From: Mesorhizobium loti R88b
GTDB lineage: Bacteria > Pseudomonadota > Alphaproteobacteria > Rhizobiales > Rhizobiaceae
Assembly: GCF_013170845.1 (NCBI RefSeq)
Contig: NZ_CP033367.1
Span: forward strand, 2,481,001 to 2,545,000
Reading direction: 5' to 3'
Length of the DNA: 64,000 nucleotides
Notes under the pieces: model-generated
The model's input: the letters and a program-made list of their open reading frames with translations, nothing else
What the model was told of the DNA's origin: nothing
Databases searched by the model: none
Shown here: positions 1 through 64,000 of the stretch, one piece after another
Position numbering within the stretch: position 1 is the stretch's first letter
Layout: each line of letters begins with the position of its first letter
Translations under genes and position numbers: made by a program

Positions 1-1163
1 AGGGTGAAGCCGGCGATCCACATCATCGCGCAGGCCCCGAACAAAGCGAGCGGCACCGTGAGGCTTGGAATTGCCGTCGCCCTGACATTGCGCAGGAACA
101 CGAAGATAACGGCGATGACGAGCACGATGGTGATCAGGAGCGTGTTGCGGACGTCGCTCACGGCGGCGCGAATGGTCTGCGTCCGGTCGCTCAGGACGCC
201 GATCTTGATGCCGGGCGACATGGTGGCCGTGAGGCGCGGCAGCTCGGCATTGATGCGGTCGACCGTTTCGATGACGTTGGCGCCGGGCTGCTTGAAAATG
301 ATGAGGAAGATGCCGCGCTTGCCATTTGCCCAGGCGGCCTGCTTGCTGTCCTGTGCGGCGCTGACGGCATTGCCGATGTCCCTGAGATAGAGCGGCGATC
401 CGTTCTGATAGCTGACGATGACGTCATTCCACTTCGTCACCTGGATGAGCTGGTCGTTGGTGTAGATGGTGTAGCTGTGCGTCGCGCCGTCGATGCTGCC
501 GGTGGGGCTGTTGACGGTGACGCCGTTCAACTGGCTGCGGACGTCCTCCAGCGTCAGTCCCTTGGACACCAGCTTGGCCGGATCCAGCTGCACCCGGATG
601 GCTGGTTTCTGCTGGCCGCCATAGAGCACTTGGGCGACACCCGGCAATTGACTGAGCTGCTGCCCGAGCTTGGTTTCCACCTCATCGTCGACGGCCGTCA
701 GCGGCATAGTATCCGACGTTGCCGACAAAAGCAGGATGGGCGAATCCGCCGGGTTGACCTTGCGATAGGTCGGTGGGGTCGGCAGGCTTGTCGGCAGCTG
801 GCCGGCGGCGGAATTGATCGCGGCCTGCACGTCATTGGCTGCGCCGTCGATATTGCGATTGAGGTCGAACTGGAGCGTGATCTGCGAAGAGCCGAGCGAA
901 TTCAACGACGTCATCTCCGAAATGCCCGAGATCTGCGCAAAGGCGCTCTCAAGCGGCTGGGCGACGGATGACGCCATTGTGGTGGGGCTCGCTCCGGGAA
1001 ACTGCACGGACACCTGAATGGTGGGGAAATCCACCTGCGGCAGGGGCGCCACCGGCAACAGCGGATAGGCCGCGATGCCGATCAGAAGGATCGCGACCAT
1101 CAGCAGCGATGTCGCCACCGGATGCCTGATAAAGGGAGAGGATAGACCGCCGTCAGCCGCCAT
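1..1163 (-). CDS. RND multidrug efflux permease, HAE-1 family (3' part outside window)
   Basis: Inner-membrane proton-driven efflux pump subunit of an RND tripartite system. About 387 N-terminal residues are visible; the gene runs off the left edge without a stop. The start ATG at 1163 is followed by the typical N-terminus (S-P-F-I-R-H-P-V-A-T-S-L-L), a first membrane helix, then the porter-domain signatures F-P-G-A-S-P and A-A-N-D-V-Q-A-A-I-N, and near the edge the second helix group with V-F-L-R-N-V-R-A. It starts 9 bp after the stop of the adaptor gene at 1173-2453, so the two form an operon. The sequence resembles the MdtB/MdtC and MuxB/MuxC type more than AcrB. The substrate cannot be read from the sequence. 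Confidence 0.93.
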   Translation of the reverse strand, partial: MAADGGLSSPFIRHPVATSLLMVAILLIGIAAYPLLPVAPLPQVDFPTIQVSVQFPGASPTTMASSVAQPLESAFAQISGISEMTSLNSLGSSQITLQFDLNRNIDGAANDVQAAINSAAGQLPTSLPTPPTYRKVNPADSPILLLSATSDTMPLTAVDDEVETKLGQQLSQLPGVAQVLYGGQQKPAIRVQLDPAKLVSKGLTLEDVRSQLNGVTVNSPTGSIDGATHSYTIYTNDQLIQVTKWNDVIVSYQNGSPLYLRDIGNAVSAAQDSKQAAWANGKRGIFLIIFKQPGANVIETVDRINAELPRLTATMSPGIKIGVLSDRTQTIRAAVSDVRNTLLITIVLVIAVIFVFLRNVRATAIPSLTVPLALFGACAMMWIAGFT

Positions 1164-1172
1164 GGGATCTGC

Positions 1173-2453
1173 TCACTTCTGTGCTTGAACGGCTTGCGCT
1201 GGGTTGGCGGACGTGGACGAGGTCTGTGCGGTGTCGATGCCGGCCGGCGGCGGCACTTGTTGAGGCGTGCCCTGATTGATGGTCGCGTCCAGCAGGACGC
1301 CGGGCTGGACACCATAGGCGCCGTCGGTCACGGTCTTGTCGCCGGGCTTGATGCCATCACTCACCACGGTCTGGCCGTTGCCGGTCTGCGCCACCTTGAT
1401 CGGCCGCATCTGTGCCTTGTCATCGTCGCCTGAAACATAGGCAAACAGTCCGTCAGGGCCGTGCTGCACGGCATCCTCGGATATCAGCGTCACGTCCTTT
1501 AGCGTGTTGAGCAGCAATCTGACGGTGACCGACTGGCCCGGCCAAAGCGCGTTGTCTTCGTTGGCGAATGTCGCCTTGAGGCTGATCGTGCCGGTCGCCG
1601 CGTCGACCTGATTGTTGGTGTAGGAAAGCGTGCCCTTGGACAGGATCGTGTGTCCGTCTTCCGCCATGGCCAGCACAGGTGCCTGACCAGCATCGAGCGC
1701 CTTGCCGATGGCTGGAATTTGATCCTGCGCGACCGGAAAGACGACGCTGATCGGCTGCACCTGGTCGATGCTGACAATGCCCCCGGCATCGGCCGGCTGA
1801 ACCAGATTGCCCTCGTCGACGAGCCGGAAGCCAGCCCTGCCGGTGACTGGCGAAACGATGCGGCAATAGGCGAGGTTGACCTGCGCGGCCTGGACCGCGG
1901 CCTGGTCGGCCTGCACCGTACCCTGGTCCTGGCCAACGAGAGCGGCCTGATCGTCCTGCGTCTGTTGGGCGAGCGCCTTCTGCTTGACCAGAACCGCGTC
2001 GCGCTCGAGATCAAGCTGCGCTCCCTTCAGTGCGGCCTGATCACGCGCCAACTGCCCGCTCGCCTGGGCGAGCGCGGCTTCATAGGTGCGCGGATCGATC
2101 TGGGCGAGCAGGTCGCCCTTGTTGACCATGTGTCCCTGGGTGAAGCCGATCTTGATGAGCTGGCCGGTAACCTGGGCCCGCACGGTGACGGTGTTGAGCG
2201 CCTGCACGGTTCCGAGCCCGTCAAGATAGAGGGGGAATTCCCCTTGCCTGGCCGTTGTCAGAGTGACGGGGACACCCTTGGCCTGGACCGGTGGTTTTGC
2301 CGCGGCGGCCTGGCTGGAGCCTTGGAGTTCGTTCAGCATCGGTGCCAGATGGCTTCGTTCGATCCACAGGCCGCCGGCAAGCGCCACGATCAACAGGCCG
2401 GCTACCGCGCGCCTCGTGCTCTTCGACGTCGGTGAGGGCGGAGCATCGGACAT
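1173..2453 (-). CDS. RND efflux periplasmic adaptor (membrane fusion protein, HlyD/MdtA type)
   Basis: Periplasmic adaptor that links an RND permease to an outer-membrane channel; 426 residues. An N-terminal membrane anchor (about residues 14-32) precedes a beta-barrel/lipoyl segment (V-T-V-R-A-Q-V-T-G-Q-L), a long Ala/Gln/Asp-rich alpha-helical hairpin (about 130-190), the second lipoyl half (Y-C-R-I-V-S-P-V-T-G-R-A-G) and a C-terminal beta-barrel. The ATG at 2453 is chosen because AGGAAA lies about 8 nt upstream; a longer reading to 2546 has no ribosome site and a non-family N-terminus. It is first in an operon with the partial permease at 1-1163. The 295 bp upstream (2454-2748) hold no gene and must carry the promoter; I saw no clear operator there. 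Confidence 0.92.
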   Translation of the reverse strand: MSDAPPSPTSKSTRRAVAGLLIVALAGGLWIERSHLAPMLNELQGSSQAAAAKPPVQAKGVPVTLTTARQGEFPLYLDGLGTVQALNTVTVRAQVTGQLIKIGFTQGHMVNKGDLLAQIDPRTYEAALAQASGQLARDQAALKGAQLDLERDAVLVKQKALAQQTQDDQAALVGQDQGTVQADQAAVQAAQVNLAYCRIVSPVTGRAGFRLVDEGNLVQPADAGGIVSIDQVQPISVVFPVAQDQIPAIGKALDAGQAPVLAMAEDGHTILSKGTLSYTNNQVDAATGTISLKATFANEDNALWPGQSVTVRLLLNTLKDVTLISEDAVQHGPDGLFAYVSGDDDKAQMRPIKVAQTGNGQTVVSDGIKPGDKTVTDGAYGVQPGVLLDATINQGTPQQVPPPAGIDTAQTSSTSANPAQAVQAQK

Positions 2454-2748
2454 GGCAGATTTCCTGAATCGACGGTGGGATCGGACGTTGTGCTGAAGAC
2501 CAGATCGCCCCAAATCGACGAATGTTCGACCGTTGTTGCATTGCACAATACTTTGATCGCACAGTGATCAAGGGTTGCCGCCGCAATCCGGGAGCCGTTG
2601 TCATAGGGTCACGTGAGGATTGACCGCATTCCTGTCCGCTGGCAGGACTGCCGAGAGCAGCTGCGTGGCGAGCACCACGAGGCCGGTATCGAAAAGCCGG
2701 CGCCCCTGAAATTCACCGGAGGCGCCGTGCCATCATTGTCGGCCTCTA

Positions 2749-3120
2749 TCAGCCGTTCGGGTAATAGCCGCCATCGCTGCCGTCGCCGATATAGGTGCCG
2801 CCGCCGGAATCGGTTTGCAGTTGCTGATCCAGATTCTCGATCTGGCCAAGCATGCCTTGGTAGTCGCCGCTCGCCGCCGAGCGATGGATGATGTCGGCCT
2901 GCATCATCAGATCGTGCTCCTGCTCAGGGGTGATCGCCTTTGCATCCATGGCCTCGACAATCCCCTGCTTCAAGCCTTGCAGCTGATCCAGGACCGCCCT
3001 GGACTCGGCCGACATCCCGCCCGGTTCGACCCTGTGGCGGTGCACTGCGTAAGCACTCGACAACGGTACCGCCGCCAGGAGCGATGCGATTGCTATGATC
3101 TTCGGTGTGAAACTGCGCAT
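2749..3120 (-). CDS. Small exported protein of unknown function
   Basis: 123 residues. A typical signal peptide (K-I-I-A-I-A-S-L-L-A-A-V-P-L, cleavage after A-Y-A near residue 22) is followed by a helical, Glu/Gln-rich segment with a repeated D-Q-L-Q / Q-I-E-N-L-D-Q-Q-L-Q pattern and a Gly/Asp/Tyr-rich tail (G-D-G-S-D-G-G-Y-Y). The ATG at 3120 has a strong AAGGGAGG site. The gene lies 210 bp downstream of the MdtC-like permease on the same strand, so it may be read through from that operon. I do not recognise the family; a periplasmic helical protein is all that can be said. Confidence 0.75.
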   Translation of the reverse strand: MRSFTPKIIAIASLLAAVPLSSAYAVHRHRVEPGGMSAESRAVLDQLQGLKQGIVEAMDAKAITPEQEHDLMMQADIIHRSAASGDYQGMLGQIENLDQQLQTDSGGGTYIGDGSDGGYYPNG

Positions 3121-3330
3121 GGTTGCGCCTCCCTTCAACGGGAAAAGCGGTAAGGCTATCGCTTTCCGATCGCGGGCCAATCTGCTTCCGTCGCGTCGCG
3201 ATGATCCTCTCATCGCCGGCGGTTCGTGGCCCGCACAATCCATATAGGAGCGTTCCGATCCGTTAGACGGCAAGGAACGCAAAGTTGACAGGTCGTGATC
3301 GACTGAGAGAGCCGGCACGCTGTGCCTTCC

Positions 3331-6300
3331 TCATTCTCCTGGCTGCACACCTGGCTGCCAGGGATATCGGGTCCGCGAACGCAACTGCCGGCCCCAGCGA
3401 CCGAGGCGGTCGACATAGATGTAGATCACCGGCGTCGTGTAGAGGGTCAGGATCTGGCTCAGGATCAGGCCACCGACGATGGCGATGCCGAGCGGCTGGC
3501 GCAGTTCGGCGCCTTCGCCAAGGCCGATCGCCAACGGCACGGCGCCGAACAGTGCTGCCATGGTCGTCATCATGATCGGGCGGAAGCGCAGCAGGCACGC
3601 CTGGTAGATGGCTTCATGCGCCGGCTTGCCTTCGTTGCGTTCCGCGGCGAGCGCGAAGTCGATCATCATGATGGCATTCTTCTTGACGATGCCGATCAGG
3701 AGGATGATGCCGATCAGCGCCATGATCGAGAACTCGATGTTGAACAGGGTCAGCGCCAGCAAGGCGCCGACGCCGGCCGAGGGCAAGGTCGAGAGAATGG
3801 TCAGCGGGTGCGCGTAGCTTTCGTAGAGAATGCCGAGCACGACATAGACGGCGATCAGCGCGGCAAGGATCAGCAGCGGCTGATCGGACAGCGAGTCCTG
3901 GAAGACGCGCGCCGTGCCCTGGAAACTGCCATGGATGGTAGCCGGCATGCCGATGCGGTCGGCGGCCGCGTTGATGGCCGCGACGCCGTCGCTGAGGGCT
4001 ACGCCCGGCGCCAGGTTGAACGACAGGGTGGTGGCGACGAACAGGCCCTGGTGGTTGACCGAAAGCGGCGTGCTGCCGGGGCCGTAATGCGCGACGGCCG
4101 ACAGCGGCACCATCGTCTCTTGTCCGGTGCTGACCGCCGAACCGGTCGAAGCCGCCGTCCTGCCGGTGCTGGTGATGGAATTGTTGGCCTGGTTGCGCGC
4201 GGCGTCGGCGGCGACCGACTGAGCCGAGGTGGACTGGCCTGATACAGCGAATGTACCGGCGACCGCATTGCTCGCCTGCGAACCATGCACCGAGCCGCCC
4301 GATGTGCTGACATAGACCTTGTTCAGCGCATCCGGGTTCTGCCAGTACTGCGGCGCCACCTCCATGATGACATGATACTGGTTGCGCTGGACATAGATGG
4401 TGGACACCTGGCGCTGTCCGAAGGCATCGTAGAGCGTGTTGTCGATCTGGCTGGCAGTTATGCCGAGGCGCGTTGCCGTATCGCGGTCGATGGTGACGTC
4501 CGCTTCCAGGCCCTTGTTCTGCTGGTCTGAGTTAACGTCGGTGAGCCTGGGTTCCGTCTGCAGAGCGGCGGCGAGCTTTGGCGCCCATTCCGCCAACTCG
4601 TCGAAACTGTCCCCTTGCAAGGTGTACTGGTACTGCGCGTTCGACTGCCGCCCGCCGACGCGGATATCCTGCACAGCCTGCAGGAAGAGCGTGGCGCCCG
4701 GCACCACTGCCAGTTCGGGCCGCAGCCTGGCGATGACCTGGTCGGCGGAGATCTTGCGCTCGGCCAACGGCTTCAGCGACACGAACATGAAGCCGGAATT
4801 GGTCTGGCCGCCGCCGGTGAAGCCGACCGCGGTGTCGACGGCCGGATCCTTGCTGACGATGCCGGCGAACTGGCTGAGCTTCTGCGACATCGATTGGAAG
4901 GAGGTCGCCTGGTCGGCCTGGATCGAGCCGGTCAGCCGTCCGGTATCCTGCTGCGGGAAGAAGCCTTTTGGGATGGTGACATAGAGGTAGCCATTGAGGC
5001 AGAGCGTGGCCGCCAGCACCGCCATGACCAGCAGCGGATTGTCGAGTGCCCAGGACAGCGACCGGCGATAGAAGCCCAGCATGCCCTCGAAGATACGCTC
5101 GCTGAAGCGGTAGAGCCGGCCGTGTTCACGTTCCCGCTCGGGCCGCAGCAGGATCGAGCACATCATCGGCGTGGTGGTCAGCGATATTGCGAGCGAGACA
5201 AGGATCGCCGCCGAGAGCGTTATGGCGAATTCGCGAAACAGCCGGCCGACAATGCCGCCCATCAGCAGGATCGGAATGAAGACGGCGATCAGCGACAGGC
5301 TCATCGACAGCACGGTGAAGCCGACTTCCTGGGAGCCCTTGATCGCCGCCTCCATGCGGCCCATGCCGGAAGCGGTGTGGCGAGAGATGTTTTCCAGCAC
5401 GACGATGGCGTCGTCGACGACGAAGCCGGTGGCCACCGTCATCGCCATCAGCGACAGATTGTCGATGCTGAAGCCCATCAGATACATTGCGCCCAGCGTG
5501 CCGATCAGGGAGACCGGCACCGCCACGATCGGCACCAGCGCCGAGCGCACGTCGCGCAGGAAGGCGAAGACGACAAGGATCACCAGGCCGATGGCGATCA
5601 TCAGGGTCTGCGCGACCTCGCTCAGCGAGGCGCGGATGGTGGTTGAGCGATCGACGGCAAGCGACAGGTCGATGGCCGGCGAGATCGAGGCGCGCAGCGT
5701 CGGCAGCAGCGCCTTCACCCGGTCCACCGTCGCGATGATGTTGGCGTTGGGCGAGCGGTTGAGGATGATGAGCACGCCCGGCTTGCCGTTGGCCAGACCG
5801 GCATTGCGGATGTTCTCGACGGAATCGTTGACCTGGCCGACATCGGAAAGCCTGACCGGCGCGCCGTTGCGGTAGGCAACGATCAGCGAGCGGTAGGCCT
5901 CCGCCTGGTTGGCCTGGTCGTTGGCGTAGATCTGATAACGCTGCTCGCCGACATCGATGGCGCCCTTGGGGCTATGGGCGTTGGCCGAGGCAAGGGCCGC
6001 GCGCACATCCTCCAGGCCGATGCCGTAATCATAGAGCACCTGCGGGTTGAGCTCGACGCGCACCGCCGGCAGCGAGCTGCCGCCGACCAATACCTCGCCG
6101 ATGCCGTCGACCTGCGAGAGTTTCTGCGCCAGAACGGTGCTGGCGGCATCGAAGAGCTGACCCTTGGACAAAGTGTCCGACGTCATCGACAGGATGAGGA
6201 TCGGGGCGTCGGCGGGATTGACCTTGCGATAGGTCGGATTGGAGCGCAGGCTGGACGGCAGGTCGGCGCGGGCGGCGTTGATCGCCGCCTGGACGTCGCG

Positions 6301-6615
6301 CGCGGCGCCGTCAATGTCGCGGTCAAGCCCGAACTGCAAGGTGATGCGGGCGCTGCCGACGCTGCTCGACGAGGTCATTTCGTTGACGTCGGCAATTTCG
6401 CCGAGATGCCGCTCGAGCGGGCTGGCGACGGTGTTGGCAACCACCTGGGGGCTAGCACCCGGCAGCGAGGCAGACACGGAGATGACGGGGTAGTCGACGG
6501 CGGGCAGCGGTGCCACCGGCAATTGCGGAAACGCCACCAGCCCGGCCGCCAGCAGGCCGAAGGTCAGCAGCGTCGTCGCCACCGGCCGCCGGATGAAGGG
6601 AACCGACAGGTTCAT
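3331..6615 (-). CDS. RND efflux permease, MdtC-like
   Basis: Second RND permease of an MdtABC-like operon; 1094 residues, about 50-70 longer than usual for this type. It has 12 predicted membrane helices in two halves, with the conserved helix-4 segment containing [10 protein letters not shown] and the second-half [11 protein letters not shown]. The ATG overlaps the stop of the upstream permease (ATGA at 6612-6615), which indicates translational coupling. In MdtABC-type pumps the two permeases form a heterotrimer. An Ala/Ser/Thr/Asn-rich low-complexity stretch (about residues 771-834, DNA 4114-4305) lies in the second periplasmic porter/docking part and accounts for the extra length. Confidence 0.95.
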
Positions 6616-9600
6616 GGCCTGGCGTCCGCGCCATGTCCGCGAGGAAGATTGGGGCGGTCGGGAAGATCGGGGGTACGTGGCAGGTTGGGCTCGATGCCTC
6701 GCAAGCGGGCGGCAAGGCGGTCGAACCAGAGATAGATGACCGGCGTGGTGAATAGTGTCAGCAACTGGCTGAGCAGCAAGCCGCCGACAATGGAGACGCC
6801 CAAGGGATGGCGCAGTTCCGAGCCGACGCCGGTGCCCAGCGTCAGCGGCAAGGCACCCAGCATCGCCGCCAGTGTCGTCATCAGGATCGGGCGGAAGCGC
6901 AGCAGGCAGGCCTGGTAGATGGCCTCGCGCGGTGTCTTGCCTTCATGGCGCTGCGCGTCGAGCGCGAAGTCGATCATCATGATGGCGTTCTTCTTGACCA
7001 CGCCGATCAACAGGATGATGCCGATGATCGAGATGATGGTCAGGTCCTGGCCGGCGATCATCAGCGCCAGCAGCGCGCCGATGCCAGCCGAAGGCAGCGT
7101 CGACAGGATGGTGATCGGGTGGATGAAGCTCTCATAGAGCACGCCGAGCACGATGTAGACCGTCACCACCGCCGCCAGGATCAGGAACAGCGTGTTGTCG
7201 AGCGAAGCCTGGAAGGCGCGCGCCGCACCCTGGAAGCTGGTGATGATGCTGAGCGGCATGCCGATGTCAGCCTGCGCGTGGTCGATCGCGGTGACCGCTT
7301 CGCCGAGCGACGCGCCGGGCGCCAGGTTGAACGAGACGGTGGTGGCCGGGAATTGACCCATATGGGTGATCTGCAGCGGTGTGGTGGCGATATGGGTGGT
7401 GGCCACCACCGACAGCGGCACCGGCGCGCCGCCCGTCGACGACGGCAGATAGACGGAGGAGAGCGCCTTGAGCGAATCCTGCTCGGACGGGGCGGCCTCG
7501 AGAATGACGCGGTACTGGCTTGATGTGGTGTAGATGGTCGAGACCATGCGCTGGCCGAAAGCATCGTAGAGCGCGTTGTCGACGGTCGCCGGTGTGATGC
7601 CGAAGCGGGCGGCCTGGTCGCGGTCGATGTCGACGAAGACGGCAAGGCCGCTGTTCGACAGGTCGCTGGCGACATCGGCGAGCTGCGGCAGCGTGTTCAA
7701 CTTTGCGAGCAGCTTCGGCGTCCATTCTCCCAGTTCGTCGGCATTGGCGTCCTGGAGCACGAATTGATACTGGGTGCGGCTGACCTGGCCGTCGATGGTC
7801 AAGTCCTGAATCGGCTGCAGGTAGAGCGTGACGCCCGCTACCGAAGCGGCTTCCTGTTTCAGCCGCGCGATGACCTGCGTGATATCGGCGGTGCGCTGTT
7901 CATGCGCCTTGAGGTTGATCAGGATGCGGCCGACATTCATCGTGGTGTTGGTGCCGTCGACGCCGATGAAGGACGACAGGCTGTCGACATCGGGATCCCT
8001 GAGGATGATGGCGGCCAACTGCTGCTGGCGGTCGGCCATGGCGGCATAGGAGATCGACTGCGGCGCCTCTGATATGGCCTGGATGACGCCGGTGTCCTGC
8101 ACCGGGAAGAACCCCTTGGGGATGACCACGTAGAGCGCCGCCGTCAGCACCAGCGTCGCCGCCGCGACTACGAGCATCAGCGTCTGCCGGTCGAGCACCC
8201 AGGTCAGCGCCCGGCCGTAACCCCGGATCACCCAGTCGAAGAAGTCGCGGCTGGCGCGCTGCAAGGCGTTCTCGCGCACCGCCGCCATCGGTTTGAGCAG
8301 CTTGGCGCAGGCCATCGGCACCAGCGTCAGCGACACCACGGCCGAAATCAGGATGGTGGTGGCCAGCGTGATGGAGAATTCCCGGAACAAGCGGCCGACG
8401 ACATCGCCCATGAACAAAAGCGGGATCAGCACCGCGATCAGCGACACGGTCAGCGAGATGATGGTGAAGCCGATCTGCTGCGACCCTTTCAGCGCCGCTT
8501 CAAGCGGTGTCGCGCCTTCCTCGACATAGCGCGCGACGTTCTCGATGACGACGATGGCGTCATCGACGACGAAGCCGGTGGCGATGGTCAGCGCCATCAG
8601 CGACAGATTGTCGAGGCTGAAGCCGAACAGATACATGACGCCAAGCGTGCCGACCAGCGACAGGGGAACCGAGAGGCTCGGGATCAGCGTGGCGCGCGCG
8701 CTGCGCAGGAAGACGAAGATGACCAGCACGACCAGGATGATCGACAGCGTCAGCTCATATTCGACGTCGCGCACCGAAGCGCGGATGGTCGTGGTGCGGT
8801 CGGTCAGCACCTTGACGTCGACGGCGTTCGGCAGCGAGGCCTGGAGCTGCGGCAGCAGCGCCTTTATGCGGTCGACCACGTCGATCACGTTGGCGCCGGG
8901 CTGACGCTGGATGTTGAGGATGATCGCCGGCGTGCTGTTCATCCAGGCCGCCAGCCGGTTGTTCTCGGTGGCGTCGATCACGTCGGCCACATCGCTCAGC
9001 CGCACCGGCGCGCCATCCTTATAGGCGACGATCAGCGAACGGTACTCGTCGGCGCTCTTCAACTGGTCGTTGGCGTTGATGGTGTAGGCGCGCGACGGTC
9101 CGTCGAAATTGCCCTTTGGCGTGTTGACGTTGGCGCTGCCCAAGGTGGTGCGCAGATCATCGAGGTTGAGACCGTAGGCGGCGAGCTTGCGCGGGTCGGC
9201 CTGGACGCGCACCGCGGGGCGCTGGCCACCGCTGAGGCTGACCAGGCCGACGCCCGGCAGCTGCGATATCTTCTGCGCCAGCCTGGTGTCGGCAAGCTGC
9301 TGCACGTCGCGCAGCGGCATCGTCGCCGAGGTCAGGCCGAGCGTCAGCACCGGCGCGTCGGCCGGGTTGACCTTGGCGTAGATCGGCGGCGCCGGCAGGT
9401 CGGCCGGCAGCAGATTGCCGGCTGCGTTGATGGCGGCCTGCACCTCCTGTTCGGCGACATCAAGCGAGATCGCCAAGCTGAACTGCAGCGTGATGACCGA
9501 GGACCCGGCCGAACTCACAGAGTTCATCTGGTTGAGGTTGGCGATCTGGCCGAGCTGGACCTCCAAGGGCGCTGTGACCGAGGACGTCATGACGTCCGGG

Positions 9601-9764
9601 CTGGCGCCGGGATAGAAGGTCTGCACCTGGATGGTGGGATAGTCGACCTCAGGCAGGGCCGAGACGGGCAGATAGCGGTAGGCCAGCAGGCCAGACAGCA
9701 TGATGGCGACCATGAACAGCGATGTCGCCACCGGCCGCAGGATGAAGGCTCGCGACGGGCTCAT
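6612..9764 (-). CDS. RND efflux permease, MdtB-like
   Basis: First RND permease of the MdtABC-like operon; 1050 residues, normal for the family. N-terminus [12 protein letters not shown]; porter motif F-Y-P-G-A-S-P-D; membrane motif [13 protein letters not shown]; second half [12 protein letters not shown]. Start and stop are both joined to neighbours by 4-bp ATGA overlaps (with the adaptor at 9761-9764 and the MdtC-like gene at 6612-6615). The Pro/Arg-rich C-terminal tail (about the last 20 residues, after the final helix) is unusual but short. It acts in the inner membrane and exports amphiphilic drugs or bile-salt-like compounds in characterised relatives; the actual substrate here is unknown. 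Confidence 0.95.
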
Positions 9765-11194
9765 TGCTGCTGCCCGGACTCCGCTTGACCCGAATTTGGC
9801 TGCCCCGAGTCCGGCTGTCCCGAGTCCGAATGTCGATGCTTGTGGCCCTTGCCCTTGTGTCTGCCTGAGCTGTCCGGATTTGGCGCATCCGCTGCTGGCT
9901 GGTCGGGTGGGGATTGAGCGCCAGGTTGGGCTTGAGCTGGCGGGGTTGTCGCTGCCGCTGCGGGTGTTGATGGCTGAGAGGGTGCCTGTGGCGAGGACTG
10001 CGCCGGGCTCGGCGCCTGGCCGTCCTGCTGAAGGTTGATATGGGCGCCGTCGCGCAGTTTGTCGGCGCCGTCGACGACGACACGGTCGCCGGGGTTCAGG
10101 CCGGCGAGGATCTCGACACGCTCGCCATTGGTGACGCCCAGCGTGATCTTGCGCACGGAAACGGTGCTGTCTGGGTTGACCAGGTAGACGAAGGTGCCGG
10201 GCAGGCCGCGCTGGATCGCGGCGATCGGGACGATCGCCACGTCCTTGTGCTCGTCGACCAGCAGCGCGACGTTGACGAACTGGTTGGGGTAGAGGACGCG
10301 TGTGTCATTGGCGAAGCTGGCGCGTAGTTTGATCGTGCCGGTGCTCGGGTCGATCTGACTGTCGAAGGTCTCGAGCTGGCCGTCGGCAAGCTTCTTGACG
10401 CCGGCGCGGTCGAAGGCAGAGGTGGGCAGCGTGGCGCCCTGCTGCATGCGTTGCGCGATGGCCGGCAATTCGTCCTCGGGCACGGTGAACAGCACACTGA
10501 TCGGCTGCACCTGGGTAATGATGACGATGCCATTGGCGTCGCCCGGCGTCACATAATTGCCCTCGTCGACCTGACGCAGGCCGGCGCGTCCGTCGACCGG
10601 CGCCAGGATGCGGCAATAGTCGAGATTGAGAGTGGCGGTCTGTATCATCGCCTGGTCGACCTGAACGGAGCCCTGGTCCTGCGCGACAAGGGCGACCTGC
10701 GCGTCGAGGGTCTGCGGCGTTGCCGCCCCCTGGGCGACCAGCTTCTGGTCGCGGACGAGGTCGAGCCCGGCATCCTTGAGCATGGCCTGGTCACGCACCA
10801 GCTGACCCTGGGCCTGGGCGAGCGCCGCCTGGAACGGGCGGGGATCGATCTCAGCCAGCAGGTCGCCCTTCTTTACGTCCTGGCCTTCCTTGAAATTCAC
10901 CTGGATGAGCGGGCCGGTGACCTGCGACTTGACGGTGACGGTGGAGAGCGACGTGACCGTGCCGAGAGCGTTGAGGGTGACGTCTATCGTGCCCTTTTCG
11001 ATGGCGGCGGCACCGATCGTCGTCGGCTGCCCGCCGCGCCTGCCGCCGGGCTGTCTGGCCTCGACATGCGGACGCTGATAGAGATAGGCGCCGGTCGCGG
11101 CGACAACGGCAATGAAGATCAGCCACGGGATCCAGCCACGCGAACGGCGTGGCGTGACGGTCGTCTGCAGGGGCATTTCCAGTTGCTGGTCCAT
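9761..11194 (-). CDS. RND efflux periplasmic adaptor, MdtA-like, with Pro/Gln/His-rich C-terminal tail
   Basis: Adaptor of the MdtABC-like pump; 477 residues against about 390-420 for relatives. An N-terminal membrane anchor ([13 protein letters not shown]) precedes the lipoyl half-motifs ([22 protein letters not shown]) and hairpin, and beta-barrels end near residue 390. The remaining ~85 residues are low complexity: Pro/Ala/Gln/Ser-rich, then G-K-G-H-K-H-R-H, then degenerate S-G-Q-P repeats. The start is uncertain: ATG at 11194 is preferred, while TTG at 11221 or GTG at 11209 would add a few residues; the nearest G-rich ribosome site lies 14 nt upstream. It is first in the operon; its promoter must lie in 11195-11396. 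Confidence 0.9.
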
Positions 11195-11396
11195 GGCGGC
11201 ATCTTTCACCCCCCAGCGCAACCAATATGACCGAACCCTGACGAAGTCGAATTAACAGTTGGACAGGTTTGGCGCGGCCCTGCGGACCGGTAATCCAAAG
11301 TCTTTAGCCACAAATACGCTAAGCGCCGCCGAGCCCAACAGGCGGCCTCGACGGCTGCACGCCTCGCACACCACCGACTTCGAATGGCAGAACGAA

Positions 11397-11419
11397 ACCG
11401 GCCCGCTTCGCGGGCCGGT
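11397..11419 (-). terminator. Rho-independent terminator behind the His-rich gene
   Basis: A 10-bp perfect GC-rich stem (ACCGGCCCGC / GCGGGCCGGT) with a 3-nt loop. Read on the minus strand it is followed by TTTCGTT. It lies about 27 bp downstream of the stop of the His-rich gene (11446) and upstream of the efflux operon, separating the two transcripts. Confidence 0.8.
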
Positions 11420-11445
11420 CGCCATGGATGTAAACCAGATCAGGT

Positions 11446-11763
11446 TCAGCCGCAGACGCGAACGTCTTCGACCACCTTGTGATGATGGCGCCAATGCACG
11501 ACTGTCTCCATATGGCAGCGGTGATGGCGATGGTGGCGGCGATACTCGCCATCGTTGTTGTTATCATATTGCACGTTCTGGTCGTCGCCATACTGTTCGT
11601 CGTTGTTATGCCGGTGATGGCGGCGAACGACGATCTGGCCGTTATCGTCCGGTGAATACTGGTTGCCGTCGGATTGAATAATCACGCTTGCGGCTTGCGT
11701 CGGCGCAATGACTGCGGCTGTGGCGGCCAATGCCACCATGGAAGCCAAGAATAACTTCTTCAT
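11446..11763 (-). CDS. Histidine-rich small exported protein
   Basis: 105 residues. A clear signal peptide (M-K-K-L-F-L-A-S-M-V-A-L-A-A-T-A, cleavage after T-Q-A-A near 25) precedes a mature part with three His clusters (R-R-H-H-R-H, R-R-H-H-R-H-H-R-C-H, W-R-H-H-H-K), an Asp/Asn/Gln-rich spacer and two cysteines. AGGAGG lies at ideal spacing upstream of the ATG at 11763, and a terminator follows. The composition suggests periplasmic metal binding (inference). It sits next to an RND operon whose adaptor tail also has a His/Lys cluster. The exact family is not recognised. Confidence 0.8.
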   Translation of the reverse strand: MKKLFLASMVALAATAAVIAPTQAASVIIQSDGNQYSPDDNGQIVVRRHHRHNNDEQYGDDQNVQYDNNNDGEYRRHHRHHRCHMETVVHWRHHHKVVEDVRVCG

Positions 11764-11863
11764 GTTTCGTCCTCCTGCGGTTCAATGCGTATCAACTCGC
11801 AGACAGAATTAGCGTTCCAAAATGAATCCCGAGTTTTTCAAGGCCATGCACGACAGACCGGGC

Positions 11864-12658
11864 CTATAGACGAACGAAGGCCGTCAGCGGCAGATGGTCG
11901 GAGGCAACGCGCGAGAGCGGCGTATCATGCGCTTCCACCGCCGCGATCATTCCGTGCCGATTGGTCATGATCCGGTCGAGCGCCAGCAGCGGCAGGTTCG
12001 AGGGGAAGGTGGGGACCGCCGGCGGCTGCGGCCCGAACGTCGCGTGCAGCGTGTTGAGCGCGGAGCGGTTGCCGAGCCGCCATTCGTTGAGGTCGCCAAG
12101 CAGCAGCGTCGGCTTTTCATCGGCGCTGCTCATGATGTCGAGCACGACACGGGCCTGCTGGGAGCGCGAGTGGCGCAGCAGGCCGAGATGGGCGGCGATG
12201 ATGCGCAATGTCCGGTTTCCGTCGAGGTCGATCTCGGCCACCACCGCGCCGCGCGGTTCCAGGCCCGGAAGCCTGATCTGATGCACGTCACGCACGACGC
12301 CCTTCTTGAACAGCAGGACATTGCCGTGCCAGCCATGGCCCTTGCCGGTGGCTGAAATCGGCACCGGCACCAGGCCGGTTTCCCGTTCGAGGCGCGGCAG
12401 ATCGAGAAGCCCGTCGCGGTCGCCGAAACGGTTGTCCGCCTCCTGCAGGGCGATGACGTCGGGGTCGATTTCGCGGATGACGCGGCTGGTCCGCTCCGGG
12501 TCGAACTTGCGATCGACGCCGATGCATTTGTGGACGTTGTAGGAAGCGACCAGCGTGCCGGTGGTGGCGGTCGCCTTGTGCGCGTCGGCGTTTGCCTTCT
12601 GCATCCGCCTGTCGCGAATGGACAAAAGCATGCTTGCCGAGAGGCTGCGTCCGTTCAT
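11864..12658 (-). CDS. Endonuclease/exonuclease/phosphatase-fold protein
   Basis: 264 residues if started at the ATG at 12658; other starts (GTG 12697, ATG 12604) are possible and none has a strong ribosome site. Family signatures in order: A-S-Y-N-V-H-K (N at the metal site), I-A-L-Q-E-A-D (catalytic Glu), A-A-H-L-G-L, L-L-L-G-D-L-N-E-W and a C-terminal A-S-D-H-L-P-L. This is the DNase I-like / Mg2+-dependent phosphodiesterase fold, with nucleic acid or phospholipid head groups as possible substrates. It lies downstream of, and on the same strand as, a phospholipase D-like gene 114 bp away, which favours membrane phospholipid work (inference). Confidence 0.88.
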   Translation of the reverse strand: MNGRSLSASMLLSIRDRRMQKANADAHKATATTGTLVASYNVHKCIGVDRKFDPERTSRVIREIDPDVIALQEADNRFGDRDGLLDLPRLERETGLVPVPISATGKGHGWHGNVLLFKKGVVRDVHQIRLPGLEPRGAVVAEIDLDGNRTLRIIAAHLGLLRHSRSQQARVVLDIMSSADEKPTLLLGDLNEWRLGNRSALNTLHATFGPQPPAVPTFPSNLPLLALDRIMTNRHGMIAAVEAHDTPLSRVASDHLPLTAFVRL

Positions 12659-12772
12659 CCGCACCGTGTGCCTGCCATGCCTGCTCTCACTATGCACCTC
12701 AAATAGAGTCTTTGCGCCTATGTTCCATGACCTGCATCAAACTATCCGGCAAATACGTCTCTTTGTTAAAGG

Positions 12773-14236
12773 TTAAAGATAGGGCGATCCCAGCCAAAGC
12801 ACCCGGTCGAACAGCCTGACAAGGAAGGGCCGGGCGCGCAGGGTTTCGAGTGTCACCGGTATGGCTGAGGTCATAGCCGATCCGATCCGCGCCTCGATCT
12901 CTTTGGCAAAGCCGGCGTCGAGGACCTCCAGGTCGATCTCGAAATTCAGCCGCAGCGAGCGGGCATCAAGATTGGACGAACCGACATAGGCCCACACGCC
13001 GTCGATCGACAGCAGTTTCGAATGATCGAACGGCCCCTCGGCGCGCCAGACGCGGCAATAGTGCTTCAGCACCTGATCGAATTGCGCCGTCATCGCCCGG
13101 TCGACAAGGAAAAGGTTGTTCACCGCTGGCACGACGATGTCGATCTCGACACCGCGGCGTGCAGCGGTGATCAGCGCGCTGATCAGCTCCCGGTCCGGCA
13201 GGAAATAGGGCGACATCAGGCGGATCGATTTGCGGGCGACGGAGAAGGCGCCGATCAGCAGCTTGTGGTTGGTCTCGTTGCTGGCATCGGGACCGGACGC
13301 AACAGCCCGCACCAGCATCGGCACGCCGGGCGAGGGCGACAAAGGTGCGATGCGCCAGGCATCGCCCTTCAGCGCCTCCTTGGTGGCGAAGCGCCAGTCT
13401 TCCGCGGCGATCGAGAACAGGTCGGCGACAACCGGCCCGGTCACCTTGAAATGCGTGTCCCTGGCGCTGTTCGAGCCGGCGAACTCGGCGGAAAAGCCCT
13501 TGCGGATGTTCATGCCGCCGGTGAAGGCGACGGCGCCGTCGACCACCACGATCTTCCGGTGCGTCCTCAGATTGGCATAGGGCAGGCGCAGGCCCATGAC
13601 GATGTTGCCGTTGAAGACATCGGCGGGAATGTTGGCGCGGCGCAGATGCCCCAGAATGCTGGGGACGGAATAGCGGGCGCCGACGGCATCGATCAGAACG
13701 CGGACGGTGACGCCGCGCTGGACAGCGCCGGCCAGCGCTTCGACGAAAAGCAGGCCGACGGCGTCATTGTCGAAAATATAGGTCTCGAGCAGGACGCTGC
13801 GCTCGGCGCCATCGATCGCCGCGCACATGGCGGCATAGGCCTCGTCGCCGGTCTCCAGCACATCAATGGCATTGCCCGGATTGAGCGTGCGCCGAGCCAC
13901 CCTGTCGCCCAGTGTCCGCAGACCGGTGAACCGCTGGCCGTAGCGCTCGACAATCAAGGCTTCCTCGGCGGCGATGTCGCGCTCGTGCTTGGCCGACACC
14001 GCATCGCCGGCAAGCGGGCGCTGTGCGGTGATGGTGGCACGGCGGATGCGGTTGATGCCGGCAACGGCGTAAATCAGCACGCCAAGGATCGGCGACAGCA
14101 GCATGATGCCGACCCAGCCGGTGGCCGCGCGGACATCCTCCTTGGTCATGACGGCATGGGCAATACCAATGGTCGCCATCACCACCGAGATGATCGCCAG
14201 GATATGGGGCCAGTGAGTCGCAATAGTTTCGAACAT
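12773..14236 (-). CDS. Phospholipase D-like protein, cardiolipin-synthase type
   Basis: 487 residues. Two N-terminal membrane helices (about 10-30 and 38-62) are followed by two HKD motifs: H-R-K-I-V-V-V-D-G (about 226) and H-S-K-L-L-S-I-D-G (about 415), each with the following G-G-M-N or G-S-S-N-L-D. This is the architecture of bacterial cardiolipin synthase (two phosphatidylglycerol to cardiolipin plus glycerol) at the inner membrane. ATG 14236 is preferred to a TTG 36 bp upstream because it begins right before the first helix. Some PLD proteins with this layout act on other phospholipids, so the substrate is inferred. Confidence 0.9.
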   Translation of the reverse strand: MFETIATHWPHILAIISVVMATIGIAHAVMTKEDVRAATGWVGIMLLSPILGVLIYAVAGINRIRRATITAQRPLAGDAVSAKHERDIAAEEALIVERYGQRFTGLRTLGDRVARRTLNPGNAIDVLETGDEAYAAMCAAIDGAERSVLLETYIFDNDAVGLLFVEALAGAVQRGVTVRVLIDAVGARYSVPSILGHLRRANIPADVFNGNIVMGLRLPYANLRTHRKIVVVDGAVAFTGGMNIRKGFSAEFAGSNSARDTHFKVTGPVVADLFSIAAEDWRFATKEALKGDAWRIAPLSPSPGVPMLVRAVASGPDASNETNHKLLIGAFSVARKSIRLMSPYFLPDRELISALITAARRGVEIDIVVPAVNNLFLVDRAMTAQFDQVLKHYCRVWRAEGPFDHSKLLSIDGVWAYVGSSNLDARSLRLNFEIDLEVLDAGFAKEIEARIGSAMTSAIPVTLETLRARPFLVRLFDRVLWLGSPYL

Positions 14237-14460
14237 TGCCGGGACTATCCAGCGAGCGACTGCGGAAGGCAATGCAGCCGCGTCTTCGGCGGACGGCGGT
14301 CAGCGCTTGGGCTGAAGGTCCCTATTCCAGGCAGGCTGAAATTTCTCTGCGATCCCACCTGGAAAGCCAACATGACCCGAGGGAAAGCATAGAGCCGGCG
14401 TGGTCCGGCATCGTCCTGTGCTGCCTTCGTGGTCCAACGCTTCCTGTACTTTGGTACCAC

Positions 14461-14473
14461 ATATACTGTATAT
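14461..14473. promoter_or_regulatory. 13-bp perfect palindrome ATATAC-T-GTATAT
   Basis: A perfect inverted repeat with one central base in an otherwise GC-rich intergenic stretch, 57 bp upstream of the small gene at 14530. It may be a -10 region or a regulator site. A second palindrome, TGGTACCA, lies about 4 bp upstream. The rest of 14237-14529 shows no gene. Confidence 0.35.
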
Positions 14474-14529
14474 CAGAGGGAACGAAAATGGCGATATAAC
14501 ACTTTGATCAGGGGTGGGGGAGGCGCCGA

Positions 14530-14724
14530 ATGATGGGATTCAACTTCGAGGGACCTCCAGGGGGCGACGGCGACATATCGGCCGAATGCCAGCGCCAGTT
14601 GCTGCCTCTCGTCCGTGAAACCGTCCAGGCGGCGGTCGCGTCCGGCTGGAACCAGGACGATGTTCTCCTGGCTTTTGTGGAACTCACCTGGGATCTGTAC
14701 GAAAAACGTCGCGGCGATTTGTAA
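14530..14724 (+). CDS. Small acidic protein of unknown function
   Basis: 64 residues, acidic, with an N-terminal Gly/Pro stretch and a helical C-terminal half (about residues 18-60). A strong GGGGAGG site lies just upstream of the ATG; a second in-frame ATG follows immediately. No signal peptide or membrane segment. I do not recognise the family. It stands alone between the phospholipase D gene (divergent) and the AraC regulators. The 347 bp that follow (14725-15071) contain no gene I can support, only an AT-rich stretch (14930-14970) likely to hold the promoter of the next gene. Confidence 0.65.
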   Translation: MMGFNFEGPPGGDGDISAECQRQLLPLVRETVQAAVASGWNQDDVLLAFVELTWDLYEKRRGDL

Positions 14725-15071
14725 CCGCACGTCCCGCCCCGCGTCATTGCTGTCGCCGACCTCGGTGGCAAACCAGGCTGTCGGCCTGCGAAGGCCGCAC
14801 CAAGCCCCTATGGTGGTGTACTAGAAACAGTGGAGAACGTGGAGCCGGTCATGCCAGGAATCGACGAAAACTCTCGCATGGCGAGACTGGCGGTGGGCTG
14901 AAACAGAATGCTCACTGACTTCCTCGATAGGTCATTTTTTCTGTCTTTTCCCGAATAAAGATTTTTCTTTGCGCGGGGGAGTTCTTCCCTAGCCGAGTTG
15001 TGTGCGTTACCCTCTCTTAGGGGTCGGGCAAAGGGGGATTCGAGCGGCAGCAAGACGGCCGAGGCGATGCA

Positions 15072-15983
15072 ATGAAAAATGCGGACGAGGCTCGGGAGAG
15101 CGGCGTTTCCCGAGGCGTCGATCGGACAGCCCGATATGTACTGGACATCATTCCAGAAAGTGCAGGTCCCAGACGCGCCACGGCGCGCGGCAGCATCATC
15201 CATTCCATCCGCAGTCCCGGGTCGCAGAAATTCCTGGCCAAGGAACATTCGGCGGGAATTGTGCTGAGACCGGGACGCAAATTCAGGGCCTCGCTCGGCA
15301 GCGACAGGATCACCGAATACGATGCGCCGGTCGGATGCCTCATCATCAATCCCGCAGGCGTCGACAGCACCTTCGCCTGGTCCGAGACGAGGGAAAACGC
15401 CGTCGTCTCCATATCGCCGGAAGCGCTATCGGAACTGGCGGCTCATGAGTCCGATATCGTCAACACAGAGTTCGAGCCGCCTGCGTTCGGCACGGTCGAC
15501 CTGAGGGCCCTCAACATAGCCCAGATGATCACCGCCGAGCTGACCGGGACGCTGCCTCCAAACGAGCTTTATCTGGATTCGCTGCTGACGGTGTTCGGCG
15601 TGCATCTGCTGCGCACCTACACGAGCCGCAGCAGGCAGGCCGTGTTGCCCAAAGGCGGGCTCTCCGCCGTTGGCGCTCGGCGCGTGCGCGAATATCTCGA
15701 CGAGAACTTCGTGCGAAAAGTCATGGTCGCTGAACTGGCTTCCGTCGCGGGGGTTTCCCCCAATCATTTCATCGCAAGGTTCGCCAGGACGTTCGGGATG
15801 CCGCCGCATCGCTATCTGATCAATCTGCGCCTTGACTTGGCGGAAAAGCTGCTCGTCGACGGCGAACTCGCAATTGCCGAAGTCGCCTACCTCGCCGGGT
15901 TTTCGGATCAGAGCCATCTGGCCGCGACCATAAAGAAGTACAGAGGACGGACGCCGACCTTCTATGCTCCAGTCAAGACCTGA
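15072..15983 (+). CDS. AraC family transcriptional regulator
   Basis: 303 residues. The N-terminal ~190 residues form a sensor part without a recognised domain; the C-terminal ~100 are a double helix-turn-helix of AraC type (V-A-E-L-A-S-V-A-G-V-S-P-N-H-F-I-A-R-F then I-A-E-V-A-Y-L-A-G-F-S-D-Q-S-H-L). GAGG precedes the ATG at suitable spacing. It is followed on the same strand by a second, shorter AraC-type gene and then by the adhesin operon, so control of surface genes is a reasonable inference. The ligand is unknown. Confidence 0.9.
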   Translation: MKNADEARESGVSRGVDRTARYVLDIIPESAGPRRATARGSIIHSIRSPGSQKFLAKEHSAGIVLRPGRKFRASLGSDRITEYDAPVGCLIINPAGVDSTFAWSETRENAVVSISPEALSELAAHESDIVNTEFEPPAFGTVDLRALNIAQMITAELTGTLPPNELYLDSLLTVFGVHLLRTYTSRSRQAVLPKGGLSAVGARRVREYLDENFVRKVMVAELASVAGVSPNHFIARFARTFGMPPHRYLINLRLDLAEKLLVDGELAIAEVAYLAGFSDQSHLAATIKKYRGRTPTFYAPVKT

Positions 15984-16163
15984 AAGTGCTGATATGGCAA
16001 AGTGGCCACACTCGTCGACCGGATATCAAAAGACCGGAATTTCCTACAAAGGTTCCGGAGTTTTGCAAAATACGTCGCTTGCGGCTGTGCCCATCTTCGG
16101 CGTGAGTCATCATCAGGTGCGCTTTGGTGCTTCAGCATTTGAAAGCGGGGATCGTCCACGGAC

Positions 16164-16583
16164 ATGCAGTGCGCGGAAATCAATAGCTTTGCTTCAAGGG
16201 CCGAAGCGGCGATGCGACAACCGACGCTGAACGTGAAAGGCGGGCTTTCCGCCCGCAGCGCCCACAAAGTGCAGGACTTCCTCGAAGAGAACTTCACGCG
16301 CAAGCTGGCGCTTGCCGAGATGGCTGCGGTTTGCGCGCTTTCGCCCTATCACTTCGTGCGGGCCTTCTCCCGGACGTTCGGGGTGCCGCCGCATCAATAT
16401 GTCCTCGATCTGCGGCTGGACTTCGCCGAGAGACTGCTTGCTGAAAGCCGCATGACGATCGCGGATATCGCCAATCTGGCCGGGTTTTCAAGCCAGAGCC
16501 ATTTTACCACTGTTATGAAGAAATACCGGCAGGTGACGCCTTTACAGGCGCGGGTGGGCAAGCTTAACTTGAAGATTAGATGA
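16164..16583 (+). CDS. Short AraC-type regulator (DNA-binding domain only)
   Basis: 139 residues (123 if started at the internal ATG 16212). It contains only the AraC double helix-turn-helix (L-A-E-M-A-A-V-C-A-L-S-P-Y-H-F-V-R-A-F; I-A-D-I-A-N-L-A-G-F-S-S-Q-S-H-F), closely similar to the C-terminus of the 303-residue regulator 180 bp upstream, including the shared G-L-S-A lead-in. No sensor domain. Either a partial duplication that lost its N-terminal domain or a genuine one-domain regulator. The ribosome site is weak for both starts. It directly precedes the adhesin gene. Confidence 0.8.
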   Translation: MQCAEINSFASRAEAAMRQPTLNVKGGLSARSAHKVQDFLEENFTRKLALAEMAAVCALSPYHFVRAFSRTFGVPPHQYVLDLRLDFAERLLAESRMTIADIANLAGFSSQSHFTTVMKKYRQVTPLQARVGKLNLKIR

Positions 16584-16779
16584 AGCGGCGCTTGCCGCAT
16601 TGTTTGATTACTTGGTCTTAAAGCGACGGCTAAGGTAACGAGCCGTTAACCTCCGTCGAGTTGCTCCGTTCTTTTCTCGCGACACAGCAATTTCCTGAAA
16701 TACTGCAGGCAAGAATCGTGTCTTCCTGCTGTGGATCGGAATTGTCAGACATTTCGTGCCGGCCAGCGGAGAGGGAACC

Positions 16780-19700
16780 ATGACCGACAATCGCAATTCG
16801 AGTGGCTCGTTTGTTCGGCGTCGCGCGGCGCATTTCGCCGGGCAGTGGATCGCGGGGGCCGATCATGGCTCTCGCTCGATGCGCCGTCGCCTGATGGCGA
16901 TCCTGCGCATGGCGCATCGGGTGCTCGGCATGCGCCGCAAGGGATCTGGGCTCGGCATGCTCGGCATCGGCAGGGTTCTGGCAGCGGCGCTTGGTACGAT
17001 CGCACTCGGAGGCATCGCCACGCCGGCGCTGGCGCAGTATGCGGCCGGTGGCGGAACGGCAAACACCGCCGGTTCGGTGGCGGTCGGTCCGTCCGCTACT
17101 ACGAATGGACTGCGGGGTGTCGCGATTGGCTCTGGAGCAACTCAGGCCGGAATCGATTCGATTGCCCAAGGCACCAATGCCAGCGCCGGTAGCCAGAATG
17201 CAGTCGCGATCGGGTTTGGAACGATCGCCTCCGCGTTAAACTCCATCTATCTTGGCTCGCGCACTGTCGCCGGGACCGGTGCCACTGCCGCGAGCGCCAT
17301 CGGCATCGGTACGGATGTCACGGCATCCCAGGTCGACGCCATCGCGGTAGGACGTTCATCCGTTGCGTCGGCACAATACTCGGTGGCTCTCGGCCTGAAC
17401 GCGAAAGCCACGGGCGCAGGCGGCGCGATGGCGCTGGGCCAAGGCACCGTCTCAAGCAGCACCAATTCGGTCGCGCTCGGCGTTCAGGCGCAAGCCACCA
17501 GTGGCGGCGCCAACGCCTTGGGCACCTTCTCTGTTGCTTCGGGAGGGAACTCCACCGCGCTCGGCACCAGCTCCACGGCTAGCGCCGCCCTTGCGACAGC
17601 CGCAGGCTGGGGATCTGTCGCCAGTGGCGTTAATTCGTTCGCCGGCGGACAGCAGGCGGCTGCGTCAGGACAAAGCGCGACGGCGCTTGGAAGTACCTCC
17701 AACGCATCAGGCAACTTCGCTCTGGCTTTGGGTAATGGAGCCGTGTCGAGTGGGGTGGGTTCGGTCGCGGCGGGCTCGGGAGCACAGGCCACGGATGTAT
17801 CGGCCACGGCGGTCGGCAATAACGCCACGGCGACCGCCGCGAACGCAAGCGCGCTGGGACTGGGCGCCACGGCGAGTGCCATAAACAGCACAGCCGTTGG
17901 CAGGCAGACCAAGGCCAGTGGAACAGGCAGTACCGCACTCGGTATCGGTTCCAACGCCAGTGCTGCCAACGCCGTGGCGATCGGCAATACGGCAGTCGCG
18001 GATTCCACCGACGCCGTCGCCATGGGCACCAATGCTGTGGCGACCGGCGGCAAGGCCGTCTCGATCGGCTCCGGCAACACCGCTTTTGGCGACGGCGCGG
18101 TCTCGATCGGCGATCCCAGCTATGCCAGCGGCACCGGCGCCTTCACCGGCGGCGCCAACAACATCGCCAACAGCGACGGCACGGCGACCGCTACGGCTGC
18201 CAACATGGCCAACGGCGCCGTCGCCATCGGCAACAACAACAAGGCGATCGGGCAAGGCTCCGTGGCGCTGGGCAACGGCTCTACCGCGGGTGCCGCCGGT
18301 CTTGCCGGCAACGTCGCGCTGGGCAATGGCGCGACGGCGGCGGCGAGTTCCGGCGACGTGGCGCTCGGCTCGGGCTCGGTGACTACTGCAGCGGTCGGCA
18401 CGGCCAGCGCTGTGGTCAACGGCACGACCTATGCTTTCCAGGGCACCAATCCGACCTCGACGGTCAGCATCGGCGCGCCCGGCGCGGAACGCACGCTTAC
18501 CAATCTGGCGGCAGGGCGGATCAGCTCGACGTCGACCGATGCAATCAACGGCTCGCAGCTCGCCGCCACCAACCAGGCGGTCGACGCCATAGGCACGACG
18601 CTCAACACCATCAACACCGGCGGCGGCATCAAGTATTTCCACGCCAACTCGACGCTGGCGGATTCGTCGGCGACGGGTACGGACTCGGTCGCCATCGGAC
18701 CTGTCGCCACCGCAACCGGGACGAACGCCATCGCGGCCGGTACCAATTCGAGTGCCTCAGGCATCAGCGCCTCGGCCATCGGCAATGGCGCCATTGCATC
18801 GAACCTCAACGCAACGGCGTTGGGCTACATATCCAAGGCCTCAGGTCAATACAGCACCGCAATCGGCGCCAACGCCAACGCAACAGCCACGTCCAGCACG
18901 GCGATCGGCCAGAACGCGTCTGCAGCCGGTGTTCAAGCGACCGCTCTCGGCGTGGGAGCGAATGCCGGCGCCCAGAATGCGATCGCGCTGGGTGCCCTTT
19001 CCACCGCCGGCAACGCAGGCGATGTGGCGCTGGGCTCGGGCTCGGTGACCGCCGTCGCGGTCGGCACGCCCAATGCGGTGATCAACGGCACGACCTACGC
19101 CTTCCAGGGCACCAATCCGACCTCGACAGTCAGCATCGGCGCGGTCGGCGCCGAGCGTACGCTCACGAACCTAGCCGCGGGGCGGATCAGCGGCTCCTCG
19201 ACAGATGCGATCAACGGCTCGCAGCTCTTCGCCACCAACCAGGCGGTCGATGCCATTGGTGCCACGCTCAACAACATCAATGTCGGCGGCGGCATAAAAT
19301 ATTTCCACGCCAACTCGACGGCTGCGGATTCGTCGGCGACGGGTACGGACTCCGTCGCCATCGGACCCGTCGCGACCGCAACCGGGACGAACGCCATCGC
19401 GGCCGGCACCAATTCGAGCGCCTCCGGCGTCAGCGCCTCGGCCATCGGCAACGGCGCCGTCGCATCGAGCCTCAACGCAACGGCATTTGGATACATAGCC
19501 AAGGCCTCAGGCCAATTCAGCACCGCCGTCGGACCCAATGCCAATGCTTCAGCCACCTCCAGCACGGCGATTGGCCAGAACGCGTCTGCAGCCGGTGTTC
19601 AAGCGACCGCTCTCGGTGTAGGAGCGAATGCCGGCGCCCAGAATGCGCTCGCTCTGGGCGCCCTCGCCAACGCCGGCAACGCCGGCGACGTGGCGCTGGG

Positions 19701-22017
19701 CTCGGGCTCGGTGACCGCCGTTGCGGTCGGCACGCCCAATGCGGTGATCAACGGCACGACCTATGCCTTCCAGGGCACCGCCCCGGCCTCGACGGTGAGC
19801 GTCGGCGCGGTCGGCGCGGAACGCACCATCACCAACGTCGCCGCGGGGCGGATCAGCGGCTCCTCGACGGACGCGATCAACGGCTCGCAGCTCTTCGCCA
19901 CCAACCAGGCGGTCGACGCCATCGGCACCACGCTCAACACCATCGGCAGTTCCGTCACCAATCTCGGCAACACGATCAGCAACATCGCCGGCGATACCTC
20001 GACCGCCTATACCGACGCCAATGGCGTGGGCATCCGCTACGCCCGCACCAACGAGACCGGACTGGCGCAGACCGATTCCTTCGCGCAAGGGGTCGGCTCC
20101 AGCGCCGTCGGCTACCAGGCGACCGCGACCGGCGTCAGCGGGCTGGCGCTCGGCCGCGACAGTGCGGCCAGCATCGATGGCAGTGTGGCGCTCGGTTCGG
20201 ATTCGGTGTCCGATCGCGCCCTGGCGCCAGCTACCGGCCAGATCGCGGCCGGTCCCTCGAACTTCATCCAGTATAACACCACCGACAAGACGCTGCTCGG
20301 CGCGGTTTCGGTCGGCACCGCCACATCCTACCGCCAGATCACCAATGTCGCCGACGGCACGCAGGCGCAGGACGCGGTGACGGTCCGCCAGCTGCAGGGA
20401 GCGATCGCCTCGGTCTCGGTGACGTCGACCAAGTATTTCCATGCCAATTCGGCGGCCGGCGACTCGCTCGCGGTCGGTGCGGAATCGGTCGCGGTCGGTC
20501 CGACGACGGTCGTCAACGGCGACAATGGCGTCGGCATCGGCAATGGCGCCATTGTCGACCAGACTGCGCCCGGCGGCACGGCCATTGGCCAGAACGCGCA
20601 TGTCATGCTGGCCGACGGCCTGGCGCTCGGCACCAATTCGCTGGCGTCCGGCATCCAGTCGGTGGCGCTCGGCGCCGGCGCTCAAAGCACCTTTATCAAC
20701 AGCGTCGCGCTGGGCGCTCAGTCCATCACCTCGGTCGGCGCTCAGACCGGCTATACGGCTTTTGGCCTCACTGCTCCGCAGACCTCGGTCGGCGAGGTGT
20801 CGATCGGCGCAGCCGGGGCCGAACGCAAGCTCACCAACGTCGCGGCGGGTTCGGCCGAAACCGATGCCGTCAACGTCTCGCAGTTGCGCGGCGTGTCGCA
20901 AAACGTCGCCAATCTGTTCGGCGGCAACACCACGGTCAATCCGGACGGCTCGATCACCGGACCGACCTACACCGTCCAGGGCAACACCTACACGACTGTC
21001 TATGACGGGCTGACCGCGGTCGACAATGCGCTCACCAACATCAGCAATGGCGGCGGCATCAAGTATTTCCATGCCAATTCGACGCTGGCCGACTCCACCG
21101 CGAGCGGCACCGACAGCGTGGCGATCGGGCCGGCCAGCGTGGCGAGCGGCACCAACAGCCTCGCCGCCGGCAATGGCTCGACTGCCACGGGCCAAGGCGC
21201 GGTGGCGCTCGGCCAGGGCGCCAAGGCCAACAACGCTAACGATGTGGCGCTGGGTTCGGGCTCGGTGACGCAGACCGCGGTCGGCACGTCCAGCACCGTC
21301 ATCAACGGCAAGACCTACACCTTTGCCGGGACCACTCCGATCGGAACCGTCAGCGTGGGTGCTGCCGGCGCCGAGCGGACGATCACCAATGTCGCCGCCG
21401 GACAGGTCAACGCCAACAGCACCGATGCGATAAACGGCTCGCAGCTCTACGCCACCAACACGGCGGTCGAGGATTTGAAATCGGGCCTCGGATCGCTCAC
21501 CCAGAACGCGGTGACGTATGACACCAATCCGGACGGCAGCAAGAAGAACAGCATCACGCTGCAGGGCGGCGACGTCAACGCGCCGGTCGTCATCTCCAAT
21601 GTCGGTCCCGGCGTTGCCGGCACCGATGCGGTCAACGTCAACCAGCTGAACCAGGGGCTGGCCACGAGCATCAACACGTCCAACACCTATACCGACAAGG
21701 TGGCGGCCACGACCTTGCAACAGGCCAATAACTATACCGACCAGAAGCTCAGCCAGCTCAATACGGACCTGGGCGGCATACGCGACGAAGCACGGCAAGC
21801 GGCAGCGATTGGGCTCGCCGCCGCCTCGCTGCGCTACGATGACCGTCCCGGCAAGCTGAGCGTTGCGGCGGGTGGCGGCTTCTGGCGGGATTCCAGCGCC
21901 TTGGCCTTCGGCGCCGGCTACACCAGCGAGGACGGCCGCATCCGCGGCAATGTGTCGGGCACGGCGGCGGGTGGGCATGTCGGCGTCGGTGCCGGCATCA
22001 GCTTCACCTTGAACTGA
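16780..22017 (+). CDS. Trimeric autotransporter adhesin (YadA-like)
   Basis: 1745 residues; a surface adhesin predicted to form a trimer that anchors itself in the outer membrane (type Vc secretion). A long basic N-terminal extension precedes a signal peptide cleaved near residue 85 (A-T-P-A-L-A). Then come many YadA head repeats of the S-x-A-x-G and A-I-G-x-x-A type, several neck/stalk connectors (D-A-I-N-G-S-Q-L; G-I-K-Y-F-H-A-N-S), and a C-terminal ~75-residue membrane anchor (A-A-A-I-G-L-A-A-A-S-L-R-Y to G-I-S-F-T-L-N). ATG 16780 has GAGAGGG 4 nt upstream; a GTG 24 bp earlier is less likely. DNA 18361-19950 is tandemly repeated (666-bp unit). It heads a run of exported-protein genes. Confidence 0.95.
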   Translation: MTDNRNSSGSFVRRRAAHFAGQWIAGADHGSRSMRRRLMAILRMAHRVLGMRRKGSGLGMLGIGRVLAAALGTIALGGIATPALAQYAAGGGTANTAGSVAVGPSATTNGLRGVAIGSGATQAGIDSIAQGTNASAGSQNAVAIGFGTIASALNSIYLGSRTVAGTGATAASAIGIGTDVTASQVDAIAVGRSSVASAQYSVALGLNAKATGAGGAMALGQGTVSSSTNSVALGVQAQATSGGANALGTFSVASGGNSTALGTSSTASAALATAAGWGSVASGVNSFAGGQQAAASGQSATALGSTSNASGNFALALGNGAVSSGVGSVAAGSGAQATDVSATAVGNNATATAANASALGLGATASAINSTAVGRQTKASGTGSTALGIGSNASAANAVAIGNTAVADSTDAVAMGTNAVATGGKAVSIGSGNTAFGDGAVSIGDPSYASGTGAFTGGANNIANSDGTATATAANMANGAVAIGNNNKAIGQGSVALGNGSTAGAAGLAGNVALGNGATAAASSGDVALGSGSVTTAAVGTASAVVNGTTYAFQGTNPTSTVSIGAPGAERTLTNLAAGRISSTSTDAINGSQLAATNQAVDAIGTTLNTINTGGGIKYFHANSTLADSSATGTDSVAIGPVATATGTNAIAAGTNSSASGISASAIGNGAIASNLNATALGYISKASGQYSTAIGANANATATSSTAIGQNASAAGVQATALGVGANAGAQNAIALGALSTAGNAGDVALGSGSVTAVAVGTPNAVINGTTYAFQGTNPTSTVSIGAVGAERTLTNLAAGRISGSSTDAINGSQLFATNQAVDAIGATLNNINVGGGIKYFHANSTAADSSATGTDSVAIGPVATATGTNAIAAGTNSSASGVSASAIGNGAVASSLNATAFGYIAKASGQFSTAVGPNANASATSSTAIGQNASAAGVQATALGVGANAGAQNALALGALANAGNAGDVALGSGSVTAVAVGTPNAVINGTTYAFQGTAPASTVSVGAVGAERTITNVAAGRISGSSTDAINGSQLFATNQAVDAIGTTLNTIGSSVTNLGNTISNIAGDTSTAYTDANGVGIRYARTNETGLAQTDSFAQGVGSSAVGYQATATGVSGLALGRDSAASIDGSVALGSDSVSDRALAPATGQIAAGPSNFIQYNTTDKTLLGAVSVGTATSYRQITNVADGTQAQDAVTVRQLQGAIASVSVTSTKYFHANSAAGDSLAVGAESVAVGPTTVVNGDNGVGIGNGAIVDQTAPGGTAIGQNAHVMLADGLALGTNSLASGIQSVALGAGAQSTFINSVALGAQSITSVGAQTGYTAFGLTAPQTSVGEVSIGAAGAERKLTNVAAGSAETDAVNVSQLRGVSQNVANLFGGNTTVNPDGSITGPTYTVQGNTYTTVYDGLTAVDNALTNISNGGGIKYFHANSTLADSTASGTDSVAIGPASVASGTNSLAAGNGSTATGQGAVALGQGAKANNANDVALGSGSVTQTAVGTSSTVINGKTYTFAGTTPIGTVSVGAAGAERTITNVAAGQVNANSTDAINGSQLYATNTAVEDLKSGLGSLTQNAVTYDTNPDGSKKNSITLQGGDVNAPVVISNVGPGVAGTDAVNVNQLNQGLATSINTSNTYTDKVAATTLQQANNYTDQKLSQLNTDLGGIRDEARQAAAIGLAAASLRYDDRPGKLSVAAGGGFWRDSSALAFGAGYTSEDGRIRGNVSGTAAGGHVGVGAGISFTLN
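18361..19950 (+). repeat. Tandem 666-bp repeats inside the adhesin gene
   Basis: Two full in-frame units of 666 bp (222 codons), 18361-19026 and 19027-19692, and a partial third to about 19950. Each unit starts at A-L-G-S-G-S-V-T and runs through D-A-I-N-G-S-Q-L and Y-F-H-A-N-S to N-A-G-D-V. The copies are nearly identical at DNA level, apart from scattered third-position and a few amino-acid changes. A diverged further copy of the neck module begins near 21247. Confidence 0.9.
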
Positions 22018-22024
22018 GGCAGGA

Positions 22025-22585
22025 ATGAAAGGACTTGTTGCCCTGACTTGCCTGGCGCTCTGCGGCGGCCTCGCGCCGGCTGCCGGGCAGGTCGCCTCGC
22101 CTTACAGGATCAAGCCTTCGGATGTGGTGCTGCCGCCCGATGTGAAGCTCGGTGACTATCAGCGCACCATCCGCCCATTCGAGAACTGGACGCTGATCTG
22201 CGACGAGAACCTCAAGGCCCGCAAGAAGGTTTGCAATGTCTCGCAGGTGATCGAGGACGCGTCCGGCAAGATGGCCTTCAGCTGGTCGCTTGCCGCCACG
22301 CAGGATGGCAAGCCCTACATGATCCTGCGCACGGCGCCGAATGCCAGGAGCGACGGTCTGGTGTCGCTGAAGTTCGGCGGACAGGCGCAGCCGATCGACG
22401 TGCACCTGAACGGCTGCAATGAAATGGTCTGTGTCGGCATGTTGCCGGTCGGGCCGGTCATGCGCCAGCAGATCTCGCTGAACGCGACGCCGGCGATCTC
22501 CTATCCGACCGTCGACGGCAAGACGATCACCGTGACCGCAGCAACACTCAAGGGGCTGACAGAGGCCCTTTCGCCAGTCAAATAA
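22025..22585 (+). CDS. Invasion-associated locus B (IalB) family protein
   Basis: 186 residues with a signal peptide (cleavage near residue 21) and the IalB core: F-E-N-W-T-L-I-C-D, a Cys pair (C-D-E ... V-C-N-V-S-Q), and G-C-N-E-M-V-C-V-G with a second Cys pair. IalB proteins are periplasmic or envelope proteins first linked to erythrocyte invasion in Bartonella; many rhizobia carry several. The start ATG has AGGCAGGA upstream and lies 7 bp after the adhesin stop, so it is co-transcribed. Confidence 0.88.
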   Translation: MKGLVALTCLALCGGLAPAAGQVASPYRIKPSDVVLPPDVKLGDYQRTIRPFENWTLICDENLKARKKVCNVSQVIEDASGKMAFSWSLAATQDGKPYMILRTAPNARSDGLVSLKFGGQAQPIDVHLNGCNEMVCVGMLPVGPVMRQQISLNATPAISYPTVDGKTITVTAATLKGLTEALSPVK

Positions 22586-22598
22586 CCGGGGCAGCACC

Positions 22599-23267
22599 AT
22601 GAGCCAGCAGGACCAGTTCATATCCGCAAAACGCAGCAGTCCGACAGTCGATGCGGATCGGCAGAGGCTGGTCGAACCCAAGCGGCGGCGCTGGCCGCGC
22701 GTCGTCGGATTTTCACTGTTGGGGCTTGTCGTGGCGGGCCTTGGCTTTGCCGCCGGAAACTATGCCGCGATCGCCAATTTGGTCGGCAGCGCGACGGCCG
22801 CACAGCCTGAGGCAGCCAACCCGGCGCTTCCGGACACGCCTTTCCTCGAGCATGTCAAGCAGGCCGGGGTGCAGGCCTGTTCGACCATCTATCCGGTGCT
22901 CGGACAGATTTTGACGACCGGCACGAAATACAGCGTCAAATCGCTGTGGAACGACCAGGCCGCCGACAAACACGCCGTCCAGGCCTTTGTCGGTATGGAC
23001 TATCGGACGGAAGGCTATAGCGGACCGGCTGCCGGCGTCGTTTTCGCGTCGCCCACCGCCTCGGGCTGCGAGGGGGCGATGGTGCGGGTGGCACCATTCG
23101 CTAGCCCATGCGCGGACATTCCGTCCATTCTGCCGCAAGGCAGCAAGATCACCGACCATCTTGGGCAGGTCGAGGTCTACGAGCTCGGCGGCAATGCCGG
23201 TGAAGCTCTTCTGCTGCCGACGGGCAAAAGCTGCGTCGTGATCTCCGTCGCTTCGGCGGCGAAGTAA
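22599..23267 (+). CDS. Membrane-anchored periplasmic protein, unknown
   Basis: 222 residues: a basic cytoplasmic N-terminus (~30), one membrane helix (about 31-55, F-S-L-L-G-L-V-V-A-G-L-G-F), then a periplasmic domain with four cysteines likely forming disulfides. GGGGC lies upstream of the ATG. The gene is 14 bp behind the IalB gene, in the adhesin operon. I do not recognise the family; the context suggests an accessory role at the envelope. Confidence 0.75.
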   Translation: MSQQDQFISAKRSSPTVDADRQRLVEPKRRRWPRVVGFSLLGLVVAGLGFAAGNYAAIANLVGSATAAQPEAANPALPDTPFLEHVKQAGVQACSTIYPVLGQILTTGTKYSVKSLWNDQAADKHAVQAFVGMDYRTEGYSGPAAGVVFASPTASGCEGAMVRVAPFASPCADIPSILPQGSKITDHLGQVEVYELGGNAGEALLLPTGKSCVVISVASAAK

Positions 23268-23303
23268 GGCAAGCGACCGGGATCAAGGAAAGGGGTGCCG
23301 ACC

Positions 23304-23765
23304 ATGAGATTGCAGGCTTGGGCAGTTTTGGGCTTGGCCTTGTTGTGGAGCGGACAAGTCGTCTCGGCCGATCTGGTGGCGCCGCCGGAGCCGCAGAAGG
23401 AAGAAAAAGGCATCTGGGCGGCGATCGCCTATTCGCAGACCGACAGCAAATACGGCTTCTTCTGGGGCGCCGACAAGCGGCAGGAGGCAAACGACATCGC
23501 GCAGAAATATTGCGAGAACGCAGGCGGAAAGGCCTGCAACGTCGTCGCCGTCTTCCGCAACCATCGCCATTGGAATGACGACGACGAGACCGGCTTTCCC
23601 TACAAGCACTGCGGTGCGCTCGCCGTGGCCGACAAAGTCGATAGCCGTTTCACGCCCTGGGGGGTGAACTCGGCCGAGACCCGTCGGGAAGCGGAAGACC
23701 TCGCCTTGCGCGCCTGCGAGGCAGGGGGAGCCCAATGCAAGATCCGCGAGTGGGTCTGTACCTGA
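23304..23765 (+). CDS. DUF4189 domain exported protein
   Basis: 153 residues. Signal peptide (cleavage after V-V-S-A, about 20), then a DUF4189-like domain: W-A-A-I-A-Y-S, G-F-F-W-G, regular A-x-x-x-A-x-x-x-C helices (A-Q-K-Y-C-E-N; A-L-R-A-C-E-A) and paired cysteines (C-E-N...K-A-C-N-V-V; C-E...Q-C-K-I). ATG 23304 is preferred to a GTG 9 bp upstream because of the AAGGAAAGG site. Function of the domain is unknown; relatives are small secreted proteins. Fourth gene in the adhesin operon. Confidence 0.82.
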   Translation: MRLQAWAVLGLALLWSGQVVSADLVAPPEPQKEEKGIWAAIAYSQTDSKYGFFWGADKRQEANDIAQKYCENAGGKACNVVAVFRNHRHWNDDDETGFPYKHCGALAVADKVDSRFTPWGVNSAETRREAEDLALRACEAGGAQCKIREWVCT

Positions 23766-23829
23766 CAGCAGCCACAAGGCGTCCTGAAGCTGATCTGGGC
23801 ATTCCCCCGCACCGAGAAGGCCTCCTTTA

Positions 23830-24378
23830 TTGGTTCATAGAGATTTTTCCCTGAAGGCCGTCGCCGTCTACGCAGTTGCCTTCGCTGCCTCGGTGCCGGC
23901 TGCTTCCGCGCAAGAGCAACAGGCCGCCTCGCTTCCGAACGGCGCATCGTCACTCCAGGAAACCTATCAGGACTGGCAGCTGGCCTGCAGAATGCAGGAC
24001 AACGCCCGGGTCTGCACGGTCACACAGGACCAGACGCAGAAAAACGGCCAGAGACTTCTGGCCGTGGAATTGCGCGTGGGGCAAAAGGGCGGAGTGGCCG
24101 GAACCTTGTTGCTTCCCTTCGGCATATTGTTCGACCCGGGCGTGACACTCCAGATCGACGATCAGCCGCCGCTATTGCAGCAACGATTGCGGACCTGCCT
24201 GCCAGCGGGCTGCCTCGCGGTGTTTTCCATTGACCGGTCGGTGCTTGGAAAGCTGAGGGGAGGCGAGGTGCTGAAGCTCAATGTCACGACAGACGCCGAG
24301 ACGCCGCTAACATTCCCGGTGTCGCTACACGGCCTGACCGCGGCGCTCGACCGCATGGTTGCGCTGAGCGCGCGGTGA
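23830..24378 (+). CDS. IalB family protein, second copy (TTG start)
   Basis: 182 residues. Signal peptide (cleavage after A-S-A near 27), Y-Q-D-W-Q-L-A-C, a conserved C-T-V-T-Q core and C-L-P-A-G-C-L: the IalB disulfide pattern. No ATG or GTG exists in frame after the last upstream stop, so the start must be TTG at 23830 (GAGAAGG lies about 12 nt upstream). It differs strongly from the IalB at 22025, so it is not a recent duplicate. Same strand and operon as the adhesin. Confidence 0.8.
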   Translation: MVHRDFSLKAVAVYAVAFAASVPAASAQEQQAASLPNGASSLQETYQDWQLACRMQDNARVCTVTQDQTQKNGQRLLAVELRVGQKGGVAGTLLLPFGILFDPGVTLQIDDQPPLLQQRLRTCLPAGCLAVFSIDRSVLGKLRGGEVLKLNVTTDAETPLTFPVSLHGLTAALDRMVALSAR

Positions 24379-24473
24379 GGACAGCTCAGGTTGAGCGGCC
24401 TTCGCTGACGGCGTTCATTGCAGGGTCGGCATGCGCACTATGCCTGCGAAAAACACAATGCTAGCGTCGCGCG

Positions 24474-24947
24474 ATGACCGCAGCCTCGCCCCTTCAGGAA
24501 CGCATCCGCAATCAGCTTCGCAAGATCAAAGCCGCTGCCGAAACCATCCGTCCGCGCAAGGGCTTCATGACGAAAGAGGAACTGCCCACGCTCAAGATCG
24601 GCGAGGCGCTGGTCTCGGTCATCGGCGATGACAATGTGCCGACAGAGGTCGAAAAAGTGTTGGTGATCATGCCGACCGCGCAGGTCGGATCGATTTCGAT
24701 TGAAGAGCGCCAGCTCGTGCTCGAGTCGACGCCCTTGCGGAAGAAATACCACGCCGGCATGGCGGAGCACATCGCCGGCCGGGCGTTCAACCGCCGCATG
24801 ATGGAGGCGAGGGGGATAGACCCTGGACTGGAAGGCGAGGCGATCGTGCCCGAGCCGAACCTCTACCTGAAGCACGTCCCGACGATCGACATCAGCCGGG
24901 AGCCCGCCCCGGGCGCGGCGCGCCGGCTGGCGGGGATCGCAGCTTGA
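24474..24947 (+). CDS. Conserved-looking cytoplasmic protein, unknown
   Basis: 157 residues, no signal peptide or membrane helix, mostly helical and charged, with a central beta-rich part (about 40-75) and a basic helix (K-Y-H-A-G-M-A-E-H...N-R-R-M-M-E-A-R-G). Codon use fits the neighbours. No good ribosome site precedes the ATG. It is the last plus-strand gene before the AT-richer block. Not recognised. Confidence 0.55.
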   Translation: MTAASPLQERIRNQLRKIKAAAETIRPRKGFMTKEELPTLKIGEALVSVIGDDNVPTEVEKVLVIMPTAQVGSISIEERQLVLESTPLRKKYHAGMAEHIAGRAFNRRMMEARGIDPGLEGEAIVPEPNLYLKHVPTIDISREPAPGAARRLAGIAA

Positions 24948-25001
24948 GGAGCGGTGGCAGCAGCGGGGCTGAAGTTGGCTGGGGTGATCTGAGCGTTGTT
25001 T

Positions 25002-25250
25002 TCAGGGATTCTGGGGCTTGGGGTCGGACGAGAATTGCACTGCGCCGCCGCCGGCATTTCCGATTTGAACCAGGTCTTCAGTTCTTCGCGTCGCCATGCC
25101 TCTAAGCAGAACGCGCGCTCCGCCCTGCCTCGCGGCGGATGCAATCTGTATCAGGTCGGAGGTCGTACGTGTTGCTGCGTCCAAGACGAAGCCTCCTCCC
25201 GCCGCTGCGATTTGCATCAGGTCACCGGTCGTTCGCGTCTCAAAAGACAT
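25002..25250 (-). CDS. 82-residue three-repeat protein (TRT-x-DL-x-QI repeats)
   Basis: The protein is almost entirely three imperfect repeats of about 22-27 residues: T-R-T-T-G-D-L-M-Q-I-A-A-A-G-G-G, T-R-T-T-S-D-L-I-Q-I-A-S-A-A-R, T-R-R-T-E-D-L-V-Q-I-G-N-A-G-G-G. Each has a short helix (DLxQIAxA), a Gly turn and a beta-like strand (F-V-L-D-A, R-V-L-L-R-G, A-V-Q-F), so a small alpha/beta solenoid is likely. The ATG at 25250 is one base after the stop of the ATPase gene, so translation is coupled. Function unknown; the tight link suggests it is a partner or regulator of the ATPase. Confidence 0.8.
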   Translation of the reverse strand: MSFETRTTGDLMQIAAAGGGFVLDAATRTTSDLIQIASAARQGGARVLLRGMATRRTEDLVQIGNAGGGAVQFSSDPKPQNP

Positions 25251-25251
25251 T

Positions 25252-26619
25252 TCATTCTCTTTCTTTGCGGATAACGATTGTCTCGATCTCAACAGCGATC
25301 CTTTGTTCGTCTCGCCTGGCATCGAACAAAAGGCCTTGTCCCGTCGATTTAACAGGGGCGAGGTCTGTAAGCTTGTTCGATGCGCGCAGGAAAAACAGAA
25401 AGTAGGGGTCCGTGATAGTTAGTGCATCGCCATCCCAAGATATCGGACTGCTGCCGGGTTCGCCAGCGGCTGCAATCGCCTGCATCTGTTCGAGCGCCGA
25501 CGTGATGCTCGAACCTACCGGCGGCTCGGTCAGGCAAACTTCACGTACCCTGGTGAGAATCTTGTCGTAGGGGAGGGCAAGTTCGGCTGGGTCCTTTGCG
25601 ATTGCCAACAAAATCGCCCGGTAGACGTCCCCCTTTGAGCCGTCGTTAAAGTCGTGCTCTTTTCGCTCGGTGCCCCTGGTTCTCGGTCCGGTATGCAGCG
25701 CGGTGAGCATGGTTGAAAAGTCGGTCAGAGACGAGGTGCGTAGCATTGTCTCTTCGAGGAGTGTCTCCCCGACCTCTACCCGTTCTAGTTCCGCCATGGC
25801 CTCCCTCACGTCGATCTCAAAGCCAAGGTTGAGGCAGATCGCTTGCATCAGTTGCGGTGAGCCGAACGCCTCGGCTGCTAGCTGGCGTTCCACTCTTGGC
25901 GCCAACTCGACGTTGAGTGCTGCGAACCCCTTTCGAGCAATCTGCTGCAATTCGCTCGGCGTCCAATAGGCCAGATCGACCGCCGCGACGCGCCCGCGAA
26001 GCTCCGGGTTGCTGCGAACAACATCGTCCGCGCGGTGCGGCACTGAAGCGGTTACAATCCGGACCCCGTTTTCAGCTGCGGCCTTAATCTGCCGCCCTAT
26101 TTCGTCCCTGTAGGCTTGGTCGATGTAATGAAAATCGTCGATAAAGACTGCGAAGCTGCTGCCGGCTATTTCTTTGATCACCTGCTGCAGACCGTTTCGA
26201 GAGTAGGATTTCGAAGTCTCCCCACCCCAGCCGCGCGACCCTGCAAACTCGGCCTGGGCACCACCCTCGGCCACGAATGGTACCTTAAGTTTTCCCCCAG
26301 CGTTTACCGATCCTGAAATCTCGTTGGACGTGCTATCAGACACGGTGGTTTCTGAGGGCGAGCCCATCCAACCTAAAACCTTTTCCCAAAGATCGTCGGG
26401 CGACGTGATGGTGGCGCCATTGACGGAGATCAGCTCATGTTCTGGAATGACCTTCTTCACCAAGACCGTTTTGCCGGATTTGGACGGTCCTGACACAGAA
26501 ATGACCATGTTCGGAGTGGCAAAATAGTCGCGGAGTTTCTGCTCCAACTTGTGGTCGGCGCGATCAACATAAGTGATCGTTGGAATGTCGTTTGGCGTGA
26601 AGACCTGCTGAATTTTCAT
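25252..26619 (-). CDS. P-loop ATPase of STAND/AAA type, possible conflict-system sensor
   Basis: 455 residues. Walker A G-P-S-K-S-G-K-T (44-51), Walker B F-A-V-F-I-D-D-F (about 157-163), a sensor-like I-V-T-A-S-V-P and a helical lid (about 220-280, with the G-S-P-Q-L-M-Q-A motif typical of Cdc6/STAND ATPases). The C-terminal ~180 residues are helical and probably winged-helix. Between Walker A and B lies a Gly/Ser/Ala-rich, strand-like insert (about 88-140). ATG 26619 is preferred to a TTG 33 bp upstream. No effector domain (nuclease, TIR, protease) is visible, so output may depend on the coupled 82-residue protein. Lower GC than neighbours. Confidence 0.82.
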   Translation of the reverse strand: MKIQQVFTPNDIPTITYVDRADHKLEQKLRDYFATPNMVISVSGPSKSGKTVLVKKVIPEHELISVNGATITSPDDLWEKVLGWMGSPSETTVSDSTSNEISGSVNAGGKLKVPFVAEGGAQAEFAGSRGWGGETSKSYSRNGLQQVIKEIAGSSFAVFIDDFHYIDQAYRDEIGRQIKAAAENGVRIVTASVPHRADDVVRSNPELRGRVAAVDLAYWTPSELQQIARKGFAALNVELAPRVERQLAAEAFGSPQLMQAICLNLGFEIDVREAMAELERVEVGETLLEETMLRTSSLTDFSTMLTALHTGPRTRGTERKEHDFNDGSKGDVYRAILLAIAKDPAELALPYDKILTRVREVCLTEPPVGSSITSALEQMQAIAAAGEPGSSPISWDGDALTITDPYFLFFLRASNKLTDLAPVKSTGQGLLFDARRDEQRIAVEIETIVIRKERE

Positions 26620-26885
26620 TGTTCGCCCCGGCAACAAATAATAGACGCTCAATACACAAGTCGGGAAGGGCGTTTCAACATATTTCGTTTACCAAGCGGG
26701 GACACCGTGACGGTTCAAATTTTCAGCAATCGCCTTCGCCGCGTAGTCCCGGCGTCGGCGGAACGTCGAATAGGCCCAGCCGGCGGCGCTCTCGCTCGCG
26801 ACATCGGCGTTAGGTTTACCGCAACCGATCTCGTTGACCTTTGCTGGCTGTTACCAACACTGTCCTCGAAACTAATTCTACGATC

Positions 26886-27551
26886 CTAGATGGTGGTTTG
26901 AGCCGTGGGAGGATGGTTCGCGGGAGGCTTATCCCATCCGAAGATCTCAATCGATGTTTTCGTCAGCCTTAGTCCTAGCCCAACTCCGATAGCCACAACA
27001 CCAACCGCATTGAAGTAGCTAAGATCATCTGGCATCCCCGAAATGGCGAGTCTGAGAACTCCCAACGCGGATACGGTTAGATAGATGTAGTCAATGCACT
27101 TTACCCACGCCTTTGCGAACCACTCCCCGAAAATTCCTGCGCTGAGATGCGGGCCGGCAAATCGCGCCGCATTGTGAAAGATAGTTGTCCAAGCAATTAT
27201 CGTATAAACCGCCATAAACATCGACCACTTCAGCTCTCGTTGCGGATCAGAAAAATAACTGACCGATATTATTGTAATAAAGACCGGAAATACAATCTGA
27301 AAACTCGACGCCGTCCACGCAGATAACGTCTGGCGGGAATGCAGAGAGTCAGTAACTCTTTGAAACCATAGCGAACAAGTCACGATTAGCAGCGAGACAA
27401 CGGTGACGATGAGCAAGGCGCGGGGTGAAAGTGTCGAATGACGGTAGAGCGTGCCCGAAAGTAAGAGCCCCGCGGCGAACATACCCATAAGGAGCTCAAA
27501 CGCCGTTACGACAAGGTGACCCACCACCCGTAGAAGATTGCCATTTTGCAT
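26886..27551 (-). CDS. Six-helix membrane protein, unknown
   Basis: 221 residues with about six hydrophobic helices (approximate residues 8-34, 45-66, 75-104, 115-138, 150-172, 180-203) and a Pro/Thr-rich cytoplasmic tail. ATG 27551 has AAGGGAA at proper spacing; the longer reading to 27674 lacks one. The family is not recognised. It lies in the AT-richer accessory block, 266 bp upstream of the ATPase gene on the same strand. The 233-bp gap 26653-26885 holds no gene I can support. Confidence 0.68.
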   Translation of the reverse strand: MQNGNLLRVVGHLVVTAFELLMGMFAAGLLLSGTLYRHSTLSPRALLIVTVVSLLIVTCSLWFQRVTDSLHSRQTLSAWTASSFQIVFPVFITIISVSYFSDPQRELKWSMFMAVYTIIAWTTIFHNAARFAGPHLSAGIFGEWFAKAWVKCIDYIYLTVSALGVLRLAISGMPDDLSYFNAVGVVAIGVGLGLRLTKTSIEIFGWDKPPANHPPTAQTTI

Positions 27552-27859
27552 GCGCGTTCCCTTCTGCCGAGTTGTGTTTTCCAGCGGAAGAAACGAAAGT
27601 GTCAAGTAGGCCGTTTTCGCACCGTTCGCGAAGGCCCCAGCGCGTTTGAGGTCATTGCCGAGGCTATGGATCACCGTGACGACAATCTTGGCGACTGAAG
27701 GTATCTATTGCCGTAGGCGCGGTGCTCGAAGCAAAACCAGTGCGAGTCCGTTCGGGGCCGTAGGATCTCAGGAACGCTGAGCGGGCCAAGATCGGGGATC
27801 CGATGGGAAACCGGGCAATCTGGAAATACAAGTGAGAGCAGCTATCCAGTTCAAGTCAA

Positions 27860-28228
27860 CTACCACAGCCATTTTATAGCTGTAGTCATTGCCAGGAAGC
27901 ACATGATCCACAGGATAACGGGTCCTGCGGCACCTTTGAACTTAAATCCAAACCCTTCAAATTCGATTGGCCCGGCTGCTTGGCGCAGCACGGCAATGAT
28001 GGCAAACGAAGCAATGGCAGCAGCAGGCAGGCCAATGATCACATCAAATTTTGTTTCGATGAGGCGAGAAAGCTGAGGCGCGGACCCCACCGCAAAATCC
28101 GTCAAGTCTTTTCCGAACAAAGAGAGGACTACGAAAGCCGGAACGACAACCAAAACAACCGGTAAAGCTAACCACCACTTAGATGACTGCCCCTCAGTCG
28201 GATTTGGGTCGTCGATGCCATCCTGCAT
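27860..28228 (-). CDS. Small three-helix membrane protein, unknown
   Basis: 122 residues: a hydrophilic N-terminus, helices at about 19-39, 60-82 and 98-117, and a motif E-F-E-G-F-G-F-K-F-K-G-A-A-G-P between helices 2 and 3. The ATG at 28228 has a very strong GGAGGGGG site; a GTG 18 bp earlier is unlikely. The family has no function I know. The following intergenic stretch 27552-27859 (308 bp) shows no further gene. Confidence 0.68.
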   Translation of the reverse strand: MQDGIDDPNPTEGQSSKWWLALPVVLVVVPAFVVLSLFGKDLTDFAVGSAPQLSRLIETKFDVIIGLPAAAIASFAIIAVLRQAAGPIEFEGFGFKFKGAAGPVILWIMCFLAMTTAIKWLW

Positions 28229-28266
28229 AGTTTTCCCCCTCCCCACAGTGAAGTATCAATAGAGCA

Positions 28267-28386
28267 TTAATGCTCTGTTCGCCATTCCCACGGCCTGTCG
28301 AACGACCCGGCCCATAGGCCGCGCTTGGCGTCGACAATCCGATTCTCGTAAATATGAATGTAAGCACGCCAACGCTGATCGGATGG
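28267..28386 (-). pseudogene. C-terminal fragment of a thermonuclease (SNase)-like gene
   Basis: The minus-strand frame ending at 28267 encodes R-W-R-A-Y-I-H-I-Y-E-N-R, then D-A-K-R-G-L-W-A-G-S-F and R-P-W-E-W-R. This resembles the C-terminal end of bacterial staphylococcal-nuclease-fold proteins (x-A-K-R-G-L-W-x-G-x-F-x-x-P-W-E-W-R). Upstream in the same frame no nuclease catalytic region is seen, and neither neighbouring frame supplies it. I read it as a decayed remnant. The match is by eye and short, hence the moderate confidence. Confidence 0.45.
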
Positions 28387-28411
28387 CTTAATATAATCCA
28401 CATTTTGGCAA

Positions 28412-28714
28412 TCACTGCTGTGTCTTGGATTCCCGCCGCTTGTATTTGCAAAGAAGGATAAAATTGTCCTGCCCCAGCTTTGGACCGACAATTGTCACTA
28501 TCTGGAAGCTAAAATCGCAGTTGCTCCCCATTACTTGGGACAGCTCGCCCTCTGTTTTGCCTGATACCCTGATCACGTCACCCGGCTCGCATTTGATAGT
28601 CCCATCGTAAGCGTCGACAACGGAGACATCGCACAACTGTTCGGCATGCGTCGGACCCCACATTGAGACCAGTATACCCCCAGCTATCAAGCTTCTTACA
28701 ACCGCTACAACCAT
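28412..28714 (-). CDS. Small exported Cys-containing protein, unknown
   Basis: 100 residues. Signal peptide (V-R-S-L-I-A-G-G-I-L-V-S-M-W-G-P, cleavage after T-H-A near 24), then a beta-rich domain with four cysteines (C-D-V-S-V-V; I-K-C-E-P-G-D-V-I; N-C-D-F-S-F; L-L-C-K-Y-K). AGGGG precedes the ATG at 28714. It begins 8 bp after the restored stop of the Cys-rich gene upstream, so the two were one operon. In the present sequence that gene's frameshift makes the two frames continuous (175 residues); this looks accidental because this gene has its own start and signal peptide. Confidence 0.62.
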   Translation of the reverse strand: MVVAVVRSLIAGGILVSMWGPTHAEQLCDVSVVDAYDGTIKCEPGDVIRVSGKTEGELSQVMGSNCDFSFQIVTIVGPKLGQDNFILLCKYKRRESKTQQ

Positions 28715-28722
28715 TCTCGCCC

Positions 28723-28939
28723 CTATCCATCGCACGCGCACCCCGGCGCCTTGTGACATCGCTTCTCTCGCGAGATACAGCTTATCTCCACATGCCTGGC
28801 CGGTCGAACAATGTTTGCAGCATCCCTCAACCGGGATTGTCGACCAAGGGATGGACGGATCCAGCCGCCTGACGATGGACGCAGAATCCACCGGCATGAA
28901 AATGCCGAAGATCGCCAACGCGGCGATGATCCGAAACAT
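28723..28939 (-). pseudogene. Small secreted Cys-rich protein, frameshifted
   Basis: The N-terminal part is read from ATG 28939: signal peptide F-R-I-I-A-A-L-A-I-F-G-I-F, then the family core E-G-C-C-K-H-C-S-T-G-Q-A-C-G-D. At about 28782 one extra base shifts the frame. In the next frame the expected family ending follows directly (S-C-I-S-R-E-K-R-C-H-K-A-P-G-C-A-C-D-G, stop at 28723). Deleting one T of the TT at 28782-28783 restores a 71-residue protein. Small secreted proteins with the C-C-K-x-C-x-x-G-K/Q-A-C-G-D-S-C core are common in rhizobia; their function is unknown. Real inactivation or a sequencing error. Confidence 0.75.
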
Positions 28940-28995
28940 GATTGCTCCCCTCCCAAGGCAAGAGGATCAAAGCATTAGTTCTGATTCAGGTCGAA

Positions 28996-29949
28996 TCAAT
29001 TAGCAGAGTTCTTGGATGGTGTTTCGGCAGTTTGATGGCATGCGTACATCAAACGTTTTCCAAAATCAGAGAGCTGGATTGGCGTCTCTATAAACAGAGA
29101 ATGATGATTAGCTACCGCCGTCTGCATCACCTTAAGGGCTAGTTCGTTGGGTTTCGGAGATATTCCCGCGGCTAAATTCCGTATCTGGGCCAGTTGCCTT
29201 TCCAATTCGTCCGAATCGATCGCCGCTAGTGACGAATGCATTTCCACTCGCGCTCCGATACGCTGACCTCTATCTGGAATTACCGTTACTAACCCCAAAG
29301 AGATGACGGCACTGATTGAATGTGGGAGTCGCTGCCGGTCGATATTTTTAATGAGTTCTCGGCCCATTTCAATACGCTTCTCATGGTAGGCTCCGTACAG
29401 AAGCTCATGCTGTGCCTCAGTGATAGTTGATTGCCCATCTCCTATGCTCCTCTGTGCAGCAAAAACGCGATCGTATTCAGATGCCAGGTCGAAGAGATAT
29501 TTCAGCAGTCGGGCTTCGGCAGGTCCAAGGTTCTTCAGAGCCTCGGTGAACCCTCGTTCAGCTGAGATTCCATTGTCGGGGGTCAGCGCATTGGCCGTTA
29601 GGGATGCCCACAATTCGGATAGCAAAGGGTCATCCTGCTTCGACAGATTCTCGAATAACTCGTACATCTCTCCGCCTGGGAGAGCCTTCATTTTGTTGAA
29701 CGAAACTCCCATTCTTTTGAGGTGCTCTGCGGTCTTATGGAGCCCGTTCGCGAAGTTGCGAGTTCTCCATTCACGTAGTCGATCGCCAACTAGCCCTCCC
29801 CATCCATCGGCGAGACTGTTTCCAATAGCTGTCGCCGGCCCACCGAGCATTTGACGAAGCAGATCAGCGGCAGCCTTGTCTATCTCACCGCCAGGTAGCA
29901 GTGGACCCCCTTTTGAAGATTCAGACACCCCAGCCTCCAATTTCCGCAT
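28996..29949 (-). CDS. Abi-alpha (DUF4393) family protein, putative abortive infection
   Basis: 317 residues from ATG 29949; a TTG at 30045 would add 32. Neither has a good ribosome site. The central region matches the DUF4393/Abi-alpha pattern: an acidic-helical block with E-N-L-S-K-Q-D-D-P-L-L-S-E-L-W-A-S-L, then T-E-A-L-K-N-L-G-P-A-E-A-R-L-L-K-Y-L. A Gly-containing N-terminal stretch (about residues 30-55, G-P-A-T-A-I-G-N-S-L-A-D-G-W-G-G-L) may be membrane-associating. Abi-alpha was named from an abortive phage infection locus; the molecular mechanism is not established. Lower GC and the neighbours suggest horizontal acquisition. Confidence 0.75.
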   Translation of the reverse strand: MRKLEAGVSESSKGGPLLPGGEIDKAAADLLRQMLGGPATAIGNSLADGWGGLVGDRLREWRTRNFANGLHKTAEHLKRMGVSFNKMKALPGGEMYELFENLSKQDDPLLSELWASLTANALTPDNGISAERGFTEALKNLGPAEARLLKYLFDLASEYDRVFAAQRSIGDGQSTITEAQHELLYGAYHEKRIEMGRELIKNIDRQRLPHSISAVISLGLVTVIPDRGQRIGARVEMHSSLAAIDSDELERQLAQIRNLAAGISPKPNELALKVMQTAVANHHSLFIETPIQLSDFGKRLMYACHQTAETPSKNSAN

Positions 29950-30096
29950 GTTGCGTCTATGTCGCGCGGATTCGCCGATAGTCGCAGGAAATGCTTTGAA
30001 ATCAACGGAAGCTGATTGCAACAAGGCGCGACACGATATCTGCAAATCCTCGCAAGCGGCGAGGCCGCAACTACTTGATTTTACTATCGAAAGTAG

Positions 30097-30110
30097 TGGT
30101 AGCGGGAGAG
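30097..30110 (+). repeat. 14-bp direct copy of the tRNA-Met 3' end (candidate attachment site)
   Basis: TGGTAGCGGGAGAG here is identical, in the same orientation, to 37511-37524, the 3' end (acceptor stem plus CCA) of the tRNA-Met gene. Such direct repeats mark integration at tRNA genes. The same bases also form half of a hairpin (GGTAGCG / CGCTACC), next to another inverted repeat (ACTACTT / AAGTAGT, 30070-30097). The rest of 29950-30270 holds no gene. Confidence 0.45.
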
Positions 30111-30270
30111 CGCTACCGTCTTTCCCCCCACTCCTCGGATCGGCGGTTTCTGCTCCGTTGTCTTGGGTGAGGAGCCATTTTTGAATTGCGCCCTCTACTC
30201 AATGTGAACGTTGGTTATCCAATACCAGCATCTGGATTCGAAGACCTCGTTTTGTCTACAGCCGAAATCG

Positions 30271-31086
30271 TCAGACCGGCAGCCCGAGCTGCTTTCGCAG
30301 GCTTTTGTCGAATGCGGACGCGGGGACGAAACGGCGCAGGAAACTGACCTGGCGCGCCATTTTTCCCGCCGCATAGCGTTTCTTGGGAGCGGGATCGATC
30401 GCAGCGGCCAAAATGGTCTTGGCTACCAATTCGGGCGTATCGCCTTTTTCCATCGATTTCCGTACGGCTAAGGTCATGCCGGCGCGCGCGGAATCGTAGA
30501 TATCAAGCAACTGGTCGGGGGCGGCGAGATTGTCCTCGAATGACGTACGGGTGTAGGCGGGCTCCACCAACGAAACGCGAATGCCGAACGGGCGCAACTC
30601 GTGATCGAGCGATTCGGAATAACCCTCGATGGCATGTTTGGTCGACGCGTAAAGCGCGAAATAGGGAGCGGGGATGAACCCCTGTACCGAACTCAGATTA
30701 ATGATCCTGCCTTTCCCTTGGCGTCGCATTGCCGGCAACACCGCGTTGGTCACGCGGAAAACGCCGAAGACGTTCACGTCGAACAGGGCCTGTGCCTGGG
30801 CGGTCGAGGACTCCTCGGCGCCGCCAAACAGACCCATGCCGGCATTGTTGACTAGCAGGTCGATGCGCCCGGCATTGGCCAGAACGTCATCGACCATTTT
30901 CGCAACGGACGCGTCGTCGGTCACGTCGCAGGTCAGCATGGTAACGCCGTCGGATTGTGTGGAGGCCGTGCGACGGCTGGTTCCGAATATGCGAAAGCCA
31001 GCCTTTAGCAAGGCTTCGGCGGTAGCCCGCCCGATGCCGGAAGATGCCCCTGTGACGAGAGCGACGCCAGGATTGGTCTTGTTCAT
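30271..31086 (-). CDS. Short-chain dehydrogenase/reductase
   Basis: 271 residues from ATG 31086 (ATG 31095 also possible). NAD(P)-binding T-G-A-S-S-G-I-G, then N-N-A-G, catalytic S in N-L-S-S-V-Q-G and Y-A-S-T-K: a classical SDR. The C-terminal part (G-K-M-A-R-Q-V-S-F-L-R-R-F-V-P) resembles fatty-acyl or retinol-type SDRs. It lies 70 bp downstream of the ketoacyl synthase gene on the same strand, below TetR; a shared lipid or aromatic ketone pathway is inferred. The substrate is unknown. Confidence 0.9.
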   Translation of the reverse strand: MNKTNPGVALVTGASSGIGRATAEALLKAGFRIFGTSRRTASTQSDGVTMLTCDVTDDASVAKMVDDVLANAGRIDLLVNNAGMGLFGGAEESSTAQAQALFDVNVFGVFRVTNAVLPAMRRQGKGRIINLSSVQGFIPAPYFALYASTKHAIEGYSESLDHELRPFGIRVSLVEPAYTRTSFEDNLAAPDQLLDIYDSARAGMTLAVRKSMEKGDTPELVAKTILAAAIDPAPKKRYAAGKMARQVSFLRRFVPASAFDKSLRKQLGLPV

Positions 31087-31156
31087 GGAAATCATATCTT
31101 TCTTTGTGTTGGATCGGAATTGGAGAAGCATGAAAGGTTGGTGTGAAGGGTGCCGA

Positions 31157-32458
31157 TCATGAGCGCCCCTGGGCCTCGCGTCGGGTCGCCGGGGCGGTCC
31201 AGCGCCTGAACAAGGCGCTGGCATTCACGCCGCCAAAGCCGAAGCCATTGGAGATCGCGTACTCCATCTCCATTGGCCGGGGCTGGTTGGCGACGAAGTC
31301 GATGCCGTCGGCGGCCGGATCGGGAGCGCTCAGATTGAGTGTCGGCGGCGCCACCTGATCCCTGAGCGCCAGGATCGCGAAGATGGCTCCAAGCCCGCCG
31401 GCCGCGCCCAGCAGGTGTCCCGTCGCCGATTTCGTTGCACTCACAGCTATCGCGAAATCGCGCCCGAACAGGCTCTTGATCGCTTCGATCTCACCCAGGT
31501 CGCCGACTGGCGTGGAGGTCGCATGCGCATTGAGATGACCAACCTCGCGCGGCGATATCCCTGCTTGCGCAATCGCGATCTCCATGGCCCGGCGCGCACC
31601 GTCGCCGTCTTCGGGACCAGAGGTGACGTGGTGGGCATCCGCCGTCGTGCCGTAGCCGACGAGCTCGGCGAGCGGGGTTGCGCCGCGCGCCAGCGCGTGG
31701 CTCAGCGCCTCGATGACCAGTACCCCGGCACCTTCGCCCATGACGAAGCCGTCGCGCGAAATGTCGAAGGGACGCGAGGCTTGCGCCGGCGCCCAATTGA
31801 AGCCGGTTGAAAGGGAGCGCGCGGCAGCAAACCCCCCGAGACTGACGATGTTCATGCACGCTTCCGTGCCGCCGCAAACGGCAATATCAGCCTCGTTCGC
31901 GCGGATAAGACGAGCAGCGTCGCCGATCGCCTGGATGCCGGCAGCGCACGCCGTCACTGGTGCGCCCAGTGGACCTTTGAAGCCATGACGGATTGAGATC
32001 TGGCCTGCTGCGAGGTTCACCAGAAAGGACGGCACCGTAAAGGGCGACAGGCGGCGGGGCCCACGCTGGTCGACCGTGCGCACGGCTTCTGTGATGGCGG
32101 GGAACCCGCCGACCCCCGAAGCGATGATCGTGGCTGTACGCAGGCGATCCGTTTCCAAGGCCGGCTTCCATTTCGCCTGCGCAAGCGCCTCTTCCGCCGC
32201 CGCCAGCGCAAAGAGAATGAACCGGTCGACTTTGCGCTGATCCTTCGCGGACAGGATGACATCGGGATCGAAACCGGCGTCCGGATCTTCATCCGCGGAG
32301 GGAACCACGCCGCCAATCTTCGCCGGCAGGTCGCCCACCACATCGTCCGAAAGCCTACGAATGCCCGAACGACCGGCCAGCAGGCGCGACCAGGACGCTT
32401 CGACATCGGCGGCAAGGGGCGTGACCGCTCCCATGCCTGTAACAACAATCCGTCGCAT
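31157..32458 (-). CDS. Beta-ketoacyl-ACP synthase II-type condensing enzyme
   Basis: 433 residues; condenses an acyl thioester with malonyl-ACP, releasing CO2. The active-site triad is present: Cys171 in V-T-A-C-A-A-G, His in N-A-H-A-T-S-T-P-V-G-D (about 310) and His in K-S-A-T-G-H-L-L-G-A-A-G (about 345), and the C-terminal G-F-G-F-G-G-V-N-A. AGGAGA precedes the ATG. Its location outside the fab operon, between an SDR and TetR and beside an efflux pump, suggests a specialised acyl chain rather than housekeeping FabF (inference). Confidence 0.92.
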   Translation of the reverse strand: MRRIVVTGMGAVTPLAADVEASWSRLLAGRSGIRRLSDDVVGDLPAKIGGVVPSADEDPDAGFDPDVILSAKDQRKVDRFILFALAAAEEALAQAKWKPALETDRLRTATIIASGVGGFPAITEAVRTVDQRGPRRLSPFTVPSFLVNLAAGQISIRHGFKGPLGAPVTACAAGIQAIGDAARLIRANEADIAVCGGTEACMNIVSLGGFAAARSLSTGFNWAPAQASRPFDISRDGFVMGEGAGVLVIEALSHALARGATPLAELVGYGTTADAHHVTSGPEDGDGARRAMEIAIAQAGISPREVGHLNAHATSTPVGDLGEIEAIKSLFGRDFAIAVSATKSATGHLLGAAGGLGAIFAILALRDQVAPPTLNLSAPDPAADGIDFVANQPRPMEMEYAISNGFGFGGVNASALFRRWTAPATRREAQGRS

Positions 32459-32504
32459 CTATTCTCCTATGACTTGAGTGCGCCGACAGCACTGCCGACG
32501 CCGT

Positions 32505-33083
32505 TCAAGCGGCGACTGCTTGGCGCACCTGATCGGTCGCTGCATCCAGAAAAGCCTGCGCAAGGTCGGGGTCGTTGACGACCCGTGATAGGAGCACCGC
32601 GCCGACCATCGTCGACAGAATGGCCATGGCCTTGCTATCGGACTGCTCGCCATTGGCCTCGGCAATGAAACGGCCGAGGATCTCAAGATGCTCGTTGATG
32701 CCTGCTTCGAACGACCCTTTCACGTCCTGGCCCTGTCTGGCGGCATCCGAACCGAGTGCCACGATCGGGCATCCGTCCATCCTTTCTCCGCGATGGCCCA
32801 TGCTGAGATAGAAGGAGAGCACTGCTTCGAGCGGATGCTCAGGGCTTGCAGCAGTTGCGGCCGACCATCGGTCGGTGGCGCTCTCCATAGCCCGCCTGGA
32901 CGCCTGCGCTGCCAGGTCCTCCTTTGACTCGAATTGCTTGTAAAAGGCGCCCTGTGTCAGCCCCGCACCCTTCATCAGATCCTTGAGGCCGATGCCGTCA
33001 AAGCCGCGCTCGCGAAAGAGGCGGCTTGCCACATTGATGACGGTCTCGCGGTTTTCTGCGGCTTGAATTCGGCTCACGCGCAT
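32505..33083 (-). CDS. TetR family transcriptional regulator
   Basis: 192 residues. The N-terminal helix-turn-helix (V-A-S-R-L-F-R-E-R-G-F-D-G-I-G-L-K-D-L-M-K.. with G-A-F-Y-K-Q-F) is of TetR type; a ligand-binding helical C-terminal domain follows. A perfect AAGGAG lies upstream of the ATG. It is first in the operon with the ketoacyl synthase and SDR, and divergent from the adaptor/RND pair. The 84-bp divergent region carries a long palindrome, so autoregulation and control of the pump are expected. Confidence 0.93.
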   Translation of the reverse strand: MRVSRIQAAENRETVINVASRLFRERGFDGIGLKDLMKGAGLTQGAFYKQFESKEDLAAQASRRAMESATDRWSAATAASPEHPLEAVLSFYLSMGHRGERMDGCPIVALGSDAARQGQDVKGSFEAGINEHLEILGRFIAEANGEQSDSKAMAILSTMVGAVLLSRVVNDPDLAQAFLDAATDQVRQAVAA

Positions 33084-33099
33084 CGTCGATCTCCTTTTT

Positions 33100-33144
33100 G
33101 ATTGCGTTCGTAATCTATAACCGATATAGAAATCGAACGCAATC
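33100..33144. promoter_or_regulatory. 45-bp interrupted palindrome, probable TetR operator
   Basis: Outer arms GATTGCGTTCG (33100-33110) and CGAACGCAATC (33134-33144) are perfect complements. Inner arms TCTATA (33114-33119) and TATAGA (33125-33130) share the same centre at 33122. Only three facing pairs mismatch. It fills most of the TetR/adaptor divergent region. Confidence 0.75.
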
Positions 33145-33167
33145 TAATTTGAGATGAGGCGACGAGC

Positions 33168-34277
33168 GTGAAAAAGAGAACCGTTATCGTGTTGGGATCG
33201 ACCCTGACGGCGATGTCATGGGCGGCGGCATTCGCCACGTTTGCTACTCCTGCTCAGGAGGCTCCTCTGGTGATCGACCCAAGGCAGGAAGCGCCTTTCG
33301 TCAGACTTGTGTCGGCAGCGCCAGTGACCGGATCAGAGCGCGGCTTCACCGGCGTCATCGCGGCGAGGGTGCAGAGCAATCTCGGCTTTCGCGTTCCGGG
33401 CAAGATCATGGAACGGTTGGTGGACGTCGGTCAGGAGGTCAAAGCCGGTCAGCCGCTGATGCGGATTGACGATACCGATCTGCGCCTTGCGCTTTCGGCG
33501 AAACGCAATGCCGTTGACGCAGCGCGCGCAACAGTCGTTCAGACACAGCCGGATGAACGGCGGTACGCCAGCTTGCTCCGCGCCGGTTGGGTTACGCCGC
33601 AGCGCTACGAGCAGGCGAAGGCTGCGATGGATACAGCCCAAGCGCAACTTGCCGCCGCCGAAGCCGACGCACGGGTTGCCGAGAATGAGGCGGCCTATGC
33701 AGTCCTGTTGGCGGACGCGGATGGAACCGTGGTTGAAACGCTTGGCGAGCCGGGGCAGGTCGTCGCTGCCGGCCAGCCTGTGATCCGCACCGCCAAGGCA
33801 GGCCCACGCGAAGCGGTCGTCGCGCTTCCCGAAACGATCCGGCCGGCGATCGGCTCGGCAGCCGAGGCCAGCGTGTATGGTGGCGATGAGCGCCGCTATT
33901 CAGCGCATCTGCGGCAGCTGTCGGACTCCGCTGATGCCCAGACCCGCACATATGAGGCGCGCTATGTGCTGGATGGTGAGGCTGCCACGGCACCGCTTGG
34001 CGCGACGGTTACCATTCGGCTCGCAAGCCAGGTGAAACAGCCGGAGGTTCAGGTGCCACTGGGAGCCGTGCTTGATGACGGCCGCAAGACCGGCGTTTGG
34101 GTGTTGGACAGCACCACCTCAACCGTACACTTTCAGCCCGTCCAGCTTGTTCGTGTTACCAGCGAAACCGCCGTGATCTCCGGTTTGAACTCCAACGTTC
34201 CCATTGTGTCGCTCGGCGCCCACCTCCTTCAGGAAGGGGCTCTCGTTAGGACTGAGTCCGAAAGCGGAAGCAACTGA
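33168..34277 (+). CDS. RND efflux periplasmic adaptor (HlyD/AcrA type)
   Basis: 369 residues from GTG 33168 (GAGGCG upstream). The N-terminal signal/anchor (V-I-V-L-G-S-T-L-T-A-M-S-W-A-A-A) is followed by the lipoyl half (G-F-R-V-P-G-K-I-M-E-R-L-V-D-V-G-Q-E-V), a short helical hairpin (about 105-165), the second lipoyl half (A-D-A-D-G-T-V-V-E-T) and beta-barrels. The stop overlaps the ATG of the permease by one base. No outer-membrane channel gene follows, so it must use one encoded elsewhere. Confidence 0.92.
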   Translation: MKKRTVIVLGSTLTAMSWAAAFATFATPAQEAPLVIDPRQEAPFVRLVSAAPVTGSERGFTGVIAARVQSNLGFRVPGKIMERLVDVGQEVKAGQPLMRIDDTDLRLALSAKRNAVDAARATVVQTQPDERRYASLLRAGWVTPQRYEQAKAAMDTAQAQLAAAEADARVAENEAAYAVLLADADGTVVETLGEPGQVVAAGQPVIRTAKAGPREAVVALPETIRPAIGSAAEASVYGGDERRYSAHLRQLSDSADAQTRTYEARYVLDGEAATAPLGATVTIRLASQVKQPEVQVPLGAVLDDGRKTGVWVLDSTTSTVHFQPVQLVRVTSETAVISGLNSNVPIVSLGAHLLQEGALVRTESESGSN

Positions 34278-37200
34278 TGAACTTCAATCTTTCCGCGATC
34301 GCCGTTCGCGAACGCGCTGTCACTCTGTTCTTCATCCTTCTGCTGGTGGCTGCCGGCGCCTACGCCTTCCTCATGCTCGGCCGGGCCGAGGATCCCAGCT
34401 TCACCATCAAGACCATGACGGTCACGACGGCGTGGCCGGGCGCGACGGCGCGAGAGATGCAGGACCTCGTCGCTGAACCGTTGGAGAAGCGGCTTCAGGA
34501 GCTAACCTGGTACGACCGGGTGGAGACGACCACACGGCCAGGGTATGCGTATATGACGGTCACGCTGAAGGACAGCACCCCGTCATCCGTCGTCCAGGAG
34601 GAGTTCTACCAGGCTCGCAAGAAGCTCGGGGATGAAGCCCCGAACCTGCCGCCCGGCGTCTTCGGCCCCTTCGTCAATGACGAATATTCGGATGTGAGCT
34701 TCGCCCTTTATGCGCTGAAGGCCAAAGGTATGCCGATGCGGGAACTGGCGCGCCAGGCGGAGGGGATCCGCCAGGACCTCCTGCACGTGCCCGGCGTCAA
34801 GAAGATCAACATCCTTGGTGAACGTCCCGAACAGATATTCGTGGAGTTTTCCTTCGCCAAGCTGGCAACGCTCGGCGTGTCGGCACAAGACATCGTCGCT
34901 GCCTTGCAGCGGCAGAACACCGTCACGCCCGCAGGCTCGATCGACACCTTGGGGCCGCGCCTCTTCATAAGGGTCGACGGCGCCTATGACAGCGTTCAGG
35001 CGATCGCGGACACGCCGATTATCGCAGGGGGGCGGACCCTGAAGCTCTCCGACATCGCCGAGGTCAGCCGCGGCTATGAAGACCCTCCCACATACCTCAT
35101 CCGACGCCAGGGCGAGCCCACCATCATGCTCGCGGCGGTTATGCAGGAGGGTTGGGATGGTCGCGCGCTCGGCAAAGCCCTGGAGGACAGGACTGCCGCT
35201 ATCACACAAACACTGCCGCTCGGCATGACGCTCGACAAGGTAAGCGACCAGGCCGTCAACATCACCTCAGCAGTCGACGAATTCATGTTGAAGTTCGCCA
35301 TGGCGCTCGGCGTCGTGCTGCTGATCAGCCTGATCAGCATGGGCTGGCGCGTCGGCATCGTCGTGGCGGCTGCCGTCCCTCTGACGCTCGCCGTCGTGTT
35401 CCTCATCATGCTGGAAACAGGCCGGTTCTTCGATCGCATCACGCTCGGCGCCCTCATCCTGGCGCTTGGTCTTCTCGTGGACGACGCCATCATCGCCATC
35501 GAGGTGATGGTGGTGAAGATGGAAGAGGGCATGGACCGCATCAAGGCGGCGGCCTATGCATGGAGCCACACTGCGGCGCCGATGCTATCGGGAACTCTAG
35601 TGACTATCGCCGGATTCGTGCCGGTGGGTTTTGCGCGCTCGACGGCCGGCGAATACGCCGGCAACATCTTCTGGGTCGTGGGATTCGCCCTTATCGTCTC
35701 ATGGATCGTCGCGGTGGTCTTTACGCCGTATCTCGGCGTCAAAATGCTGCCCGCGATCAAACCGGTCGAGGGCGGTCACCACGCCATTTACAACACGCCC
35801 AACTATCGACGTTTGCGGCGGCTCATCACCTTTGCCGTGCGGCATAAATTTGTAACCTGCGGTATCGTTGGCATCGCCTTCGCGCTTTCCGTCGTCGGTA
35901 TGGGGGGCATCAAACAGCAGTTCTTTCCGACATCCGACCGCCCCGAAGTGCTGGTGGAGGTTCGCCTGCCGGAAGGTGGTAGCATCGAGACAACGACCGC
36001 AGCGGTCGAGAAGCTCGAACATTGGCTGGACAGCCAGCCAGAGGCCAAGATCGTCACGAGCTATGTCGGTCAAGGCGCTCCGCGCTTTTTCTTCGCAATG
36101 GCCCCGGAGCTTCCTGATCCCGCTTTCGCCAAGATCGTCGTGCTGACCCCGGACGCCGAGGCGCGTGAGACTTTGAAGCACCGGCTCCGAGAGGCAGTGG
36201 CGCAAGGGCTTGCGCCCGAGGCGAATGTCCGCGTTACGCAGCTCGTGTTCGGCCCCTACACGCCGTTCCCCGTCGAGTTCCGGGTTATGGGACCCGATGC
36301 CACGCAACTCTACAACATTTCCGAAAAGGCCCTCGACATCATGCGGGGTGTCCCGGATGTGCGACAGGCCAACCGCGACTGGGGCAATCGCACCCCCGTG
36401 CTTCGCTTTGTCCCGGATCAGGATCGACTGAACCTCATCGGCCTCTCGCCGGCGGAGGTGGCCCAGCAACTGCAATTCCTTCTCACCGGCATCCCCGTTA
36501 CGCAGGTCCGCGAGGACATCCGCAACGTCCCCATCGTGGCACGCAGCGCCGGCGGCGAGCGGCTGGATCCGGCGCGTCTGGCGGACTTCTCACTCGTGAG
36601 CCGAGACGGCCGCTCGATTCCGCTCGACCAGATCGGGCATTCGGAAATCCGTCAGGAGGAGCCAATCCTGAAGCGCCGTGACCGCACGCCCGTTGTCACG
36701 ATCCGCGCGGACATCAATGAGGCCACCCAGCCTCCGGAGGTCTCCAAGCAGATCATGAAAGCCCTTCAGCCGTTGATCGCGTCCCTTCCGGCCGGCTATC
36801 GCATCGAAATGGGCGGATCGATCGAAGAGGCTGAAAAGGCCAACACCGCGCTGGGCAAGGTCTTCCCGGCCATGATAGCCGCCATGTTGATCGTCATCAT
36901 GCTGCAGGTGCGATCCTTCTCAACGATGTTCATGGTTGTGCTGACGGGACCGCTTGGCCTTGTCGGCGTCGTGCCGACGCTGCTCACATTCCACCAACCC
37001 TTCGGGTTCAACGCCATTCTCGGTATGATAGGACTGGCCGGCATCCTGATGCGCAACACGCTGATCCTGACCGAACAGATCAAGGAGAACCGCGCTGCCG
37101 GCATTGACGACTACAACGCGGTCATCGAGGCCACGGTGCAACGCACACGGCCCGTCATTTTGACGGCACTTGCAGCCGTGCTCGCCTTCATCCCTCTGAC

Positions 37201-37387
37201 GCACTCCGTCTTCTGGGGGTCAATGGCCTATACGCTGATCGGCGGAACGGCCGCCGGCACGGTGTTGATCCTGCTCTTCCTCCCCGCGCTCTACACCGCA
37301 TGGTTCCGGATCAAGCCGACCGCGGATGAAATCCATGAGGTTTCGACGGAGGAACTGGAAATGCGACCAGTTGTGGCTGCTGGGTAG
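34277..37387 (+). CDS. RND efflux permease (HAE family)
   Basis: 1036 residues, full length. N-terminal helix, W-P-G-A-T-A-R-E-M porter motif, G-L-L-V-D-D-A-I-I-A-I-E-V in helix 4 and a second-half G-L-A-G-I-L-M-R-N-T-L-I-L-T-E-Q-I. The replacement of the usual D-F by T-E and the overall sequence set it apart from the MdtB/C-like pumps at the left end; it belongs to the subgroup often paired with a single short adaptor and TetR. Exports hydrophobic or amphiphilic compounds; the specific substrate is unknown. Confidence 0.94.
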   Translation: MNFNLSAIAVRERAVTLFFILLLVAAGAYAFLMLGRAEDPSFTIKTMTVTTAWPGATAREMQDLVAEPLEKRLQELTWYDRVETTTRPGYAYMTVTLKDSTPSSVVQEEFYQARKKLGDEAPNLPPGVFGPFVNDEYSDVSFALYALKAKGMPMRELARQAEGIRQDLLHVPGVKKINILGERPEQIFVEFSFAKLATLGVSAQDIVAALQRQNTVTPAGSIDTLGPRLFIRVDGAYDSVQAIADTPIIAGGRTLKLSDIAEVSRGYEDPPTYLIRRQGEPTIMLAAVMQEGWDGRALGKALEDRTAAITQTLPLGMTLDKVSDQAVNITSAVDEFMLKFAMALGVVLLISLISMGWRVGIVVAAAVPLTLAVVFLIMLETGRFFDRITLGALILALGLLVDDAIIAIEVMVVKMEEGMDRIKAAAYAWSHTAAPMLSGTLVTIAGFVPVGFARSTAGEYAGNIFWVVGFALIVSWIVAVVFTPYLGVKMLPAIKPVEGGHHAIYNTPNYRRLRRLITFAVRHKFVTCGIVGIAFALSVVGMGGIKQQFFPTSDRPEVLVEVRLPEGGSIETTTAAVEKLEHWLDSQPEAKIVTSYVGQGAPRFFFAMAPELPDPAFAKIVVLTPDAEARETLKHRLREAVAQGLAPEANVRVTQLVFGPYTPFPVEFRVMGPDATQLYNISEKALDIMRGVPDVRQANRDWGNRTPVLRFVPDQDRLNLIGLSPAEVAQQLQFLLTGIPVTQVREDIRNVPIVARSAGGERLDPARLADFSLVSRDGRSIPLDQIGHSEIRQEEPILKRRDRTPVVTIRADINEATQPPEVSKQIMKALQPLIASLPAGYRIEMGGSIEEAEKANTALGKVFPAMIAAMLIVIMLQVRSFSTMFMVVLTGPLGLVGVVPTLLTFHQPFGFNAILGMIGLAGILMRNTLILTEQIKENRAAGIDDYNAVIEATVQRTRPVILTALAAVLAFIPLTHSVFWGSMAYTLIGGTAAGTVLILLFLPALYTAWFRIKPTADEIHEVSTEELEMRPVVAAG

Positions 37388-37510
37388 GGCACCGAGCCTC
37401 GTTTGTCAGCACGGGGCGACTGACGGGTTCGTGTGCCGATGCCAGTGAGAGCAATCAATATGGCTAACGGTAGCCGATGCCCACGTACCCGATTGACCTT
37501 ATTGACCAAA

Positions 37511-37524
37511 TGGTAGCGGGAGAG
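37511..37524 (+). repeat. 14-bp tRNA 3'-end repeat (partner of 30097-30110)
   Basis: The sequence TGGTAGCGGGAGAG forms the tRNA acceptor 3' end and recurs in direct orientation 7.4 kb to the left. Together the two copies would bound the SDR/ketoacyl synthase/TetR/adaptor/RND block. Confidence 0.45.
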
Positions 37525-37587
37525 GGACTTGAACCCCCGACCCCAGGATTATGATTCCCGTGCTCTAACCAACTGAGCTACCCCGCC
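37511..37587 (-). tRNA. tRNA-Met (anticodon CAT, elongator type)
   Basis: 77 nt including encoded CCA. Acceptor GGCGGGG pairs with TCCCGCT; the D-arm is AGCTCAGTTGGTTAGAGC; anticodon stem CGGGA/TCCTG encloses loop ATCATAA, giving anticodon CAT; the T-arm has GTTCAAG. The first base pair is G-T. Elongator tRNA-Met rather than initiator: the anticodon stem lacks the three consecutive G-C pairs typical of fMet. Confidence 0.93.
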
Positions 37588-37827
37588 AGGACGGCGAATG
37601 GCCCGAAATCCGCCTTAAATAGAAAGGCATTTCGAGGCGTTCGCCAAGGTCGCGCGGATATAAGGTTGGGAGGGCGAGCCTGTCAAGCTTCGAAGCATTC
37701 TATATCGGCGCATATTCTCATTGCCCAAAAAGCTTTGCCGCGCTGCCATTTGGTTGCAACCGCCGGGGTTGAGTTCGACGGGGCACGTCGCTATGTCTCG
37801 GCCACGAGTTTTTAGAGTTTGAAGCAG

Positions 37828-38793
37828 ATGAAGCCGCGCATTGCAGTCCTCGGTTGCGGATACTGGGGCTCAAACCACATCCGCACCCTCAAGGCGCTCG
37901 GCGCGCTGCGCGCGGTTTCCGACGCCAACCGGGCGCGTGCCGAAGGCTTTGCCAGCGAACAGGATTGCCTGGCGATCGAGCCCGACAAGCTGTTCGGTCG
38001 CGACGACATCGACGCCATCGTCCTGGCCTTGCCGCCGCAGTTCCATGCCGATCTTGCCGTGCGCGCCGTCGAGAATGGCAAGGACGTGCTGGTGGAAAAG
38101 CCGATCGCGCTGACGGTGCCGGATGCCGAGCGCGCGGTGCAGGCGGCCAAGGACAATGGCCGCATCTTCATGGTCGGCCATGTCCTGCGTTTCCATCCGG
38201 CCTTCGAGACGCTGAAGGCGCTGATCGACAAGGGCGAGCTTGGCGAGGTCCGCTACATCCATTCGCACCGGCTCGGCCTTGGCAAATTCCATACCGAGAA
38301 CGATGCGCTGTGGGACCTGGCGCCGCACGATCTGTCGATGATCCTGGCCATCACCGGCACCGAACCGATAGAGGTGCGCGGCGAGGGCGCGGCGCTGCTC
38401 GACAGTCTGAGCGACTTCGCGCATCTGCACATGCGCTTTCCCAACGGCCTGCGCAGCCATCTCTTCACGTCACGGCTCAATCCCTATCGCGAGCGGCGGC
38501 TGACCGTGGTCGGCACCAAGGCGATGGCGGTGTTCGACGATGTCGAACCATGGGAGCGCAAGCTTGCCGTCTACCGCCATGCGGTCTGGCAGGACAGCGG
38601 GCAGTGGGCGTTCACCACCAACGAGCCATCCTATGTCGCGGTCGCTCAAGGCATGCCGCTGACGCGCGAGCTGGAGCATTTCATCCAGTGCATCGAGACG
38701 CGGGCCGAGCCGCGTACCAGCGGCGAGGAAGCGATCAGGGTGCTGCGCATCCTGACGGCTGGCACGGTCACCCACACCAAGTCGAAAGACTGA
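37828..38793 (+). CDS. Gfo/Idh/MocA family NAD(P)-dependent oxidoreductase
   Basis: 321 residues from ATG 37828 (a TTG 9 bp earlier is less likely). N-terminal Rossmann fold V-L-G-C-G-Y-W-G-S-N-H, the E-K-P-I-A-L motif (catalytic Lys) and the H-D-L-S-M-I dehydrogenase-like segment (about 165-172). Members oxidise sugars, inositols or UDP-sugars; the G-x-W-G-x-N-H form is frequent in nucleotide-sugar dehydrogenases (e.g. WbpB/WlbA type), so a surface-polysaccharide precursor is possible. Convergent with mnmA, 13 bp apart. Confidence 0.88.
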   Translation: MKPRIAVLGCGYWGSNHIRTLKALGALRAVSDANRARAEGFASEQDCLAIEPDKLFGRDDIDAIVLALPPQFHADLAVRAVENGKDVLVEKPIALTVPDAERAVQAAKDNGRIFMVGHVLRFHPAFETLKALIDKGELGEVRYIHSHRLGLGKFHTENDALWDLAPHDLSMILAITGTEPIEVRGEGAALLDSLSDFAHLHMRFPNGLRSHLFTSRLNPYRERRLTVVGTKAMAVFDDVEPWERKLAVYRHAVWQDSGQWAFTTNEPSYVAVAQGMPLTRELEHFIQCIETRAEPRTSGEEAIRVLRILTAGTVTHTKSKD

Positions 38794-38806
38794 GAGAACC
38801 GCTAAT

Positions 38807-39997
38807 CTATTCGGCGGGGATCTGCGCCGGCCTTGCGGCAAGCCGGCTCAGCATTGCCTCGGCCTCGGCGCCGCGCTCGGAGCGCTCGATGAAGCCGCCG
38901 CCGAAGATTCGGGCTTCGTTGCCGTCGTCGGAATAGAGCACGCAGGCCTGTCCGGGCGCGATGCCGGACTCACCGTCGGCCAGTTCGACCGACGTCACGC
39001 CTGCGATGTGGCGCAGCACGGCCGGGCGCGGTGGCCTGGTCGAGCGCACCTTGGCGAACAGTTCGAGGCCGCCGGCGGGAATATCGGTGAGCTGCCCGTC
39101 GCCAAGCCAGTTCATGTTGCGCAGATAGATCTTGTGCGTCTCCAGCGCTTCGCGCGGGCCGACGACGACGCGGGCCCGTTCGGCGTCGAGATGGACAACA
39201 TAGAGCGGCTCGCCCGACGCGATGCCGATGCCGCGGCGCTGGCCGATCGTGTAGCGCAATATGCCCTCATGGCGGCCGAGCACGCGGCCGTCGATGTGGA
39301 CGATGTCGCCCGGATTGGCGGCGCTCGGCTTCAGCTTGGCGATGATGTCGGAATATTTGCCCTGCGGCACGAAGCAGATGTCCTGGCTGTCCTGCTTGGC
39401 CGCCACCGTCAGCCCCATCTCCTCGGCAATGGCGCGAACCTGCGGCTTCGACAGACCACCCAAGGGAAAGCGCAGATAGTCGATCTGCGCTTGCGTGGTG
39501 GCGAACAGGAAATAGCTCTGGTCGCGGTCGGCATCGACCGGCCGGTAGAGCGCGCGGTGGACGCCATTGGCGCCCGAGCGGATATAGTGGCCGGTGGCGA
39601 GCGCATCGGCGCCCAGCTCCTTGGCGGTGGCCAGAAGGTCGGCGAACTTCACTGTCTGATTGCAGGAGACGCAAGGGATGGGGGTCTCGCCAGCGACATA
39701 GCTTTCGGCGAAGGGATCGATGACCGCCTTGCGGAAGCGCTCCTCATAGTCGAGCACATAATGCGGGATGCCCAGCGTCTCGGAGACGCGGCGGGCGTCG
39801 TCGATGTCCTGTCCGGCGCAGCATGAGCCGGCCCGATGCGTCGCTGCGCCGTGATCGTAGAGCTGCAAGGTGACGCCGACGACATCATAGCCCTCGCGCT
39901 TCAACAGGCCGGCGACCACCGACGAATCCACGCCGCCCGACATGGCGACGACGATGCGGGTGTTTTCGGGACGTGCTGGAAGATCGAGACTGTTCAT
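38807..39997 (-). CDS. mnmA: tRNA-specific 2-thiouridylase MnmA
   Basis: 396 residues. Installs the 2-thio group at wobble U34 of tRNA Lys, Glu and Gln, using ATP and a sulfur relay. PP-loop S-G-G-V-D-S-S (about 20-26), first catalytic Cys in P-C-V-S-C-N (about 110) and second Cys in D-I-C-F-V-P-Q-G (about 208), plus the family G-L-x-x-G-Q-R-like block ([10 protein letters not shown]). The length is normal. Single gene, own promoter region in 39998-40284 (287 bp, no other gene seen there). Confidence 0.95.
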
Positions 39998-40284
39998 GAT
40001 GCTTTCATTCTGCGCGGCGTCTCAATGCCAATGTCGAGAATATAGGTCAAGCTTTCCGGCGACGCCAGCTTGCATGGCGATTCACGGATTGCGGACAATT
40101 CGCGATCGGCCGGATTTTCCCCAGGCAATTCAAGGCTTCCAGCCGGATGTTTCAAATGCCCGCGAAAAGACTAACGCGCCGTTCACGATCCTTACCTAGT
40201 CATTAGGGTCTGCTTAGGCAATTTTTAAAGCTGTGGCGGTAACGTGGCGGGGATTGGGTCTTTGAGTTTTTTGTAGAGAGTACG

Positions 40285-40560
40285 ATGACCGATCTGGTTA
40301 GACCTAGAGTCAAGTATGTTATCGGGCCTGACGGCAGCCCTCTTACCATTGCCGATCTGCCGCCGACCAACACGCGTCGCTGGGTTATCCGGCGCAAGGC
40401 GGAAGTGGTTGCGGCGGTGCGTGGCGGGCTTTTGAGCCTCGAAGAGGCATGCCAGCGCTACAAACTGACCACCGAGGAATTCCTGTCCTGGCAGGCGTCG
40501 ATCGACGAATACGGCCTTGCCGGGCTGCGCACCACGCGCATCCAGCAATACCGGCACTAG
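40285..40560 (+). CDS. sciP: SciP-like CtrA inhibitor (DUF1153)
   Basis: 91 residues. A DUF1153 helix-turn-helix protein: R-P-R-V-K-Y-V-I-G-P-D-G-S-P-L-T, then T-R-R-W-V-I-R-R-K-A-E-V-V-A-A-V and Y-K-L-T-T-E-E-F-L-S-W. In Caulobacter SciP binds CtrA and blocks CtrA-dependent transcription in the newborn cell. It lies 2.4 kb from ctrA in this window and is followed by a strong terminator. Confidence 0.92.
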   Translation: MTDLVRPRVKYVIGPDGSPLTIADLPPTNTRRWVIRRKAEVVAAVRGGLLSLEEACQRYKLTTEEFLSWQASIDEYGLAGLRTTRIQQYRH

Positions 40561-40580
40561 AGCCGGCTCAAACAAGATCA

Positions 40581-40608
40581 AAAGGGCGCGGTCCTCCGCG
40601 CCCTTTTT
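40581..40608 (+). terminator. Rho-independent terminator after sciP
   Basis: An 11-bp perfect stem AAAGGGCGCGG / CCGCGCCCTTT with a 4-nt loop and TTTTT. It lies 20 bp after the sciP stop; the A-rich left side lets it serve the convergent oxidoreductase too. Confidence 0.9.
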
Positions 40609-40634
40609 GCTGTTCAAAGCGATACGTGCCGTGG

Positions 40635-41561
40635 TCAGGCCGTCAGCGCCACCTTGCCGATCGGCTTGGTGGCCAGATATGCGTGGGCGGCGCCAGCCTG
40701 TTCGAGCGGAAAGCTCTTCGCTACATGGACGGTTAGCTTGTTCCCATCGATCAAGCTGGCAAGTTCCACCAGACCTTCGCGGTCAGGCACGACGGACATG
40801 CGCTCGACGCGGATGTCGCGCGCGCTGGCCAGCGCCTTGGTGGCGTCGCTCAAATTCAGCAAGGACACCAGCACGCCGCCGTTCCTGATGACCTTCAGCG
40901 AGCGGTCGGCATGCTCGCCGCCCATCGGCTCCAGCACCAGATCGATGTCACTGATTTGCGTGGTAAAATCGCCCTTGGTGTAGTCGATGACTTCGTCGGC
41001 GCCGAGCTTGCGGACGAAATCGAGCTTGTTTGGGCTGGCGGTGGCGATGACGTAAGCGCCGCGCGCCTTGGCGATCTGCACCGCCAGATGGCCGACGCCG
41101 CCGGCCGCCGCGTGGACCAGCACGCGCTGGCCCGATTTCAGCGCGCCGTGACGGACAAGGCCCTGCCAGGCGGTCAGGCCGGCCAGCGGCAATGCGCCCG
41201 CCTGGATATGATCCGCAGCCTTCGGCTTCAGCGCGATCTCGTCGGCGGGCACAGCCACCAGTTCGGCGTAGGCGGCCGCCTGTTTGGGGAAGCGCGGCAT
41301 GCCGAACACCTCATCGCCGACCTTGAGGCCGGTGACGCCGGCGCCCAGCGCCTCGATGGTCCCTGAAATATCCCAGCCGAGGATGAAGGGCGGCTCTCCG
41401 AGCAGCTTGAAATAACCGGCGCGGACGGCGCCATCGACCGGATTGATGCCGGCCGCCTTGACGCGGACCAGCACTTCGCCGGCCTTTGCCGTGGGGTCAG
41501 GCTGATTGGCGATGACAAGCACGTCGGGGTCGCCGACGGAATTCTGGATAACGGCACGCAT
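40635..41561 (-). CDS. NADP-dependent quinone/zinc-type alcohol oxidoreductase
   Basis: 308 residues. Medium-chain dehydrogenase fold: N-terminal catalytic domain (V-R-V-K-A-A-G-I-N-P-V-D), NADPH site V-L-V-H-A-A-A-G-G-V-G-H-L-A-V-Q and the typical L-x-A-x-E-V-I-D-Y segment. No zinc-binding Cys cluster, so it is the zinc-independent quinone oxidoreductase subgroup. AGGAGA precedes ATG 41561; the preceding ATG at 41564 is too close to it. Divergent from the HxlR gene, which probably controls it (a redox or electrophile response, by inference). Confidence 0.92.
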   Translation of the reverse strand: MRAVIQNSVGDPDVLVIANQPDPTAKAGEVLVRVKAAGINPVDGAVRAGYFKLLGEPPFILGWDISGTIEALGAGVTGLKVGDEVFGMPRFPKQAAAYAELVAVPADEIALKPKAADHIQAGALPLAGLTAWQGLVRHGALKSGQRVLVHAAAGGVGHLAVQIAKARGAYVIATASPNKLDFVRKLGADEVIDYTKGDFTTQISDIDLVLEPMGGEHADRSLKVIRNGGVLVSLLNLSDATKALASARDIRVERMSVVPDREGLVELASLIDGNKLTVHVAKSFPLEQAGAAHAYLATKPIGKVALTA

Positions 41562-41585
41562 CATATGTCTCCTGTTGTTGGTGCC

Positions 41586-41602
41586 ACTATCATTTGGATA
41601 GT
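41586..41602. promoter_or_regulatory. Inverted repeat ACTATC-N5-GATAGT
   Basis: Perfect 6-bp arms in the 87-bp divergent region between the oxidoreductase and HxlR genes. A second palindrome lies 20 bp to the right. Candidate HxlR binding site. Confidence 0.5.
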
Positions 41603-41622
41603 AATGGTCTCTTGTCCAGTAT

Positions 41623-41645
41623 GTACCTTTTTGATATATAGGTAC
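41623..41645. promoter_or_regulatory. Inverted repeat GTACCT-N11-AGGTAC
   Basis: Perfect 6-bp arms just upstream of the HxlR start (41649), spanning an AT-rich centre. Likely operator for the HxlR regulator; DUF24/HxlR proteins bind such short palindromes in divergent regions. Confidence 0.55.
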
Positions 41646-41648
41646 CTC

Positions 41649-42047
41649 ATGGATAGTGATTTTGACTCCTCCTTCGGCTATGACGCATACCGGCGCACGT
41701 GTCCTTCGCACACTGTGCTGGAGATGCTGGCCAGCAAATGGGTCTACCTGGTGGTCTGCGCGCTGCGCAAAGGCCGGCAGCGCAATGGCGAGCTTGCCCG
41801 CAAGCTCGAAGGCATCACGCCCAAGATGCTCACGCAGACGCTGCGCGTGCTCGAGCGTGACGGCCTCGTGCGGCGCGAGGTCTTTCCGGTCATCCCGCCA
41901 CGCGTCGAATATGAATTGACCGAGCTCGGCCAGAACCTTGCGGGACTGCTCAGCCAGATCAGATCATGGGCGGAGCAGCACGCGCCAGATATCAAGGATG
42001 CCCGAGCGAGGGCAATTGCCGGAAATGAAGGGGATTTGGCCGCTTAA
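41649..42047 (+). CDS. HxlR family transcriptional regulator
   Basis: 132 residues from ATG 41649. Winged helix-turn-helix of HxlR/DUF24 type: the conserved Cys near the N-terminus (R-T-C-P-S), L-E-M-L-A-S-K-W-V, G-I-T-P-K-M-L-T-Q-T-L-R and P-R-V-E-Y-E-L-T-E-L-G. The N-terminal Cys is the redox or electrophile-sensing residue in characterised relatives. It is divergent from the quinone reductase, the commonest target arrangement for this family. Confidence 0.92.
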   Translation: MDSDFDSSFGYDAYRRTCPSHTVLEMLASKWVYLVVCALRKGRQRNGELARKLEGITPKMLTQTLRVLERDGLVRREVFPVIPPRVEYELTELGQNLAGLLSQIRSWAEQHAPDIKDARARAIAGNEGDLAA

Positions 42048-42137
42048 GGCGAATACCGGTTCTGTGGCCAAGCCTGCCCGGAAATCGGGGTGATTCCGTC
42101 CGTTCGGACGGCAACCCGGTGCCGCGATCGGCCAGGC

Positions 42138-42515
42138 TCAGCCGATCATGGCGCTGCGGCCGCCGGTTTCGGCCTCGCGAACCTTGGTGTCGCGCGATTC
42201 CAGCATTTCGGCCTTGGAAAGCTCCGCTTCAGCTTCGCCGAGTAATGATTCGGCAGCGCTTCGCTGCTGGGCGAGGTCGCTTTGCGAGTTTCTGAGGTTG
42301 TCGCGGCGCAAACGCGCCGCCTTGGCGAAGGTCGGATAGGCGAAATGATTGATGTCGGTGATGCCGGCTTTCTTTTCCTCGGCGGTGATCTGAAGCTCCA
42401 GTTCGACGGCCATGCGTTCGAACTCGGCGATCATCATGTCGAGCTGCAGCAGCTGCCGCCGCTTCTCATTCACCTGAAATTGTTTCAGCCGAACGAGGTT
42501 TTCACGTGACTTCAT
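42138..42515 (-). CDS. fliJ: FliJ-like flagellar export protein
   Basis: 125 residues from ATG 42515, with GGGAGT at good spacing. Entirely helical coiled coil: N-terminal R-L-K-Q-F-Q-V-N-E-K-R-R-Q-L-L-Q-L then long heptad helices. FliJ-type proteins are chaperone/escort components of the flagellar export ATPase. In Rhizobiales a FliJ-annotated coiled coil lies beside ctrA, as here. The assignment relies on shape and location because coiled coils look alike. Confidence 0.72.
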   Translation of the reverse strand: MKSRENLVRLKQFQVNEKRRQLLQLDMMIAEFERMAVELELQITAEEKKAGITDINHFAYPTFAKAARLRRDNLRNSQSDLAQQRSAAESLLGEAEAELSKAEMLESRDTKVREAETGGRSAMIG

Positions 42516-42644
42516 GATTCGGTACTCCCGGAAACGCACACCCGCACATATCGTCCAAACCACCTGAAAAGGCCCAGGCGTTGCCCGTGTCCACCGGCTT
42601 TCCCCGTACTATGGGAAACAAAACCCTAAAGTTTTTTGCCGGCG

Positions 42645-42660
42645 GTAACCATTCGTTTAC
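42645..42660. promoter_or_regulatory. CtrA-box-like site GTAACCATTCGTTTAC
   Basis: Matches the CtrA consensus TTAA-N7-TTAA with GTAA-N7-TTTA and contains the AACCAT core. It lies about 307 bp upstream of the ctrA start in a 451-bp gene-free region (42516-42966). Autoregulation by CtrA is known in Caulobacter and Brucella. Confidence 0.5.
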
Positions 42661-42873
42661 GGGCATTGTTAATCATACGGGTCAGGACTTAAGGCCGGGT
42701 AAAAATTCCGGTCACCGATTCGGAAGCGCGTCGATGAGTCCCTGGAGTCACTTAGTCCAGGTTGTTAATGTGTCGCATTAGGAATTTGGGTCTGTGATTC
42801 ATTATTAGATTCAAAAGGGTGTAGAAAGAGGTTAAAAAATCTGGTACCGTCGTGGACGGGAAATTAGGTTTTG

Positions 42874-42881
42874 TTAACCAT
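42874..42881 (+). promoter_or_regulatory. CtrA half-site TTAACCAT
   Basis: Exact match to the TTAACCAT core, 86 bp upstream of the ctrA start. AT-rich flanks on both sides resemble a promoter. With the site at 42645 it makes a plausible two-site autoregulated promoter. Confidence 0.5.
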
Positions 42882-42966
42882 TTGATGGCAGCCTCTGCAC
42901 AAGGCAACCACTGCTCCGGTTCCGGACGGGTCGTGAAATGGTCCGGCAGCAGAAAAGGGGAATTAA

Positions 42967-43662
42967 ATGCGTGTTCTGCTGATAGAAGATGACAGTGCAA
43001 CCGCACAAAGCATCGAACTGATGCTGAAATCGGAAAGTTTCAATGTCTACACGACCGATCTCGGCGAAGAGGGTGTCGATCTAGGCAAGCTCTATGATTA
43101 CGACATCATCCTTCTCGATCTCAACCTGCCAGACATGTCCGGCTACGAGGTCTTGAGAACGCTTCGCCTCTCCAAGGTGAAGACGCCCATCCTCATTCTC
43201 TCCGGCATGGCCGGCATCGAGGACAAGGTACGCGGCCTCGGCTTCGGCGCCGACGACTATATGACCAAGCCGTTCCACAAGGATGAGCTGGTCGCCCGCA
43301 TCCATGCCATCGTGCGGCGCTCCAAGGGCCACGCCCAGTCGGTCATCACCACCGGCGACCTGGTGGTCAATCTCGATGCCAAGACGGTCGAGGTCGGCGG
43401 CCAGCGCGTGCACCTTACCGGCAAGGAATACCAGATGCTGGAGCTGCTCTCGCTGCGCAAGGGCACAACACTCACCAAGGAAATGTTCCTCAACCACCTC
43501 TATGGCGGCATGGACGAGCCGGAACTGAAGATCATCGACGTCTTCATCTGCAAGCTGCGCAAGAAGCTCGATGCCGCGTCCGGTGGCCAGAATTACATCG
43601 AGACGGTCTGGGGCCGCGGCTACGTGCTGCGCGAACCTGAAGACATCCGCGTCAGCGCCTGA
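42967..43662 (+). CDS. ctrA: Cell cycle response regulator CtrA
   Basis: 231 residues, typical length. Receiver domain with acidic pocket (E8-D9-D10), phosphoacceptor Asp51 in L-L-D-L-N-L-P-D and Lys in T-K-P-F; an OmpR-type winged helix follows ([11 protein letters not shown] and the W-G-R-G-Y-V-L). Master regulator of cell division, flagella and envelope genes in Alphaproteobacteria, phosphorylated through CckA-ChpT. The chpT and sciP homologues lie in this window. A terminator follows 29 bp after the stop. Confidence 0.97.
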
Positions 43663-43690
43663 GCGGCGCGCGCCGTTTCGCCAACCGAGA

Positions 43691-43714
43691 AAACCCGGCT
43701 TCGGCCGGGTTTTT
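43691..43714 (+). terminator. Rho-independent terminator after ctrA
   Basis: Stem AAACCCGGC / GCCGGGTTT with a TTCG loop and a TTTTT tail, 29 bp past the ctrA stop; the A-run on the left allows use by the convergent receiver gene. Confidence 0.92.
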
Positions 43715-43749
43715 GCGTGTGCCAGCAATAAGGGTGGCTTGCTGCCGCC

Positions 43750-44118
43750 TCAGGCGGCGACCTTCAAGGTGCGGAAGCGCTCTAGCAGCTGCGGCCGGTT
43801 GAACGGCTTCAGCAGATAGCCCTGGGCGCCGGCGCGCTTGGCCCGCATGATCGAGGCGATATCGAGCTCGACCAGTGAGATCAGGATCTGCGGCTTTATT
43901 GGGCTGTCCATGGCGCGCACGCGGCGGATAAGGTCAACCGCCTGCACGTCCGGCAGCGCGCCGTCGACGACGATGATGTCGGGCATTTCGGCGGAGCACA
44001 TCTCCAGCGCATCGAGCCCGCTGGCTGCCTCGATGACCATCATGTCGGAACCGCCTAGGATGCGTTTTGCAACCTTCCTGATGACGCTCGAATCGTCGAC
44101 GAACATGCAGCGTTTCAT
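43750..44118 (-). CDS. Single-domain response regulator (receiver only)
   Basis: 122 residues, only a receiver domain. Acidic pocket V-D-D-S (residues 7-10), phosphoacceptor Asp52 in I-V-V-D-G-A-L-P-D, and Lys in L-L-K-P-F-N (about 102). No output domain. ATG 44118 is preceded by AGAGGA. It lies between ctrA and chpT on the chpT strand. Stand-alone receivers in alphaproteobacterial cell-cycle circuits include DivK and CpdR; this is neither by sequence alone, and phosphotransfer from ChpT is a testable idea. Confidence 0.9.
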   Translation of the reverse strand: MKRCMFVDDSSVIRKVAKRILGGSDMMVIEAASGLDALEMCSAEMPDIIVVDGALPDVQAVDLIRRVRAMDSPIKPQILISLVELDIASIMRAKRAGAQGYLLKPFNRPQLLERFRTLKVAA

Positions 44119-44365
44119 TTCCGGGTCCTCTTTGCCTTCTGGCAATCCGGTAGCGTTGGGGGCATCCGGAAATTCACCATAGGCCGATCTGGTAAAGAAC
44201 CGGAAAAGCCATTAGGTAAAATTTTTGCAAAGATGCCATTTGCAGGTTGTTCTTCGCAATGCTTCGCTCAAGCGATCGGGCAAAGCTCATCGTGCCTCGA
44301 TTGAGGCGTCAACGAAATATTCCGGATTGAAATACTTTGTTTTCCTTGGATGGCGGGTGTCGATT

Positions 44366-44995
44366 TCAGGCGGCCGAAAGCACGATTTCCTCGGCCGTTG
44401 CATGGATGGAAATCGTCATGCCGGCCTCACGGGCGAGCAGCAGCGTGTAATAGGGCTGCACCGAATGCGCATCGATCGGCTCTTCCGGCTTGTGGCCGGA
44501 ATGCAGTTCGAGGAATTTCGGCGGCACGCGCAGCATCGGGCCGCTTGCCGAAATTGAAATGCGCGGCTCGGTTTCGAGATTCTCGAGGGTCACGACCAGT
44601 TTGCCGCCGCGCGGAATGGCGGCATTGCCGACCAGGATCAGGTTGAGCAGCAGCTTGACCTTGTTCTTGGGCAGCAGCGCGCGGGTCCCGTTCCAGATCA
44701 GTTCCGGCTTTTCATTCTTGAGGAAGGCGGTGGCGACCGCCTCGGCGTCGCCAGTGTCGATCAGCATTCCCGCAGAACCCGCTGCGCCGAAGGCAATGCG
44801 GGCGAATTGCAACCGGGCCGAGGCGTTCTTGGCGCTCTGGCGGATAAGCCGCATGGCGTCTTCATCGGCGCCGCCCTCGTCCAGCAGTTCAAGCCCATTG
44901 TTGATCGCGCCGACCGGCGAGATGATGTCGTGGCAGATGCGGCTGCACAAAAGCGCCGCCAGGTCAGGTGCGGAAAGGGTGAACAGTTCGGCCAT
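44366..44995 (-). CDS. chpT: Histidine phosphotransferase ChpT
   Basis: 209 residues from ATG 44995. N-terminal dimerisation/histidine helix with H22 in C-S-R-I-C-H-D-I-I-S-P-V-G-A-I-N-N and a degenerate ATPase-like C-terminal domain without the ATP-binding G boxes, as in Caulobacter ChpT. It passes phosphate from CckA to CtrA and CpdR. Located 0.7 kb from ctrA, convergent with it, next to eipA. Confidence 0.93.
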   Translation of the reverse strand: MAELFTLSAPDLAALLCSRICHDIISPVGAINNGLELLDEGGADEDAMRLIRQSAKNASARLQFARIAFGAAGSAGMLIDTGDAEAVATAFLKNEKPELIWNGTRALLPKNKVKLLLNLILVGNAAIPRGGKLVVTLENLETEPRISISASGPMLRVPPKFLELHSGHKPEEPIDAHSVQPYYTLLLAREAGMTISIHATAEEIVLSAA

Positions 44996-45215
44996 CGGCG
45001 AAAATCCCTGCAAGTTCCACTAGTCATGGCCGCGCGATCGATTGTCGCGCCCGCCCACACGAATCACGCTTCAACCCGAGGCTTTCTGAATACACAGCAC
45101 TCGTAGGTACAGCAACAAACCCGAAATTGTCGTCGGGGCAAATGGCGTTTTCGCGCAGGCTGCCAGCCCCGCGCGACCCCAAAGCCAGCCTTCGAACCGC
45201 CATCTTCCTGTGGGA

Positions 45216-45270
45216 GTTAATGGTTGAAAAAGGATTACGGCATAGTTTGCCCTTAACAGTCATCCTTAAC
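45216..45270. promoter_or_regulatory. AT-rich eipA upstream region with TTAAC motifs
   Basis: Contains GTTAATGGTTGA (45216-45227) and two direct TTAAC motifs (45253-45257 and 45266-45270; starts 13 bp apart, not the canonical 11). eipA is a CtrA target in Brucella, so these are weak candidate CtrA contacts. The rest of 45014-45337 shows no gene. Confidence 0.3.
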
Positions 45271-45337
45271 GGCCGCCTAAAGAGCCGGACCGGGTGCGAG
45301 GCGTCGGCGAAAGTGCTCCATGACGGAGATTGGAAGC

Positions 45338-45919
45338 ATGTTTTCCCGATTCTACGACCGGAGTTTCCTCCGCGTCCTTTCTATGGCGATCACGCTCATG
45401 GGCGTTCTCGTCTTCTCGACCTCAGCCTTGCGGGCTCAGGAATACACCGCTCAGGAGATTATCGATTCCGGTCACAAGTTCTTCGGCGCGACGTCGGGTG
45501 GGCTTGCCACCGTGATCGAGAAGATCTTCGCCTCCTATGGCCTGCCCAATGGCTATCTGCTTGGCGAGGAGGGGTCCGGCGCGCTGATCGGCGGCCTGAC
45601 CTATGGCGAAGGCACGCTCTACACCAAGAACGCCGGCGACCATAAGGTGTTCTGGCAAGGCCCGTCGCTGGGCTGGGATTTCGGCGGCGAAGGCTCCCGG
45701 GTGATGATGCTGGTCTACAATCTCGACGATGTCAGCAATCTCTACAACCGCTATGGCGGCGTGGCTGGTTCGGCCTATGTGGTGGCCGGCGTCGGCTTCA
45801 ATGTGCTGAAGAACAACAATGTGCTTCTGGTGCCGATCCGCACCGGCGTCGGTGCCCGGCTCGGCGTCAATCTCGGCTACCTGAAGCTGACCGAGCGGGC
45901 GACCTGGAATCCGTTTTGA
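45338..45919 (+). CDS. eipA: DUF1134 periplasmic protein, EipA homologue
   Basis: 193 residues. Signal peptide (F-L-R-V-L-S-M-A-I-T-L-M-G-V-L-V-F, cleavage near A-L-R-A), then the small beta-barrel-like DUF1134 domain (G-G-L-T-Y-G-E-G-T-L, W-D-F-G-G-E-G, G-V-A-G-S-A-Y). In Brucella the orthologue EipA keeps the envelope resistant to stress and is needed for virulence; it is encoded beside chpT and ctrA, as here. ATG 45338 has a better ribosome site than the ATG 18 bp upstream. Confidence 0.88.
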   Translation: MFSRFYDRSFLRVLSMAITLMGVLVFSTSALRAQEYTAQEIIDSGHKFFGATSGGLATVIEKIFASYGLPNGYLLGEEGSGALIGGLTYGEGTLYTKNAGDHKVFWQGPSLGWDFGGEGSRVMMLVYNLDDVSNLYNRYGGVAGSAYVVAGVGFNVLKNNNVLLVPIRTGVGARLGVNLGYLKLTERATWNPF

Positions 45920-46076
45920 TTCCCTGCCGATCGCTGGGATCGCGGGCATTTCGGTCCGATCCATGCGTTAATGACCCCATTGTGCTGCGGCGAGCCCTTG
46001 CCGCAGCGCCGGATTTCCGCCATGCCAAAGGGGCAAAATCCAGCTTCTATGGTCGCCGCCTATAACGGGTAGTCCT

Positions 46077-47204
46077 TTGGTTCAGTCGGTTCTGTTCTTT
46101 GCCCTCGGCTTTCTCAGTGCCGGCTTTCTGGCGCTGATCGTGGCTCCCGCCGTCTGGCGGCGTGCCGTCGCCCTGACCCGCAGGCGCATCGAGGCCTCGA
46201 TCCCTTTGACGCAGACTGAGATCCAGGCCGACAAGGACCGGATCCGGGCCGAGTACGCCATGTCGACGCGCCGCCTCGAAATGAACGTCAAGGCGCTGCG
46301 CGAGAAGGCTGCCGAACAACTCGTCGAGATCAATCGCGGCCGCGAGGCGTTGAAGGGGCTGGCGGTCGAGCGTACGGACAAGAACGCCGCGCTTGCCGAA
46401 TTGGGCGCCAAGAGCGAGGCGCTGCGGCAGCGCGAAGAGGAGCTGCATCAGCTTTCGGAGCGGCTCAAGGAAACGGAGCGCAAGCTGGAGAAGCGGGCGC
46501 TTGAGCTCGAAAAGCTGGAGCACATGTATGACGATGCCAGCTTTTCCTCCTCAAGCCGGCAGATCGAGCTCGTGGCGCGCGAATCCGAATTGCAGAAGCT
46601 CGCCAGCGACATCTCGCTGCTGCGCGGCCAGCGCAAGGAAGCCGATCGACGCCAGCAGGAGATCGCGGCCGAAAGCAAGGCCGCGCGCGATGCCCTGAAG
46701 GCGGAGAAGAAAAGGACGGCCGAACTCGACAAGAAGGTCGAAAGGCTGCTCGCTACGCTCGCCGATCGCGAGGAGAAGCTCGAGCGTCGCGAAAAGGAAA
46801 TGGCGCGGCTGCGCGAAAAGACGAAAGCCGAGGAGGGCGGACCGGCCCTGCGGCTGGTCGGCAAGCAGGATGAAGCAAACAGGCGCGATGATCTGGACAA
46901 GGCGATCGCCAAGCTCGACAGCGATCGCGAGCGGCTCGAAGCCAGGCTGACGGCACTGGCGCGTGAGAACAAGCGGCTGAAGGCGGATCTCGGCGCCATG
47001 GCGGCTTCCGGTTCCACGAATGGCGGTGCCGCGCTGCGCGAGCAGATGAACGAACTGGCGGCTGAGGTCGTCCACATGACGGCAAAACTCGAGGGGCCTG
47101 ACTCGCCGATTGCCAAGGCACTGGCGGTGCCGCAGGAGTCCAACAATGGCGACCGCAGCCTTGCCGACCGCGTCCGGGCTTTGCAGAAGGCGGACGCGAA
47201 CTGA
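46077..47204 (+). CDS. Membrane-anchored coiled-coil protein, unknown (TTG start)
   Basis: 375 residues. One N-terminal membrane helix (about 4-24, F-F-A-L-G-F-L-S-A-G-F-L-A-L-I-V) is followed by ~260 residues of near-continuous heptad coiled coil rich in Glu, Lys, Arg and Leu, and a short tail. No ATG or GTG is available in frame before the helix, so TTG 46077 is the likely start. It resembles envelope scaffold or Smc-like coiled coils in shape only. Not recognised. Confidence 0.75.
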   Translation: MVQSVLFFALGFLSAGFLALIVAPAVWRRAVALTRRRIEASIPLTQTEIQADKDRIRAEYAMSTRRLEMNVKALREKAAEQLVEINRGREALKGLAVERTDKNAALAELGAKSEALRQREEELHQLSERLKETERKLEKRALELEKLEHMYDDASFSSSSRQIELVARESELQKLASDISLLRGQRKEADRRQQEIAAESKAARDALKAEKKRTAELDKKVERLLATLADREEKLERREKEMARLREKTKAEEGGPALRLVGKQDEANRRDDLDKAIAKLDSDRERLEARLTALARENKRLKADLGAMAASGSTNGGAALREQMNELAAEVVHMTAKLEGPDSPIAKALAVPQESNNGDRSLADRVRALQKADAN

Positions 47205-47219
47205 AGTCCGCTTGGGCCG

Positions 47220-48023
47220 TCATGCCTGACGCTGCGAAAAATGATGCAGGGCGATTGCTGACGCGGCTGCGACGTTCAGGCTGTCAAAGCCTTTCGACAT
47301 GGTGATCCTCACGGTTTGCAGGCGCGCGAGCAGGTTTTCGGGCAAGCCTTCGCCCTCGGTGCCGAGATAGAGCGCCAGGCGCCTGGCGGGCTTGGCATCG
47401 CGTATCTCGGTTTGTCCACGCGGCGATAGCGCGAACTGCTCAAAGCCGCGTTCGGCGAGCGTCGCCGCAAAGCCCGATGTGTCGGGGAAGGACGCGAACG
47501 GCAATTTCAGCGCCGCGCCGACCGAAACGCGGATCGCCTTGCGGTAGAGCGGATCGCAGCATGTTGCGTCCATCAGCACAGCATCGGCGCCGAAGGCAGC
47601 GGCGTTGCGGAAGATCGAGCCCATATTGTCATGGTTGGCGATGCCGACGAGCACCACGATCAGGGCCTGGTCGGGCAAGGCATCCAGCAATGACCCGGCC
47701 GGCTGCGGTGTTTCCTTGCGGCCGATGGCCAGGATGCCGCGATGCATGTGAAAGCCGGCGATCGCATCCATGACCGCGCTAGCGACGACGTAGACCGGTA
47801 GCTCCGCGGGCGCCTTGCGCAGCACATCCTTCAGGCCGTCCAGCCGGTTTTCCAGGACCAGAACGGATTCGGCGCCAAAGCGGCCGGACGACAAAAGCAG
47901 GTCGAGCACCACCTTACCTTCGGCGACGAAGCGGCCTTGCCGGCCCGCGAGATCGCGTTCGCGGATATCGAGATAGGCGGCGACGCGAAAATCCCGAGGG
48001 TCGTCAATGCGAATTGGGTCCAT
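47220..48023 (-). CDS. SpoU/TrmH-type RNA 2'-O-methyltransferase
   Basis: 267 residues from ATG 48023 (a GTG 6 bp earlier is possible). N-terminal substrate domain, then the SpoU knot: motif 1 V-G-I-A-N-H-D-N-M-G-S-I-F-R-N-A, motif 2 L-G-T-E-G-E-G-L-P and motif 3 S-L-N-V-A-A-A. Transfers methyl from AdoMet to ribose 2'-OH of rRNA or tRNA; the exact target cannot be told. Convergent with the coiled-coil gene. Confidence 0.92.
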   Translation of the reverse strand: MDPIRIDDPRDFRVAAYLDIRERDLAGRQGRFVAEGKVVLDLLLSSGRFGAESVLVLENRLDGLKDVLRKAPAELPVYVVASAVMDAIAGFHMHRGILAIGRKETPQPAGSLLDALPDQALIVVLVGIANHDNMGSIFRNAAAFGADAVLMDATCCDPLYRKAIRVSVGAALKLPFASFPDTSGFAATLAERGFEQFALSPRGQTEIRDAKPARRLALYLGTEGEGLPENLLARLQTVRITMSKGFDSLNVAAASAIALHHFSQRQA

Positions 48024-48125
48024 ATCCACCGCTCAAAGATCGAGAGCGCGGTTCGTGTGTCGGGAAGACACACAAGCCACGCTCCGGAAATCGTCAGCGA
48101 GGTAAGCGGCCGTACGAGCGTTCGG

Positions 48126-48470
48126 TCAAGTCCCGGCGCGGCGCAATCTCTGTGCCATATGGGACAGGTCGTCCCTGCCGCCGCCGAAAATACCCTCCAG
48201 CGTGGCAAGCAGTTCGCGCACTGGATCGGATTTGCAGGAGTAGTAGATCATCTGACGGTCGCGGCGAGTTTCCACGAGGTCGAGCGCCCGCAGCTTGGCT
48301 AGGTGCTGCGAGAGGGCGGATTGGCTGAGCATCACCTTTTCGGCGATGGCGCCGACCGACATTTCGCCGTCGATCAGATAGCTCATGATCAGCAGCCGTT
48401 TTTCGTTGCCCATCAGCATCAGAAATTCGGCTGCCGAATCGGCGTTGGCGATTAGCTTTGTCGAGACCAT
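48126..48470 (-). CDS. ArsR family transcriptional regulator
   Basis: 114 residues from ATG 48470 (ATG 48494 adds 8 residues with a poorer ribosome site). Winged HTH: E-K-R-L-L-I-M-S-Y-L, S-Q-S-A-L-S-Q-H-L-A-K-L-R and R-D-R-Q-M-I-Y-Y-S. No ELCVC metal-binding motif, so it resembles the NolR/BigR/SoxR redox-type ArsR proteins of rhizobia more than metal sensors. The target is unknown. Confidence 0.92.
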   Translation of the reverse strand: MVSTKLIANADSAAEFLMLMGNEKRLLIMSYLIDGEMSVGAIAEKVMLSQSALSQHLAKLRALDLVETRRDRQMIYYSCKSDPVRELLATLEGIFGGGRDDLSHMAQRLRRAGT

Positions 48471-48624
48471 GAATGCCCCATGCTGTTTGCTCATCGAGAC
48501 ACCATGGGGGCAATGGTGTCTGAATCCATAAATTCACTGCGAAAGGCGACCGACGAGTCAGCGCCACTCCTAAAGCCTAGAACATTTCGTTCAAATCTCA
48601 AGCGTTGCTTTTGATCAAATACAA

Positions 48625-49407
48625 TTAAGTCTCGCTATCTGCCTGCCCAGCAGCCCGGCCACTCCTGGCCATGTCGACCAGAACGGGCCGCAATTCGCGT
48701 GCCGATGCCAAGGGTTGCGGGAAGAATACCCGGCAAACATTGTCCCCCGACACCAGATCCATGCCGTCTGGGTCCAGGCCGGCGATAATCCAGCCGTCAC
48801 TGGGCGCCCCGGCAAAATGATGTGCATAAACGGCGATCGCGTCGAGATGGTCGGCGTTCATATGCTCGACGGCGGATTGCTCGCTCGCCGCAAGCTCTTC
48901 GATAATCGGTCCGCCGGTGACGAGATCGGAGCGACCCAGCAGATAGGCCTTGCCGAAGCCGCCATTGAGGCTGGCGCGTTGCGGCTCGAGGCGAAAGATC
49001 GAGAAATCGCCCAGCCCGGCATAGAGGCCCGCCTTGGGATTGCGGTTGAGATAGCGACGCTCGGCGCGAGCATGCGCGTCCGATCCGCGCTCGAGCCGCG
49101 ATGCCTGGCAGATCAGCGTCAGGCGCGGATGCGCCAGCGGGTCGCCCTTACCGGGCTCGCCAAGCAGCAGGGAGCAGCGTGGATCGGCAAGCAAGGCCGG
49201 CGTGTGCGCCGAAAGCATCGACACCAGGATCAGCGGCGTGCCGTCGATGTCTGTTGCCACGCCGACCCGGCTTGCCAGCGGCGACCCGGTCCGCGGCTCC
49301 AGCACCGCCAGCGCACCGAAGCGGGCACTGCGCAGCAGCGTCTTCGCCAGCCGGATCGCCTGGGCGTCGGTCTCGCGGATCACGTCCTTGTTTTGATTTT
49401 GCTGCAT
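48625..49407 (-). CDS. HugZ-like pyridoxamine-phosphate-oxidase-fold protein (haem-associated)
   Basis: 260 residues. N-terminal flavin-reductase-like split barrel (F-G-A-L-A-V-L-E, D-P-R-C-S-L-L-L-G-E-P) and a C-terminal DUF2470-type domain with E-H-M-N-A-D-H-L-D-A. HugZ members degrade haem during iron use. ATG 49407 chosen; GTG 49422 is also possible. Neighbours give no iron-uptake context, so the haem role is by family only. Confidence 0.85.
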   Translation of the reverse strand: MQQNQNKDVIRETDAQAIRLAKTLLRSARFGALAVLEPRTGSPLASRVGVATDIDGTPLILVSMLSAHTPALLADPRCSLLLGEPGKGDPLAHPRLTLICQASRLERGSDAHARAERRYLNRNPKAGLYAGLGDFSIFRLEPQRASLNGGFGKAYLLGRSDLVTGGPIIEELAASEQSAVEHMNADHLDAIAVYAHHFAGAPSDGWIIAGLDPDGMDLVSGDNVCRVFFPQPLASARELRPVLVDMARSGRAAGQADSET

Positions 49408-49500
49408 CAAAACGCTCGCCACAATTTGTTTTCGCCTGTCGGTGCTACAGGCCGGATTCGGTCTTTCCGACGACTGCCAGTGCCATTTCGGCGGCCAGTG

Positions 49501-50262
49501 CTATTTCGGCGCCATGCGAATGGCGCCGTCGAGGCGGATGGTCTCGCCATTCAACATCTGGTTCTCGATGATGTGGAGGGCAAGGGCGGCATATTCGGAT
49601 GGCTCGCCAAGGCGGGACGGGAAGGGCACGGCGGCCCCCAGCGAATCCTGCACCTCCTGCGGCATGCCGGCCATCATCGGTGTCTTGAAGATGCCAGGGG
49701 CGATGGTGCAGACCCGAATGCCGGAACGGGCAAGGTCGCGCGCCACCGGCAGCGTCATGCCGACCACACCACCCTTGGAGGCGGAGTAGGCGGCCTGGCC
49801 GATCTGGCCGTCATAGGCGGCAACCGACGCGGTGTTGACGATGACGCCGCGCTCGCCGCCCTGCAGCGGCTCGAGCCTGGCGGCGCGGTCGGCGACGAGG
49901 CGGATCATGTTGAAGGTGCCGATCAGATTGACCTCTATCACCTTGCGGTACTGGTCGAGCGGATGCGGCCCATCCTTGCCGATCGTCTTCACACCGATGG
50001 CGATGCCGGCGCAGTTGACCAGGATGCGTGGTTCGCCCAGCTTGCTCGCCACCTCGGCGACGGCGGCGGCGCCACTGTCGGCGCTGCTGACGTCGCACTG
50101 GACGGCAATGCCGCCGATCTCGGCCGCGACCTTGGCGGCGCGGTCGATGCCGACATCGAAGATGGCGACGCGCGCACCCTTGGCGGCAAGCGCACGCGCG
50201 GTTGCCTCGCCAAGGCCGGAGCCGCCGCCGGTCACGATCGCGATCTGGCCGTTCGGATTCAT
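49501..50262 (-). CDS. SDR, 3-hydroxyacyl-CoA dehydrogenase type (HSD17B10-like)
   Basis: 253 residues. T-G-G-G-S-G-L-G (12-19), D-V-S, N-C-A-G-I-A, catalytic N-T-A-S-V-A and Y-S-A-S-K, and P-M-M-A-G-M-P with the L-D-G-A-I-R-M end characteristic of type-2 3-hydroxyacyl-CoA dehydrogenases (fatty-acid or isoleucine oxidation). GGAAAGG upstream. Two palindromic repeats follow upstream of its start. Confidence 0.92.
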
Positions 50263-50278
50263 GGCGTCATCCTTTCCC

Positions 50279-50331
50279 GGAGCAATTCATAATTTCACGA
50301 AAGCGCTGAACACCTTTCTTGGAATTGCTCC
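50279..50331. repeat. Palindromic intergenic repeat, copy 1
   Basis: GGAGCAATTC (50279-50288) and GAATTGCTCC (50322-50331) form perfect 10-bp inverted ends around a 33-nt core. It shares the GCAATTC ends and the TTTCNTGGAATTGCTC side with copy 2, 70 bp away. Rhizobial genomes contain many small palindromes of this look. Confidence 0.7.
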
Positions 50332-50399
50332 AAGAGAGCAGGGACGGATCAGGCCCGGATCGCCGGGCAAGGTCAAGCCATGTAACCCTTTGCTTTAAC

Positions 50400-50443
50400 G
50401 CAATTCCGGACGGAAAACCGTTTCACACTTTTCCTGGAATTGC
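50400..50443. repeat. Palindromic intergenic repeat, copy 2
   Basis: GCAATTCC (50400-50407) and GGAATTGC (50436-50443) bracket CGGACGGAAAACCG and TTTCACACTTTTC. Likely a non-coding repeat element with possible RNA stem. It ends 2 bp from the 3' end of the acetyltransferase gene. Confidence 0.7.
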
Positions 50444-50444
50444 T

Positions 50445-50969
50445 CTAGATATGCTCGGCAACCTTGACCTGGCTGGCATGACAGACCTCGCCCGTGAGCC
50501 TGGCAACCGCGCCTGACGTGATCTCGTGCGACAAAAGGCGATCGAGATCGACAGGGCGCGGCATTGAAATCTGGCCGCGCGGGATGCGCTTGAAGCCGAG
50601 CGGCCCGTAATAGGGCTCGTCGCCAACCAGTATGACGGCGGGCGCGCCGGCCTTGGCGGCCGCCTCGAGGGCTATCGCCACCAACCGGCGGCCGATGCCG
50701 AGATTCTTGAAGGCCGGCCGCACGGCAAGCGGTCCGAGCATCAGCGCGCGGCCGGCGCCGGCGGCGATGCGCGTCATGCGCACCGAGGCGACGACGAGGT
50801 CGCCGTCGACCGCGACAAAGGACAGCGCGCGCTCGTGGCCGCCGGCTTCGCGGATCTTGTAGGCGGCCAGCACGAAACGGCCGGGCCCGAAGGCTTCGTC
50901 GTTGATTGTTTCGATCTGGATGTCGTGCGCCGGGGTTTCCGGCAGGTATTTCACGTCGGCAAGGCTCAT
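50445..50969 (-). CDS. GNAT family N-acetyltransferase
   Basis: 174 residues from ATG 50969. Acetyl-CoA fold: A-L-S-F-V-A-V-D-G-D-L-V, then motif A L-G-P-L-A-V-R-P-A-F-K-N-L-G-I-G-R-R-L and L-V-G-D-E-P-Y-Y-G-P-L-G-F. The G-D-E-P-Y-Y ending is typical of the YhbS-like subgroup. Substrate unknown. Confidence 0.9.
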   Translation of the reverse strand: MSLADVKYLPETPAHDIQIETINDEAFGPGRFVLAAYKIREAGGHERALSFVAVDGDLVVASVRMTRIAAGAGRALMLGPLAVRPAFKNLGIGRRLVAIALEAAAKAGAPAVILVGDEPYYGPLGFKRIPRGQISMPRPVDLDRLLSHEITSGAVARLTGEVCHASQVKVAEHI

Positions 50970-51235
50970 GGTCTTTGCGTTCCGGTACAGAGGATAGGTC
51001 GCTGCAAACGGCAGCATTCGCCAGTCAGCGCTTCATCAAGCGCGGGCGCCCTTTCGTCGTCGGTCAAACCGGATCAAAGCAAAGTCGAACATGCGGTGTG
51101 TCCGCTAGCATCAATTTTCGACTGCTGCAATCAACCCGTTCGCTGGCCCTACCGATTGACGATCTGTTCAGTCCTTGGTGATTCCGACTTGCCGCATCGC
51201 GCTCTACATGAGGTGGAAACGCGAAAGGACATTGC

Positions 51236-52225
51236 ATGGGATTGCTGGTCGACGGCAAATGGCAGGATCGCTGGTACGACACCAAGGACAGCGGTGGCAA
51301 ATTCGTGCGGGCGCAGTCGCAGTGGCGCGACTGGATCACGCGCGACGGAACACCCGCCGAAGGCCGCAGCCGCGGCTTCAAGGCGGAACCCGGCCGCTAT
51401 CACCTCTATGTCTCGCTTGCCTGTCCCTGGGCGCACCGGACGCTGATTTTTCGCGCGTTGAAGAAGCTGGACGGCATTATCTCGGTGTCGGTGGTGCACC
51501 ATTTCATGGGCGCCAATGGCTGGACGTTTCTCGCCGAGGACGGCGCTACCGGCGACACGCTCTACGGCCTCGACTTCCTCCACCAGATCTACACCAGGGC
51601 CGATCCCGCCTATTCGGGCCGGGTGACGGTGCCGGTGCTCTGGGACAAAAAGGAACAGACCATCGTCTCCAACGAGTCCTCCGAAATCATCCGGATGCTC
51701 AATTCAGCCTTCGACGAATGGGGCGACGCCAGCCTTGATTTCTATTCGCGAGCCTTGCGCGGCGAGATCGATGCGATCAACGCGCTGGTCTATCCCGCCG
51801 TCAACAACGGCGTCTACCGCGCTGGCTTCGCCACCACGCAGGCCGCCTATGAGGAAGCCTTCGGCGAATTGTTCTCGGCCCTCGACGCGTTGGAAGAACG
51901 GCTATCGACGCAACGCTATCTCGCCGGCGACCGCCTGACCGAGGCCGACTGGCGGCTGTTCACCACGCTGGTGCGCTTCGACCCGGTCTATGTCGGCCAT
52001 TTCAAATGCAATCTGCGCCGCATCGCCGACTATCCGAACCTGTCGAACTATCTGCGCGACCTCTACCAGGTACCTGGTGTTACCGAGACCGTGAACCTGC
52101 ATCACATCAAGGCGCATTATTACGCCAGCCACGAAACGATCAACCCGACGCGGATCGTGCCTGTAGGGCCGGAACTGGACTATGGTGCGCGGCATGACCG
52201 GGGCAGGTTCAGAAAGGCGGCGTGA
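51236..52225 (+). CDS. Glutathionyl-hydroquinone reductase (GST Xi class)
   Basis: 329 residues. Active-site C-P-W-A-H-R (Cys63), the long N-terminal W-x-D-x-W-Y-D-T and the C-terminal all-helix domain ending in Y-Y-A-S-H-E-T-I-N-P-T: the YqjG/ECM4 type, which reduces glutathionyl-hydroquinones to free hydroquinone. AAAGGA upstream. Single gene. Confidence 0.93.
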   Translation: MGLLVDGKWQDRWYDTKDSGGKFVRAQSQWRDWITRDGTPAEGRSRGFKAEPGRYHLYVSLACPWAHRTLIFRALKKLDGIISVSVVHHFMGANGWTFLAEDGATGDTLYGLDFLHQIYTRADPAYSGRVTVPVLWDKKEQTIVSNESSEIIRMLNSAFDEWGDASLDFYSRALRGEIDAINALVYPAVNNGVYRAGFATTQAAYEEAFGELFSALDALEERLSTQRYLAGDRLTEADWRLFTTLVRFDPVYVGHFKCNLRRIADYPNLSNYLRDLYQVPGVTETVNLHHIKAHYYASHETINPTRIVPVGPELDYGARHDRGRFRKAA

Positions 52226-52237
52226 AGGCCGCGGTTC

Positions 52238-52720
52238 CTACTGGAAAGGCTTGGTATCGAGCGGCGTCTGTCTTGCGCGATGGGCTTTCAACAAGGTGTT
52301 TCCGAACCGGTTGGAGTAACCGGCGGCGTTGAGGCCGAAAACAAGCAGGACAGCGAAGGCGAGGATCAAGATCCAGACATAGGCCGGAATGCCAGCGGCA
52401 TCTCCAGGTATAGCGCCAGCCGCGAATGAAAACGCGAGCAGCAGCGCCGAGAAAAGCAAGGCGGCTATCGTCGAAAACGATACGATTTTCCAGTATTCCT
52501 GCCGGCTGAAAAGCCGCCCGTTTCGTTTTACGAAGAACGAATAGGCCGTCATGGTCGAGATGAAGTTTATGACGAAATTCATGGCCTTGCCCGCGCTTTC
52601 GAACAAGGACGGAAAAAACATCGCGAAGACGATGAGAGCTATCGATAGGGCGATCGTGGTCAGGATATAAATCCCGACATACGGCCATACATTGGCCGAT
52701 TGCGTTTTCTCGATAGTCAT
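52238..52720 (-). CDS. Four-helix membrane protein (ABZJ_00895-like)
   Basis: 160 residues, four hydrophobic helices (about 14-36, 46-64, 80-103, 112-132), with F-V-K-R-N-G-R-L-F-S-R-Q-E between helices 2 and 3, which recalls the ABZJ_00895 family of small membrane proteins of unknown function. CGGAGAG precedes the ATG. Convergent with the hydroquinone reductase gene. Confidence 0.72.
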   Translation of the reverse strand: MTIEKTQSANVWPYVGIYILTTIALSIALIVFAMFFPSLFESAGKAMNFVINFISTMTAYSFFVKRNGRLFSRQEYWKIVSFSTIAALLFSALLLAFSFAAGAIPGDAAGIPAYVWILILAFAVLLVFGLNAAGYSNRFGNTLLKAHRARQTPLDTKPFQ

Positions 52721-52899
52721 TCGGCTCTCCGGGGAAACATAGTGGAATATTAGAGTTAAATAATAAAATATTCAGGCCAAGTAAGTTGTATTCCAGAGAT
52801 CAGCGGTAGGGACAAGCCGGATCGCTTTGAAAGTCTGTGCAATTCGCCGGTGCCGCTATACCGTCGCCGAAAGGTATCGAAGCGGCTAAGTTCTCTGGC

Positions 52900-53397
52900 C
52901 TACCAGTAAGGCGACGCCGGTTCGCTCCTGAAAACCTCGGCGATGCGCCGCAGTGTTGCCGGTGTCGTTCCCTCCGGCAAGCCATCGAGCGGGAAGAAGC
53001 CGGCCTCGGCGATCTCGTGGTCCGGCTGCTTTGGCGCTGTCTGGCTGAAGTGCTCGATCACGTAGAAGCCGACATGATCGCGCCGGCTGGAACGGCGGTT
53101 GAAATGCATCGACGTCAGCACTGGCAGGCCGGTCAGGGCGATGTTGCACTCCTCGACAAGCTCGCGCGCCAATGCGTCGGCCATCGTCTCGCCCACCTCG
53201 ACGCCGCCACCGGGAAGCTGCCAGCCGGGAACATAGGTGTGACGAATGAGGAAGATGGAGTTGGATGCGGCGTCGTGGATCAGGCCGCGCACGCCAAGCG
53301 TCATTGGCCGCCGCAGCACGAAATAGAGGTGAAACAACCTGGCTCGCAGTCCCGGCCAGCCGGTCTGGCGAAAATCGGCTTCTGCATCGTTCGTCAT
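52900..53397 (-). CDS. NUDIX hydrolase
   Basis: 165 residues. Complete Nudix box (about 63-85): G-G-G-V-E-V-G-E, then A-L-A-R-E-L-V-E-E-C-N-I, matching G-x5-E-x7-R-E-x2-E-E-x-G with the final Gly replaced by Asn. Hydrolyses nucleoside diphosphate derivatives. An N-terminal 35-residue extension carries two Trp/Arg-rich patches. The substrate is unknown. Divergent from the metallophosphoesterase gene. Confidence 0.9.
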   Translation of the reverse strand: MTNDAEADFRQTGWPGLRARLFHLYFVLRRPMTLGVRGLIHDAASNSIFLIRHTYVPGWQLPGGGVEVGETMADALARELVEECNIALTGLPVLTSMHFNRRSSRRDHVGFYVIEHFSQTAPKQPDHEIAEAGFFPLDGLPEGTTPATLRRIAEVFRSEPASPYW

Positions 53398-53468
53398 TGC
53401 TAGCGAAACCGTGGGTGGAAAGCCAAGCTGTTGTGGAAAGAAGGGCGCGTGTCGCCTATGAAAGAAAC

Positions 53469-54398
53469 ATGTTCAGGCTCGCGCATATTTCCGATGTCCA
53501 TCTGGGGCCGCTCCCTGATGTATCCTATCGCGATCTCGCCTCCAAGCGCGTGCTCGGCTACGTCAATTGGCAGCGCAACCGCCGCCGCCACATGCATGAT
53601 GCCGTCATCGACGCCATCACCGCCGACATCAAGGCGCAAAGCCCCGACCATCTCGCCGTCACCGGCGACCTGGTCAATCTGGCGCTCGACGGGGAGATCG
53701 AGATGGCCAAACACTGGCTGGAGACGCTGGGATCGCCACACGATGTCTCGGTTGTTCCGGGCAATCACGACGCCTATGTGCCCGGCGCCTTTGACAAGGT
53801 CTGCCGCTCATGGGCGGCCTGGATGAGCGGCGACGGCATCAACACGCCGGTCGACCGCAACGCATTTCCCTATCTGCGCGTGCGCGGCAATGTTGCGTTG
53901 ATCGGCGTCTCGACGGCGCGCGCCACCGCACCCTTCATGGCCAATGGCTTCTTCATGGAGGGCCAGGCAGAGCGGCTCGGCAAGATCCTGCGCGACACCG
54001 CCGGACAAGGTCTGTTTCGCGCGATCATGATCCACCATCCGCCGGTGCGTGGTGCCGTCTCGCAGCACAAGCGGCTGTTCGGCATCTCACGCTTCCACAA
54101 AGTTGTGCGCCAGCGCGGTGCGGAGCTCGTGCTGCATGGTCATTCGCATCTGCCGTCACTGTTCCAGATCGGGGCTCGTGGCGCCAAGGTTCCGGTGGTC
54201 GGTGTCGCCGCCGCCGGCCAGGCGCCGGGCGGCAAGCATCCGGCAGCGCAGTACAATCTGTTCGATATCGATGGCGAAAAGGGCAATTGGCGCATCCGCC
54301 TGACACGGCGCGGACTGACCGGACCGGCAACACCGCCGTCGGATTTGCAGACGCTGGAACTCGGCGTGGAGGCCGGCGCTTCTATGGCCGCAAGCTGA
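53469..54398 (+). CDS. Calcineurin-like metallophosphoesterase (cyclic-nucleotide phosphodiesterase type)
   Basis: 309 residues. Metal ligands in order: D-V-H-L-G (9-13), G-D-L-V-N, G-N-H-D-A-Y, H-H-P-P and G-H-S-H-L. Class III cAMP phosphodiesterase/CpdA-like layout. ATG 53469 is preferred; upstream in-frame sequence is not family-like. Its last 17 bp overlap the 3' end of the convergent gene at 54382. Confidence 0.92.
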   Translation: MFRLAHISDVHLGPLPDVSYRDLASKRVLGYVNWQRNRRRHMHDAVIDAITADIKAQSPDHLAVTGDLVNLALDGEIEMAKHWLETLGSPHDVSVVPGNHDAYVPGAFDKVCRSWAAWMSGDGINTPVDRNAFPYLRVRGNVALIGVSTARATAPFMANGFFMEGQAERLGKILRDTAGQGLFRAIMIHHPPVRGAVSQHKRLFGISRFHKVVRQRGAELVLHGHSHLPSLFQIGARGAKVPVVGVAAAGQAPGGKHPAAQYNLFDIDGEKGNWRIRLTRRGLTGPATPPSDLQTLELGVEAGASMAAS

Positions 54399-54996
54399 GC
54401 CCCAAGGCCACGATACGGTCCCAGAACAGTACGACTGACACCGCCAGGCCGACCAGGGCGCCGGCGGCGATCAGGCCAAGGCCGGACAAGAAGGCCGACC
54501 AGCCCTTGCTGCGCGTCGCCACCCGCAGTGGCGGCTCTGCTTCAAGCACGCCGGCGCGTTTCATGCCGGCTACAGCCGGCTCGACCCCGCCCTCCATCAT
54601 CCGCTGACGTTCGACGACGCGCTCGGCGACATAGCGCGTCACCTGATCGACAACGGGCTTCATCTCGGTCGATTCGGCGAGCACCACCCGGCCGATGCGG
54701 GTGTCCTTGAGGAAACGGTAGGTGCGGCGGTCGCGCCCCATCGCGACATGGCTGACAGCATCGATCCACAGTCGCGGCTGCAGGCCTGAGGAAACGACGA
54801 AGTCGAAATTGTCCATGTCGGTGGGAACATCGGCAAAGACCGGCGCGAGTTCGGCGGCCAGCAGATCGAGACGCATGCGGTGCGCCTCGCGCATGTCGAC
54901 GACGACATCGTCGCGGTCGGCGAAGGCGTTCTTCACATCACGGATGGCATCGGACAGCTTTTTCGACTGGTCGATCCTTTCGCCTGCGTCCTTCAT
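54382..54996 (-). CDS. Rhizobial conserved protein with C-terminal membrane helix, unknown
   Basis: 204 residues from ATG 54996 (GAGGC upstream). A soluble helical part with I-D-A-V-S-H-V-A-M-G-R-D-R-R-T-Y-R-F (about 88-105) and one C-terminal membrane helix (about 172-198, L-S-G-L-G-L-I-A-A-G-A-L-V-G-L-A). Tail-anchored-looking. Not recognised. Codon use is normal. Confidence 0.75.
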   Translation of the reverse strand: MKDAGERIDQSKKLSDAIRDVKNAFADRDDVVVDMREAHRMRLDLLAAELAPVFADVPTDMDNFDFVVSSGLQPRLWIDAVSHVAMGRDRRTYRFLKDTRIGRVVLAESTEMKPVVDQVTRYVAERVVERQRMMEGGVEPAVAGMKRAGVLEAEPPLRVATRSKGWSAFLSGLGLIAAGALVGLAVSVVLFWDRIVALGLSLRP

Positions 54997-55091
54997 CGGC
55001 GTCTGCCTCGCGGGTTTGGTTAACACGGGGTTAACACAGCCGCCGGCAAAATGCACTGTGAGATCGATGTGTCCGGGAACAGGCGAAAAAG

Positions 55092-55892
55092 TCAGCCAGT
55101 GGCTGCTAAATTCGGACGCTGCGGCTTGGCACGACGGTTCATGTTGCGGCGAACGATATCGGCGACCAGATCGGGCACTTCCTCGGCAAGCATATGGCCG
55201 GCCTCCAGCACATGATGCACATGAAAATGCGCCGGCAGGTCATCGGCCTGGGTGGAGGGCAGCACGATATCGTCGGCACCCCACACCACCATGACAGGCA
55301 TGTTCAGCCCGTCGAGACGGTCACGCGGGATAACGCCTTGCCGATCATCAGCGGTCATGGCGGCCGCGATTTCGTCAAGTTTCTGCAGCTGGCCGGGCCG
55401 CCGACGCATCTCGCAGAGCATGTCCACGATACGTTCCGGAGGTTGGCTGTGAGGGCCGGACATGGCGACAAGGCAGTCTCTGATCTCGGACGGATTCCGG
55501 GCGCTGGCGTAGCGGCGCAGCAGCGGACCATTGATCTCGGGGCCAAGGCCTCCCGGAGCCAGAAGGGTCAGTGAGGCGATCTTCGCGGGTTCGGCCAGCG
55601 CCATCAGCATCGCCACCGCGCCGCCCATCGAGTGGCCGACAAGATGAACGCGCTTCAGTTTTCGCGCCGACAGATCGGCGAGAACCGCCCTGGCGGCCAC
55701 CTTGGCAGGACCGGCGTCTGGGAAACCGAACGACAGTCCGTGGCCTGGCAGGTCATAAGCCAGGGTACGCGTAGAGGATGGCAGCGAGGCGATCACCTCG
55801 CGCCAGACATCGTGGCTGCCGCCGAAACCATGCAGCAGAACGATGGTCTTCGAACCAGCACCTTGTTCGACGGCATAAAGCGATGAAATCAT
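55092..55892 (-). CDS. Alpha/beta hydrolase
   Basis: 266 residues from ATG 55892. L-L-H-G-F-G-G oxyanion region, nucleophile in G-H-S-M-G-G (Ser), acid in W-G-A-D-D-I and His in E-A-G-H-M: the standard hydrolase triad. The V-L-L-H-G-F and lid region resemble esterases or dihydrolipoamide-acyltransferase-like hydrolases. Substrate unknown. No strong ribosome site. Confidence 0.9.
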   Translation of the reverse strand: MISSLYAVEQGAGSKTIVLLHGFGGSHDVWREVIASLPSSTRTLAYDLPGHGLSFGFPDAGPAKVAARAVLADLSARKLKRVHLVGHSMGGAVAMLMALAEPAKIASLTLLAPGGLGPEINGPLLRRYASARNPSEIRDCLVAMSGPHSQPPERIVDMLCEMRRRPGQLQKLDEIAAAMTADDRQGVIPRDRLDGLNMPVMVVWGADDIVLPSTQADDLPAHFHVHHVLEAGHMLAEEVPDLVADIVRRNMNRRAKPQRPNLAATG

Positions 55893-56101
55893 GAAGACTG
55901 GGGGCTTGTTGCGGGACTGGGAAAACTGCGGAACCGGATTGCAATTGTGGCTGAATTGCTCCTCGCCCAGTGCTAAGGCCAGTAAAGTTTTCGCGATTTG
56001 TACGGTTGATGACAAAACTCGCCGGCTAACCGGTATTCGATGGTTGCATCTTATGAAACCGACAATGGCTCGGCGCGCCGAGCCGTGGATGTTGCTTGGC
56101 G

Positions 56102-57877
56102 TCAGCTCGGGTTGCCGAGCCCCGCGGCGCGCAAGGCCTCGACCAGCCGGTCGGTCAGGTCGGCGGGATATTTCCGCTCGACGAAGGTCGCGCGCGGATC
56201 GGCGGCAAATTTGGGGAATTTGGTGTTCAGCTCTTCCAGCAGCGTGGTCACCAGATGGTCCTGTCCGGCCGCCTTGGCGCCGATCAGACGCGCCGCCAGA
56301 TAATGCGATTTCGTTGCCGTGGTTCTCAATGCCATGCTGGCCGCGATGGCCTTGTTCATGTCGCCCAGCATGAAATCACCAACGAACAGGCCGTAGTCCC
56401 ACCATGTCGAGTGGCCGCTGAACGTCTCGGCCGCATGGGTAAGGATCGGCGTTCCCTCCGCGTAGCGCCCGGCGAAGATCAGCCCGTAGCCGTAAGCGGC
56501 TGCCATGCCGAGATCATAGGGATTGAGTTCATAGGCCTTGCGCATCCAGCGGATCGCTTCGTCGGTATTGCCAAGGCGCGCACTGACGTAGCCATAGGAG
56601 CGGTGCGCATAAGGGCTGGTCGGCCCCATCTGCACGCCGCGGTGGGCAAACTCGACGGCCTTTTCGATCGTTGCATTGGGCGGATAGACATAGTGATCAG
56701 CGACCGCTTCAACCTGCAGAGATGCAAGTTCCGAATAGACGAGCGAGGATTTTGCCCCGGAATTGGCCAACGTCTCCAGGCAGCGATAAGCGGCCTCGTG
56801 GGTTCTGGCATTCTGATCGAGATAATATTTGTCGTTGAGCAGCAGGCATTCGGTCAGGCCATTTGGCGCGCCAGTCTGCTCGATATAGTTGTAGATCGTG
56901 CCCGAGGCGGGAAGTGCAGAGCTCAGCATGTCGGCAACGCGGTCCTCGACAGTGGTCGGGGCGCTGTCGGCCGGCGTGAGATTGCGTGAAAGGAGCACCC
57001 GCCCCGACGCCACGCTTTGCAGTTCGATCGTAATGTCGCCGGCATTCGGGCCAGGCAGAATGTCGAAGATGAAGCTGGTGGCCTCGGTGGCGGGATCATG
57101 CCTGTTGATGGTATCGCGACCGATGAAGTCGATCGTATCGAAGCCGCTCAGGCCGGCGCGCAGCGACGCGGCGACACGGCTGGTATCGGCACCGTCGGCT
57201 TTGACGTCGATATAGACGAGCGGCAGGGATTCGGCGATCGCCGATGGTACGACGGTGCTGGCTTGGCCGGCGGTCGCGAGCGTAGCGGGCAAGTCGCCGC
57301 CTGCCAACAGCGCGCCGCTGCCCTGACGCAAGATCAGAATGCCGAGCATGGCTATGACCACGGCGATCGCCATCCAGAAGAATCTGAGATGGCGTGCCAC
57401 CGAGGGGAGCGGCGCTACCGGCGGCGCCAGCAACGCAACGGGCGCAATGGTGTCGTCGGCGGCACCGAAGTGCTCGGATGGGGCTGCTGTCGCTTCCGTC
57501 TGCTCGGCGGGCTTCACCGCTTCCGGCAAACGGATCGCGTTGAGCTCATAGGCAGGCACGTAACCGCCGCGTGGAATGGCGATGCGGACGGGTTCGGCGA
57601 CGCCTTCATTGGCGAAATACTGCTGCAGCAACTCGCGCAGCCTGCCTGCCTGCACCCGCACCACGGCATCGGTCGACGGATCGAAATCGCCGTCTTTGCC
57701 AAAGACATCCATGGCGATGGAAAAGCCCTTGAGCCTATCGGCTTCGCCAGCTTGCTCGCGTTCAACAAGATAACGGATCAGCTTGCGCGCGCGCTCGGAT
57801 CTTCCGAACGTTTGGCTGGCAAGCAGTCGTTCCAGTGTCTCGCGCACTGCGGGGGCGGCAGGCGTCGCATGCTGCAA
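56102..57877 (-). CDS. wHTH-like / transmembrane / TPR protein (TTG start)
   Basis: 591 residues. The N-terminal domain (about 10-110: L-A-S-Q-T-F-G-R-S-E-R-A-R-K-L; L-K-G-F-S-I-A-M-D-V-F-G; V-R-V-Q-A-G-R-L-R) is the one found in many rhizobial proteins named adenylate-cyclase-like. One membrane helix (about 165-190) follows, then a periplasmic part and C-terminal TPR-like helices (about 380-590). TTG 57877 is preferred because AGAGGA stands 8 nt upstream; no ATG or GTG fits. No cyclase catalytic domain is present. Likely a membrane-bound sensor or regulator. Confidence 0.8.
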   Translation of the reverse strand: MQHATPAAPAVRETLERLLASQTFGRSERARKLIRYLVEREQAGEADRLKGFSIAMDVFGKDGDFDPSTDAVVRVQAGRLRELLQQYFANEGVAEPVRIAIPRGGYVPAYELNAIRLPEAVKPAEQTEATAAPSEHFGAADDTIAPVALLAPPVAPLPSVARHLRFFWMAIAVVIAMLGILILRQGSGALLAGGDLPATLATAGQASTVVPSAIAESLPLVYIDVKADGADTSRVAASLRAGLSGFDTIDFIGRDTINRHDPATEATSFIFDILPGPNAGDITIELQSVASGRVLLSRNLTPADSAPTTVEDRVADMLSSALPASGTIYNYIEQTGAPNGLTECLLLNDKYYLDQNARTHEAAYRCLETLANSGAKSSLVYSELASLQVEAVADHYVYPPNATIEKAVEFAHRGVQMGPTSPYAHRSYGYVSARLGNTDEAIRWMRKAYELNPYDLGMAAAYGYGLIFAGRYAEGTPILTHAAETFSGHSTWWDYGLFVGDFMLGDMNKAIAASMALRTTATKSHYLAARLIGAKAAGQDHLVTTLLEELNTKFPKFAADPRATFVERKYPADLTDRLVEALRAAGLGNPS

Positions 57878-58083
57878 GTGTCGATCCTCTCGAAGTCGGC
57901 ACAGGTTGAGGCGCAATCATATAGGGCCTGCACCGCCACACAAGTGTACAGGCCATTATGCGATCGCGTACCTAACCGATAATTTTCCGGTGGTTAATGG
58001 CCCGGCCGAAGTCGGCTATGAAGCGGCGCGCTAAAGCGCGCCGTCAACATCACCAGCTGGTTGAGGCCAAGGCCTTGTTCAAG

Positions 58084-58126
58084 CTCGAAAAATCGTGGCG
58101 CGAGAGCCAGTCGAACCTCTCGCGCC
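58084..58126 (-). terminator. Rho-independent terminator after leuA
   Basis: Perfect 10-bp stem GGCGCGAGAG / CTCTCGCGCC with a 10-nt loop; on the minus strand ACGATTTTTCG follows. It lies about 26 bp past the leuA stop. A second hairpin (CGGCGCGCT / AGCGCGCCG, 58024-58043) without a U-run lies farther on. Confidence 0.88.
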
Positions 58127-58151
58127 GATGACATGCAGACGCTGGAATTGC

Positions 58152-59960
<1,809 letters not shown>

Positions 59961-60021
59961 TCAGCGGATTGATGGCGAGCGACGCCTTTACCAGAATTTC
60001 GTTCGCTTGATGTGACTTGGC

Positions 60022-60066
60022 AAGGAGCGTGCGCTTGCGCGGCGGTTCGACCGCCGGGCGCTCCTT
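60022..60066 (-). promoter_or_regulatory. Leucine attenuator hairpin upstream of leuA
   Basis: Outer arms AAGGAGCG (60022-60029) and CGCTCCTT (60059-60066) are perfect complements; an inner stem GGCGGT / ACCGCC (60041-60055) extends the fold. The hairpin begins right behind the leader-peptide stop. The U-run is poor (UCCUUGCC), so it may act by a variant mechanism. leuA starts 95 bp farther on. Confidence 0.6.
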
Positions 60067-60182
60067 CAGCGAACCCGGCGATCGCCGATAAGGCCGAGAA
60101 GAAGCAGGGTCGAGGCAAGCGCGCGCACGGTCTCGCCGGCAAAGCCGGTCTGACGGGAAGCGGTGATGGCGCGCGTGTTCAT
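60066..60182 (-). CDS. leuA leader peptide
   Basis: 38 residues, ATG at 60182 with GAGGA 6 nt upstream, stop at 60066. Near its end it has L-A-S-T-L-L-L-L-G-L-I-G-D-R-R: six Leu codons in a short stretch, immediately before the stop and hairpin. Same strand as leuA, 138 bp upstream. This is the layout of translational attenuation by leucyl-tRNA supply; leucine-rich leaders before leuA are known in alphaproteobacteria. A TTG or ATG a few codons earlier is less likely. Confidence 0.8.
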   Translation of the reverse strand: MNTRAITASRQTGFAGETVRALASTLLLLGLIGDRRVR

Positions 60183-60339
60183 GCCGGTCCTCATACAGGA
60201 GCGGCCTGTTGGAGGCAAGCGGGGGCTGAATCTGTTGAACATTATCCCTAATGCAGGTGCTCTTCCCCAGGCGCCGCAAATGCGCCAGACTTGGCTGCCG
60301 GCGGGGCTGCGGTGCTTCGTCACCGAGAGGGGATTGTCT

Positions 60340-61506
60340 ATGAATTTCGTGTTCTTCTCGCCGCATTTTCCAGCCAACGGCGCCGATTTCTGCGACCGGC
60401 TGAAAAAAGCTGGAGCCACCGTGCTCGGCATCGGCGACGCGCCCTACGATGCGCTGGACGGCAGACTGAAGGCGGCACTGTCGGAGTATTATCGCATCGC
60501 CGACATGGAGAACTACGATGCTGTGTTCCGGGCGATAGGGCATTTCATTCACAAATGGGGCCGCATCGACCGCTTCGAATCGCTCAACGAGCACTGGCTG
60601 GAGCTGGAAGCCAACATCCGCACCGACTTCAACATCTACGGCACCAAGCTCGATTTCGTGAAGAATCTGAAGCGCAAGAGCCGCATGCGCGCCTTCTTCC
60701 GCAAAAGCGGTGTCGAGACCATCGCGCAGCGCAAATGCTCCGACCGTGCCGGCGCCATGACCTTCATCCGCCGCGTCGGCTACCCCGTGGTGGTGAAGCC
60801 GGATTCGGGCTCGGGCGCCTCCAACACCTTCAAGATCTCCAACGCCAAGGAGCTCGACCAGTTCTTCCGCGACAAGCCCGAGGACGTGACCTTCGTCATG
60901 GAGCAGTTCATCGAAGGGCTGGTGGTGACTTATGACGGGCTGGTCAACCGTGACGGCGAGGTGGTGCTGGCGGCCAGCCACCGCTACGACCAGAGCATCA
61001 TGGAGGTGGTCAACAAGGACCGCCACATGAGCTACACCTGCTTTCCCCGGGTCAGGCCGGCAATCGAGGAGGCCGGCCGCAAGATCCTGAAGGCGTTCGA
61101 CGTGCGCGAGCGCTTCTTCCACATCGAGTTGTTCGAAACCAGGGACGACCGCGTCATCGCGCTGGAGGTCAACATGCGGCCGCCCGGCGCCTGGATGACC
61201 GACGCCATCAACTACACATTCGACATCGATGTTTATGCGGCCTGGGCCGACATGGTGGTCAAGGACGCCGCCGGCGGACCCTATGAGGGCAAGTATTTCA
61301 CCGCCTATGCCAGCCGCAAGCGGCGCCTCCACTATTTGCACAGCCATGAGGACGTGCTAGCGGCGCACCGCGACAAGATCGTCCACCATCAGCCGATAGA
61401 AGAGGTTTTCAGCCGCGCCATGGGAAATTACGCCTATCAGATGCGCTCGAAGGATCAGGCGGAACTGCGCGAGGCGGTTGCCTATATCCATGCGGAAAAG
61501 GCTTGA
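60340..61506 (+). CDS. ATP-grasp ligase-like protein
   Basis: 388 residues from ATG 60340 (GAGAGGGGAT upstream). ATP-grasp core: G-Y-P-V-V-V-K-P-D-S-G-S-G-A-S (about 145-160), V-M-E-Q-F-I-E-G-L-V and E-V-N-M-R-P-P-G-A-W (metal ligands), then an ATP-lid. Forms amide or thioester bonds from a carboxylate through an acyl-phosphate. It is first in an operon with an esterase 3 bp downstream and a SnoaL-like gene. The acceptor is unknown; such pairs are suspected in peptide or small-molecule tailoring. Confidence 0.9.
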   Translation: MNFVFFSPHFPANGADFCDRLKKAGATVLGIGDAPYDALDGRLKAALSEYYRIADMENYDAVFRAIGHFIHKWGRIDRFESLNEHWLELEANIRTDFNIYGTKLDFVKNLKRKSRMRAFFRKSGVETIAQRKCSDRAGAMTFIRRVGYPVVVKPDSGSGASNTFKISNAKELDQFFRDKPEDVTFVMEQFIEGLVVTYDGLVNRDGEVVLAASHRYDQSIMEVVNKDRHMSYTCFPRVRPAIEEAGRKILKAFDVRERFFHIELFETRDDRVIALEVNMRPPGAWMTDAINYTFDIDVYAAWADMVVKDAAGGPYEGKYFTAYASRKRRLHYLHSHEDVLAAHRDKIVHHQPIEEVFSRAMGNYAYQMRSKDQAELREAVAYIHAEKA

Positions 61507-61509
61507 GCC

Positions 61510-62286
61510 ATGGACATTTCCTATCACAAGGCCTTCGCTCGCACTCTCGGCCGCGACATGGAATACAAGCGCTACGGCCATGCCGGCCGGCCAGTCGTGG
61601 TGTTCCCGACCTCGCAGGGGCGGTTCTACCAGTTCGAGGATTCCGGCGGCGTCGGCGCGCTGGGCGAGTTCATCGACACCGGCCGTATCCAGCTGTTCAC
61701 GGTCGACGGCATCGATTCGGAATCCTTCTTCAACAAGCATGTCGATGCCGCGCATCGCATCGCCCGCCACGAGGCCTATTTCCGCTATGTGCGCGAGGAT
61801 GCACTGCCGGAAATCTTGTCCACCGCATCGGCCGCCAATGGCGGGCGCAAGCTGAAGCCGCTGTTTTCAGGCTGTTCGATGGGCGGCTACCACTCCTCGA
61901 ACTTCGTCTTCCGTTTTCCCGAACTCGCCAGCGGCGTCATCTCGCTGTCGGGCGTCTATTCGGCCCGCGATTTCTTCGGCAAGGCGCTGGACGGCGACAT
62001 TTTCTACAACTCACCACTCGATTATCTGCCCGGCATCGTCGACCAGAAACTGCTGGCCCGGCTGAAGACGCTGAGGCTGATCTTCTGCTGCGGGCAGGGC
62101 GCCTGGGAAGAACGCATGCTGGTCGAGACGCGCAGGCTGGAACAGATCCTGCGCGACAAGTCGATTCCCGCCTGGGTCGATTATTGGGGCGGCGACGTCA
62201 GCCATGACTGGCCATGGTGGCACAAGCAACTGGTCTATTTCTTCGGCCGCTGGCTGGATGACGATTTGATGCACAGATTAGACTGA
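61510..62286 (+). CDS. Esterase-family alpha/beta hydrolase
   Basis: 258 residues. V-V-F-P-T-S-Q-G-R-F-Y-Q-F strand-1 region, nucleophile G-C-S-M-G-G-Y (Ser, about 121), acid in the W-V-D-Y-W-G-G-D segment and His in V-S-H-D-W-P-W. It resembles the putative esterase D / YheX-like group. The stop overlaps the ATG of the next gene by one base. Its tight coupling to the ATP-grasp gene suggests it hydrolyses or trans-esterifies the ligase's product. Confidence 0.88.
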   Translation: MDISYHKAFARTLGRDMEYKRYGHAGRPVVVFPTSQGRFYQFEDSGGVGALGEFIDTGRIQLFTVDGIDSESFFNKHVDAAHRIARHEAYFRYVREDALPEILSTASAANGGRKLKPLFSGCSMGGYHSSNFVFRFPELASGVISLSGVYSARDFFGKALDGDIFYNSPLDYLPGIVDQKLLARLKTLRLIFCCGQGAWEERMLVETRRLEQILRDKSIPAWVDYWGGDVSHDWPWWHKQLVYFFGRWLDDDLMHRLD

Positions 62287-62600
62287 TGACGACACCCGAA
62301 CCTATCCGTCGCTTTGTCGAGGCCACCAACGAAGGCGACACGGAAGCCTTTCTTGGCACCTTTGCCGACGACGCTTCCTTGACCGACTGGGGGCGGTCTT
62401 TCCAGGGCCGCGACGAGATCGCGCGCTGGAACCAGTCGGACAACATCGGCGTGAGGTCCCATCTCAGCATCGTCAGCGTCACGCCGGCGGACGGCAATTA
62501 TCGCGTCCGTATCGCCGTCAAAGGCAAGGGCTTCAATGGCGAGGGCGACATGACTTTCACGCTGGATGGCGACCACATAGCGAGCCTCGTCATCACCTGA
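62286..62600 (+). CDS. SnoaL-like / NTF2-fold protein
   Basis: 104 residues. A small cone-shaped NTF2-like fold: I-R-R-F-V-E-A-T-N-E-G-D at the start, F-A-D-D-A-S-L-T-D-W-G, and three C-terminal strands. Members are cyclases, isomerases or ligand-binding proteins; no catalytic residue is diagnostic. Last gene of the ATP-grasp operon. Confidence 0.85.
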   Translation: MTTPEPIRRFVEATNEGDTEAFLGTFADDASLTDWGRSFQGRDEIARWNQSDNIGVRSHLSIVSVTPADGNYRVRIAVKGKGFNGEGDMTFTLDGDHIASLVIT

Positions 62601-62602
62601 CA

Positions 62603-64000
62603 TTAGCCTTCCTGGCCGGCCGGCAGCGGGACGGCCTCGTGTTCCGACGCCGATCCGCGACGCAGGCCGAGGAAGACGACAAGGGCGGTGACGACGGTGA
62701 TTGCCGCCAGTACGATCAACAGGCTGTCGAACGCTGTTTCGTAGGCTTGGACCAGAACCATGGCGCTGGCCGTCGGCAGATGTTGTGCCGTTTCAGCGAC
62801 ATTGCCGGTCACCAGCAGCTGCGCCGCTGCGGTCGCATCCCTGAAGGACGCTCCTTGAGCGGAGAGCTGTGCTGCGGTGAAGCCTGACAGGGTTGCCATG
62901 ACGATTGCCACCGCCACACCCTCGCAAGCGACACGGGTGGTGTTGAAGATGCCGACCGCCATGCCGGCGCGCTCCCTTGGCACGACGCTGACGGCAAGCC
63001 CGTCCATCAATCCCCAGGGCAAAGCGATGCCGATACCGATCAGCACCAGCGGAGCGACCAGTGCGATGGCGACGGGTGGTGTCAGGCTCAGCCAGACGAG
63101 GCCGCCGGCGGCGATGAGCAGGCCCGCGCCGCAGATCATGGCCGGAGCGATCCAGCGCGCCAGCTGGCCGGCAAGCAGAGGCAGGATCAGCAGCGGCCCT
63201 GACAGGCAGATCATCAATTGCCCGGCCTTGATCTCGCTCATCCCTTCGATGCCGATGAAGCGGATCGGTAAAAGCACCAGCAGGACGACGAAGCCATAGG
63301 CGGGTGCCGCCGCCAGGAACTGGACGCCGACGAAGCGGGGAAAGCGAAACAGGGTGAGATCCAGCATCGGCCGGCACACGCGCCGCTCGACGATAACGAA
63401 CGCGGCGAAGAAGAGGGCGGCCGCCACGAGCAGGGCGATGACGAGGGGATCAGCCCAACCGCTCTGCGGCGCCTGCAAGACACCATAGGTCAGCAAGGCC
63501 AGTGCGCTCGTGAAAGTGCCGGCACCCGCCCAGTCGAGGCCGGTCGCATCCGGATCGCGCGATTCCGTGATGGTGCGCAGGCCGAGGCTTGCCGCGGCAA
63601 CCGCGAGCGCTGCGACCAGAACAAAGATCGAGCGCCAGCCGAATGCGGAGATGAGCAGGCCCGAGGCGATCGGGCCGAAGGCAAGGCCGGTGCCGAAACT
63701 GGTGCCGAGGAAGGAGAAAGCGCGCAGCCGCAGCGGTCCTTCGAATTCCTGGGCAAGGGCCGAGGCGTCGCCGGCGAAGGCGGCGGCCGCGCCGATGCCT
63801 TGCGCGGCCCTGCACATGTCGAACCAGACGATATCAGGCGCCAGCATGGCACCCAGTGAAGCCAGCACGTAGAGGCCGAGGCCCGCCAGGAAGAGCCGTT
63901 TGCGGCCATGGTTGTCGGCCAGCGCACCTGCCGCCATCAGGCTGGCGCCGAAGGTCAGCATGAAGGCGTTGGTCACCCAGTTGAGCGCGATCGGGCTGCC
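62603..64000 (-). CDS. MFS drug transporter, EmrB/DHA2-like (5' part outside window)
   Basis: About 466 residues are visible; the frame stays open at the right edge (reading G-S-P-I-A-L-N-W-V-T-N-A-F), so the true start lies outside. Major facilitator with the loop motif D-N-H-G-R-K-R after the second helix and ~12 further hydrophobic segments, of the 14-helix DHA2 type used for drug export or (Fsr-like) quaternary amines. Convergent with the ATP-grasp operon. Confidence 0.92.
   Translation of the reverse strand, partial: GSPIALNWVTNAFMLTFGASLMAAGALADNHGRKRLFLAGLGLYVLASLGAMLAPDIVWFDMCRAAQGIGAAAAFAGDASALAQEFEGPLRLRAFSFLGTSFGTGLAFGPIASGLLISAFGWRSIFVLVAALAVAAASLGLRTITESRDPDATGLDWAGAGTFTSALALLTYGVLQAPQSGWADPLVIALLVAAALFFAAFVIVERRVCRPMLDLTLFRFPRFVGVQFLAAAPAYGFVVLLVLLPIRFIGIEGMSEIKAGQLMICLSGPLLILPLLAGQLARWIAPAMICGAGLLIAAGGLVWLSLTPPVAIALVAPLVLIGIGIALPWGLMDGLAVSVVPRERAGMAVGIFNTTRVACEGVAVAIVMATLSGFTAAQLSAQGASFRDATAAAQLLVTGNVAETAQHLPTASAMVLVQAYETAFDSLLIVLAAITVVTALVVFLGLRRGSASEHEAVPLPAGQEG

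Follow-up and report, generated by a model that had tools for sequence, protein, structure and literature searches.

The DNA analysed here, called the window below, is a stretch of 64,000 nucleotides (G000:C1:2481001-2545000) within the 7.2-Mb single-contig genome of Mesorhizobium loti R88b. It carries an ATPase gene, a small repeat-protein gene directly behind it and an Abi-alpha gene nearby, with the following features:

25252..26619, minus strand: STAND/Orc1-Cdc6-like AAA+ ATPase of 455 aa, candidate defence family PDC-S59 (ATG at 26619, TGA at 25254-25252)
26467..26490, minus strand: Walker A motif GPSKSGKT, residues 44-51, from the sequence
26197..26361, minus strand: insert rich in Gly, Ser and Thr, residues 87-141, flanked by predicted helices 74-85 and 143-151 (model pLDDT <50)
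26236..26322, minus strand: proposed transmembrane β-hairpin, residues 100-128 (alternating strands 101-113 and 118-128, hydrophobic turn 113-117)
26134..26154, minus strand: Walker B motif FAVFIDD, residues 156-162, from the sequence
25381..25626, minus strand: winged-helix-like C-terminal part, about residues 332-413, so named from model secondary structure and fold alignment
25002..25250, minus strand: 82-aa protein of three helix-strand units, phrog_27431 (ATG at 25250, stop at 25002)
28996..30045, minus strand: Abi-alpha gene closing the accessory block on its right side (Pfam Abi_alpha, E 3e-16)

The accessory block and the class of the ATPase

Across the six 1-kb windows at 25-31 kb the G+C content ranges from 0.52 to 0.58, compared to 0.63-0.68 in the eight before and 0.59-0.66 in the eight after them, and single 1-kb windows further off are equally low (0.55 at 42 and 52 kb). 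A right-flank query was matched in 58 of 61 genomes. Three Mesorhizobium relatives, chosen for a good right-flank match, align with the window rightwards from 30097 (two) or 30150 (one) at 91-94%, while to the left of these positions no piece of more than 150 bases aligns, and no left edge of the block is found, in the 12.6-15.6 kb compared. Since the alignment resumes only at 30097/30150, the ATPase, repeat-protein and Abi-alpha genes all lie in an accessory block. The initial annotation had described an AT-richer accessory block with an Abi-alpha gene, and the lower G+C, the synteny break and the Pfam match bear this out. We regard the Abi-alpha gene simply as a neighbour of the ATPase gene.

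Some other genes of the window can be mentioned here. Between the ATPase and Abi-alpha genes, at 26886-28246 on the minus strand, are two ORFs that look membrane-protein-like by eye (262 aa, with a weak DUF2569 match, and 128 aa), and neither matches a defence family at E<=1. A 175-aa ORF upstream of the ATPase has no family match. A 157-aa ORF at 24474-24947 on the plus strand matches part of HerA_C (Pfam E 2.1e-13, profile positions 330-422 of 502) and is perhaps a gene remnant adjoining the block. Further to the left, a large YadA-like trimeric autotransporter adhesin of 1753 aa (16756-22017, plus strand) lies a few hundred bases from AraC-type regulator ORFs at 15072-15983 and 16164-16583, all named by eye.

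By profile the ATPase is a member of PDC-S59 in PADLOC (PDLC05049; E 5.6e-37, 125.8 bits, ATPase residues 2-292), a match that spans positions 4-288 of the 428 in the profile, in an output that gives no cut-off. The PADLOC library lists this family without description or mechanism, the name PDC-S59 was not found in the literature searched, and we take its S to stand for single gene. PADLOC genes of such sort are termed 'phage defence candidates' (PDC) in passages of PMC11514479.

By fold the ATPase is STAND/Orc1-Cdc6-like. Residues 5-413 align to PABY2304 (2qen) and residues 1-425 to Cdc6/Orc1 chains, and the ATPase core, the lid and the winged-helix-like C terminus are all present, as they are in PABY2304, Cdc6 (1fnn), CED-4 and the NLR resistosomes. 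This assignment rests on the fold and not on Pfam, because no curated Pfam family scores above its gathering score (best AAA_22, 19.2 bits against a cut-off of 27). The fold and the PDC-S59 match support the original view of the protein as a STAND/Cdc6-like candidate conflict (phage-defence) protein, protection itself being a prediction.

At least 1742 homologues of the ATPase are found at E<=0.001 among 7998 scored, the close ones coming from Mesorhizobium. An alignment of 197 sequences was made from the window's own ATPase, 120 of these homologues as listed and 76 of 96 loci, that is, from 121 proteins, 52 genome loci and 24 viral loci; the 20 other loci had a stop codon in the match or fewer than 380 codons. 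The Walker A and Walker B motifs noted at the outset recur in all 197 sequences, with a loose pattern in the case of Walker B, where the variant D[DE][FI]H is present in 195.

A hairpin-like insert in the ATPase domain

The Gly/Ser-rich insert that had been noted between Walker A and Walker B is real and occurs in 197/197 aligned homologues. It sits just before Walker B and is disordered in the AlphaFold monomer (pLDDT block means 21-34 at residues 91-140). The stretch 84-146 is 59-64 residues long in all 197 sequences, and 63 in 139 of them. Among 66 non-redundant members the identity is 0.20 in the insert and 0.45 in the rest of the protein.

The column means reveal a regular alternation. 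In strand 1, columns 101, 103 and so on to 113 are nonpolar and columns 102 to 112 polar; in strand 2, columns 118, 120 and so on to 128 are polar and columns 119 to 127 nonpolar. On one face of the two strands 1.8% and 1.2% of the residues are charged, and on the opposite face 31.6% and 45.1%. Within each strand the lowest nonpolar column lies above the highest polar one; elsewhere in the protein, beyond the insert region, no stretch of 13 residues behaves like this. The permutation tests of the two strands give p values of 9.5e-4 and 1.7e-3, with strand limits picked after inspection of the profile and with shuffles that ignore relatedness. For the individual sequences, 98% of the 66 inserts have a β moment above the mean of their shuffles (mean z 1.53; z>1.64 in 45%), and the α moment shows no excess over shuffles (mean z -0.49). 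A simple hairpin score reaches 22 or more of 24 in 169/197 ATPases, compared to 50/1249 other ORFs. The top background rows include the C-terminal end of the window's YadA-like adhesin, which is presumably barrel-forming, and also plain Gly-rich stretches.

The insert, as judged from the sequence pattern only, carries an amphipathic two-strand hairpin with a turn, which is the signature of a membrane β-hairpin. The same amphipathic alternation also fits a soluble hairpin on a protein surface. One such alternative is that the insert is a soluble hairpin of the helix-2-insert type, which in a ring channel would grip DNA or protein, with the ATPase acting as a motor or loader and forming no pore. 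The insert lies between two predicted helices (74-85 and 143-151) shortly ahead of Walker B, a place in which other AAA+ clades carry hairpins, and the nearest folds of the ATPase include the DNA-handling Cdc6/Orc, RuvB and RFC proteins. Nevertheless, nearly 30 alternating residues with one almost uncharged face and a high content of Gly, Ser, Thr and Ala are easier to reconcile with a hairpin that faces lipid than with one that binds DNA, and the hydrophobic turn and the very low sequence conservation point in the same direction; a DNA-binding hairpin would be expected to retain basic residues. We therefore consider the soluble hairpin unlikely, while giving it some weight.

It was also considered whether the Gly/Ser-rich insert could drive an amyloid-like or β-stacking assembly without any membrane pore. 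It is indeed β-prone, of low complexity and fast-evolving, but amyloid signalling motifs keep a conserved core motif, which the insert does not have, and the alternation flanking one central turn, together with the near-constant length, indicates a single hairpin. This option appears very improbable.

Next, the insert was compared with known pore formers. A profile (A10) was built from 47 of the 66 non-redundant inserts, 19 irregular or gappy ones having been dropped by eye beforehand. In a Pfam scan of the 47 inserts, 12 match ETX_MTX2 (PF03318) at E<=1, the best at 5.2e-4, making this the commonest Pfam family among them, with DUF6414 second at 7. When one alignment with columns shuffled within odd and even positions was used as a control, ETX_MTX2 was matched by 0/47 inserts, and there were six unrelated single matches. 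Against 177635 PDB sequences, the insert profile gives 12 matches at E<=10, of which 7, belonging to five proteins, are what we take to be β-barrel pore formers. The best two are insecticidal proteins (E 0.027 and 0.22). The permuted profile gives 0 matches in the PDB. Even the best of these E-values, in Pfam as in the PDB, are weak.

The reversed profile was run against the PDB only. Of its 18 matches (best E 0.014), 16 are β pore formers, and the family matched is a different one from ETX_MTX2. Fifteen of the 16 are sequences of a single binary-toxin pore component and the remaining one is the insecticidal protein 7ml9, so that two proteins account for all of them. In most full-length sequences the binary-toxin component is matched at chain positions 289-332, presumably its membrane-insertion loop. 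A hairpin keeps its character when its sequence is reversed; since reversed inserts match β pore formers at least as strongly, the signal reflects the type of hairpin and carries little information on common descent. While the insert resembles the membrane hairpin of aerolysin/ETX_MTX2, the whole ATPase has no PF03318 match at E<=1 and is not classed as an ETX_MTX2 protein; judging from these comparisons, convergence is as likely a source of the resemblance as homology.

To our knowledge, no effector is known for the PDC-S59 family. The ATPase had at the outset been described as having no visible effector domain, which is probably wrong: the insert looks like an effector, namely an amphipathic membrane β-hairpin.

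The repeat protein and its relation to the ATPase

The repeat protein matches phrog_27431 (E 2e-23, residues 3-73, profile positions 2-74 of 75), and of 7995 sequences scored, 1072 are related to it at E<=0.01. A model based on 126 sequences has a mean pLDDT of 88.1 and consists of three helix-strand units (helix 8-16 and strand 21-24; helix 30-43 and strand 47-50; helix 57-67 and strand 71-73). The relatives and the modelled units make it clear that the three repeats perceived in the 82-aa protein are not due to chance.

The units of phrog_27431 proteins change together, with for example Q, R, Y or N at one helix position throughout. At the R/Q position of the helix motif, 90% of 126 proteins have the same residue in their units, compared to 61-62% expected (z about 9), and at the most variable helix position 56-57% of 125 do, compared to 13-14% expected (z about 15), in shuffles (alignment A9) that ignore relatedness. 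In 12 genes, identical residues have identical codons in 105/260 cases within genes and 933/3045 between genes, so that recent duplication does not explain the covariation. It would be explained if the units packed like the rungs of a ladder, or if each of them touched one and the same partner.

Elsewhere, the repeat gene is found standalone in prophage-like contigs and plasmids, including Vitreoscilla and Paraburkholderia plasmids. On the filamentous-phage-type contigs L095 and L096 it lies beside a Zot-like gene, and on L134 and L136 terminase-like genes are near it (both gene types named by eye). L095 carries the gene twice (326-745 and 7773-8222), by a Zot-like gene in an apparent tandem filamentous prophage. 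The repeat also forms the C-terminal third of a DnaD-N/HTH_36 replication-type protein encoded by ColRNAI plasmids from Klebsiella and Enterobacter, as seen in one plasmid inspected from each genus among 17 plasmid records with the repeat in all. On two tiny ColRNAI plasmids (L125:653-1330 and L127:1136-1813) the fusion gene adjoins a MazE-like antitoxin gene, with MazF present too on L127. The repeat protein hence belongs to a large family of small proteins found in prophages and plasmids, separate from the ATPase.

At the present locus, by contrast to these standalone and fused forms, the repeat gene is coupled to the ATPase gene. Its ATG at 25250 follows the ATPase TGA (25254-25252) after one base, exactly as first reported. 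A two-gene conflict system, in which the repeat protein acts in trans as an LRR-like sensor for the ATPase, would be in line with this spacing, with the three helix-strand units, and with the best PDB sequence match of the repeat protein, a leucine-rich-repeat protein at E 0.0019. The distribution of the two genes speaks against it. The repeat profile (126 sequences) finds the repeat at E<0.01 in 0/109 ATPase loci outside the window; this set contains some loci that overlap one another, some fragments and some that stop shortly behind the ATPase, and it leaves aside the contigs of the three nearest ATPases (P0003-P0005, 75-92% identity). Conversely, the ATPase profile matches at 0/11 distinct other repeat loci. 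In the genus census the ATPase occurs in 5/146 genomes and the repeat protein in 1/146, the own genome being counted in both. The downstream ORFs of 69 genome loci, inspected by eye, contain no recurrent ATPase partner.

A two-gene system is therefore improbable, and the coupling of ATPase and repeat protein is local to this locus. The initial annotation had proposed the pair as a system that was to be given up if the repeat protein were found mostly without the ATPase; this is what we observe, and the proposal is not supported. As a tentative view, this member of a mobile-element family was recruited here, most likely as a binding partner with a tuning or sensing role for this one ATPase.

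Spread of the ATPase and a possible mode of action

The ATPase is patchily distributed: with the own genome counted, it is found in 5/146 genus and 6/297 family genomes. In the class sample, 3/385 genomes have the ATPase and 1/385 the repeat protein. Of the matches in the genus, two contain an in-frame stop and a third is split in two, and the Mesorhizobium genomes G768, G789 and G816 have broken or partial copies.

The ATPase was also found on IMG/VR viral contigs. At 27/28 of these loci (93/95 ORFs scanned, one fragment locus left out) the neighbours, among the best 25 families listed, include neck, tail-terminator and baseplate genes, with 6-8 ORFs per such family, and at several loci the ATPase is on the opposite strand to the phage genes. 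This placement is as expected for prophage cargo. At L107, L110-L113, L118 and L120 the ATPase is opposite-strand cargo among tail and baseplate genes of what are apparently P2-type prophages, perhaps a recurrent cargo site. At the genome loci, the neighbours include matches to MADS, PD-T4-6, Mokosh, AriA, PglW, type I and II restriction and PD-Lambda-1 models. These are raw matches, for 219/227 ORFs and among the best 25 families listed of the 240 and 140 matched; very long ORFs and one duplicated contig were left out of the neighbour scans. The kinase, HTH and ATPase models among the defence-type matches are generic, and Pfam identifies many ordinary metabolic genes too.

Distant relatives of the ATPase are present on 13 plasmid records and one phage record. 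In the four of these 14 that were examined (27-31% identity to the window's ATPase), the region that comprises 63 residues in the window's ATPase has 19 in a Selenomonas plasmid copy (27% identity), i.e. there is no insert, 37 in a Clostridioides phage copy and 42 in a Paenibacillus copy, two Bacillota relatives with a shorter insert, and 64 in a Pseudarthrobacter plasmid copy. The hairpin is accordingly constant in the aligned PDC-S59-like set but not across the wider ATPase family. The hairpin-less Selenomonas gene (L148:1477-2613) is located near an MqsA-type antitoxin, a methyltransferase, an AAA ATPase and a Fic gene, and its product is possibly a variant with another effector.

These plasmid and phage records, together with the Orc1/Cdc6-like fold, might suggest that the ATPase is a housekeeping protein or a replication-type protein of plasmids or phages without any function in defence. 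The patchy occurrence, the accessory block and the IMG/VR viral contigs make this rather improbable.

We now come to the mode of action. The fold class, the intact Walker motifs, the hairpin pattern with its specificity, and the mobile context are computed results. Oligomerisation, membrane insertion, the trigger and the role of the ATPase in defence are what we infer. In our estimate, the chances are about even that the ATPase acts as an NLR-like anti-phage system of one gene, with the insert hairpin as the effector that forms a β-barrel pore. In the resting monomer, the hairpin would be tucked away. An infection signal would then lead to nucleotide exchange and assembly of the ATPase into a ring, to which each subunit would donate one hairpin. 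The hairpins would zip into a β-barrel through the inner membrane, and the infected cell would leak, and then die or stall. The broader statement, that PDC-S59 proteins are resistosomes with a built-in pore, in which AAA+-grafted hairpins form an ATP-gated β-barrel in the membrane of infected bacteria, is one to which we assign slightly less than an even chance.

Known NLR-type pores use helices of the N-terminal domain. The window's protein differs from the NLR resistosomes in that its β-hairpin-like segment is embedded in the ATPase domain itself, with no sign of an additional effector domain. Gasdermins are activated by proteases and are not known to contain an ATPase. The bacterial ones share with the proposed mechanism the suicide by β-barrel pore in immunity, but unlike in gasdermins, pore and nucleotide switch would in the PDC-S59 ATPase be one polypeptide. 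Gasdermins in general are the subject of PMC12547243. STAND and other conflict ATPases are treated in PMC12839542 and PMC7159879, from whose main texts the word 'aerolysin' is absent, and a CARD-NLR-like system is described in PMC13236601, the abstract of which is silent on the PDC-S59 family.

For phrog_27431, the results delineate a large family of three-unit mini-solenoids with covarying units, a clear target for structure-function work. For PDC-S59, a candidate family of at least 1742 relatives gains a concrete mechanism that can be tested cheaply. If this mechanism is true, β-barrel pores would extend beyond gasdermins and secreted toxins, a STAND switch could drive their formation directly, and inserts in the ATPase core would be places to seek hidden effectors in 'effector-less' STAND proteins. 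An NLR-type nucleotide switch and a β-barrel pore would then be joined in one small protein of bacteria and prophages.
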